Source: Dehalococcoidia bacterium (lineage in GTDB: Bacteria > Chloroflexota > Dehalococcoidia > Lucifugimonadales > Lucifugimonadaceae). Taken from it: a DNA stretch of 39,734 nucleotides. The stretch spans positions 1 to 39,734 of the forward strand of contig JAPYUK010000003.1 of the NCBI GenBank assembly GCA_029936155.1, in the 5' to 3' direction. Below, piece by piece: positions 1-39,734 of this stretch. How positions within the stretch are numbered: position 1 is the stretch's first letter; the number at the start of each line of letters is the position of its first letter. Under the pieces are notes generated by a model. It was not told where the DNA came from. It searched no databases and saw only the letters and a list, made by a program, of their open reading frames with translations. The translations under genes were made by a program, and so were the position numbers.

Positions 1-57
1 GACCTTATGTACATGAAAGTATCCGGTGTGTCGTCGCAGCGCGTCGGCCGCAGTGCG

Positions 58-67
58 CCCCCCCCCC
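58..67. repeat. Homopolymer of 10 C
   Basis: Ten consecutive C residues lie just outside the terminator of the RRM gene. Such a tract is prone to length error in sequencing and to slippage in the cell. No gene is visible to its left in the first 57 bases. Confidence 0.9.
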
Positions 68-86
68 TGAACATTTCGTTAAACAA

Positions 87-116
87 AGCGGGTGCAGCCA
101 AACGGCTGCACCCGCT
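87..116 (-). terminator. Rho-independent terminator of the RRM gene
   Basis: A perfect 13-bp stem (87-99 with 104-116) encloses a 4-nt loop. On the minus strand it is followed by a T-rich stretch (TTTGTTT). It lies about 40 nt past the stop codon of the glycine-rich RNA-binding protein, so it most likely ends that transcript. Confidence 0.85.
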
Positions 117-156
117 AAGATTTCGGTCGGTAGTTGGTGGTACTACAAACGCTGGC

Positions 157-501
<345 letters not shown>

Positions 502-1007
502 AAATCAAGCCTCGTACGTGGGAATCCCATCGAATGCTCTTTGTGAACATATCCAGTACCGTTACACAACGGTTATCGTCCCACGATCTCTTTCAGCACC
601 CGTCTTAGTGTTCGTTGCAGAACAGCATCAGCGTTGATGTAGTTGCGCGCCGAACGAATCGAATGCGGTTCTAAGAGTAAACGTTAAAGCAGTTGAATGG
701 GGTGATTGTTCACATTTTAACCCTTGTGCGTGAGTGAATTTGCGGTTAAAAACCTGCGAAATCGTGATCGAATATGATATTTCGTACGATTCATGCAAAA
801 AACAAATACCATTAATAACCGCCATCTCAAGACCACTGGTTCTGTAATATCAACCACTCTTGCGGTGAGGCGAATCGGTGTTTAGTGTTCTCCCGTTGGA
901 ATTCCAAGTACGATCCAGATGGCGACGCAGCTGGTGCATGGCGTCTTCCCACTCTCGCCAGGTACCGCTTACACAACAGATAAACACGAATGAGGACTCT
1001 ATTTTCG
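502..1007. other. Intergenic region between the RRM gene and the RraA-like gene
   Basis: About 500 bp with no credible coding frame. The part at 690-815 is AT-rich and probably holds the divergent promoters and the long leader of the RRM gene. A short inverted repeat (CCGTTACACAACGG, near 560-573) lies in that leader. I see no confident -35/-10 pair. Confidence 0.4.
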
Positions 1008-1751
1008 ATGCAAGACCCCAAAGATATCCAAGACATTAAGCGTCCGCCAAAAGAGTTGATCGATGCGCTTTATGAGCACGTAAGTTCAGCAACTGCGGCT
1101 GGTGACCTCAACAAAATGGGCATCAACAATGCGTTCATTCAAGGTCCAACCACCTACACGCCGGGTAAGAAGATTGTGGGACCTGCGGCGACACTGCAGT
1201 TCATGCCAAAGCGTGAAGATGTTTACGCCGACGGTGAGTACACCGATCCCGAATTGCAGCTGCATCGGCACGCTCTATATGGCACGCAGCCGGGTGATGT
1301 GATTGTTGTGGATGCGCTGGGCAGTATGGACAGCGGCGTGTTCGGAAACATGATGTTGACTTACTTTTTAGGTGCCGGCGGGATCGGTGCGGTTATTGAT
1401 GGTTGCATTCGTGACTTCCCAGAAGCGCCCGAAGAGTTGGGTTTGTGGTTGAAGGGCGTTACGCCGAACTACCACACTCAGACCACGATGTTCCCTTACG
1501 CTGTGAACGTAGATGTGAACTGCTCAGGTACTTTCGTGGCTCCGGGCGACATCATCATTGCCGACGACGATGGTGCGGTTGTCGTGCCGATCCATCTCGC
1601 AGAGGAGCTGGCCGAACAGGGCAAGGTTCACGCTGAATGGGAAGAGTTCAGCCGACAGAAACTCGAAGCAGGTGGAGATCTACGTCTCTACTACCCACTT
1701 TCCGACGAGGCTCGACCCGAGTACGAAGAGTGGAAGAAGATGAACGGCTAA
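1008..1751 (+). CDS. RraA-family protein (putative 4-hydroxy-4-methyl-2-oxoglutarate aldolase / oxaloacetate decarboxylase)
   Basis: This 247-aa protein has the RraA/HMG-aldolase fold signatures: GDVIVVDALG, then GAGGIGAVIDGCIRD and PGDIIIADDDGAVVVP. The D-G-C-I-R-D block carries the Arg and Asp that bind the 2-oxo acid and metal in characterised class II pyruvate aldolases. Members either cleave 4-hydroxy-4-methyl-2-oxoglutarate or decarboxylate oxaloacetate; the E. coli namesake inhibits RNase E. A catabolic lyase role is more likely here because the window is rich in catabolic enzymes. The start at 1008 is chosen because GAGGA at 992-996 sits 11 nt upstream; the in-frame ATG at 990 overlaps that Shine-Dalgarno. 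The exact substrate cannot be read from sequence. Confidence 0.85.
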   Translation: MQDPKDIQDIKRPPKELIDALYEHVSSATAAGDLNKMGINNAFIQGPTTYTPGKKIVGPAATLQFMPKREDVYADGEYTDPELQLHRHALYGTQPGDVIVVDALGSMDSGVFGNMMLTYFLGAGGIGAVIDGCIRDFPEAPEELGLWLKGVTPNYHTQTTMFPYAVNVDVNCSGTFVAPGDIIIADDDGAVVVPIHLAEELAEQGKVHAEWEEFSRQKLEAGGDLRLYYPLSDEARPEYEEWKKMNG

Positions 1752-2209
1752 TAAGATCGAACAAACGAGATTGGCTACTCAGTCTGAGTTTTGCTGTCTG
1801 AGGCTGTTGCCGAGACCACATCGGAGCACAACCAAAGTCTGATAACTGGTTTCAATGAACATGCTCCAACGCGAAGATCAACTACCCGAGAAAACTACAC
1901 ACCTATACACAGTCCCGAGCAAGCTAACTCAAACCTCCTACCCCCTATTACACACTGTGTATTAGGGGGATGTGCTCTTTGATCGACCAGGAAAGGAATC
2001 CGCATGAACCACATCATCCCAAGTACCCTTATGGGTCGCGGATAAAGTCGGAAGTGCGAGGCACGCCGGAAGACTAGTCGGTTGTTTGGTGATCTGAGTG
2101 CTGCGGACGGCACTTGATTTGCATCCGGTTGCTGTCAAATCTGCTGTCAAACGCGACAAATCGGCAGCCCGGTTATTACCCGAACCCGCCGACTTGATGT
2201 TGTTTTACT
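1752..2209. other. Intergenic region downstream of the RraA-like gene
   Basis: About 460 bp without a recognisable gene. It contains the near-perfect palindrome at 1941-1969. At 2127-2152 the minus strand holds a pair of TTTGACAGCA direct repeats, about 65 nt beyond the 3' end of tRNA-Arg. A minus-strand frame at 1962-2159 is open but matches nothing I know. Confidence 0.4.
1941..1969. repeat. 29-bp near-perfect palindrome
   Basis: CCCCCTATTACACA and TGTGTATTAGGGGG form 14-bp arms with one mismatch around a central C. As RNA it would fold into a long hairpin. It is not followed by a T tract, so it could be a transcript end for the RraA-like gene or a protein-binding site. The sequence does not decide between these. 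Confidence 0.6.
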
Positions 2210-2285
2210 TGGTACCCCTGGCGTGAATCGAACACGCGACACATGGTTTAGGAAACCATTGCTCTATCCACTGAGCTACAGGGGC
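2210..2285 (-). tRNA. tRNA-Arg (anticodon CCT)
   Basis: A full 76-nt cloverleaf is readable on the minus strand: acceptor GCCCCTG/CAGGGGT (one G-U at 1-72), D arm GCTC/GAGC, anticodon stem ATGGT/ACCAT with loop TTCCTAA, T arm GCGTG/CACGC with TTCGATT, then A and an encoded CCA. The anticodon CCT reads AGG. The 5' half and its upstream flank recur inverted at 3294-3355. The tRNA itself is intact. Confidence 0.95.
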
Positions 2286-2308
2286 GGGCCCATCTATTCT
2301 AAGTTCAA
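2247..2308 (-). repeat. Inverted repeat arm 1 (5' half of tRNA-Arg plus upstream flank)
   Basis: These 62 bp match the reverse complement of 3294-3355 at 59 positions. The arm runs from 23 nt upstream of the tRNA 5' end through the anticodon loop. The two arms enclose 985 bp that hold a lipoprotein gene. Confidence 0.9.
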
Positions 2309-2649
2309 TTTCGCGTATATGGCTGATCCAAGTTCGGATCAACGTAATGATTTGTAAACACTTTTGGACATCGGAGTGTTTACATGCTGACGAAAATCCG
2401 ATTCGGGTAAGAGAATCTTGGACTTTCCCTGCGTAATCTTTCCAAGCAGTTGGAGGTCTCTCGTACACTGCCGTCCCTCCGGCTCAACAGGAAGCGAGAA
2501 CTCAGTAAGGCGCTGTCACGGAAGCTGTCAAAGTGGCTAAGGTGCTGCTGGACCCCAATCTGGATAATTCCCTTATGAAGCCAGTTCAATTTTATTAGAA
2601 CCGTCCGCGTCCTATTGTGCCGTCGGGATGCTTGTTCTAAGATTTTAGT
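2286..2649. other. Intergenic region between tRNA-Arg and the first lipoprotein gene
   Basis: About 360 bp with no supported gene. Open frames here are short and include translated tRNA sequence. It contains the flank part of the inverted repeat and the hairpin at 2353-2384. The promoter of the lipoprotein gene should lie near its right end, but I cannot point to one. Confidence 0.4.
2353..2384. repeat. Inverted repeat TGTAAACACT / AGTGTTTACA
   Basis: Perfect 10-bp arms (2353-2362 and 2375-2384) are separated by 12 nt, inside the segment bounded by the tRNA-derived inverted repeat. It could be an operator for a dimeric regulator or a weak hairpin. No T tract follows. Confidence 0.55.
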
Positions 2650-3156
2650 ATGCACAATATTAAATTCTTATTTGTTCTCGTCGTTCTAGCTGCGATATCA
2701 ATATCAGTTGTCGCCTGTAGTTCGTCGAACGGCGATGAATCCGTTCCGGATTCGGTCGTTGAGCCGGAAGCTGACGCCGTAAAAATAACGCTTCCAGACA
2801 GCGTTTTCACCGCCGACGATGTAGCTGCTGTGGGATGGAAAAAGTCGAAAGAACTTTCGCCTGAAACGTTGCCCGGTGTAACTAGTGTTTGGTATGGGTT
2901 CTATCAGCAGCGAGACGTCGAAGTACGCGTGTATGAATCGCAGGGCGAAGCGATTAGCTTAGGTCAGGATCTCGCGGATACGGCGACTGGACGACATAAG
3001 CCGATGGGCGCATATAGAGTTACAGGTGTGCTCACTAATGCACGAACCTCGACACGGACTAGTTACTTGGCGTATGCGATCGTCGGTAACTTGATTTTGC
3101 TGTGCGAGATCAAAATTGAAGACTGCCAGGGTCTGCTCGACGGTATCGGTCAATAG
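2650..3156 (+). CDS. Lipoprotein of an unrecognised family (paralogue 1)
   Basis: A 168-aa protein with a typical lipoprotein signal: positive N-terminus, hydrophobic stretch and a lipobox ending SVVAC, so Cys23 should be acylated and the mature protein membrane-anchored. An acidic linker follows, then a globular part with GWKKSKE (62-68), WYGFY (81-85), DVEVRVY, and a C-terminal GN..LLC......C..L pattern with two cysteines. The same pattern occurs in the minus-strand genes at 3852-4343 and 4542-5021, so these are three paralogues. I do not recognise the family and assign no function. This copy lies between the arms of the tRNA-Arg inverted repeat and is the most divergent in its C-terminal half. 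Confidence 0.85.
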   Translation: MHNIKFLFVLVVLAAISISVVACSSSNGDESVPDSVVEPEADAVKITLPDSVFTADDVAAVGWKKSKELSPETLPGVTSVWYGFYQQRDVEVRVYESQGEAISLGQDLADTATGRHKPMGAYRVTGVLTNARTSTRTSYLAYAIVGNLILLCEIKIEDCQGLLDGIGQ

Positions 3157-3293
3157 AATTTCGGTTGCGTTTATACGCTGATCCTTTCGGCGAAGAAATC
3201 GAAGCCTCCTGCCAAATGGGTATTTGTTTAGCGCTATTTGAGTAACTTCGCGAGCAGTACCCGCGGTTCTATATAGGTTCAGATTTTACTGAT

Positions 3294-3355
3294 TTGAACT
3301 TAGAATAGATGCGCCCGCCCCTATAGTTCAGTGGATAGAGCAATGGTTTCCTAAA
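3294..3355 (+). repeat. Inverted repeat arm 2 (tRNA-Arg half copy plus flank)
   Basis: 62 bp inverted relative to 2247-2308, with three mismatches: one in the flank, one in the acceptor stem and one in the D stem. Similarity stops abruptly after the anticodon loop, giving a sharp breakpoint. Confidence 0.9.
3317..3355 (+). pseudogene. Truncated tRNA-Arg (5' half only)
   Basis: The acceptor 5' strand, D arm and anticodon loop of tRNA-Arg(CCT) are present, with changes in the acceptor (G to A) and D stem (C to T). After the loop the sequence diverges: the 3' anticodon strand cannot pair and no T arm or CCA follows. It cannot form a functional tRNA. Confidence 0.85.
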
Positions 3356-3469
3356 ACTCAGGGTTCATCGGGATTCGTGAACACTTTTTGGTGTTGAGCG
3401 GTCACCCCTCCCGCGCGCGCTTCTGTTCACAGATTAACCCGGAAATCAGCAAATTAATAGTCATGCTCC

Positions 3470-3667
3470 GTGACATCTTGTGACGTAGCAGGCACGTGGC
3501 GACACCCAGTCGACGGGATCAAAGTCAAGGGCAGTCAGGCTCAAACCCTCGAATACTCCGATTCAGAGATAGAGCAGATGTTCAAAACTATTGATAGAGG
3601 TATGGATGGTCTACTTAGACTTCGTAATAGAGCCATGCTTACGGTATTACTCAATTCCACTTCGTAA
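3470..3667 (+). pseudogene. Tyrosine recombinase (integrase) fragment
   Basis: The open frame from a GTG codes for a short stretch resembling the junction of the core-binding and catalytic domains of XerC/D-type integrases. HPVDGIKVKG leads into LEYSDSEIEQMFKTI, then RLRNRAMLTVLLNS. Intact members have here a linker, an E-E-(I/V) helix and R.RA...LL..TG.R, including the first catalytic Arg. The frame stops just where the catalytic Arg should come, and no R-H-R-Y motifs follow. It lies about 100 bp from the tRNA-Arg half copy, the usual neighbourhood of integrated elements. Read as the remnant of an integrative element; the identification rests on motif resemblance over about 45 residues. Confidence 0.6.
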
Positions 3668-3812
3668 TCGCCATTTTTGTACTGGTTCCAGCTTTTGAAG
3701 TGCGTATCGCAGAATGGGCGATCCATTGAAAACGGTAGAACGGAATGTCGACCGGTTTGTTGCTTTCCACATCGTAATAGACGGCGGAGAATTTGCGTGA
3801 GTTGGAATCCAT
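3651..3812 (-). CDS. Possible small ORF or relic of unknown origin
   Basis: A 53-aa frame with an ATG runs antisense to the end of the integrase fragment. It reads like protein (VYYDVESNKPVDIPFYRF), and an adjacent frame continues with KSWNQYKNGDYEVEL, which would suggest a frameshifted fragment of a longer gene. I recognise no family. It may be chance. Confidence 0.22.
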   Translation of the reverse strand: MDSNSRKFSAVYYDVESNKPVDIPFYRFQWIAHSAIRTSKAGTSTKMAITKWN

Positions 3813-3851
3813 TGTGGCTGCTTAGCCATGCCCTGGCTGGGTCAGAGGGTT

Positions 3852-4343
3852 CTACTCGAGGTTCGCTATAAGCTCGTCGCATCTTGTGCGGTCGAATTCG
3901 CAGAGGAGGATGGCGTTGCCCACGACGAGGAAGTCGGCGTATCCGGTGAACGATCCTCCACTGACGTCGAGAAGATTGCCACCCCTAGATCTTTTCACCG
4001 CGTCTTCAATCGATGCTTCAGCCGACGGAACGCCCGCGCCTCGGGCCGTTTTGTGGTTCGAGTAGAAGCGTATTTCGATATCTTTCTGGCTGTAGAAGCC
4101 GTACCAAATTTCGGTCGCTTCGGGGACGGTTGCTGTGTCGTACTCTTTCGACTTCTTCCACCCAGCTGCAATGAACGATTCGGGTGTGAAAGTATCACCG
4201 ATGTGGGCATTCGAGATGTTCGACTCTGCGGTGTTGATATCGGTCGAACTTTCGTTAGTGGAGTCTTCGGAACCGCATGCGGCGATGACGACGATTAATA
4301 GTATCCATGACGCCAATAGTAGTGTTGGTTTGGTTGGGTGCAC
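3852..4343 (-). CDS. Lipoprotein of an unrecognised family (paralogue 2)
   Basis: A 163-aa protein with a signal peptide and lipobox (VIAAC), followed by a Ser/Thr/Asn-rich linker. The globular part has FIAAGWKKSKEYDTATVPE, IWYGFYSQKDIEIRFY, and a C-terminal GNAILLC......C..L block. It is closest to the paralogue at 4542-5021; the signal peptides and the GWKKSKEY...VPE segment are nearly the same, which suggests a fairly recent tandem duplication. A lipid-anchored extracytoplasmic protein is expected. The two conserved C-terminal cysteines could form a disulfide (inference). The function is unknown. Confidence 0.85.
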   Translation of the reverse strand: MHPTKPTLLLASWILLIVVIAACGSEDSTNESSTDINTAESNISNAHIGDTFTPESFIAAGWKKSKEYDTATVPEATEIWYGFYSQKDIEIRFYSNHKTARGAGVPSAEASIEDAVKRSRGGNLLDVSGGSFTGYADFLVVGNAILLCEFDRTRCDELIANLE

Positions 4344-4541
4344 TTGGGCTCCGAGCTATGGTGAGGTTGAATGCGAAAGATCATATGTGTTGCCGGGCGC
4401 GGGCGCACGTAAAATACTGTACAGGTGGGGGGAGATCCTAGAAACGACCCTTCGACGGGGCTCAGGATGAGAAGGTTGGTCGGATCCGGACGTGTTCTGC
4501 GATTCAATGAGGCGTGAGGTTAGAGCAGGGAGCGCCGCACC

Positions 4542-5021
4542 TTACGGAATGTTTTCGACCAGTCCTTCGCAGACTTCGATGAGCGTCTGGCAGAGGATGA
4601 CGGTGTTGCCCGCCACCATGAAATCGTTGTATCCGGTTCGTTGGTCACCTGAAAAGAGTGCCGCACCCTGGAGGTTTGAGTTTGGTGTGCGGTCAACAAC
4701 CTCGTTCGCTGCGTCCATACCCGGGCCTATCGCATCTGCATGCGAATTGTAGAAGCGAATCTCTACGTCCTGACTCTGGTAAAATCCGTACCAGATCGCA
4801 TTCGATTCAGGCACCGTTTCTGTCGAGTATTCCTTCGACTTCTTCCATCCGGCGTCGATGAAAGAATCAACATCGAATGAATCGGTGGTTCTGATGATTG
4901 CGGGACCATCCTCGTCGGTTGCTATTGCCTCGCTGTCGCTCGGACCGGAACTGCATGCAGCGATGACGACGATTAGGAGCGTCCATATCGTCAGGAGAAG
5001 TGTTGGTGTGATTGGGCGCAT
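4542..5021 (-). CDS. Lipoprotein of an unrecognised family (paralogue 3)
   Basis: A 159-aa protein with a signal peptide and lipobox (VIAAC), then an acidic linker. It carries FIDAGWKKSKEYSTETVPE, IWYGFYQSQDVEIRFY, and GNTVILC......C.GL near the C-terminus. Gene order is 4542-5021 then 3852-4343 on the minus strand, about 200 bp apart, with a copy of a common intergenic hairpin motif between them (near 4446-4475), so they may be separate transcripts. No enzyme motif is visible. The conserved Trp, Tyr and Lys residues suggest a binding surface, but that is speculation. Confidence 0.85.
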   Translation of the reverse strand: MRPITPTLLLTIWTLLIVVIAACSSGPSDSEAIATDEDGPAIIRTTDSFDVDSFIDAGWKKSKEYSTETVPESNAIWYGFYQSQDVEIRFYNSHADAIGPGMDAANEVVDRTPNSNLQGAALFSGDQRTGYNDFMVAGNTVILCQTLIEVCEGLVENIP

Positions 5022-5113
5022 TCTGGCTCCGGGTCAGAGTGAGGCTGAGCGCGGTCGATGATATGCGCTCTCTTAGGTGAGTGCACGGAAGTCTCTGCAA
5101 TGAGGGCAGGAAG

Positions 5114-5134
5114 ATCCTGAAATAAATTCAGGAT
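5114..5134. repeat. Intergenic hairpin ATCCTGAA / TTCAGGAT
   Basis: An 8-bp perfect stem with a 5-nt loop followed by GACAG. The same core (TCATCCTGA/TCAGGATGA) forms the terminator at 39234-39264, and half of it occurs near 4460-4470. It is a dispersed intergenic palindrome. Confidence 0.7.
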
Positions 5135-5172
5135 GACAGTGTCTGGCGGCAGTCGAATTCTACGAAGTAAGA

Positions 5173-5329
5173 GACTCTTGGCATCCTGAGGGAGGCTCGA
5201 CTGGAACTGCCCGATTACCTGCGATGTGTGTGGCGGGTTGGAGACCAGATATGTCTGGCCAGAAACCGGATCCTGCCATTTTCCCGCGATGTAGTTCTGG
5301 TGGATTTGCGATGATGAGTTTTCGGTCAT
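5173..5329 (-). pseudogene. Aldehyde dehydrogenase N-terminal fragment
   Basis: About 52 residues starting at an ATG match the N-terminus of NAD-dependent aldehyde dehydrogenases: YIAGKWQDPVSGQTY, then VSNPPHTSQVIGQ and an S..QDA block that normally leads to the first Rossmann elements. Homology ends near 5173, and the frame runs on into the intergenic hairpin repeat. The roughly 430 remaining residues, including the catalytic Cys and Glu, are absent. This is a truncated relic at the right edge of the accessory island. Confidence 0.75.
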
Positions 5330-5558
5330 TTTCGTGGCCTATGCCCGTGTGGCACTCGTGCTTATTTTTGAGTATCAGTTCCAGCCACATCGGATATTTC
5401 GAAGTATCTCGGTGCGATAGTACCCGGATACGATCATTTCGGGCTGGCGTAGGGAGCAATTCGGAGATATTCTGTGCGGCGCGAACAACCAATAAAGTTA
5501 GCAACGGAATTGCGCGCCTGTTTTGCACTAGTGCGCACTAATTGGAGTAATTGAACGT

Positions 5559-8117
5559 ATGTCATCCAGCGGTAGTCCAACCGTCACAATTCACACATCG
5601 TCAACAGACCAGATATCGACCGACAAAGCGGTTCAGATTCCGGACTATGGCAAGCAGCGGTTGGAAGAATTTGGCTTCCTGACCAATATGACTTTTGTGT
5701 TGATGTGCAACTATCATCAGACAGGTCACTTCGGTGGCGGTACCGCTTATACGCCTTACGTTATTTCGAGCCATCTGGCGGGTCCTGAAAACGGTGGAAT
5801 GACGTTCGACTACCGCCGACCGAAGCATCCGTTTGCCGACAAGTTCATGCTCGCAGGTGGGCACAACGCGCCCGTTACATACGCCATGTGGATGCTGATG
5901 GGCGAGAGCCTCGACCGTAAGCACAAGGCGACCGGCGATGATAAGTACAAGGCCGATCCTGAAGCTTCAATGCTTGCTATCGATGCTCTCGGATTCCGCC
6001 GAGGTGCAGGTGCGCTGAAAAATATTCTCGAAGAGAACGGTCTGACCGATCACCCCGTGATGGCGCAGGCCAAAATTCGAGGAATTCGTGCACTTTCGGG
6101 TCACTCAGAATCGACCGACCTCACGAACGATGTGAACGGTGGACCTTCGGGAATCGGTATCGCTACCGCTGCCGGTAAGGCTGCATTCTGGGACATGATG
6201 GGTGCTGATTCTTCGCTGAAAGTTATCGGTATTGAAGGAGAGTTCGCTCTGACTTCGGGTCACTCGCAGGAGTTTAAAACTCAAGCGGTGGCGAACCGAG
6301 TCGGCAAGCGGCTTCGTGTGTTGATGTCATACAACAACGCCGGTATCGACGATGAGCTGATCGGCAGCGTGATCAAGGAAGACACCTACGATATTCCGAA
6401 TCAGTGGTCGGCGTACGGCTGGAACGTGATCAGGGTCGACAACGCGACCGACTACGACCAAGTCGTTGCTGCCCTGAAGATGATGGAAGACTGGGATGAG
6501 TCCGACCGCCGACCGATGATCGTTATCGGACACACGGTAAAGGGATTCTGGCCCGGCGCTCCAGACGGCGAAGATCTTCCTGGCGGCGTCAAGCAGCTCA
6601 AGGACCACGAGAGCCATGCCTATGGAATGCCGATGAACGGCGAGTATTTCCAGGCGCTTGCAACGACATTTGAAGAGAGGTTCGGAGTCACTTTCGAAGG
6701 TATTCGAGATGGCGCTGTAACCGATCCTAAGGACAACCTTCTACAGATGAAGACCAACATCGATATTGCGATGTCGGTGCTGGAGAAGACTGGTCTTGGT
6801 GATTGGCTCGCTGACAAGCTTATTGAGCTTGGCGACAAAGTGAACGACAATTTGCCGCTTAGGGTCGATCCGAACACCGATCCCTTCATGGACGAACGAC
6901 TTCTCGTGGATAACCTTCCGAAGGAAGCAACAACCGTAAGCGTCGAGAATCCAGTCACAGGCGAGAAGAAGGACGTTGGAATAACTCTCTATGAGCAGCC
7001 GGGAGCCGTCAAAGGCACTCGACGAGCCATTTCAGAGATCATCAAGTGGGCTAACTACGTTACCGACAACCGCTTTGTGATTGTTGCCGCTGACCTTGCA
7101 GAGTCGATCAACATCAACAATGGTTCGCTTTGGGGGCACTACGACCCGATCGACAACATTGTTGGAACTCGCCTAAAGGCTCCGATTCAGGAGGCCGGAA
7201 ACGCGCTTACTGCGGTCGGATTCACAAGCCAGTCACTTTCAACCGACCCGAATCGTTTCAGCGGTGTCTGGTCGATTTCAGGTTCGTATGGTGCATTCAC
7301 ACCGCTCATGTACCTGCCGCTTCGTGTTTGGAGCCAGCAGAACCAGGATTCGCCGTTCCGACTGGGTGTTGCACACGTCCTCGCCGGGCACTCGGGTCCT
7401 GAAACCGCCGCCGACGCACGAACTCACTTTGGAATTTTCTCTCCCCAGGTTTGGAAGCTGTTCCCGAAGGGTCAGGTAATTGTCCTGAGCTTCTGGGACT
7501 ACAACGACGTAGCCGCTGGTTACTTCGCTGCTGCAAACATTGCAGCGCGAGATCCTAAGGTCGGCGTGATCGTCATGGAGGTCGCACGACCGGACTTCGT
7601 AGTGGCAGATCGGTCGAAGTTTGCCGACACTGACATTAACGCAGCGGCCAAGGGCTTCTACCTGATTCGAGACTACGATCCTTCGAAACCGAAGCACGGC
7701 GTCGTCGTATCGCAGGGTTCGAGTTCGACTGTGAACCTTGTGGATGTTTTGCCGAAGCTTGAGGCAGCTGGAGTGAACGTGAAGGTTGTATCGGCGATCA
7801 GTGAAGAGCTGTTCGATCGACAGTCGGATGACTACAAGCAGAGCGTTCTTTCTGATGCAGAGAAGTTCGACATGATGGTCGTTACGACCGGAACTCGCCG
7901 AGTCTGGCCGGTGACTGGTGTTGGGCCGATGACCGACGAGTACTCGCTGACTTCCGACTGGGATGACCAGTGGTTGAGCGGTGGTACCGAGGACGATGTC
8001 ATCAAGGAAGCTCACCTCGACAAGGATTCGATCTTCAACGGAGTGAAGCGTTTTGCTGACGATCACGGTGCACGCCTGTCCAAGCAAGCCGCGGCCTTCA
8101 ACGGTCACGGCGGATAA
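5559..8117 (+). CDS. Divergent transketolase-like thiamine diphosphate enzyme
   Basis: An 852-aa protein with the transketolase order of domains. The N-terminal ThDP/Mg domain has GIEGE (224-228) and, about 30 residues on, NNAGID (259-264), matching the GDG...N motif of the family. A pyrimidine-binding domain follows at about 485-680, with the likely activating Glu in IQEAGNAL (Glu545), and then a transketolase C-terminal domain. Usual transketolases have about 620-700 residues, so this one has roughly 150 extra, spread over the N-terminus and the linker between the first two domains. GEGE replaces GDG. It should transfer two-carbon units between sugar phosphates or act on a related 2-oxo substrate; the substrate is not readable. 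Phosphoketolase was considered, but its motifs are absent. It is followed 47 bp later by an LLM oxidoreductase. Confidence 0.78.
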   Translation: MSSSGSPTVTIHTSSTDQISTDKAVQIPDYGKQRLEEFGFLTNMTFVLMCNYHQTGHFGGGTAYTPYVISSHLAGPENGGMTFDYRRPKHPFADKFMLAGGHNAPVTYAMWMLMGESLDRKHKATGDDKYKADPEASMLAIDALGFRRGAGALKNILEENGLTDHPVMAQAKIRGIRALSGHSESTDLTNDVNGGPSGIGIATAAGKAAFWDMMGADSSLKVIGIEGEFALTSGHSQEFKTQAVANRVGKRLRVLMSYNNAGIDDELIGSVIKEDTYDIPNQWSAYGWNVIRVDNATDYDQVVAALKMMEDWDESDRRPMIVIGHTVKGFWPGAPDGEDLPGGVKQLKDHESHAYGMPMNGEYFQALATTFEERFGVTFEGIRDGAVTDPKDNLLQMKTNIDIAMSVLEKTGLGDWLADKLIELGDKVNDNLPLRVDPNTDPFMDERLLVDNLPKEATTVSVENPVTGEKKDVGITLYEQPGAVKGTRRAISEIIKWANYVTDNRFVIVAADLAESININNGSLWGHYDPIDNIVGTRLKAPIQEAGNALTAVGFTSQSLSTDPNRFSGVWSISGSYGAFTPLMYLPLRVWSQQNQDSPFRLGVAHVLAGHSGPETAADARTHFGIFSPQVWKLFPKGQVIVLSFWDYNDVAAGYFAAANIAARDPKVGVIVMEVARPDFVVADRSKFADTDINAAAKGFYLIRDYDPSKPKHGVVVSQGSSSTVNLVDVLPKLEAAGVNVKVVSAISEELFDRQSDDYKQSVLSDAEKFDMMVVTTGTRRVWPVTGVGPMTDEYSLTSDWDDQWLSGGTEDDVIKEAHLDKDSIFNGVKRFADDHGARLSKQAAAFNGHGG

Positions 8118-8164
8118 CTGGCACGCTGACAACCCGCAAACCCACGAACAAGACCCCCCAATAA

Positions 8165-9118
8165 ATGCGCATCGGACTAATGGTTGAAGGTCAGGCGAAC
8201 CTCACGTGGGAACGCTGGATTCACATTCTTCACACGGCGGAGCGGCTCAAATTTCCATCGGTGTTCCGATCCGACCACTACGTGATCGGCGAGTACCAGA
8301 GTTCGATCGACCTGTTCCTGTCGTTCATGGTCGCCGCCCGAGAAACCGAGAACATTCGGTTTGGATCGCTTGTTAGCCCGATGACGTTTAGATCGCCGGT
8401 CGACGTTGGTCGCATGTCGGCGCAGATCAACCAGCTTTCGAACGGAAGACTGATGCTGGGATTGGGTGTTGGATGGCACAAACCAGAGCACGAAGCGTAC
8501 GGCATTCCGTTTTACTCGGAGCGGGTGCGGGCGGAGCGACTCGAAGAAGCGATTAACGTGATCAAGACGCTGTGGGGCCCGGGCCCGGCTTCCTTTAAGG
8601 GCGAACATTTTAGTGTTACCGATGTCGATTGCCTGCCGAAGCCGGTGTTCGGTGCCGACACTCCGATTCTGATCGGAGGGTCTGGTGAAAAGCGAACGCT
8701 GGCGTTGGTTGCGAAGTACGCCGATGAGTGGAACTGCGTGAACATGCTGCCCGAAACGTATCAGCACAAGCTGAACGTGCTGGCAGACCGATGTGCGGAC
8801 GTTGATCGAGATATCTCGACCGTTCATCAGTCGATGATGGCGTTTGGACTTGTCGCTGGCGACGAGCGAACTCTAGACCGATTCACAAAGTTCCACATGA
8901 GTATGAGCGGTGCAACGGGATCACCAGCCGCCTACCGAGCCACCAAAGAAGCCGAAAGCAACTGGATAACCGGTCTCACCGACGAAGTAGTCGACAAACT
9001 AGGTAAATTCGCCGCCATGGGGCTGGAAGAAATCCAATTCCAACACTTCAATTTCGCGAGTGACGAAGCCCCCGAGTACTACGCCGACGAGATCGTGCCG
9101 AGGGTGTCGGGGTTGTAA
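8165..9118 (+). CDS. LLM-class flavin/F420-dependent oxidoreductase
   Basis: A 317-aa luciferase-like TIM-barrel protein. Features are the N-terminal MRIGLMVEGQ strand, a SDHY segment, RFGSLVSPMTFRSP, then LGLGVGWHKPEHEAYGIPF and a PILIGGSGEKRTLALVAKYADEWN-type region with the Gly-rich phosphate grip. Members use reduced FMN or coenzyme F420 to oxidise or reduce small organics. An F420:NADP-oxidoreductase-like gene at 26669-27298 makes F420 plausible. It lies 47 bp after the transketolase-like gene on the same strand and is probably cotranscribed. No clear Shine-Dalgarno precedes the ATG. Confidence 0.88.
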   Translation: MRIGLMVEGQANLTWERWIHILHTAERLKFPSVFRSDHYVIGEYQSSIDLFLSFMVAARETENIRFGSLVSPMTFRSPVDVGRMSAQINQLSNGRLMLGLGVGWHKPEHEAYGIPFYSERVRAERLEEAINVIKTLWGPGPASFKGEHFSVTDVDCLPKPVFGADTPILIGGSGEKRTLALVAKYADEWNCVNMLPETYQHKLNVLADRCADVDRDISTVHQSMMAFGLVAGDERTLDRFTKFHMSMSGATGSPAAYRATKEAESNWITGLTDEVVDKLGKFAAMGLEEIQFQHFNFASDEAPEYYADEIVPRVSGL

Positions 9119-9123
9119 GGCTG

Positions 9124-10878
9124 CTACCTCCCTATGGCGTAGCTTTCTCGGCGGTGGTCGGCTCCGGCTGTGAGTGCGGTGTTGCCTCCGCCACTGAACG
9201 AACTGGCGTCGATGGCGCAGACGGCTCCGGAGTTGGCGTCGTAGTTTTGCAGCCATTCAATTTTGTGGCCGAGTCGGGATAGGCCGTCGGCGACGTCAGC
9301 GCCGATCTCGCCTTCCAGGTTCAGCACGCCGGGTCGGTAGCTGTGTGGCCAGAACGAGTTTGGGAAGCTGGCGGAACTAAATCTTGGCACTTCGATGGCC
9401 GTTTGAACGTTCATTTCGCCAACTGCCATGTTTAGAAACACCTGGGTCATGGCTTGAGGTTGGGTGTCTCCGCCCGGCGTCCCGAACGGCATCATCATCT
9501 TGCCGTCTTTGAAAACTATCGAGGGATTCGGCGTTAGACGAGGTCGCTTTCCACCTTCGACTGCTGATGGGTGATTTTCATCAAGCCAGCTTTGTGCGCC
9601 TCTATTCGAGGGCACGAATCCAAGTCCCGGAACTACCGGTGATCCGCTAGCACCATCACTCGGCGTCGCAGAGAACGCGTTGCCCCACCGGTCAACAGCA
9701 CAGGCGTACGAAGTGTCCAACTCGGCGGCCACTGGAACTGCCGCGGGGCGCTTGTACTGCCAACTATCGGGCTGCGACCGATTCTCAAATGACCATGGGT
9801 CGCCATGCATCGGCATTTCCGGAGTGGCGGAGTTTGGGTCGATCAACGCACGTCGTCTGGCGGCGTAGTCGAGGGAGGAGAGAGCGTTCAAGGGAACATC
9901 GACGAACTTGGGATCACCGAGAAATGCATCTCGATCAGAAAACGCCAGCTTGAGCGCCTCGGTCACAAGGTGGATGTACTCGACCGAGTTGTGTTCGAGT
10001 CCGTGAAAATCGTCGGGTCGGAGAATGTTCAGAGTCTCGGCGAGGGTTGGTCCCTGGCACCACGCACCACACGTCACGATCTCGTAATCGCCAAAGTTGG
10101 CACTAACCGTCTCTTCGACTTCGATCTTGTATCCAGTGAGATCGTCCTGACTCAACAAGCCACCTTCTTGTTGCACGAAGTCGGTGATTCGGTTACCAAT
10201 TACGCCGGTGTAAAATTCATCCCTCGCAGCTCGAATTCCAGCTTCTCGACTTATGGTCGACTTGGTTTTTTCGGCTGCGATAAGCGTTTGGAATGTGTCT
10301 GCAAGATCGCTCTGGACGAACCGTTCGCCGAATTTAGGAGCTCGACCGTTGGGTGCGAACACCTGCATCGACGATGGCCATTGTCGAACACCGTCGACCA
10401 GATCGGCGAATCCGATAGCGCCGGTGAAATGCATCGCAAAACCGTTTAGCGTCAGCTCGAGTGCGGGCACGACTACTTCAGCAAAACTTTTGGTGCCCCA
10501 CATTTCGAGCGCCGTAAGCCATGCTCCGGCCGCGACCGGCACGACAACCCGTTCTACTCCGTTTGGAATGTCACCAGCGTGCTGGGACATGAAGTAGTCT
10601 ACGCTTGCTGCTTTTGGCCAGCCACCGACGCCGTTTAGCGAGATGACACGGTCTTCTTCTGCCAGGTACACCATGATCGGTGCGATGCCGCCAAATCCGC
10701 ACATTTCCGGAAGCAGTACATTCAGACAAATTCCGGCTGCGACCCCAGCGTCGATTGCGTTGCCCCCGCTTTCGAGGATTCGCATTCCGGCTGCGGAGGC
10801 GAGATAGTGGCCTGTAGAAACGGCGTGCGTCGTGCCGATAACGGGTGGGCGGTATGACCCTGTGCGTGTGGCGACCAT
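9124..10878 (-). CDS. Gamma-glutamyltransferase family protein
   Basis: A 584-aa Ntn-hydrolase of the gamma-glutamyltranspeptidase family. The N-terminal part has ASAAGMRILESGGNAIDAGVA, and ELDTSYACAVDRWGNAFSAT holds the putative autoprocessing and catalytic Thr389. Further on are NRGAQSW, RPRLTPNPSIV and FGTPGGDTQPQA, the oxyanion and glutamate-binding region. Family members process themselves into two chains and hydrolyse or transfer gamma-glutamyl groups; many bacterial homologues act on other amides. No signal peptide is evident, unlike classical periplasmic GGT. It converges on the LLM gene with 5 bp between stop codons. The ATG at 10878 follows AACGAAAGA, a string that also precedes the start codons at 28062 and 36955. 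Confidence 0.88.
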   Translation of the reverse strand: MVATRTGSYRPPVIGTTHAVSTGHYLASAAGMRILESGGNAIDAGVAAGICLNVLLPEMCGFGGIAPIMVYLAEEDRVISLNGVGGWPKAASVDYFMSQHAGDIPNGVERVVVPVAAGAWLTALEMWGTKSFAEVVVPALELTLNGFAMHFTGAIGFADLVDGVRQWPSSMQVFAPNGRAPKFGERFVQSDLADTFQTLIAAEKTKSTISREAGIRAARDEFYTGVIGNRITDFVQQEGGLLSQDDLTGYKIEVEETVSANFGDYEIVTCGAWCQGPTLAETLNILRPDDFHGLEHNSVEYIHLVTEALKLAFSDRDAFLGDPKFVDVPLNALSSLDYAARRRALIDPNSATPEMPMHGDPWSFENRSQPDSWQYKRPAAVPVAAELDTSYACAVDRWGNAFSATPSDGASGSPVVPGLGFVPSNRGAQSWLDENHPSAVEGGKRPRLTPNPSIVFKDGKMMMPFGTPGGDTQPQAMTQVFLNMAVGEMNVQTAIEVPRFSSASFPNSFWPHSYRPGVLNLEGEIGADVADGLSRLGHKIEWLQNYDANSGAVCAIDASSFSGGGNTALTAGADHRRESYAIGR

Positions 10879-11127
10879 AGCTTCTTTCGTTATGTGCCGA
10901 GCGGACCTTCGCCCTTGGGCACCGGGCAGTCATTCGTTTGGGAGCGGGCGTTCCGATCAAACTGGAACTTATCTCCCTTGTCTACGACGTGGCCGCCTTT
11001 TAACTCCCTCCGGTTCTGGGAGGGAGAACCAAGCTGTTTGCTTCAGTGGTACGCAATATACGTCTTTATGGGCGGCTGTCCAAGTTTTGGCGCAGAACAG
11101 GGATACGCCGATGGAATCACATTACAA
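10879..11127. other. Intergenic region with repeat-like sequence
   Basis: About 250 bp between the gamma-glutamyltransferase start and the tRNA-Ala terminator. Around 10897-10930 it resembles part of the dispersed intergenic repeat near 37023-37051 (GCGGA.CTTCG.CCTTGGG). A CCCTCC/GGGAGG hairpin lies near 11004-11027. Open frames here run into the tRNA and are not genes. Confidence 0.4.
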
Positions 11128-11159
11128 AAAACGCCGACTCTAAATCGAGTCGGCGTTTT
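11128..11159 (-). terminator. Terminator of tRNA-Ala
   Basis: A perfect 13-bp stem (11128-11140 with 11147-11159) with a 6-nt loop, flanked by A and T tracts so it works on either strand. It starts 8 nt beyond the 3' end of the minus-strand tRNA-Ala. Confidence 0.85.
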
Positions 11160-11166
11160 GGGATTC

Positions 11167-11242
<76 letters not shown>

Positions 11243-11444
11243 AATTTTCGTTGGTTGCGTGATGGAAAATAGTTTTCTCAGAGCAACATTCGGAATGCGG
11301 AACATTCTCAGCGTAGCAAATAGCCGATCAGAAGTCTCAACCTGTCGCTAAATCGGTGCTAGTATTCCGCCGGTTCGTCAGGAATAGCGCGTCTATACAA
11401 GCTCCGGAGCCGGAAGCTAACCAAGACGCTGAATCGGTCATATT

Positions 11445-12551
11445 GTGAGGTTCGAGTTGCTGAAACACTTTCAGGTGCCAGATGACATTGCCGTCCGGGT
11501 AGATGTCGACAAACTACGATCTGCCACAGAGCAGGTGTTCATGAAGTGTGGAGTTCCGGAGTCGGAGGCGAAACTCGGGGCCGACGTTCTGATTTTTGCT
11601 GATCAAAGCGGTATCGACACACACGGTGTATCGAACATGCTTCGTTCATATGTTTCGGGTTACAACTCGGACGTGCTGAATCCGACACCTCAGATGAAGA
11701 TCGTTAAAGAAACTCCATCTACAGCGACGATCGACGGTGACGGCGGGTTAGGTTTGATGATTGCGCCGAAAGCAATGGATATCGCAATAGAGAAGGCCAA
11801 GGCGGTTGGCACGGGCGTCGTGGCAGTTCGAAACTCAGGGCACTTAGGTGCTGCGGGGTATCACGCAATGATGGCCGCTGAGCAAGACATGATCGGCTGG
11901 TGCATGACCGCCGGTGGTAAGTCGATGGTTCCGACGTTTGGGGCAGAACCTCAGCTCGGCACGAACCCGATTGCGTTCGCTGCTCCCGGGAAGGAAGAGC
12001 CGACTTTTATGTTCGATGCGGCTATGACTTCTATCGCCGGAAACAAGATCGGGCTTGCGAATCGCATGGGCAAGGGAATGTCGCCGGGCTGGGTTACACA
12101 TGATGACGGTTCACCGGACATGGATGGTGGATCTTCTGCCGATTTCGCGGCGAATTCAGTTCGAATGCAGTTACCGGTTGGGTCGACCCGAGAGCTTGGT
12201 TCGCACAAGGGTTACAGCCTTGGCGTGATGGTTGATATTTTGTGTGGTCAACTGTCGTTTGCGTCTGGATTCGGAACTCTTGCGCAGAACCGACGTGCTC
12301 ACTTCGTAGCTGCTTATTCGGTCGACGCGTTTGGTGATGTCGATGAGTTCAAGGCAAACATGGACGGCATGTTGAAGGGTCTGGCTGCGACGAAGCCGAT
12401 GCCCGGCCACGACCGTGTGTTCTACGCGGGCCTACCTGAGCATGAGGTACGGATCGATCGTGGCGAAAACGGTGTTCCGCTTCACCCTGAGGTCGTCGAC
12501 TGGTTTCGCGACATTTGCGCAGAGTTCGAGATCGTCTTCGATCTAGCGTAG
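11445..12551 (+). CDS. Ldh2/malate dehydrogenase-2 family NAD(P)-dependent oxidoreductase
   Basis: A 368-aa protein of the Ldh2/YiaK-type oxidoreductase family, distinct from the Rossmann-fold lactate dehydrogenases. Visible signatures are SGIDTHGVSNM (His60), TGVVAVRNSGHLGAAGYH, GTNPIAFAAP and SHKGYSLGVMVDILCG. These enzymes reduce or oxidise 2-hydroxy/2-oxo acids such as malate, sulfolactate, ureidoglycolate or 2,3-diketogulonate with NAD(P)H, in the cytoplasm. The start is a GTG; the next in-frame Met is far inside the conserved domain. It stands alone between tRNA-Ala and the nucleoside hydrolase remnant. The substrate is unknown. Confidence 0.88.
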   Translation: MRFELLKHFQVPDDIAVRVDVDKLRSATEQVFMKCGVPESEAKLGADVLIFADQSGIDTHGVSNMLRSYVSGYNSDVLNPTPQMKIVKETPSTATIDGDGGLGLMIAPKAMDIAIEKAKAVGTGVVAVRNSGHLGAAGYHAMMAAEQDMIGWCMTAGGKSMVPTFGAEPQLGTNPIAFAAPGKEEPTFMFDAAMTSIAGNKIGLANRMGKGMSPGWVTHDDGSPDMDGGSSADFAANSVRMQLPVGSTRELGSHKGYSLGVMVDILCGQLSFASGFGTLAQNRRAHFVAAYSVDAFGDVDEFKANMDGMLKGLAATKPMPGHDRVFYAGLPEHEVRIDRGENGVPLHPEVVDWFRDICAEFEIVFDLA

Positions 12552-12704
12552 GTTTGGATCGGTGTGTTGATTCTCCCTTCCTAGCGAGGGCGTTAGAGGA
12601 CGGGTTGGTGTGTTGCTAGGTTGACACCGACCCCGCTGCCCCAGCGCGTTCCCCCTCACTCAACCCTCTCCCTCACGTAGAGGGCTTTAGGTATTAGGCG
12701 AGGG

Positions 12705-13597
12705 CTATCCAAAAACGCCGAAGTAAGAATCGAAGAAGCGATTGGGGTCGACTGTCACCGCGACATTGTGCGGACCGTTCGAGTTGGGGCTCCAGTCGAT
12801 AGCGCCATCATCTCGGCCTTTGAGCCGGTTTACCGTTGCGGTTCCCCGTTCGTAATCACAGATCGAATCGTCGAACAGTGTGACTGCTGCGAGCGGATCA
12901 TGGAAGGTCATATATTTGCGATCGCCTGTGTGGTACATCTCAAGCACCGGTTCGAGAATGGGGTGGGTGAAGTGTTGTTCGATCTTCGCCGTTGTCATCA
13001 TCACGTCTTTTGTCACATCGAGCCCGATCGATGTATGGCGGGCGATCTTGCTCGATATATCGGCTGAATAGATAATTGCGGCTGATGCCGGGTCACAGTG
13101 GACGTTCCACTCGGAATTTGGCGCCTCAGGTTGTCTGTCGGTGAACCGCCCGAGCATCATGTGAAGTGATTTCACAAGGCTAGGGATGTCGGGATGGCTG
13201 GTGAAGAGATCGGCTATATTTGTCATCTGACCCACGGCAAGTAAAATGACCTCACCCGGATTACTTCGGATTGTCTCAGCCATGAATTCTGTGGCTGAAA
13301 CATCGCTGAATACTGTTTCGTGAGGCCAGCGCGTAAGAACCTCTGTCTGGGGTACTTTTGGCTGCCGAATCGGTCCGTCGAGTGGTTTTCTGCGCCAGGG
13401 ATGATCGGAACATTCAAGTCTGCGGCGTTGCAAATTGCGCTTGCGACCATTGCCCGTTCAATTGGCAGTCCAGAAACCGTGGTTATTCCTAGAAGATCGC
13501 AACGTGCCTGGGCTAGCAGGTAGGCGAGGGTGACCGCGTCATCGATGTCGGATCCGATATCGGTGTCTAGGAGGATTTTTACTTTGCAGCGGCTCAT
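12705..13597 (-). pseudogene. Nucleoside hydrolase interrupted by a frameshift
   Basis: Two overlapping frames together encode an inosine-uridine-preferring nucleoside hydrolase of about 297 residues. The first frame (from 13597) carries the calcium-binding ILLDTDIGSDIDDA motif and reaches DRFGSQKYP. The second frame resumes near PQTEVLTRWPHETVFSDVSA, with the typical EVILLAVGQMTNIADL and a C-terminal DPLAAVTLFDD. The total of 893 nt is one short of a multiple of three, so a single base is missing near 13345-13375, where short C and A runs occur. Intact enzymes hydrolyse the N-glycosidic bond of ribonucleosides. It is either a young pseudogene or a one-base assembly error. It follows the gene at 13633-13995 by 35 bp. 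Confidence 0.85.
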
Positions 13598-13632
13598 CTT
13601 TTACCTGTTCAAAGTGTGATTTGATCAGCCCC

Positions 13633-13995
13633 CTATTCAACTACGCCCTTGCCGAAAATGTCGGAATCTATGTCGAAGTTAGGTGGGCGATTTGGGGTAC
13701 TTTCGTGTTCATAGTAGATGTCACGCACCAAGGCGAGCACGACTGAGAATTCTTGAGGTAGCGTGTTTTCGACTTTCTGCAGAGACGATATCTGTTCATC
13801 TTCAGTTAACGCAGCGAAACCGCCGACAGCATGGGACAGCATATCGAGAGAAAGCGCTTCGACGACTCGGAGAAACGCTGATTGTGCAGCTGAATCAGTG
13901 CTGGCGCGTGACTGAAGTTCTTCATGGAGCCCAAGTGCACCAGCGTCCGACACTGAATCGTCGGCCGGAATTATTCGATCGAGTGCACGAGTCAA
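13633..13995 (-). CDS. Gluconate 2-dehydrogenase subunit 3-like protein (start uncertain)
   Basis: A 120-aa protein whose opening LDRIIPADDSVSDAGA resembles the DRIIPADD..GA.EAG start of gluconate 2-dehydrogenase subunit 3 proteins, and whose end has LVRDIYYE and NRPPNFDID. Such proteins are small partners of GMC-family dehydrogenases at the membrane, usually with a Tat or lipoprotein leader. Neither a leader nor a GMC gene is visible here. The TTG at 13995 is the only canonical start, but the frame stays open upstream to a TGA near 14089 and reads sensibly (GSLTGSDIVTLT), so the N-terminus may be damaged or a nonstandard start is used. Confidence 0.55.
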   Translation of the reverse strand: MTRALDRIIPADDSVSDAGALGLHEELQSRASTDSAAQSAFLRVVEALSLDMLSHAVGGFAALTEDEQISSLQKVENTLPQEFSVVLALVRDIYYEHESTPNRPPNFDIDSDIFGKGVVE

Positions 13996-14268
13996 TGTGA
14001 CTATGTCGGATCCTGTCAGTGAGCCATCCTGATTCGGCAGGTTGTTTCGCCATTCGGTGTTTCGTGTTGCTGCAGCGAGCGATCAGTTGTCGAAGAGTTT
14101 ACCGTACGAGAAGTTTTACGGTATTGGAAGGCGCTCTTTGGCCTGACAGGGCCCATTGAAACGAGATCCAGGTCGAGTTCGGCTATTTGCGAGTCGGCCC
14201 GTTCGCCGTACCCTGAGTAAGGTGCCTATTAGCTGATGTAGCAAATTGTCTTGTAATGGGGAATCTCA

Positions 14269-14631
14269 ATGCTCAAGGGTGTTCTGGTCGGATTCGGAAT
14301 AATGATCGCTTCGCTGGTAATCCCGATCGTCCACTACGTAGCGGTGCCACTCAGCCCGTTTATAGCCGGTTTTATTGGCAGCGGAATCGCAAAAATCGAT
14401 GAGAACGGAATCATCAAGTTCGGTGCGTTGATGGCCGGTCTAATGTTGATCCCCGCAGTTGTGATTCTGATTATCAAGTTCGCGCTTGGGCTCGACGAAA
14501 TCATCGGAATACCGATCATGCTGGGAGTCTGGGTTTCGCTTGCGCTGATTCCGTACACATGGTTCGGTGCCACAGTTGGAGCACTTGGCGGCTACACGAT
14601 TCGCCGGAACCAGGGAAAATCGGCCGAGTAA
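14269..14631 (+). CDS. Small multi-pass membrane protein of unknown function
   Basis: A 120-aa hydrophobic protein with about four transmembrane segments (roughly residues 4-24, 30-43, 50-72 and 80-107) and a short basic tail ending RRNQGKSAE. A short polar loop (KIDENGIIK) lies after the second segment. GGGGA precedes the ATG at a normal distance, and the preceding 270 bp hold no gene, so it probably has its own promoter. I do not recognise the family. Confidence 0.65.
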   Translation: MLKGVLVGFGIMIASLVIPIVHYVAVPLSPFIAGFIGSGIAKIDENGIIKFGALMAGLMLIPAVVILIIKFALGLDEIIGIPIMLGVWVSLALIPYTWFGATVGALGGYTIRRNQGKSAE

Positions 14632-14674
14632 CCTGGCGGGTTGAAGTTCAATGCGTGAACCGAGCTGACGTGAT

Positions 14675-15649
14675 CTATAAGGAAGAAGCCAGTTTGCGGG
14701 TGGCCTCTCGGGTCGAGCGATTTCGCTTCTGCATCACTGTCGGATCGGGCACGACCACAACCGGGCCGGTTGCTTTTCGGGCGACCATATCGGCGGTGCT
14801 ACCCAGAATAGATCGTCGAAGTCCTGATCGCATTTTCGATCCAACCACGATCCAAGAACCGGCGCTTTCAGCCTGAAGAGCGTGTACTTGCCCGAGTAGA
14901 TTGTTGCCGCCCTGCAGAATCTCGATCTCTACTTCATCCTTGCTGAATATATTGATCAAATTGTCTTCGATGTCACCTGTTGAGCTAGACTTCGACAACA
15001 CGATTTTCGCCTTCGAGCGGCTGGCTCCTGCGATAGCGCTGGCTGTAGATAGTGCAGCGTCATCAACTCCACGAAGGCAAGGGACGATTACGGTTTCGGG
15101 TGCCTGAGGCTCTGTGCCGTTAAGGCTCGTGTGCTGTGGGTTGACGATCAGTAGCGGCACGATCGTCTTTCGCCAAAGGTCGTCGATTAAACCCGGCGCA
15201 ACAATCCTGTGAGGTCGGGATCGGACAACAGTGGCTACGGCGACGATTCCGAACGAACTGGTTGCGGATCGGGACGTAATCATCGATGCGGCGTCGCCAG
15301 TGGCTATGCCCCATCGAGATTTCACGCCGTGTGGCCCGAGTCGACTGACAACTTCTTCAAGATAGGCGGTAGCCAGTGCTGTGCCTCGATCGTGCGGAGC
15401 ATCCGGGTAGTGAACCTGACCGGGACGGGCTCCACGCGCCGGGTGTGTCGAGGGAAGGCTGTGGAAAAGAGTGATCTCACCAGAGAACCAATCGGCCATC
15501 ATCGATGCGAATGGCAAGATTTGTTCTGATCTTCGATAACCGTTGAGTGGAACGAGAATTTTATTTAAATTCAGCGCGTCGCCACGGTCGACTGCTAATC
15601 GTCGAACGTCATCTTGCGAGAGCGGATTTGAATCTGTTTGCTGAGCCAT
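14675..15649 (-). CDS. Tandem universal stress protein (two UspA domains)
   Basis: A 324-aa protein with two UspA-like domains. The first (about 28-172) starts NKILVPLNGYRRSEQILPFA. The second (about 185-305) ends GSKMRSGLRRSILGSTADMVA...GPVVVVPD, the G-x2-G-x9-G-S/T ATP-binding signature. The first domain has a degenerate signature, so only the second is expected to bind ATP. A short charged tail follows. It lies 11 bp downstream of the M20 peptidase gene on the same strand and is probably cotranscribed. A stress or nucleotide-sensing role is family knowledge. Confidence 0.88.
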   Translation of the reverse strand: MAQQTDSNPLSQDDVRRLAVDRGDALNLNKILVPLNGYRRSEQILPFASMMADWFSGEITLFHSLPSTHPARGARPGQVHYPDAPHDRGTALATAYLEEVVSRLGPHGVKSRWGIATGDAASMITSRSATSSFGIVAVATVVRSRPHRIVAPGLIDDLWRKTIVPLLIVNPQHTSLNGTEPQAPETVIVPCLRGVDDAALSTASAIAGASRSKAKIVLSKSSSTGDIEDNLINIFSKDEVEIEILQGGNNLLGQVHALQAESAGSWIVVGSKMRSGLRRSILGSTADMVARKATGPVVVVPDPTVMQKRNRSTREATRKLASSL

Positions 15650-15660
15650 TTACGCACCAC

Positions 15661-16806
15661 TTAGAGTGAGTTTAACGCTTTCATGAACAGGGCCAGTCGA
15701 TTGACTTGTTCGCCGATTTCGATGTTTTCGCCTTCGGCATGCGGGTTTAGGCCTTTAGAACCGAGCCCATCGGCTGATGGCACACCCATAGCGGCTGTCA
15801 GGTTGGCGTCGCTGCCTCCACCGGTCGATTCCTCGGTGAGATCGAAACCAATCTCGTTTGACCAGTTGATCAGTTTGGCAGCGAGTTCGGCAAGGGCAGG
15901 GGTGCGTTCCATCGGCGGGCGGTGGAAGCTGCCTTCAATTCGGAGCGATGTTCCTTCAACGGTTGGCTTGAGCGCTCGGATTTTGGCTTCTATCTCTTCG
16001 GCCTGATCCATGCTTTTAACTCGAACATCGATTGTTGCTTCTGCGTACGCGGGGATCGTGTTTCTGGCCGATCCGCCTGAGATAAGACCGGTGTTGACAG
16101 ATATTCCATCCGGCCAGTCGTTCATGGCCTGTAGTTCGACTACTTTTTGCGAAAGTTCGTGGATTGCTGATGCACCACGCTCGGGGAACGCACCGGCGTG
16201 GCTTGCTTTGCCTTCTACATAAATACGGAACTCACCGAGTCCCTTGCGAGTGGTTTTGAGGGCACCTGCACCGGCCTGGCCGGGTTCCATGATTAGGGCG
16301 TACTCGGCACCTTTTGCCGACTTTTCAACCAGTGGCCGAGAGGACGGGCTGCCGACCTCTTCGTCGGTGTTGAAGAGAATTTTAATTGGTCGGTTCGGCC
16401 AGAGATTGTTCTCCTTTAGAGTGCGGAGTCCGATGATTGTCGTTGCGATCCCCGATTTCATGTCGAGCACACCCGGGCCATAGAGTCGCCCTTCTTTTTC
16501 GGTGTAGCCCATGCGTTCGAGTGTGCCGAATGGCCAGACGGTATCGAGGTGCCCGACGATCAAGGCGTGTTGTCTGCTGGCATAACTGCCTGATGCTGGC
16601 CAGTCGGCTGTGATGTGATCGCCGAACTCTTTTTCCGAGTGGATAGTTACATCGCCACCGAGATCTCCCAAGAGATCGGCAGCAATCGAGGAAATGTGGT
16701 CGTTGGCGGCCTTGTCGCTGGTGGGAGTTTCGATCATCACCAGTTGTTCGATGAGTTCGAACAGTTCGGATTCGTGCGATTTAGCGAGCGTCAAGAAGTC
16801 GGTCAA
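15661..16806 (-). CDS. M20-family metallopeptidase (carboxypeptidase G2-like)
   Basis: A 381-aa protein with the M20A dizinc site: His86 in VGHLDTVWPFG, Asp115 in VLDMKSG, the catalytic Glu149 and ligand Glu150 in NTDEEVGS, Glu174 in MEPGQ and His356 in NPHAEGE. The dimerisation lid lies between about residues 190 and 300 and includes KASHAGAFPERGASA. Relatives cleave a C-terminal Glu from folates or peptides, or deacylate amino acids. There is no signal peptide, so it is probably cytoplasmic. GTSs of the usual family length and all ligands are present, so it should be active. The UspA gene follows. Confidence 0.9.
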   Translation of the reverse strand: MTDFLTLAKSHESELFELIEQLVMIETPTSDKAANDHISSIAADLLGDLGGDVTIHSEKEFGDHITADWPASGSYASRQHALIVGHLDTVWPFGTLERMGYTEKEGRLYGPGVLDMKSGIATTIIGLRTLKENNLWPNRPIKILFNTDEEVGSPSSRPLVEKSAKGAEYALIMEPGQAGAGALKTTRKGLGEFRIYVEGKASHAGAFPERGASAIHELSQKVVELQAMNDWPDGISVNTGLISGGSARNTIPAYAEATIDVRVKSMDQAEEIEAKIRALKPTVEGTSLRIEGSFHRPPMERTPALAELAAKLINWSNEIGFDLTEESTGGGSDANLTAAMGVPSADGLGSKGLNPHAEGENIEIGEQVNRLALFMKALNSL

Positions 16807-16892
16807 ATGTCAGATCCAATGCAAAGAGATTTTTTCGATTGCACGGATTGTAGGTGTGACGAGCGGTTTGTGTGCTGGCGAATCCGACTGAT

Positions 16893-17188
16893 TCAACTGG
16901 TTGCGACGGTCTCGTCGAGGGCTTCGATCAACTTGGGCTTTGGTGCAAAGTTCTTGAATCGGTGTGTGACTGTGCCATTTGAGTCGACTATGAACGTCCA
17001 CTCCTGAGAGGACTGGCCCCATTCCCGAGAACGGGTGCGAGCTTTGCGATGCCGAGATTGCCGTCGATCTCGGGGAGCTCAAGTTTTCCTGTCGCAAAGT
17101 GCGGTAGTGGCGGTGGGATTATTGGCTCTACGACAGGTGTGTTTGTTGCTGGTGGTGCGCCAGAATCCTGAGTAGATGTTGGAGCCAC
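16893..17188 (-). pseudogene. Membrane-anchored thioredoxin-like protein remnant
   Basis: Two frames share this stretch. Frame 1, open from far upstream, encodes a possible TM anchor (SLAIGSIVLIAW, near 17230-17270), a Pro/Thr-rich linker and ELPEIDGNLGIAKLAPVLGNG, ending at a TAG near 16989. In another frame EWGQSSQEWTFIVDSNGTVTHRF continues to a TGA at 16893. The FIVD.NGTVTHRF strand-turn-strand is typical of the C-terminal half of thioredoxin/redoxin-fold proteins. The central part with the redox cysteines is missing, so a frameshift plus a deletion is likely. It lies directly downstream of the sulfurtransferase gene, on the same strand. Confidence 0.5.
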
Positions 17189-17468
17189 GACGACCTGAAT
17201 TGGAGCATCAGCGGGGTCGAGATCGCCCCAGGCGATCAGGACTATTGAGCCGATTGCGAGCGATGTGAAAAGGGATTTGCGTAGTTTCTCTCGAAGTTGG
17301 GAGTTTTTTAGGCGCCAAAAAGAGGATGGGTAAAGCGGCGCGGCCTGCGCTATGTTTGTCGAGCCGTCACCAGTGTGTACGCTAATTGCGAGACAAACGG
17401 TTTTAGGGGTAACCGTGGCGGTTGTGGATAACGATGCCCCCCTACCGGTCGAGGAGTGTACTTGCTAA

Positions 17469-18332
17469 CTACGTCAGCGCCTCGACTGGACATGAGAGTA
17501 CGTCGGCCCATTCTCGCCACGATCCGTCATAGTCTTGTATGTTCTCGAAACCGGCCAGCTTCAAGGCCCAGAATCCGTGCGCCGCACGGATGCCCCCCTG
17601 TCAGTAGGTGATTACGTTCATGTCGGGCGTAATACCAACATCTGCAAGCACTTTCCGAATTTCATCTGCTGACTTCAGAACCGGGATATCGCCATCGGTG
17701 TTGAAGTGAGACCATTCGAGGTGCACCGCTCCCGGGATGCGGCCCCCTCGGGGTCCGCCCCGTTTGTTCGCACCAGTCCACTCGCCATCAGAGCGCACAT
17801 CGAGCAATATAGTGGAATCATCGTTGATCGCGTCCAGTACGCGTTCTCGTGAAGCGAAAATATCGGAATTTTTACGTGGTGTGAAGCTGCCGGTTGATCC
17901 TGCAATCGATGATGCATTGGTCGTTGTCTCACGACCTTCCGCCTGCCATTTCTCGAATCCGCCATCGAGGATTTTCACGTTTGTGTGGCCGTAGTAGTGC
18001 AGCGCCCACATCAGCCTGAAGCCGAAAACGGCGCCAAGCCGGTTGTAGGCAACCACCGTTGTGTCACCATCGATTCCAAGATCAGACATCGTTCGGGCGA
18101 ACTCTCCGGCTCCTTGGATATGAGTTCGATTCTCCAGCGACTGCTTGTAGTAGTGGTCGACAGGGTTTACCGAACCGGGAATGTGTCCCGCCTCGTAGTC
18201 TTCAGGTAAATCAGTATCGACCACCCGGACGTTGGCATCTGATATGTGTTCGGCCAGCCATTCGGTGGTTGCGAATATCTCTGGAGTTGTATAGCCACGT
18301 TGATGCGGAGGTGTAATTGAATTAGTACTCAT
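17469..18332 (-). CDS. Tandem rhodanese sulfurtransferase with in-frame TGA at the catalytic Cys (candidate selenoprotein)
   Basis: Read through the TGA at 17601-17603, the gene encodes 287 residues, the usual length for a two-domain rhodanese. Domain 1 (about 18-135) has DYEAGHIPGSVNP and ILDGGFEKW but lacks a catalytic Cys, as is normal. Domain 2 (about 150-285) has DVRSDGEW, GRIPGAVHLEW and then VITY, the TGA, QGGIRAAHG and YDGSWREW, ending at TAG 17469-17471. Cys homologues read VITYCQGGIRAAHG, so the TGA occupies exactly the catalytic persulfide position (residue 244). A hairpin follows 9 nt later. Selenocysteine insertion is the favoured reading; a Cys-to-opal mutation is the alternative. 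If terminated at the TGA, the product would lack its active site. It lies upstream of the thioredoxin-like remnant and divergent to hemA. Confidence 0.8.
17573..17591 (-). promoter_or_regulatory. Candidate bacterial SECIS hairpin
   Basis: In the mRNA, ATCCGTGC and GCACGGAT form a perfect 8-bp stem closed by a GGC loop. The stem starts 9 nt after the TGA, and the loop starts 17 nt after it. Known bacterial SECIS elements lie inside the coding region just 3' of the UGA, with a G at the start of a small apical loop about 16-37 nt away. The geometry fits; function is inferred. Confidence 0.6.
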
Positions 18333-18555
18333 ATTGAACGCTGAAAATTGTCCGATTGATTGATACCTTTAACCAGTTCGATGATGCTATCACCAAGCGT
18401 CATGAACTCATCATGCAACTAGGTAAAAGACGCAATTAAGCGTGATAAGTTTTACAGTCGAACGTTAATACGAACTGATCTACCGTTCCTAACAGTGTCT
18501 GGGATTCTTCCAAAAGAATCTGCCAGTTTGGGCACCAATCGGTAGGTTTAATAAT

Positions 18556-19827
18556 TTGAATTTCATACTCGCAGGGCTTAATATTGACCGCGTGCCAGTA
18601 GAAGTGCTGGAATGCGTAACGGTACCGACTCACTCACTCAAGGAACACCTTGAGCGCCTCGCAACACATGCTGGTGGCGGAGTAATTCTTTCAACATGCA
18701 ACCGCACCGAGATCTACTCGGTTGCAGAAGATGTTGAAGTCGGAGTTCGCCATCTCAAAGAGTACATCGACGCTGTTCCCGAGCACGATGGTGTCACCGG
18801 AATCGGCGATTACGTTTACACCATGACTGGTGATGCAGTTGCTGAGCACCTGTTTGGCGTAACCGCTGGACTTCAGTCGATAGCACTTGGTGAATCTCAG
18901 ATACTTGGACAGGTGACGAGGGCGTTGCAGGCGGCTGGAGAGGCCGGAACTGTTGATCCTGTGCTTTCACGACTGTTCCACGCTGCACTTCGAACAAGTA
19001 GAAGAATTCGCAAAGAAACCGATCTGGGCCGTAACCGAATATCTGTTTCATCACTCGGAGTTCAAGAGCTGCAGAGCACACTTGGCGACCTGAAAGGCCT
19101 GCGCGTGTTGCTGGTTGGTGCCGGTGAGATGGGCAAACTTACAGCGCGTGCCCTTCGTCGCTATGGTGCCGACGATATTGTTGTCTCAAGCCGATCAATG
19201 AACCATGGCCGTATTCTTGCCGATGAGCTTGGGTCACCGCAGGTTCCGTTCGAGGATATTGCTAAGACGCTTGTAGAGACCGATGTACTGATTACCTGCA
19301 CGGCAGCAATCAACTCGGTTATTTCTGCCGACACGATCAGCACGGCAATTGCCGGACGACTTGATCGTCTACTCAGCGTTCTCGATCTCGGAATGCCCAG
19401 AGATGTCGAGCCGGCCACTGCCGGTCTCGTTGGTGTGAACCTGGTAAGCCTTACAGAGCTTCAGGCGAAATCCGCAGAGAGTTGGGAGCTTCGAGCCGAG
19501 GCTGCAGCAGAGGCGCAAGGTCTTATCGAAGACGGCGTCCGACGCTTCAAGGAACGCTTGACGGGCATCGATCATGAGCCGGTGATTCGCACGCTCGGTG
19601 CTCGCATGGAGCAAATGCGGCGCGAGGAAGTCGAGCAGACATTGAGCCGACTCGACGATCTAACTGACGAGCAGGCAATATCTGTTGAGAAGATGACCCG
19701 ATCGTTGGTACGGCGGATACTCGCCGACCCAATCAGCTTCCTGCGAAGTGAAGAGGAGAGTGCTACTGAGGCAGTGCAAAAAGTCTTCGCTCTCCTCGAC
19801 GAAGAAGATAGCGACGAAGCTGAGTAA
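18556..19827 (+). CDS. hemA: Glutamyl-tRNA reductase
   Basis: A 423-aa enzyme that reduces glutamyl-tRNA(Glu) to glutamate-1-semialdehyde with NADPH, the first committed step of C5-pathway tetrapyrrole synthesis. The catalytic Cys48 lies in ILSTCNRTEIY. GVTAGLQSIALGESQILGQV forms the substrate-binding part, and LRVLLVGAGEMGKLTARAL is the NADPH-binding Rossmann loop. The C-terminal helical dimerisation domain spans about 320-420. The start is the TTG at 18556, which gives the normal N-terminus (NFILAGLNI) of the family. hemL follows after an intergenic hairpin, so the two steps are adjacent. Confidence 0.96.
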   Translation: MNFILAGLNIDRVPVEVLECVTVPTHSLKEHLERLATHAGGGVILSTCNRTEIYSVAEDVEVGVRHLKEYIDAVPEHDGVTGIGDYVYTMTGDAVAEHLFGVTAGLQSIALGESQILGQVTRALQAAGEAGTVDPVLSRLFHAALRTSRRIRKETDLGRNRISVSSLGVQELQSTLGDLKGLRVLLVGAGEMGKLTARALRRYGADDIVVSSRSMNHGRILADELGSPQVPFEDIAKTLVETDVLITCTAAINSVISADTISTAIAGRLDRLLSVLDLGMPRDVEPATAGLVGVNLVSLTELQAKSAESWELRAEAAAEAQGLIEDGVRRFKERLTGIDHEPVIRTLGARMEQMRREEVEQTLSRLDDLTDEQAISVEKMTRSLVRRILADPISFLRSEEESATEAVQKVFALLDEEDSDEAE

Positions 19828-19863
19828 CGCTGGTTCGTTGTCGAGATTGCGCTAATTTTGGCT

Positions 19864-19890
19864 AAGGGGCACCTTTACAGTGCCCCTTTT
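19864..19890 (+). terminator. Terminator or attenuator between hemA and hemL
   Basis: A 9-bp stem AAGGGGCAC/GTGCCCCTT (19864-19872 and 19880-19888) with a 7-nt loop, ending in TTTT. It lies 37 nt after the hemA stop. It could end the hemA transcript or limit read-through to hemL. Confidence 0.75.
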
Positions 19891-19942
19891 CGCGCCAGAA
19901 TACGTGTGAGAAATTTTTCAGTGCGCTGTTCGGAGGTCCTAA

Positions 19943-21223
19943 TTGTTACGTGCAAAGTCGGCACAACTAATCTCAGAAGCCAAAGCTCTGATTCCAGGTG
20001 GGGTTAACAGTCCCGCGCGTGCGTGGGGATCAGTCGGCGGCGATCCGTTGTTCTTTAAGAGAGCGTCGGGCTCGCGTATCTGGGACGTCGATGACAATGA
20101 ACTGATCGACTACGTGTGCTCGTGGGGCCCGATGATCCTGGGTCACGCACATCCGGCAGTTATCGACGCTGCAATAGACGCTGCTCGTTTAGGCACTTCG
20201 TTTGGTGCACCTACTGAGCTGGAAGTTGAGATGGCTCGACGTGTGGTCGATGCTGTTTCTTCTATTGAAGTAGTGCGATTCGTTAACTCGGGTACTGAAG
20301 CGACTATGTCGGCATTGCGGTTGGCGCGCGCTAAGACCGGTCGCGACAAGATATTAAAGTTCAACGGTGGGTATCACGGGCACGAAGATGCACTTTTGGT
20401 CGAGGCCGGATCTGGTCTTGCGAACCAGGGCATAGCGTCTTCTGCCGGTGTTCACCCTGACTACGCCGCCGCGACACTGGTTGCCGACTACAACAACGTG
20501 GACTCGGTGCGTGCGCTGCTTGAGGCGAACAAGGGCGAGGTCGCTGCGGTGATCGTTGAGCCTATTGGCGGTAATATGGGCGTGGTTACGCCTGTTGCGG
20601 GTTTCCTTGAGGGCCTACGTGACCTGACTACCGAACACGGTGTACTACTGATCTTCGATGAGGTCATTTCAGGGTTCCGAGTAGCGCTTGGTGGCGCACA
20701 GAGTGCTTATGGCGTGACGCCGGACATTACTTGCCTCGGCAAGATTGTTGGTGGTGGCTTCCCCGTTGGTGCTTACGGCGCCAGTGCTGAGATCATGAGC
20801 GAAGTGGCGCCGCTTGGACCGATGTACCAGGCTGGAACGCTCTCGGGTAACCCAGTTGCGATGGCAGCTGGGATTGCGACGATCGACGAGCTCTCGAAGT
20901 CGGGCGTTTATGAGGGCCTTCAGGCTAAGACTGACAAGCTGGCCGATGGCGTGCTCGATGTATTTAGGAAGTCCGGAGTTCCAGCGGTGATTAACCGGGC
21001 TTGCGGGCTGATGACTGTGTTCTTTACGAACAATGAAGTCACAGACATGGACAGCGCTTCGGCTACCGATCGCGAGGCGTTCGGTGCGTTCTTCCACGGA
21101 ATGGTCGACAACGGCGTTTACTTGCCGCCATCACAGTTCGAGGCGTGGTTCGTTTCTACGGCGCACACTGACGCCGACATCGACCTAACCCTAGACCGAG
21201 TGGCGAAGTCACTGCCTTCGTAG
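19943..21223 (+). CDS. hemL: Glutamate-1-semialdehyde 2,1-aminomutase
   Basis: A 426-aa PLP enzyme that converts glutamate-1-semialdehyde to 5-aminolevulinate, the step after HemA. It has the typical start SAQLISEAKALIPGGVNSPARAW, the FVNSGTEATMSALRLARA phosphate-binding region, NGGYHGHEDALL, DEVISGFRVALGGAQ, and the PLP Lys267 in ITCLGKIVGGGFPVGAYG. The TTG start at 19943 is supported by GGAGG at 19932-19936 with a 6-nt spacer. All catalytic residues are present and the length is standard. Confidence 0.97.
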   Translation: MLRAKSAQLISEAKALIPGGVNSPARAWGSVGGDPLFFKRASGSRIWDVDDNELIDYVCSWGPMILGHAHPAVIDAAIDAARLGTSFGAPTELEVEMARRVVDAVSSIEVVRFVNSGTEATMSALRLARAKTGRDKILKFNGGYHGHEDALLVEAGSGLANQGIASSAGVHPDYAAATLVADYNNVDSVRALLEANKGEVAAVIVEPIGGNMGVVTPVAGFLEGLRDLTTEHGVLLIFDEVISGFRVALGGAQSAYGVTPDITCLGKIVGGGFPVGAYGASAEIMSEVAPLGPMYQAGTLSGNPVAMAAGIATIDELSKSGVYEGLQAKTDKLADGVLDVFRKSGVPAVINRACGLMTVFFTNNEVTDMDSASATDREAFGAFFHGMVDNGVYLPPSQFEAWFVSTAHTDADIDLTLDRVAKSLPS

Positions 21224-21421
21224 GCAGTTCCGTGTACCGGAACTCTCATTCCCCCTCAACCTAACCTTCTGCGGTCGGAGAATGCCAGCGAGCATTGTTT
21301 TCGATAAGTTTTACGGAGAGCGGAAGAGACCCTCTTGCCTCAACGTGATCCTCCGGCCCTGCTAGCAACACTGCAAGTGCTAAAAGTAATTGCCGAAGCT
21401 TCAATCCAGCACCAACACTCA

Positions 21422-21455
21422 AGCCCGCTGGTAACAAACACCAGTGGGCTCTTTT
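21422..21455 (+). terminator. Terminator between hemL and mutS2
   Basis: An 11-bp stem AGCCCGCTGGT/ACCAGTGGGCT (one G-U) with a 7-nt loop, followed by CTTTT. It lies about 200 nt past the hemL stop, in the convergent gap with mutS2. The intervening stretch has no supported gene, so either hemL has a long 3' end or a small RNA lies there. Confidence 0.75.
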
Positions 21456-21478
21456 GGTTAACCAGTAAAAGAATCGAC

Positions 21479-23941
21479 CTAGTTCAGGTCGACAAGAGTG
21501 GCGCCGTTCCCACCTTGATCTCGCGGAGCGGCGCTGAACGAAGAGACGAGTGAGTGTTTCGATAGGAGCATGCGAATTGCTTCACGCAGCGCTCCGGTGC
21601 CGTCACCGTGAATGATGCGGACGCTTGTCAGGCCCTGTATCGAAGCATCGTCAATGAACTGTCGCACCAGCTCATCAGATTCGTGAACTCTTGATCCACG
21701 TACATCGAGTTCGCCTGAAGTGTTTGCGGTTTCGCCAGCGGTGATGGTGTTTATTGTGATGTTTGGAGACAACTTCGCAGGTTTATCCGGTTCCTCCGGC
21801 TCAGCGGCCTTCACTAGTCGGAGTTGCCGCTCATTGAGCTCGATACGGGAGTTGCCCATCATCAACTCGATTGTTCCACTGGAACCAGCTCCGACCACCG
21901 AAGCCTGAACATTTAATCCTTTTATATCGACCAGATCACCAGATTGCAGAGGGCGATTGGGATCAGGTTCATCGGATTTTAGCGCGTCGGCAGGTGGCGC
22001 AACTGGAAGCCATGTGGGATCGGAAAACTGGCTTCGAACACGGCCGATCGCACGCTTTGCAGTTGCAAGATCGTTGTCATTCTGAGCTTTGCTTACGATC
22101 TTGCCCAAGGTCCGGCGAATTTCTTCGGTCTCACTCCGAAGTTCACGCCGAGACTTTTCGATCATGTCTTCCTGCTCACGAGTCACGTTGGTGAGTCTGA
22201 GTTGCAGATCTTTTCGTGCCGTATCAGCCTCGTTTTTCGCCTTTTCGGCCTCGTCTAGAATACGCCGGGTTTCTTCTCGTTCACGTTGAAGTTGCTGAAG
22301 AATCGTTTCTGCCACTGCACGAGTTGGATCCATCATTGACTGCGCATCGTCGAGCACGTGGCTTGGCATGCCTAGATGGCGAGCGACATGAATTGCGTAG
22401 CTCCGACCCGGGATGCCCATTAGAATTTGATATGTCGGCAACATCGTGTCGGGATTAAGTTCGACCGAAGCGTTCGCAAATTCTTCCGACTCCGCCGCAA
22501 ACTCAGCCACCGTTCGATAGTGGGAGGTGATCGCTATGGGCATGTCGTTTTCGGCAGCGTGGGTGAGTACAGCTCTTGCGAGTGCGGAACCTTCTTCGGG
22601 GTCGGTTCCAGTTCCGAGTTCATCGAACAAAATAAGGGAATTTGATGTTGCTTCAACCAGAATTTCTATCACTCGACCCATATGCGATGAGAAAGTAGAA
22701 ACCGACTGTTCGATCGATTGCGAGTCACCGATATCGGCATAGACCCCATCGAAAATCGCTATCTCCCCGTCGCCAACGGGAACCTGCATTCCCGACTGAT
22801 GCATGAGGGCGAACAGGCCGATGGTTTTGATAGCGACCGTCTTGCCGCCGGTGTTTGGTCCGGTGATCACGAGACCTCGGAAACCGGGGCCAATGTTGAT
22901 CGTGATCGGCACCGCATCACTGCCCAGCAGCGGGTGGCGGGCCTGAACCAGATTTACGACATTGTCGGAGCCGGCGGGCATCGTCTGGAGCCGCCGTGCC
23001 TTCATTGAGGCAGCAAGTCGGGCGCGAGCGGTGATGTAGTCGAGTGCGGCAACAGCTTCCACCGCAATGATCGCTTCTTCTTCACGATCACCGATCCATC
23101 GAGAAATCATCCGCAGAATGCGTTCTTCTTCTCGTTGCGTCTCGGCAGCCGTTTCTCGCCATGTATTGCAGAGTTCGACCGCCTTGAACGGCTCGACGAA
23201 CAGGGTTGAGCCGCTTCCTGAAACATCGTGAACAATTCCTGGAACCGAATCTCGGGCGTCAGCACGTACTTCGAGAACCAGCCGTTCACCCCGAGTTGCG
23301 ATTGCGCCAGATTGAAGCGATGGTCGAACGGATTTGCTTGTAGATATTCGTTCCATCGCCCGCATCACTTGCTGGAAGCTTTTGCTTACGTTGGCACGTA
23401 GACGGGCGAGCTTTGGTGTGGCCGAGCTGAGGACTTCTCCACGATCGGAGATGAGTTTGAATATTTTGTCGCTGAGATCGCGTAGATCGGGAATTTCAGT
23501 TGCGATATCTTCGAGTAGCGGGGTTTGTCCCTTCATCGATACCACTGTGCTGCGGGCTGTCCATACGGAGTCGAACAGCTGTAGCACAGAAACAACTTCG
23601 TCGCCGGTAAGTACGCCGTCGATTGCGGCGCGTCGTAGCAGGTAGCGCGGGTCGCGTGCTCCTACCAAACCGATATCGCCTACAGTGCACAGCATTAGTG
23701 CGGCCTGTGCGGTTTCGTCTTGTAGTCGCTCGATGTCTTCGATGTCGACTTGCGGCCGTGCGTCGAGCGCCATTTCATGCGACATAAAGAAGCGCGTTCG
23801 TTCGGCAAGAAGCTGGCGCACGTTGGTGAACTCGAGGAGTTCCCATGCCAGCAGCTGGAGTTCGGAAACACCCCGCGGCTTTTCGACGGGCTGTGAGTCG
23901 TCGTCGTGCGATATATCGGTCTGTTCGTTGATGGTGTTCAT
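21479..23941 (-). CDS. mutS2: Endonuclease MutS2
   Basis: With the start at 23941 the protein has 820 residues. The order is MutS core and lever (about 25-330), ATPase with Walker A GPNTGGKTVAIKT (Lys367) and Walker B ILFDELGTGTDPEEGSALA, a long coiled coil rich in Arg, Glu and Lys (about 520-640), a KOW-like segment (SGDLVDIKGLN), and a C-terminal Smr nuclease domain with LDVRGSRVHESDE and RIIHGDGTGALREAI. MutS2 acts in recombination suppression and, in some bacteria, on stalled or collided ribosomes. The frame is open to 24064, but the first 41 codons lack family similarity and would overlap the divergent hydrolase, so the internal Met is chosen. Confidence 0.95.
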   Translation of the reverse strand: MNTINEQTDISHDDDSQPVEKPRGVSELQLLAWELLEFTNVRQLLAERTRFFMSHEMALDARPQVDIEDIERLQDETAQAALMLCTVGDIGLVGARDPRYLLRRAAIDGVLTGDEVVSVLQLFDSVWTARSTVVSMKGQTPLLEDIATEIPDLRDLSDKIFKLISDRGEVLSSATPKLARLRANVSKSFQQVMRAMERISTSKSVRPSLQSGAIATRGERLVLEVRADARDSVPGIVHDVSGSGSTLFVEPFKAVELCNTWRETAAETQREEERILRMISRWIGDREEEAIIAVEAVAALDYITARARLAASMKARRLQTMPAGSDNVVNLVQARHPLLGSDAVPITINIGPGFRGLVITGPNTGGKTVAIKTIGLFALMHQSGMQVPVGDGEIAIFDGVYADIGDSQSIEQSVSTFSSHMGRVIEILVEATSNSLILFDELGTGTDPEEGSALARAVLTHAAENDMPIAITSHYRTVAEFAAESEEFANASVELNPDTMLPTYQILMGIPGRSYAIHVARHLGMPSHVLDDAQSMMDPTRAVAETILQQLQREREETRRILDEAEKAKNEADTARKDLQLRLTNVTREQEDMIEKSRRELRSETEEIRRTLGKIVSKAQNDNDLATAKRAIGRVRSQFSDPTWLPVAPPADALKSDEPDPNRPLQSGDLVDIKGLNVQASVVGAGSSGTIELMMGNSRIELNERQLRLVKAAEPEEPDKPAKLSPNITINTITAGETANTSGELDVRGSRVHESDELVRQFIDDASIQGLTSVRIIHGDGTGALREAIRMLLSKHSLVSSFSAAPRDQGGNGATLVDLN

Positions 23942-24056
23942 GTTGAGCGGAGTAGCACGATGAATCGTGTTGGCGACTACGATTGTAGTTTGTATTGGCC
24001 GTTTATACTCGTGTTCGAGGGCTGAGTTTGCTATTTCGACTGATTTGCTAGTAAAA

Positions 24057-25007
24057 ATGATCACACCAGAATTCCCATCTACAGATGAATTGGAGCCGGA
24101 TCAGGCTCTGCAGTTCACACCTTCCGAGCAGAAAATCTTCGACAGCATGTCCGCTCTGCTGGCGAAAGCGGGACTCGATTATCAGGGTCATTTTGTTGAA
24201 GTGAATGGGCAGAGGATCCACTATCTCGACTACGGTGACGGACCTCCTGTGCTACTTCTTCACGGCGGAGGTGCTGGATCGGCGATCTGGTTCAAACAGA
24301 TAGCAGAGCTTTCGAAAACCCATCGAGTTATCGCACCAGATCACCCGGTGTTTGGGCTTTCGGCCCAAGAGGCCTACGAGTCACCGTTTGTCGGATCGCT
24401 TGTCCGCTATCTGACCGTATTTATGGACAAGATGGAATTGGATCGAGCTGATCTGGCGGGGCTTTCGATGGGTGCGGAAGGGGCACTTGTGATGGCGATA
24501 GAGTCGCCGGAACGAGTCAACCGGTTACTTGTGATCGATTCTGCCGGTTTAGGAAAATCGTTCCCAATGATTTTCAGATTGGGAACCATTCCGTTGATTG
24601 GTCCGTTGATTGTTCGGCCGAATCGCTGGGGGCAGGACAATTACTTTAAGACGATGGAAGTGGTACGTTCCGACTTTGACTCGGCGGTTGAGTACAAGCA
24701 GTACGCATACGACATAACCCTGCCTCCTGAACATGCAGCCGCAATGCGATCAAGCCTCAAGGTGATCACCAACATGGGTGGGCAGAAGGTGATATTCACT
24801 GACGATGAGCTGCGATCGATTGCAGCCGAAACGCTCATCATCTGGGGTGCGCGCGACAAAGTGTTTCCAGTTGAGCACGGGTTTCGACTTGGGGGTCTGG
24901 TGCCTGATTCGAGATTGCATGTCGTGGAAGATTCGGCGCACGTTCCTCTACTCGACAATGCCGTTCTGGTGAACGAATTGGTGGTGGGATTTTTCGGAAA
25001 CGACTAG
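24057..25007 (+). CDS. Alpha/beta-hydrolase fold protein
   Basis: A 316-aa single-domain hydrolase. The oxyanion region is LLLHGGGAGSAIWFKQ, the nucleophile Ser137 lies in AGLSMGAEGA, the acid is the Asp in IIWGARDKVFPVEHG and the base is the His in VEDSAHVPLLDN. The order and spacing are those of esterases and meta-cleavage-product (C-C) hydrolases; GGGAGSA.W is often seen in the latter, but the substrate cannot be fixed. The start at 24057 is preferred over the ATG at 23967 because the upstream 30 codons look non-family and would leave no room for a promoter with mutS2. Its stop overlaps the convergent formyltransferase by 4 bp. Confidence 0.88.
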   Translation: MITPEFPSTDELEPDQALQFTPSEQKIFDSMSALLAKAGLDYQGHFVEVNGQRIHYLDYGDGPPVLLLHGGGAGSAIWFKQIAELSKTHRVIAPDHPVFGLSAQEAYESPFVGSLVRYLTVFMDKMELDRADLAGLSMGAEGALVMAIESPERVNRLLVIDSAGLGKSFPMIFRLGTIPLIGPLIVRPNRWGQDNYFKTMEVVRSDFDSAVEYKQYAYDITLPPEHAAAMRSSLKVITNMGGQKVIFTDDELRSIAAETLIIWGARDKVFPVEHGFRLGGLVPDSRLHVVEDSAHVPLLDNAVLVNELVVGFFGND

Positions 25008-25930
25008 GTTCCAAACTCGTCTCCCACGGCTAGTCCGACAGACTCGGCCCATGCTCCAGCACCGATCTTCTTGCCGCCGGCAGCGCGAACTCGTCCAATA
25101 GCCACGGATCCGTCTGAAGTAGAAATGATGAGTTTGTTTGTACCGATTTCGACTGCGGATCCAGGTTCTTGTCCTTCAGATCCGTAGGAAGAAAGCTCCG
25201 CGTCGTAGAGCGAAAGCTTCGTTCTGTTGAACGTTGTGTTGGCTCCGGGTTGTGGATCACCACCGCGGATCATGTTGAAAACGGTGCTTGTGTTGTCGGT
25301 CCAGTCGACGGTCACATCGCTTGATTTGCACCAGCTTTCGTAGGTGGCCATCGAATGATCTTGCTCGATTTTTGGTGCATTTCCGCTGCGGACTAGATTG
25401 ACTGATTCGATCATGGCTTTGACCCCGAGAGGGTAAAGCTTGTTGAAGTAGAGGCTGCCCAGAGTGGCTTCTGGGGCGATGGACACATGCTTCTGCATCA
25501 GTACGGGGCCTGTATCGAGACCTTCGTCAGGCCAGAAGATCGTTAGACCGGTTTTGGTTTCGCCGTTGATAATCGGCCAGTTGATCGAGCTGGGTCCCCT
25601 GTGGAGTGGCAGCAGGGACGGGTGGTACTGGATCGTTCCCTTTGCGGGCGAATTGATCATGTCCATCGGGACTATATCGGTCACAAAAGCCATGACGCAG
25701 AGTTCAGGTTCGAGCGAAGCGAACTTATCGATAGCTTCTTGATCTCGAAGGCGTTTGAACTCAAAAAGAGCGATTTTCAGTTCGTTCGCGGCGCCGGATA
25801 TGGGGTCTGGCGACCTGCCTTCTTTCGTTGGCGGTGCGAATATGCCTACGATTTCGTCGTGGTCTTGTTCGATAAGCGCTTCGAGTACCGATTTACCGAA
25901 TGCTGACTGTCCGATGAGGGCAATTTTCAT
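25004..25930 (-). CDS. Formyltransferase-family protein, 10-formyl-THF hydrolase/dehydrogenase-like
   Basis: A 308-aa protein with the formyltransferase catalytic domain (about 1-200) and a C-terminal Fmt-like OB domain. The active-site segment is YHPSLLPLHRGPSSINW with His103, and FWPDEGLDTGPVLMQK with Asp139, the His and Asp of the family. The sequence is closer to the hydrolase domain of ALDH1L-type 10-formyltetrahydrofolate dehydrogenase than to methionyl-tRNA formyltransferase: Fmt has INVH at the start of this motif where this protein has IQYH, so the Asn is Gln. It probably removes or transfers a formyl group from 10-formyl-THF. No aldehyde dehydrogenase domain is fused. A copy of the dispersed intergenic repeat begins 12 nt upstream of the ATG. 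Confidence 0.82.
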   Translation of the reverse strand: MKIALIGQSAFGKSVLEALIEQDHDEIVGIFAPPTKEGRSPDPISGAANELKIALFEFKRLRDQEAIDKFASLEPELCVMAFVTDIVPMDMINSPAKGTIQYHPSLLPLHRGPSSINWPIINGETKTGLTIFWPDEGLDTGPVLMQKHVSIAPEATLGSLYFNKLYPLGVKAMIESVNLVRSGNAPKIEQDHSMATYESWCKSSDVTVDWTDNTSTVFNMIRGGDPQPGANTTFNRTKLSLYDAELSSYGSEGQEPGSAVEIGTNKLIISTSDGSVAIGRVRAAGGKKIGAGAWAESVGLAVGDEFGT

Positions 25931-25942
25931 GATTGAGATATA

Positions 25943-26090
25943 GCTCCGGGCGTCACTAGGTGACTTGGTCGCCGCTGCAATCTTGCGCCTAGGTTCGGGC
26001 GTGCATTCGCACTTGGAACCTGTCTGCGACGCGGACCCCGCGCCCTTCCCGCAGGGAGGGGGGCGGAGTGTAACGGCAGGCTGCTATTTG
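25943..26090 (-). repeat. Dispersed intergenic repeat, copy 1
   Basis: The conserved core (25943-25985) reads, on the plus strand, CTCCGGGCGTCACTAGGTGA then CTTGGTCGCCGCTGCAATCT. It shares this with 28080-28120 and 36973-37014. The rest resembles copy 3 and ends in a CCCTCCC-type hairpin and CAGGCT. It lies immediately upstream of the formyltransferase start. Confidence 0.8.
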
Positions 26091-26218
26091 CAGTTGGGTT
26101 GAGTGCGGGTAGTTCTAACACGAACTTTTAAGTTGTGCAGGGTTAACATTGATGGCTGGCTGCGGGTTTGGCTTTCAGGCGCCCAGTATTTGTGAGGTCT
26201 GCACAGGAGCATTCGAAG

Positions 26219-26638
26219 TTGACGATGTCGGACGATACGCCGAACGAAGTGAATCATGTTGACATTGATTTTCCGCCTAAGACGGCCGATGATTTCTTTC
26301 GACGCGGTCTGAAGAGTGCTCAGCTGGGGATTCCGGACAAAGCTGCAGCCGACTTCGAAGAAGCGGCGTGGCTTGCTCCCGAAAACCATGAGATTCAGTT
26401 CAACCTTGGCGTCGCCTATCTTTCAATGGCTGATTTCGAACAGGCGATTAATAACTTCACCAAGGCAATCGAACTAAAGCCGGGCGTGGCAGACATGTAC
26501 GGCAACCGCGCCGTTGCTCATGCTGCGATCGGCGAGGACGAACAATCGGGGGCCGATGTTGCCGAAGCGGTGCGATTGGGTGCACCGCCCGACGGACTCC
26601 GGGCAGTTATCGACTACGTCAAAGAGCAGCGAAACTAG
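26219..26638 (+). CDS. Small TPR-repeat protein
   Basis: A 139-aa protein made of about three tetratricopeptide repeats: AGDDFFRRGLKSAQLG-like start (ADDFFRRGLKSAQLGIPDKA), then NHEIQFNLGVAYLSMADFEQ and VADMYGNRAVAHAAIGEDEQ, with Ala, Gly, Tyr and Ala at TPR consensus positions. TPR proteins are protein-binding scaffolds; the partner is unknown. There is no signal or membrane segment. AGGAG at 26205-26209 is 9 nt from the TTG at 26219, which I take as the start; the ATG at 26225 is the alternative. It stands alone, divergent to the formyltransferase. Confidence 0.85.
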   Translation: MTMSDDTPNEVNHVDIDFPPKTADDFFRRGLKSAQLGIPDKAAADFEEAAWLAPENHEIQFNLGVAYLSMADFEQAINNFTKAIELKPGVADMYGNRAVAHAAIGEDEQSGADVAEAVRLGAPPDGLRAVIDYVKEQRN

Positions 26639-26668
26639 GATCAGGTGCTCAGACTCTTATGAGTCGTC

Positions 26669-27298
26669 CTAATCTCGCAGTACCCGAAAACCGATTTCGT
26701 TTCCAAGGCTTTTCTTCATCGAGAGTTTGATCATTAGCAGCGTGAGTGGTTCGAGCAGGCGGGACATCTCTAGGCTTCCGGCGTCGACCACATCGAATCC
26801 GAGCTCGACTATTAGGTCACTAGCTACCTTTTTTGCGTCGGTATCGTCGCTTGCGATTGGGATCGTGATTTCGCGGTCATCCAGCTTTTTACCATCGAGC
26901 AACCTCGCATCGACGATATTCAGAGCCTTTACGATCTTCGCTCCGGGAGCCCATCTGGCGACCTGCTCACCTCCGGAGTCGGTGTGACCAATCCCAAGAT
27001 CCAAACCCTTCACGAACGGATTTGTGGCGTCGATAATGAGGCGTCCCGAGAGATCGCCCAGTGCAGCGATAGATACCTCGGCTGCGCTCCATGGGATGGC
27101 CAGCACAATAACGTCGGCACTCTCAACGGACTCGGCGAGGGCTGCTGTTGAAACACCATTCCCGATACCCGATACAAGATGGACGAGGCGTTCTGATTCA
27201 GGCGAGCGTGAGCCGACGACGACCGCGTGTCCGAGCTTGGACCATGACTTTGCTAACCCCGTTCCGACATTGCCACTGCCAATAACCGCGATTCGCAT
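26669..27298 (-). CDS. NADPH-dependent F420 reductase-like oxidoreductase
   Basis: A 209-aa single Rossmann domain protein. MRIAVIGSGNVGTGLAKSW is the dinucleotide loop, followed by VVVGSRSPES (Ser/Arg suit NADP phosphate), ADVIVLAIPW, LIIDATNPF and a GGEQVARWAPGAKIVKALN block typical of F420H2:NADP oxidoreductases and relatives. The C-terminus (DAGSLEMSRLLEPLTLLMIKLS) also fits. It would exchange hydride between NADPH and F420, feeding F420-dependent enzymes such as the LLM protein at 8165. Related proteins without F420 exist, so the cofactor is inferred. Its ATG overlaps the stop of the upstream epimerase (TAATG), indicating translational coupling. Confidence 0.82.
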   Translation of the reverse strand: MRIAVIGSGNVGTGLAKSWSKLGHAVVVGSRSPESERLVHLVSGIGNGVSTAALAESVESADVIVLAIPWSAAEVSIAALGDLSGRLIIDATNPFVKGLDLGIGHTDSGGEQVARWAPGAKIVKALNIVDARLLDGKKLDDREITIPIASDDTDAKKVASDLIVELGFDVVDAGSLEMSRLLEPLTLLMIKLSMKKSLGNEIGFRVLRD

Positions 27299-28062
27299 TA
27301 AGGCTCGATCTCGAGGTGTGATTGTGGCGTCCAGCCGAGCAAGGCCTTTGCCTTTGAAAGGTTGTGTTCTTTTTCGTTTTCGTCCCCGGCAATGAAGACA
27401 GGGTCGAACCTGCCGTGCCCGATCTGGACGTTGTCGAGAGCTGCGAGATAGGCGCGAGCGAGATCGGCTTCGTCAGTTACGAACAACGGGTTCGACCCAT
27501 CGGGTCGATATTCGACCGTGTTTGCACGTTCCTCGATGTAGGCTTGGCGATCTCGCGGTCCAGTAATACGCAGAGCAGTGATGTTCATGTCGAACCAGGA
27601 TGTGAAGTAGCGGCAGATCCCTTCGCCGAAACCCTTGCTAAGTCCGTAAGCGCTTGGCGTGTCGAGCGGCAGTTCGTCTTCGGAGTTGTAGTAGTCACGC
27701 GCACGATGGTGAACGCTCATCGTGCTTGTGTAGACGCCTTTTTTCAGGCCGACTTCCTGTGCCAGCCACAGGAACGTGTGGAGCCCGAGGCAGTTGACCG
27801 TGTAGTTTTCGGTGATGACCTTCAGGTCTTGGTCGGTGACAGAACCGCCCTGAGGGCTCAACATCACGAGCCAAATAAAAGCGTCGATGCCGTCGATGGC
27901 TTTTTCGATGGCTTCGGGGTCGGTGACCGATCCTTTTACAAATTCAACACCTTCGTGCTTCGGTTCGGCGAGATCGAGTACGCGTATGTCGTGCTTTTCT
28001 CTCAGATAAGGGGTGATGAACGTGCCGACCATTCCGGCTCCGCCAACTAGCAGTATTCTCAT
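27298..28062 (-). CDS. NAD(P)-dependent epimerase/dehydratase (extended SDR)
   Basis: A 254-aa extended short-chain dehydrogenase. MRILLVGGAGMVGTFITPYL is the GxxGxxG nucleotide loop, STMSVHH holds the catalytic Ser, and SAYGLSKGFGEGI holds the Tyr-x3-Lys pair. The C-terminal part is short compared with sugar-nucleotide epimerases. It could act on a nucleotide sugar or another small carbonyl; the substrate is unknown. The start at 28062 (MRILL) is chosen because the 36 upstream codons are translated repeat sequence. It overlaps the F420 reductase-like gene by one base and forms an operon with it. Copy 2 of the intergenic repeat lies just upstream. Confidence 0.85.
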   Translation of the reverse strand: MRILLVGGAGMVGTFITPYLREKHDIRVLDLAEPKHEGVEFVKGSVTDPEAIEKAIDGIDAFIWLVMLSPQGGSVTDQDLKVITENYTVNCLGLHTFLWLAQEVGLKKGVYTSTMSVHHRARDYYNSEDELPLDTPSAYGLSKGFGEGICRYFTSWFDMNITALRITGPRDRQAYIEERANTVEYRPDGSNPLFVTDEADLARAYLAALDNVQIGHGRFDPVFIAGDENEKEHNLSKAKALLGWTPQSHLEIEP

Positions 28063-28079
28063 ATGTATCTTTCGTTTAA

Positions 28080-28172
28080 GCTCCGGGCGTCCGAGGCTGA
28101 CTTGGTCGCCGCTACAATCTACCGTCCCTCGATCCCTCCCGCAGGAGGGTAGAAAGACAGGCAGGCTCAAGG
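28080..28172 (-). repeat. Dispersed intergenic repeat, copy 2
   Basis: The core at 28080-28120 matches copies 1 and 3 (CTCCGGGCGTC, TGACTTGGTCGCCGCTACAA). A shorter tail ends in the hairpin CCCTCCCGCAGGAGGG and CAGGCT. It starts 17 nt upstream of the epimerase ATG. Confidence 0.8.
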
Positions 28173-28185
28173 CGTTGTATTTCGG

Positions 28186-29199
28186 TTACTCCTCGTCTTC
28201 GGTGTCGCTTGGGTTGCCGTCTAGGACGGCTCGCATTCTGGATGAGACGGTGTCGAGTTTGGTGATTGCTTCGGCTGGGAGATTTAGTTCCAGCGCGCCG
28301 GCGACATCTGTGATCTGGTCGACAGTGTCGGCTCCGGATATGGCGACCGTTACTTCTCTGTGCGACATCACCCACGCCATTGCAACCTGGGGCATGGTGA
28401 CTCCAAGATCGTTCGCAAATTCTTCGACCGTTGCTATCACTCTGGCTGCTCTGCCACGCATATATGCTGCGATCTGACCTTTGCGTCGAGAGCCCCAGAG
28501 CGTGCTGTCGTCGGGAACTTCGTCAGGTTGATATGTACCGCTTAGCAGACCAACGCCGAGCGGGCTGTATGCCATCACGCCGACGCCAGTTTCTCGCGCC
28601 ATTGGAAACAACTCATCTTCCGGAGTGCGGTTCATTAGCGAGTAAGGATTTTGCACCGCGATCAGCGGTTGTGCGTTGATCTGATTCTGGACACGCAGCG
28701 CCTGCATCACCTGCCACGCCTGGAAGTTGCTGACCCCGACGTAGCGGATCTTTCCGTGCTGGATCAGCGTTTCCATTGTGCGGAACTGCTCTTCGAAAAG
28801 GCTCATGTCATCGACACCGTGGAAGATGTAGACGTCGATGTGATCGGTATCGAGTCGGGTTAGAGACCGTTCGACCTCGCGCATGATGTGATATCGAGAA
28901 GCGCCTTGATCGTTGGGCCCATCGCCAATAGGACTGAACACCTTTGACGTGATTACCACATCGTCACGACGGCCCTTAAGAGCCTTGCCCAGCACCTGTT
29001 CGGAGCTACCGATGTTTCGGCGGTCGTCCATGAAGCCGTAGACGTTGGCGCAATCGATCAGGTTTATTCCCGAGTCGAGCGCGGTCAATATGACTTTTTC
29101 GGCCTCTGCACGATCGAACTGGCCTCGAAATCCAAGTCCAAGCGCCATGGGCGAGACCCTAACGCCAGCCGTGCCGAAGTTCACGTATTCAATATCCAA
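28186..29199 (-). CDS. Aldo/keto reductase
   Basis: A 337-aa TIM-barrel NADPH-dependent reductase. The tetrad is visible: Asp49 and Tyr54 in NLIDCANVYG, Lys86 in VVITSKVF and His127 in VYIFHGVDD. The C-terminal MAWVMSHREVTVAISGADTVDQ region resembles the NADP-phosphate-binding segment. It reduces aldehydes or ketones; the best guess is the subfamily of YdhF/YccK- or voltage-channel-beta-like AKRs. The start is TTG at 29199 with AAAGGA upstream. About 123 bp separate it from the epimerase, and that gap holds repeat copy 2, so a separate promoter for the downstream pair is possible. Confidence 0.9.
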   Translation of the reverse strand: MDIEYVNFGTAGVRVSPMALGLGFRGQFDRAEAEKVILTALDSGINLIDCANVYGFMDDRRNIGSSEQVLGKALKGRRDDVVITSKVFSPIGDGPNDQGASRYHIMREVERSLTRLDTDHIDVYIFHGVDDMSLFEEQFRTMETLIQHGKIRYVGVSNFQAWQVMQALRVQNQINAQPLIAVQNPYSLMNRTPEDELFPMARETGVGVMAYSPLGVGLLSGTYQPDEVPDDSTLWGSRRKGQIAAYMRGRAARVIATVEEFANDLGVTMPQVAMAWVMSHREVTVAISGADTVDQITDVAGALELNLPAEAITKLDTVSSRMRAVLDGNPSDTEDEE

Positions 29200-29359
29200 A
29201 AGAGAATCCTTTGAGGTCGCGATTCGAATAGAATTTTGTGCGGTTCAATATTAGTTGGTGGCCGAGCCGGAATTCTACCCCCATTCCGCCGTATATCTTG
29301 GCACAACAAAGTTCAATCAACTGCTTCTTAAATCCTGATATCGAGGTATACCAACAGGC

Positions 29360-30127
29360 ATGAACAGCACGAATGATCCGGTGATAGTCGCGAAAGACAT
29401 TCACAAAAAGTACGGCGATATCGTTGCTGTGAACGGAATTTCGTTCGACGTACGGCGTGGTGAGGTTTTCGGAATGCTCGGGCCGAACGGCGCTGGCAAG
29501 ACGACGACTGTTGAAATTCTCGAAGGCATGCGTGATGCCGATTCGGGTGAAGCGATCATCAGTGGCGTTAACGTAAAAGATGATCCGACTACTGTGAAGG
29601 CGATGATTGGTGTTCAGCTTCAGCAGAACGCATTTTTCGATAAATTGAAGCTTACCGAGATCGTCGATCTGTACGCGAAGCTGTATTTGGCAAAAGTGGA
29701 TCCGGTCGAAATACTTTCGCGTGTTGGGCTGGATCATAGAAAAAACAGCCAGTACGCGGAGCTATCCGGTGGTCAGAAGCAGCGGCTTTCGATTGCTGTT
29801 GCGTTGGTAAACGATCCAATCGTGTTGTTTTTGGATGAACCAACGACGGGTCTTGATCCGCAGGCGCGTAGACAGGTTTGGGCGTTGGTGAAAGCGATTC
29901 AAGAGAACGGCGCAACGATTGTGTTGACCACTCACTACATGGAAGAGGCAGAGGAGTTGTGCGATCGGATCGCTGTGGTCGAAGATGGTCAGATAATTGC
30001 GCTCGGCACTCCGGATGCGCTGATCGACCAACTACTAGAAACCGGTTTCAAGCCTGAAAAACGAGTTCGCGAAGCGACTCTCGATGATGTGTTCTTGAAC
30101 CTTACTGGCCGCGATCTACGAGAATAA
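29360..30127 (+). CDS. ABC-2 type exporter, ATP-binding subunit
   Basis: A 255-aa ABC ATPase: Walker A GPNGAGKTT (41-49), Q-loop around VQLQQNAFF, signature LSGGQKQR (135-142), Walker B IVLFLDEPTTGLD (154-166) and the H-loop His in VLTTHYMEEAEELCDRIAV. The end (EATLDDVFLNLTGRDLRE) is typical of DrrA/CcmA-like exporters. It powers the membrane protein encoded 5 bp downstream. The substrate may be a drug, lipid or antibiotic; this is not determinable. GAGG precedes the ATG. Confidence 0.95.
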   Translation: MNSTNDPVIVAKDIHKKYGDIVAVNGISFDVRRGEVFGMLGPNGAGKTTTVEILEGMRDADSGEAIISGVNVKDDPTTVKAMIGVQLQQNAFFDKLKLTEIVDLYAKLYLAKVDPVEILSRVGLDHRKNSQYAELSGGQKQRLSIAVALVNDPIVLFLDEPTTGLDPQARRQVWALVKAIQENGATIVLTTHYMEEAEELCDRIAVVEDGQIIALGTPDALIDQLLETGFKPEKRVREATLDDVFLNLTGRDLRE

Positions 30128-30132
30128 TTCCA

Positions 30133-31245
30133 ATGAAAATATATCTCGCGCTCACTGTCGCTTCGTTAAAAATGTACTTCCGTAACAAGCAGGCTTTGTT
30201 CTGGGCGCTGTTCTTCCCGCTGCTGATCATGATCATTTTCGGCATCATGAATTTCGATGGTTTTAACTCGCCAAATGTCGGTGTCTACGATGCCGCTGAC
30301 AACGACGCTTCGCGGGCTCTGGTCCAGGCATTGGGTAAATCCGGTGATCAAGAGCTGCTTGATATTTCGATGGGTTCTGTTGAGGAAATTCACCATGAGC
30401 TGGAGTTCGGTGGAAGCCGGGCTGCGATTGAAATCCCAGCTAACTACGGAATTCCGGGTGAGTTCGCTGAGATCAAAGTTACCTATGACGAGCGCTTTCA
30501 ACAGGAACGAGCAGTCGTCTCGACAATTCTCGGCCAGATGACGGATGCAGTTTTCAAGGAAGTAGCGCAGGTTCCAGACGAGTACCGAGTTGAGAACTCG
30601 ATTGCGATAACTGAGTCGTATGTGACAGGTCAGGGTCAGGGTTTCAAGGCCTGGTTGATCCCAGGTATAGCAGCTATGGCGATCATGCAGACCGGGCTGC
30701 TCACCGTAGTGTTCACCCTTGTTCGATTCAAATCGCAGGGTGTGCTTCGTCGACTAAAGGCAACACCAATTGGAGCTTCTCACTTCCTGGCGGGTCAGTT
30801 GACTACGAAGGCGATTGTCGTGGTGTTGCAAACCTACGTTCTGGTTATAGTCGGGGCAATTGTTCTTGGTGTGAGCGTAGGCCAAGGTCGAATGGGCGCG
30901 TGGTTTGATCTGACGATTCTGGCGTTGCTTGGTGGGGCGCTGTTTATTGCGCTTGGCCTTGCGGTTTCGGGGTGGGCGAAGAACGAGGAGACCGCGGCTC
31001 CGATAGCGAACATCATCACAATGCCGATGATGTTTCTTTCTGGCGTGTTCTTCCCGTTGTCAGTGATGCCGGACTGGCTGACGAAGTGGTCACAGTATCT
31101 GCCGCTTACCTATCTGGCTGATGGCATGCGAGCTATAACGGTTGAAGGCGCTTCGATCACCACTCTTGGCACAGAGCTGGCTGGTCTTGGCGTTTGGATC
31201 ATCATTGCCTTTGTGATCGCAACGCGGATGTTCCGCTGGGAGTAG
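30133..31245 (+). CDS. ABC-2 type exporter, permease subunit
   Basis: A 370-aa permease of the ABC-2 (DrrB/NodJ-like) type. One N-terminal TM helix (about 20-40) is followed by an extracytoplasmic domain of about 130 residues, then five TM helices (about 175-365) with FKSQGVLRRLKATPIG, a coupling segment before TM3, and MPMMFLSGVFFPLSVMP, the ABC-2 signature. It pairs with the ATPase 5 bp upstream to make an exporter. No accessory gene is linked; the MerR regulator 265 bp downstream on the same strand might control it (inference). Confidence 0.93.
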   Translation: MKIYLALTVASLKMYFRNKQALFWALFFPLLIMIIFGIMNFDGFNSPNVGVYDAADNDASRALVQALGKSGDQELLDISMGSVEEIHHELEFGGSRAAIEIPANYGIPGEFAEIKVTYDERFQQERAVVSTILGQMTDAVFKEVAQVPDEYRVENSIAITESYVTGQGQGFKAWLIPGIAAMAIMQTGLLTVVFTLVRFKSQGVLRRLKATPIGASHFLAGQLTTKAIVVVLQTYVLVIVGAIVLGVSVGQGRMGAWFDLTILALLGGALFIALGLAVSGWAKNEETAAPIANIITMPMMFLSGVFFPLSVMPDWLTKWSQYLPLTYLADGMRAITVEGASITTLGTELAGLGVWIIIAFVIATRMFRWE

Positions 31246-31510
31246 CTCTGGTACCGCACGAGTTACTGCCCGGTTGACGGAGTGAGTGAAATCGCAGCGA
31301 AGCAGCAGTAGGCTACGAGTAATCGGTGAGCAAAATCGGTCGCTATTCGGTTATGCTTCGGGACGATCTGGCACTGGCGTCATGGCTGGTGCGGAACAAA
31401 AGAAAGCAAAACCTCAGTTCTGGAGCACGGTTCCAAAACCAAGAGCTCGCTCCCTTATAACTGCTACGCCTGCATGTATGTAATGGTTTCCAAAATCTCT
31501 ATCAGCTCCA

Positions 31511-32236
31511 ATGACCAGCCCGGATAACTCACAAAATCCACAGAATGACTCAAACGACAAGGATAGCCTGTCGGTTGGCGAGCTTTCGAAGCGCACGGGC
31601 GTAACGACGGCGACTATCAACTACTACGTTCGTATTGGTGTGCTGCCTCCGCCGAGAAAAACGAGTCAAACTCGAGCGCTGTACCCGTCGCACTTCGAAG
31701 CGTTGATTTTCAAGATCAAAGCGCTACAGGCTGCAGGTTTGAATCTCAAGGGGATCAAGCAGGTTGTCAACGGCGATCCCACTTCACCTCTTGCAGCTGC
31801 GCTGCCTGCGGAGGCGAGTTCGTCTGCGGCGGCTTCGGCACCTGCTGGACCGATCTCTATTGCGGATTTTCTGAGTCAGAGTGGACTAGATGACGACCTG
31901 TACGACAATTTGGTTTCAGCAGGACTTATCAGGCGACCTCGAACGGGTCCGGATGGCGCGCCAGCGCATGATCGACGTGATCTGACAGCTGCTCGGGCGT
32001 TCGCGCGTTTCGCGGAAGCTGGAGTCGAATATCCGCTGCTTGGACGGCACACGGAGTACTCACCGTTGTCAAAGGCTGAGGCTTTGTTCTTGGCTGAGCA
32101 TTTAAGTTCTGCGACTCGGAGTACGCCATCGACGCACCCGGGTAATTTGGTCGTAGCATTCGACGCCATTAGACGGTACTTGCGGCATCTGGAGCTCGAA
32201 GAGGCCTACCCCGACTGGCGCAAACCTCAGGGCTAG
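31511..32236 (+). CDS. MerR-family transcriptional regulator
   Basis: A 241-aa protein with an N-terminal MerR winged-helix domain (about 18-85): LSVGELSKRTGVTTATINYYVRIGVLPPPRK, ALYPSHFEALIFKIKALQAAGLNLKGIKQVV. The Tyr-Tyr-x-R segment is the recognition helix signature. After an Ala/Ser-rich linker (about 95-125), a second helical region (about 128-230) resembles a degenerate second MerR-like or effector domain. No Cys cluster for metals is present, so a small organic effector is likelier. Its target is unknown; the ABC exporter upstream and the MFS gene downstream (converging) are candidates. Confidence 0.87.
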   Translation: MTSPDNSQNPQNDSNDKDSLSVGELSKRTGVTTATINYYVRIGVLPPPRKTSQTRALYPSHFEALIFKIKALQAAGLNLKGIKQVVNGDPTSPLAAALPAEASSSAAASAPAGPISIADFLSQSGLDDDLYDNLVSAGLIRRPRTGPDGAPAHDRRDLTAARAFARFAEAGVEYPLLGRHTEYSPLSKAEALFLAEHLSSATRSTPSTHPGNLVVAFDAIRRYLRHLELEEAYPDWRKPQG

Positions 32237-32258
32237 AACCGGGGGCTCGTCTCGACTT

Positions 32259-33533
32259 CTAAAGCTTCACTCGCCAGGCGATGAGTGCCGACAGGACTCT
32301 AGCTCCGGCCATGCCTAAGAAGACGTACTGCCATGGTGCTCCTGCGGTGTCGAGAACGAGTGCAAATATGAGGGCTTGCGCTCCGGCGTAGATGTAGCCG
32401 TGGCCGTCGAGAACACCCGAGGCGGTAGCGGCGTATTTGGATCCTGCCATGTCGACTACGAGTGTCGATGACATTGAAAGGCTCATCGCAAATGCGCCGA
32501 TGAGTAGTAAAACTGCACCTGCGTAAACATTGGTGGCGGGAACTAGTGCGAGACCGACGAGGGCTGCTGCTGAAATAATGGCGGATACGGCGATCATGGG
32601 ACTGCGTCGACCGCCGAGAACGACATCGGATATCCAGCCAGAAACAAGTGGAGCTGTGAGGTATCCAACTGGCAAGGCAAGCGTCACAAGCGCAGTGGTT
32701 TCTATCGAGAGACCTGCTTCTTCGAAGTAGTACAGCGGTGCCCAAGTGGTGAGTCCGTAGCGGACCACGTTTTCGAGTCCTTTGACCTGAGAAGTCGCAA
32801 CGAATCGCCAGTTTGAGAATAGGAGGCGGTAGGCGGTGAATGGACCGTCGGGGGATTCTGATTCACTTGTTTTCGCCGTGTCATCTGTGTCTATCAGTCC
32901 CTGTCGATCCAGATTTTCTAAACCGACATCAGAAGGTCGATCACGCACAAGGAAGAACAGTGCAACAGCGGCGGGTACCATCAGTAACGGTGGGTACCGA
33001 AACGCGGCTCTCCAGCCGAATTCGGCAACAGTCCATCCAGTGACGAGCCACATCATCAGCATCGACGAGCCGGCTGCGACCCCAACCATTCCCATCACTC
33101 GACCACGCTGGCCTCGATGCCACCACTGAGCAAGCATTCCTATTCCGGGCGACCAGACCGTGGCGTTTACGAATCCGTTGAATCCCCAGGGAATAGCGAT
33201 CGTCCAGAGGCTGGATCCGAAGCTTGTGACCCAGTTGAGAGCGACCGATGCGAGGGTGCCAGCAACAAGCCAGATTCGATAGCCGTAAACTTCGGCGATC
33301 CTGCCGTGTGTGAAGTCGCCGAGAGCAAAACCCCAGAGCAGGCAGGCGTTGATTATTCCGATCTCGACATGGGTGAAGTCGAGATCTTCACGGATAACGG
33401 GTCCGGCGGGCCAGTGGTTGAACCTGCCCATGTAGACGAACAAGTAGAACACCGAGTAACTGAAGAGGACGCGGTTTCGCCAGCGCCTGAATTCAGGATT
33501 ACTGCTTTGAGGGCTTTGGGAGACGGAAGTCAC
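32259..33533 (-). CDS. MFS transporter (sugar-phosphate/OPA-like)
   Basis: A 424-aa major facilitator with about 12 TM helices and a central hydrophilic loop (about 200-225, rich in Asp, Glu and Ser). YLFVYMGRFNHWPAGPVIREDLDFT and GFALGDFTHGRIAEVYGYR resemble the start of GlpT/UhpT-type organophosphate antiporters, with the conserved Arg in TM1. VSGWISDVVLGGRR is the second MFS loop motif. It probably carries an anionic organic substrate. The start is GTG at 33533. It is divergent to the amidohydrolase at 33716, so the two may be coregulated from the 180-bp gap. Confidence 0.88.
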   Translation of the reverse strand: MTSVSQSPQSSNPEFRRWRNRVLFSYSVFYLFVYMGRFNHWPAGPVIREDLDFTHVEIGIINACLLWGFALGDFTHGRIAEVYGYRIWLVAGTLASVALNWVTSFGSSLWTIAIPWGFNGFVNATVWSPGIGMLAQWWHRGQRGRVMGMVGVAAGSSMLMMWLVTGWTVAEFGWRAAFRYPPLLMVPAAVALFFLVRDRPSDVGLENLDRQGLIDTDDTAKTSESESPDGPFTAYRLLFSNWRFVATSQVKGLENVVRYGLTTWAPLYYFEEAGLSIETTALVTLALPVGYLTAPLVSGWISDVVLGGRRSPMIAVSAIISAAALVGLALVPATNVYAGAVLLLIGAFAMSLSMSSTLVVDMAGSKYAATASGVLDGHGYIYAGAQALIFALVLDTAGAPWQYVFLGMAGARVLSALIAWRVKL

Positions 33534-33715
33534 GGGAGCACTTTATAGATGCTGGGCAGTGGGTGTTGGCCGGGGTGTAGGGCTCAGTGGACCACAGGAT
33601 GACGTTTGGGATGCTGCTCGGGGAAGATGATTCCTTTTCCGCTTGCCGTTGCTCAGGCGTAGTATTTACGTCCACTGAACCTATCGGGGTTCGCAGAATT
33701 TCGGAGACCAGAAAA

Positions 33716-34600
33716 ATGATCGTAGACGTCCACACCCATTTGCCAAGCCACATGGACACCGTGCCGCCGGACGATATGCGTATCGACACGATGATGCGTT
33801 CAGGCGATTCAGTGCAGATGACGAACTCGATAGACGATTATTTGCGTGACATGGAACCGGTCGACAAGACGTTTATTTTCGGAATTGCTCAGCGACCGTG
33901 GCGGATGAATCAACAGGTTCTTCGCATCGAGGGCTGGCCAGAGGGTCTGAATCACAACGATGTTGCGGCGGAAACGGCGAAGCGTGCGCCTGACAAGATC
34001 GTTCCGTTCATGTCATTGCATCCGCTCGACCCCAACTGGAATGACGAGTACGACCGTTGTGTTGGCAATCTGGGAGTGAAGGGGATCAAGCTGGGCCCAA
34101 ACTACCAGGACTTCGACCCAACAGGACACGAGGCGTTTGAGCTGTTTGCCAGGCTAGAGGCGGATGGTATCCCGATCGTATTTCACCAGGGAACGTCGCC
34201 GATGACAGAGGCTCCCTTGATGTATGCTCACCCGCTTACGTCGGACAAGATTGCAATGGCGTTCCCTGACTTGACGATGGTTCTGGCGCATCTGGGTCAT
34301 CCGTGGCAGAACGACTGTCTTGCGGTGGTTCGCAAGCATCCTAACGTTTGGGCTGATGTTTCTGCGCAGTACTACCGCCCGTACTCGTTCTGGCAGGGGA
34401 TGCGGTTGTTCTACGAGTGGGGAGTGACCGACAAGATTCTATTTGCATCGGACTGGCCAGTGACCCGACCGCAGGACAATATCGACCACTTGCGCGGACT
34501 TACCAAGTTCGCGAAGGACCACCACCTGCCGGATATTCCGTCTGAGGCGATCGAGGGGATCATCAATCGGGATGCTGTTGAGATACTGCGGGTCGACTAA
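33716..34600 (+). CDS. Amidohydrolase-2 family metal-dependent hydrolase
   Basis: A 294-aa TIM-barrel protein of the ACMSD-like amidohydrolase-2 family. The N-terminal VDVHTHLPSH is the H-x-H metal site, and GIKLGPNYQDF, IPIVFHQGTSP (His), LAHLGHPW (His) and ILFASDWPVTRP (Asp) follow in the usual order. Members are decarboxylases or hydrolases of cyclic and aromatic acids. The ATG at 33716 gives the standard N-terminus and has GGAG upstream; the frame open from 33587 adds 43 non-family codons. The likely setting is uptake (MFS at 32259 or 34852) followed by degradation. Confidence 0.9.
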   Translation: MIVDVHTHLPSHMDTVPPDDMRIDTMMRSGDSVQMTNSIDDYLRDMEPVDKTFIFGIAQRPWRMNQQVLRIEGWPEGLNHNDVAAETAKRAPDKIVPFMSLHPLDPNWNDEYDRCVGNLGVKGIKLGPNYQDFDPTGHEAFELFARLEADGIPIVFHQGTSPMTEAPLMYAHPLTSDKIAMAFPDLTMVLAHLGHPWQNDCLAVVRKHPNVWADVSAQYYRPYSFWQGMRLFYEWGVTDKILFASDWPVTRPQDNIDHLRGLTKFAKDHHLPDIPSEAIEGIINRDAVEILRVD

Positions 34601-34606
34601 GACCCC

Positions 34607-34630
34607 CTCCCTTCCTTTTATGGAAGGGAG
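34607..34630. terminator. Intergenic hairpin after the amidohydrolase
   Basis: A 9-bp perfect stem CTCCCTTCC/GGAAGGGAG with loop TTTTAT, 6 nt past the stop codon. No T tract follows on the plus strand, so termination is only plausible. It belongs to the CCCTCC-type palindromes common in this window. Confidence 0.5.
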
Positions 34631-34696
34631 CGAGGGTAAAGTGAAGCGCTGGGCTACCAAGTACGTATGTACGCACGGAACTAGAGGGGAGACGAG

Positions 34697-34846
34697 TTGC
34701 CTTATATGATTGCGATAGGGGTGTTGATAATCCTGATTGGTGTCGTCTATCGGACCGGTCGACGCGCTGGTTATGCGTTGGGTCGTGGTGACGAGCGAGA
34801 AGAGTGGTCGACCAAGATTCGTGAGATCGATGACGGGGATTCGTAA
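34697..34846 (+). CDS. Single-TM microprotein (49 aa) upstream of an MFS gene
   Basis: A short gene starting at TTG, with GGGGAG about 5 nt upstream, and ending 5 bp before the MFS ATG. The product has one hydrophobic helix (MIAIGVLIILIGVVY), then a basic RTGRRAG segment and an acidic tail (DEREEW...EIDDGDS). The spacing and ribosome site make it a credible first gene of the MFS operon. It may be an accessory subunit or stability factor for the transporter, but this is inference. No family is recognised. Confidence 0.65.
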   Translation: MPYMIAIGVLIILIGVVYRTGRRAGYALGRGDEREEWSTKIREIDDGDS

Positions 34847-34851
34847 GGGCT

Positions 34852-36177
34852 ATGGTGAGTAAATCTCAACCGGAAAAACAGAGTCTTTACTACGGCTGGT
34901 ACATCATCGGTGCGTTGTTTTTCGCGACGTTAATCGCGATCGGTGGTCGCCAAGGTTTTGGCGTGTTTGTCAAAACTTGGGAACAGGACTGGGGGGTAAC
35001 AACCACTACGATTTCGATTGCGGCGGCGACGGGCTGGCTAGTCAATGGTATTTCGCAGCCGTTTGTTGGGCGATTGACCGATATATATGGCGGTCGGCGT
35101 GTTGTTGTGTGGTCGCTGTTGGTGATGGCAATCGCCACGATGGGTGTGGCGACCGTAACGAACATCTATGGCTTGATCGCTCTCTACGGATTCATTATTT
35201 CGTTTGCGGCTGGCGGAATATCTCCAGCGACGACCGGTGTGATTATCGCTCGGTGGTTCGAGAAGAAGCGTGGTATTGCGATGGCTGTGCTGATCTCGGG
35301 AGGATCGGTCGGCGGAATGATCGTTGTCCCGTTTCTGAGCTATGTGCTAATCGAGTTTGGATGGCAGACGGCGTGGTTGATGATTGGCGGGCTGGCACTG
35401 GCGTTTGGTGTGCCTCTGTTGCTGATCGTTGTTCGCAGCAACCCTGTTGATATGGGATTAGAGATTGATGGAGAGGAGAGCGAAAACACCCCGGAGGCTG
35501 AAGTGACGGTTCGGCCGGTGGGTCCTAAGTTCGCCGAGAAGTGGAAAGACGCACTGAATTCACGCCCGATCTGGCAGCTTTCAGTCACTTACTTTGTTTG
35601 CGGAATTACAACTGCGTCGATCTCTGTGCACTTCGTTCGGTGGGCGATTAGCGAAGACATTTCAACTGGTACCGCGGCACTGGCGTTCGGGGCGCTGAGC
35701 GGCATTAACGCTTGCGGGGTACTGGCGATCGGATTGCTTTCGGATCGATGGCAGCGCAAGAATTTATTGGCCGCTGTGTACCTGGTGAGAGGGCTGGCGT
35801 TTATCTCGCTATTTGTATTGCCTGGCCCGATCGCTATCTGGGCTTTTGCGGTGATCGGCGGGATGTCGTGGCTCGCAACGGTTCCGTTGACGGCGTCGCT
35901 TACTGCTGACGTCTACGGAGTGCGGAACCTTGGAACGCTATTCGGCTTTGCGAACATGGCTCACCAGCTCGGCGGCGCGGCGGCAGTGATGTTGTTCGGC
36001 TGGGCGTTCACAGCATGGGGTTCGTACGACATTCCGTTCGCGATCGGTGCAGCGACATTGCTCGCTGCGGGAATCATATCGCTGTCGATTCGCGAGAAAC
36101 AGCACTCGGTTCGATATGTACAGGTACCTGCCGGCGGTGCCACGGGGTCAGAATTGATAACACAGGATGGGGATTGA
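34852..36177 (+). CDS. MFS transporter (monocarboxylate/oxalate-formate antiporter-like)
   Basis: A 441-aa 12-TM major facilitator. YYGWYIIGALFFATLIAIGGRQGFGVF at the N-terminus is the signature start of the MCT/OxlT-like branch, with GRLTDIYGGRRVV as loop motif A and RWFEKKRGIAMAVLISGGSVGG in helix 4-5. The central loop (about 205-235) is acidic. It probably imports or exchanges monocarboxylic or dicarboxylic acids. It is flanked at 5 bp and 1 bp by two single-TM microproteins on the same strand, suggesting a three-gene operon. Confidence 0.9.
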   Translation: MVSKSQPEKQSLYYGWYIIGALFFATLIAIGGRQGFGVFVKTWEQDWGVTTTTISIAAATGWLVNGISQPFVGRLTDIYGGRRVVVWSLLVMAIATMGVATVTNIYGLIALYGFIISFAAGGISPATTGVIIARWFEKKRGIAMAVLISGGSVGGMIVVPFLSYVLIEFGWQTAWLMIGGLALAFGVPLLLIVVRSNPVDMGLEIDGEESENTPEAEVTVRPVGPKFAEKWKDALNSRPIWQLSVTYFVCGITTASISVHFVRWAISEDISTGTAALAFGALSGINACGVLAIGLLSDRWQRKNLLAAVYLVRGLAFISLFVLPGPIAIWAFAVIGGMSWLATVPLTASLTADVYGVRNLGTLFGFANMAHQLGGAAAVMLFGWAFTAWGSYDIPFAIGAATLLAAGIISLSIREKQHSVRYVQVPAGGATGSELITQDGD

Positions 36178-36178
36178 T

Positions 36179-36397
36179 ATGGTAGGCCCTTCTGGTGTTC
36201 CGGCAGGTCCGTTGCTTCACGTTTCGGAGCCGATAGACCCGGCTTTGTGGGCATGGCTCAGCGACAAGATCGATCACACGTTAGGTTTGTCGCCCGGGGT
36301 GATCATCGCAATTATCGGGACGTTCATAGTGGTATTCCCAATTGTCGTGATGGTTGTAGCCGTTCGTAATCGCCCGTCGAGAAAATCAGTCGAGTAA
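36179..36397 (+). CDS. Single-TM microprotein (72 aa) coupled to the MFS gene
   Basis: The ATG at 36179 begins one base after the MFS stop (TGA-T-ATG), with GATGGGG just upstream as ribosome site; an alternative ATG at 36167 overlaps the MFS end. The product has a polar N-terminal part (about 1-35) and one TM helix (VIIAIIGTFIVVFPIVVMVVAV, about 42-63), then a basic tail. It is likely inserted next to the transporter. Its 3' end overlaps the decayed 2H phosphoesterase by 12 bp on the opposite strand. The function is unknown. Confidence 0.65.
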   Translation: MVGPSGVPAGPLLHVSEPIDPALWAWLSDKIDHTLGLSPGVIIAIIGTFIVVFPIVVMVVAVRNRPSRKSVE

Positions 36398-36955
36398 CGG
36401 ATACTCGGTGATGACGTGGTATTCGGCACCTCGGGGGTGGACGACTCGTACGATCAGCGAGATTTGCTCGAATCGCATTGTTCCCGCCGTGTAGATTTTC
36501 GCTAGATTGGGTTCAATGAGCGGGAGTTCCTCGGGTTTCGCTAGAGAGAACCATAGTTGTGTGTGGCAAGTATTTACCTGGCTCCCAAATTCGCTGAGTT
36601 ATGGGGAGCATGGCTTTTAGGACGGCGGCCTGCAACGTGCGGTGGTCACTGTTGGTTGAAGTGTAGACGCAGCCCTAGTTGCCGAATCTGGGGCCGTTGA
36701 AATTTATGCTTGTGTCAAACGGTGGGTGTTGGGCAACTATTTTTTCTAGAGTTTCTTTGACGAGGTTGAGGTCGCCTGGGCCCAGAAGTTGTCAATTGAG
36801 CAGCGGGGCTGAGTTGCCAGGTCGTCGTCGCCGATGAGTTTGTGGAACTGGCGTGCCTGACTTGCCTGCGGTTCGGATAGATGAGTCGTGACTCCGTAGA
36901 TGCGGTATCCGAACTTGTCGTTCGGGAGAGCGTATTCGTCGATTAGATCGGCCAT
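36386..36955 (-). pseudogene. 2'-5' RNA ligase-like (2H phosphoesterase) pseudogene
   Basis: A broken gene of about 190 codons. The first frame starts with ATG at 36955 and has YGVTTHLSEP, matching the first H-x-T region, up to a TAG after KKL. A shifted frame continues DLNLVKETLEKIVAQHPPFD, a TAG, then KYLPHTTMVLSSE, matching the second H-x-T motif. A third frame gives MRFEQISLIVRVV and EYHVITEYPLLD to a TGA at 36386. At least two frameshifts and one internal stop are needed, so it is a genuine pseudogene. Intact relatives are cytoplasmic cyclic phosphodiesterases or RNA ligases. Repeat copy 3 lies upstream of its start codon. Confidence 0.75.
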
Positions 36956-36972
36956 GGTGTTGTCTTTCGTTG

Positions 36973-37110
36973 GCTCTGGGCATCACTACGTGACTTGGTC
37001 ACGCGTCGCAGTCTGCCCTTTTTGATCCGGGCGGATCTTCGTCCTTGGGATCAATGTCTGTGAAGCGGCCCTCAGTCCCTCCTGAAGGAGGGAGGCCGGT
37101 CAGGCTCCCC
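36973..37110 (-). repeat. Dispersed intergenic repeat, copy 3
   Basis: The core at 36973-37014 matches copies 1 and 2 (CTCTGGGCATCACTACGTGA then CTTGGTCACGCGTCGCAGTCT). The following part (CGGGCGGATCTTCGTCCTTGG) matches copy 1 and the region near 10900, and it ends in CCCTCCTGAAGGAGGG and CAGGCT. It begins 17 nt upstream of the 2H-phosphoesterase start. Confidence 0.78.
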
Positions 37111-37124
37111 GCAATGACGGTGCG

Positions 37125-38060
37125 CTAGACGTTGGCGTCAAGTAGTTCGCTCATACGGTCGAGGATGGTGTCGAGTTCTTCGTAGTCGAGTTTGTCGAGT
37201 GACTTGTTGGCGGGGTTTCGAGTTAGCGGTGTCTTGATGATTCCTCGGCGCCAGTAGGCTGCTTTGTAGGCATTAGCGCCGAACATGAATTCGAAGTTGA
37301 GGGACGGGATCATGTGCTCCCAGATGCTTCGGGCTTCGTCGGTGACGATCTGGAGTCCACTACTGTCGACTCCGCCAGCGTCGAGCGCGTCCCATAGTTT
37401 TACGTGGGCGTCGGTGATGTGACCTGCTGGCATGGTGCCGCATGAGCCTCGGCGGTATTCGTCGACGAGGTAGCGACCGCCCATGCCGCCCATGATGCCT
37501 TTTACAGCGCCTTTAGCTTCATCGAACAGCTGCGTCATGATCTGGCCAGGAAGGTAGCTTTCTTCTTTCACATAGCTGACGTGCTCGACTTCATTGAGCA
37601 TCTTGACCATCATTGCGGTAGGTACTACAGGACCTGCTGGTGGCTTGTTGTTCTGAATCCATACGGGAAGTTGACCTGTTTCGGCGATCCCTGCGTAGTG
37701 GTCCCAGATGATCGAGCCTGCTGCTCCGTTTGGCGGCATTGCCATGACGGAGTCGGCTCCCAGTTCAGCGGCGTTTTTAGTCAGCTCGACCGAGACTGCG
37801 GTGGATGCACCGCTGACACCCGCGACCACGGGTACGGCACCGTCGACCACTTCAATTCCGGTTCTGAGAACCTCTTTACGTTCGCTGTCGGTTAAGAACG
37901 GGCCTTCTGATGCGTTGACGGGAAGGACAATTCCGTGAGCGCCAGCTTTGACGCTGAATGCTATGCACTTGCGAAGCGATCCCCAGTCGACCGAGAGATC
38001 TTCGTTGAACGGGGTGACGGGAATGGCGTAAACGCCACGGAACTTGGAGGTTGTAGTCAT
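37125..38060 (-). CDS. DapA-family (dihydrodipicolinate synthase/N-acetylneuraminate lyase-like) aldolase
   Basis: A 311-aa TIM barrel of the DapA superfamily. GVYAIPVTPFNEDLSVDW is the family start, GIVLPVNASEGPFLT replaces the usual G..G.TGE..TL, and Lys165 in VSYVKEES is the Schiff-base Lys. The Tyr of the usual YN.P motif is not seen: the segment reads LPVWIQNNKPP, with Gln136 in its place, which argues against lysine biosynthesis and for a catabolic lyase or dehydratase of a 2-oxo acid. It is divergent to the MDR dehydrogenase at 38190 (129-bp gap), suggesting a shared catabolic pathway. Confidence 0.85.
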   Translation of the reverse strand: MTTTSKFRGVYAIPVTPFNEDLSVDWGSLRKCIAFSVKAGAHGIVLPVNASEGPFLTDSERKEVLRTGIEVVDGAVPVVAGVSGASTAVSVELTKNAAELGADSVMAMPPNGAAGSIIWDHYAGIAETGQLPVWIQNNKPPAGPVVPTAMMVKMLNEVEHVSYVKEESYLPGQIMTQLFDEAKGAVKGIMGGMGGRYLVDEYRRGSCGTMPAGHITDAHVKLWDALDAGGVDSSGLQIVTDEARSIWEHMIPSLNFEFMFGANAYKAAYWRRGIIKTPLTRNPANKSLDKLDYEELDTILDRMSELLDANV

Positions 38061-38189
38061 TTTTAGGAGAGGTTTTCAGTCGGTGAATACGAAATTTGTG
38101 AAGCACAGAGGATACACCTGTGGTGAGTGGGGTAAGATGCGCCGGTGGGGCAAATCTGATCGAAGAAAAGCAGTGGAAAAGAGATATCG

Positions 38190-39233
38190 ATGGCAGAAAC
38201 GATGCGAGCGGCACTGGATGATGGGACTGGTCAGTACGTGGTGCAGGATGTTGCGATGCCGGAGATGTACAACGGAGCAGCGGTGGTCCGTATTCGCCAA
38301 GCAGGTATCTGCGGATCAGATCTGCACATGACGACGAGTCGTACCGAGGCCCAGACCATGGCGTCGGGTCACGAGATCGCTGGCGAGATTCTTGAGCTTC
38401 CAAAGGGTGAACACAATCTCCAAGTGGGTGATCGTGTTGCCATTGAGATGATCGGTGCCGGGCGTGCATGCCTGAGTTGTCATTTCTGTCGATACGGCCA
38501 GTGGAAACACTGCATGAATCTGGCTCCTGACACCGGTGGTGGGTTTGCTCAGTACATGACTCGCAAGCCAGCGGGCTTATTCAAACTGCCGGATTCGATG
38601 GACTGGATCGATGGTGGCCTGGTAGAACCGATGGCGGTGAGTGTTCACGGTCTTCGGTACGCGCGGATGCAGCCGGACGATGTGGTGGGCGTCGTAGGGT
38701 CAGCGACGATTGGTCTTTCGGCGATCGCGGCTGCGAAGGCGTTTGGCGCTCGCACGGTGATCGCTTCTGCGAGGCATGCGCATCAGGCCGAGGCTGCCAA
38801 GAAGATGGGCGCTGACATTGTTGTTGGCTCGGAGCCGGGTGAGTTTGAGGCGGCGTGCGACGATGCGACCGGTGGACTAGGCGCTGATTTTGTTGTTGAG
38901 TCGGTTGGCGGGTATCAGGCTGAGTCGTTTGGTCAGGCGATTAGGGCTACTCGAAATCAGGGCACGATGCTGTATTTAGGCGGGATGAAGATTCCGCTGG
39001 AAGTCGATTTGTTCGAGCCGCTGATCCGAGAGATTCGTATTCAGTCAGTGATTTGCTACGGCGTGATCGACGGGCGGCATGACTACGAGGTAGCGATCGA
39101 TCTACTGGAATCGGGTGAGATTCCTTATCGAGAGATCGTTACCCACCAGGTTGAACTGGAGAATATCCAGGATGGGTTTGATGCTGCTTGGGATAAGACT
39201 TCCGGTTCGATCAAGGTCCATGTGAATATCTGA
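38190..39233 (+). CDS. Zinc-dependent MDR alcohol/polyol dehydrogenase
   Basis: A 347-aa medium-chain dehydrogenase. Catalytic zinc ligands are Cys41 and the H of GHE (His61), with Ser43 and His46 in CGSDLH. The structural zinc cluster is Cys94, Cys97, Cys100 and Cys108. The NAD loop is VGVVGSATIGLSAIAAAKAFGA, with a Ser where many have Gly. It resembles sorbitol/threonine dehydrogenase-type enzymes and should oxidise a secondary alcohol to a ketone with NAD(P). It may supply the oxo acid used by the divergent DapA-like aldolase. A strong terminator follows at once. Confidence 0.9.
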   Translation: MAETMRAALDDGTGQYVVQDVAMPEMYNGAAVVRIRQAGICGSDLHMTTSRTEAQTMASGHEIAGEILELPKGEHNLQVGDRVAIEMIGAGRACLSCHFCRYGQWKHCMNLAPDTGGGFAQYMTRKPAGLFKLPDSMDWIDGGLVEPMAVSVHGLRYARMQPDDVVGVVGSATIGLSAIAAAKAFGARTVIASARHAHQAEAAKKMGADIVVGSEPGEFEAACDDATGGLGADFVVESVGGYQAESFGQAIRATRNQGTMLYLGGMKIPLEVDLFEPLIREIRIQSVICYGVIDGRHDYEVAIDLLESGEIPYREIVTHQVELENIQDGFDAAWDKTSGSIKVHVNI

Positions 39234-39264
39234 CCGTCATCCTGAACTTGGCTCAGGATGACGG
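39234..39264. terminator. Terminator after the MDR dehydrogenase
   Basis: A perfect 12-bp stem CCGTCATCCTGA/TCAGGATGACGG with a 7-nt loop starts right after the stop codon. It shares the TCATCCTGA core with the hairpin at 5114-5134. No T tract follows; it may serve both converging transcripts. Confidence 0.6.
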
Positions 39265-39275
39265 ATGGTGGGGAT

Positions 39276-39371
39276 TCAGCGTTGTAACCAGTGCCCATGT
39301 TCTTTCAGAGCTTCGACTAGATGCTCTTTGTGACCTGGTTTGATTTCCATCACGAATATAACGCCAATCAT
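39276..39371 (-). CDS. Tiny ORF (31 aa), possibly an ABM-domain N-terminal fragment
   Basis: An ATG preceded by GGAG at 6 nt opens a 31-codon frame, MIGVIFVMEIKPGHKEHLVE and a short tail. The start resembles the first strand and helix of antibiotic-biosynthesis-monooxygenase-type ferredoxin-like domains, of which only the first third is present. It is the third member of a run of minus-strand genes, 8 bp after the CxxC protein. It may be a relic or a real microprotein. Confidence 0.4.
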   Translation of the reverse strand: MIGVIFVMEIKPGHKEHLVEALKEHGHWLQR

Positions 39372-39379
39372 ATTTACTC

Positions 39380-39553
39380 CTATCCGCCCGCTTCTTCGGT
39401 CACTATTTCTTCCCATATTTGGTCGACGTAGCGGTATGAGATGCCGCAGTAACTACATGTTTTGAAGATGAGGGTTGCATTTGCACTGACGTCGACGGGG
39501 GTTATCGAGAAGTTGTGGCGGTTGTCGTTTGCACCGTGGATGCATTCGGTCAT
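39380..39553 (-). CDS. Small CxxC protein (57 aa), possible zinc ribbon
   Basis: A 57-aa protein with MTECIHGAND at the start and LIFKTCSYCGISYRYVDQIW in the middle. Cys4 and His6 together with Cys33 and Cys36 could form one zinc site. Its ATG overlaps the stop codon of the upstream partial gene (ATGA), which shows translational coupling. Similar tiny Zn-ribbon proteins are common and mostly uncharacterised. I do not recognise a named family. Confidence 0.65.
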   Translation of the reverse strand: MTECIHGANDNRHNFSITPVDVSANATLIFKTCSYCGISYRYVDQIWEEIVTEEAGG

Positions 39554-39734
39554 CGTTTGTTAATCCTTTTGGTAAGCTCTGCCTTGTCCTCTACGTAAAC
39601 GACTTCATTTCCCCGGAGCGCATTTAACAATGGCTCAACTATGTCTGGGATGATCGGGTTTTCTGGTTGCATATCGATAGGTTGCCATTCAACCGCAGTC
39701 TCATTTGGATCGGGTTTCTCCGGGAGCTTTGGCA
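39550..39734 (-). CDS. C-terminal part of a hypothetical protein (cut by the window edge)
   Basis: An open minus-strand frame enters from the right edge and gives about 60 residues (PKLPEKPDPNETAVEWQPID, then EPLLNALRGNEVVYVEDKAELTKRINKR) to a TGA that overlaps the start of the CxxC gene. Codon composition and coupling suggest a real gene. The N-terminus is outside the window, and no family is recognised. Confidence 0.6.
   Translation of the reverse strand, partial: PKLPEKPDPNETAVEWQPIDMQPENPIIPDIVEPLLNALRGNEVVYVEDKAELTKRINKR

Follow-up and report, generated by a model that had tools for sequence, protein, structure and literature searches.

Does an in-frame TGA at the catalytic position of a rhodanese gene end the protein, or is it read as selenocysteine (Sec)? 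The question is raised by a minus-strand frame in a 39,734-nt stretch of a metagenome-assembled genome (MAG) of a Dehalococcoidia bacterium, hereafter the window. Read with the standard code, the frame ends at the TGA; read through it, a two-domain sulfurtransferase continues for a further 43 codons to a TAG. The frame, the positions of both codons and the length of the extension match what the earlier note had described, and its claim that the TGA replaces the active-site cysteine also holds, as solved rhodaneses have their catalytic Cys at the aligned position. The features concerned are:

17469..18332, minus strand: predicted Sec-containing rhodanese (sulfurtransferase) with two domains, 287 residues when the UGA is translated as Sec; ATG at 18332-18330, TAG at 17471-17469
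17505..17849, minus strand: C-terminal (catalytic) rhodanese domain, the best PF00581 stretch, residues 162-276
17601..17603, minus strand: in-frame UGA, predicted Sec244, at the catalytic position in the motif U-Q-G-G-I-R and aligned to the catalytic Cys of 1uar

The protein matches PF00581 twice (profile search, E 1.2e-38) and carries its catalytic residue in the second of two rhodanese domains, as expected of the two-domain PF00581/COG2897 type. Its predicted model (pLDDT 94) adopts the standard tandem rhodanese fold, with 1uar as the best match (TM 0.85). No obvious signal peptide was seen by eye at the N-terminus, from which we infer a cytoplasmic protein. We hold with high confidence, from sequence comparison, that selenocysteine is the catalytic nucleophile of this two-domain rhodanese, which is probably cytoplasmic.

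The catalytic codon was compared across 103 distinct orthologues (duplicates removed) from SAR202/Dehalococcoidia and relatives. It is TGA in 74, TGC in 19 and TGT in 10, with no other codon at this site. The alignment of close homologues that the earlier note had proposed therefore shows TGA alternating with Cys only (74 versus 29), the arrangement expected of a selenoprotein, in which an in-frame UGA occupies a functional Cys position and homologues carry Cys. A same-site TGA occurs in 39 genomes among the 60 relatives searched; within the genus, it is found in the window's genome and in 17 of 18 others, the remaining one (G012) having no orthologue. A scan of named genomes yielded 80 loci, nearly all from SAR202, Dehalococcoidia or other Chloroflexota, and recovered the TGA here as well, with single-cell genomes (L159, L176) and single-contig genomes among its carriers, and a wider phylum survey found TGA together with the hairpin described below in more distant relatives (L205, L208, L210, and L228). 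The cultured Tepidiforma flava (L190) has Cys at the catalytic site, and plasmid and phage collections held only relatives below 60% identity. On the protein tree, the Sec/Cys state changes at least four times, as counted by a quick method under a weak root placed on two long paralogues. At the deepest splits Sec occurs in both branches, and it is therefore likely, judging from this tree, that Sec was ancestral and that Cys replaced it later.

One phylum-level relative (G171) carries both a UGA form (L205) and a stop-free form (G171:C6:4933-5745) of the rhodanese, a candidate Sec/Cys pair. Separately, a UGA form from a record titled Deltaproteobacteria (RHO3_bin_65; L178:318-1163) falls among SAR202 sequences in the tree, reflecting either transfer or a mis-binned contig.

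Selection on the codons beyond the TGA was assessed within the genus, where median pN/pS is 0.13 in codons 11–40 past the TGA versus 0.18 in the 60 codons before it, which indicates that the downstream part is translated. Relaxed selection downstream, named in the earlier note as grounds for abandoning its reading, is thus not what is observed; the codons past the TGA are instead under purifying selection.

Directly behind the TGA lies the remaining element of the gene:

17573..17591, minus strand: bacterial-type SECIS hairpin, 8 bp stem, GGC loop

Its sequence is ATCCGTGC-GGC-GCACGGAT, with 9 nt from TGA to stem and 17 nt from TGA to loop, exactly as first described. Folded as a single sequence the hairpin is unremarkable (z -1.8; 9 of 200 shuffles fold equally well), and the case for it therefore depends on comparison. 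Of the 74 TGA genes, 70 have a stem of ≥6 bp beside the loop, versus 0 of 29 Cys genes; random synonymous recoding would be expected to produce one in 2.8%. Conservation is thus confined to TGA genes, and the loop of the orthologous hairpins, 17 nt beyond the TGA, reads GGC or GTC. TGA genes spell the residues R-A-A-H with frozen codons (CGT 73/74, GCG 70/70, GCG 64/64, and CAC 67/70), and Cys genes use mixed codons for them. Across 36 distinct rows, 87.8% of stem cells are paired and eight cells show changes in both partners (shuffle mean 1.5). The covariation score of the stem exceeds all 500 shuffles and the signal is destroyed by sliding the partner, a result that is not a probability, since the rows are related and were hand-picked for diversity. 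The element thus has the small, G-holding loop of a SECIS placed after UGA, with conservation and covariation restricted to UGA genes.

The source MAG (2.07 Mb in 84 contigs, 89% complete, not closed) encodes part of the Sec machinery that the earlier note had proposed seeking in the same genome. Both selA (509 bits) and selB (322 bits; reading frame of 635 aa) score above cut-off. The tRNA-Sec gene is present, cut by the end of contig C46: the last 28 nt of the contig match genus sisters at 96–100% in a search with a sister's tRNA-Sec region, and the genes adjoining this 3' end are those beside tRNA-Sec in the sisters, where the anticodon is TCA. The rest of this gene is absent from the assembly, and the only Rfam tRNA-Sec match over threshold in the MAG (52 bits) is a tRNA-Ser GCT by ARAGORN. 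A search for selD did not find it in this 89%-complete MAG; selD-like matches on C18 (93 bits) and C47 (74 bits) lie below cut-off and resemble the weak matches that accompany the true SelD in nearly every relative. The missing SelD and the tRNA-Sec fragment are compatible with an assembly of this completeness, yet they are gaps.

Among relatives, every one of the 39 genomes whose orthologue has TGA carries selA, and 37 of these 39 have a selD with a UGA of its own. Four of the eight genomes with a Cys orthologue lack selA (G023, G024, G026, and G033), and all four selA-less bearers of the orthologue have Cys; by our own arithmetic, which ignores kinship, the probability that the eight would include all four by chance is about 4e-4. 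One of them, G026, holds a UGA-containing selD, and its lack of selA may therefore be a gap in that MAG.

The window's MAG (G000) also carries a second likely selenoprotein (L229, contig C81:39596-39958), a thioredoxin-like protein with the motif YCUINC (UxxC) and repeats behind it, whose UGA is followed by the hairpin CTTCCGC-AGTT-GCGGAAG.

Were the TGA a true stop, the gene would be truncated or a pseudogene and the part downstream a relic. The standard code does end the frame there, and TGA terminates 3 of 23 long ORFs in the window, which makes it a normal stop in this genome. Against this stand the conservation of the TGA at one site in proteins down to about 35–45% identity, the purifying selection beyond it, the tie between hairpin and TGA, the retention of the ~40 codons past it in nearly every orthologue and the alternation with Cys, and we consider termination at this codon highly improbable. 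We give just as little credence to the insertion of another amino acid, whether by code reassignment, a suppressor tRNA or Sec-free programmed readthrough: the reading frame alone would look identical, but TGA serves as a stop elsewhere and terminates several orthologues of the rhodanese gene itself, it alternates at the catalytic site with no codon but those for Cys, and the genome has selA and selB together with a SECIS-type hairpin, with tRNA-Sec (TCA) in the sisters. A miscalled TGC or TGT might be suspected in a single, unclosed MAG, but the same-site TGA recurs in 74 distinct orthologues from independent assemblies, the single-cell and single-contig genomes among them; to judge from these independent genomes, a sequencing or assembly error is already refuted, and its probability is practically nil. 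The genome comparison therefore makes a very strong case, at the level of sequence, for Sec at the catalytic site: it shows a UGA that is evidently decoded rather than obeyed as a stop, a predicted SECIS hairpin directly behind it and a lineage equipped with Sec machinery.

As to what the Sec protein does, its active-site loop, U-Q-G-G-I-R, has six residues, of which U244 (U or C), Q245, and R249 are invariant. Six-residue loops are typical of sulfurtransferases, whereas seven-residue loops belong to the Cdc25 type, and the loop here is accordingly of the sulfurtransferase kind. From rhodanese chemistry, the enzyme most likely transfers sulfane sulfur via an enzyme-bound Se–S intermediate. The altered sulfur or selenium chemistry that the earlier note proposed for a Sec rhodanese stands as a hypothesis. 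By analogy with the families involved, SelB would bind the hairpin and deliver Sec-tRNA to the UGA, and the Cys orthologues would carry out the same reaction through an ordinary persulfide. When selenium or SelB is lacking, a 243-residue product without the active-site loop would be expected.

The genes on either side of the rhodanese bear on its partners:

18556..19827, plus strand: hemA (glutamyl-tRNA reductase), divergent neighbour and the most frequent neighbour in the compared loci (28 loci)
17054..17287, minus strand: remnant, 5' part of a thioredoxin-like (TlpA-type) lipoprotein gene (tblastn with the L112 protein, 46% over 84 aa)
16902..17024, minus strand: remnant, 3' part of the second downstream gene (SCO-like, CTNAVC; tblastn with the L112 protein, 76% over 41 aa)

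The label SCO-like is our own and derives from the CTNAVC motif, Pfam giving no match. The thioredoxin-like lipoprotein gene stands next after the rhodanese in 22 of 80 related loci, in most of which the SCO-like gene follows; apart from this pair, the commonest context is divergent hemA-hemL. Neither arrangement points to a particular substrate. In sister genomes, the lipoprotein and SCO-like genes are the first and second downstream of the rhodanese. In the window, 16902-17287 retains just the beginning of the lipoprotein gene and the tail of the SCO-like gene, and the two remnants therefore appear, from their sequences, to have been joined by an internal deletion spanning about 2 kb. Elsewhere in the MAG, no close and intact lipoprotein gene of this kind was found.

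Other features of these loci were also recorded. In six loci, including L176:6852-8006, the UGA rhodanese is followed after about 49 bp by an arylsulfotransferase-like gene (PF05935). Farther along the window, at 12705-13597 on the minus strand, a nucleoside hydrolase (PF01156) is spread over two frames (profile positions 1-66 and 95-296), a frameshift that is either real or an assembly error.

The neighbourhood admits another view of function, in which the Sec protein serves mainly in selenium traffic, as a perselenide carrier for SelD, or in peroxide or persulfide reduction, rather than in general sulfur transfer. Rhodaneses can reportedly carry selenium, according to work on the bovine enzyme, and the recurrent thioredoxin-like lipoprotein, mostly with the SCO-like protein behind it, would suit such a role. 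Coordinates in the compared genomes, however, show no general linkage of the rhodanese gene to selD or selA, and Cys orthologues persist in genomes without selA or selD (G023, G024, and G033), which would have no use for selenium delivery; we regard this alternative as unlikely. Returning to sulfane sulfur transfer, we offer one broader and tentative proposal, which we think has some chance of being right: the Sec rhodanese, the thioredoxin-like lipoprotein and the SCO-like protein may together form an uncharacterised selenium-dependent sulfane-sulfur pathway in SAR202/Dehalococcoidia. In this view Sec would be the ancestral state in much of the group, the SECIS would have stayed almost frozen, and Cys would have taken the place of Sec repeatedly.

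For annotation, the practical consequence is that the standard code would cut the rhodanese at residue 243, with loss of the active site. The large natural set of Sec and Cys orthologues also makes it possible to ask what Sec adds to a sulfurtransferase.

Several characterized or curated families resemble the window protein. The Cys enzymes Thermus thermophilus 1uar and Mycobacterium tuberculosis CysA2, CysA3, and SseA share its fold (TM 0.83–0.85, 29–34% identity), its two domains and the position of the catalytic loop in the second, but differ in having a catalytic Cys, the loop of 1uar being CRIAER against UQGGIR here. Among NCBIfam models, none covers the Sec-rhodanese family at its cut-off. 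The curated rhodanese_LYCAU model (NF041203, rhodanese-related (seleno)protein) also describes a rhodanese selenoprotein family, but a short one (126 positions) of the CxU type, and the window protein scores 30.6 bits against its cut-off of 115. Similarity to ExtH (NF040901), a rhodanese-like protein of selenite/tellurite reduction operons, is partial, extending over both rhodanese domains at 60 bits against a cut-off of 200, and no such operon was seen around the rhodanese gene in the loci compared. Assignment as 3-mercaptopyruvate sulfurtransferase (NF008557, equivalog) likewise fails, at 124 bits against 250.

The closest counterparts come from metagenomes. The earlier note had pointed to rhodanese-type selenoproteins in marine metagenomes, and correctly: a Sec-containing ‘Rhodanese-related sulfurtransferase’ of COG2897 was reported from the Sargasso Sea in 2005 with three sequences (PMC1088965) and again in the GOS metagenome data in 2008 (PMC2398784). 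Sec rhodanese is also listed with MQG53192.1 in a 2022 review (PMC9312934) and, as ‘form 4’ (PF00581, motif UxxG, MCY3690685.1), in a 2026 review (PMC13188914), with whose printed motif the UQGG of the window protein is consistent. As far as the accessible parts of these sources go, the metagenomic proteins have in common with ours the two-domain type, an active-site Sec, a marine origin and a predicted SECIS directly after the UGA. The window protein thus fits a kind of Sec rhodanese known since 2005, the subfamily being matched by COG type, motif and habitat rather than by alignment. A literature search of partial coverage found nothing linking SAR202 to selenoproteins, and the accessible text of the metagenomic reports names no host lineage, whereas here the hosts are SAR202/Dehalococcoidia and other Chloroflexota. 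A selenoprotein family first seen in metagenomes is thereby placed in a named marine lineage.
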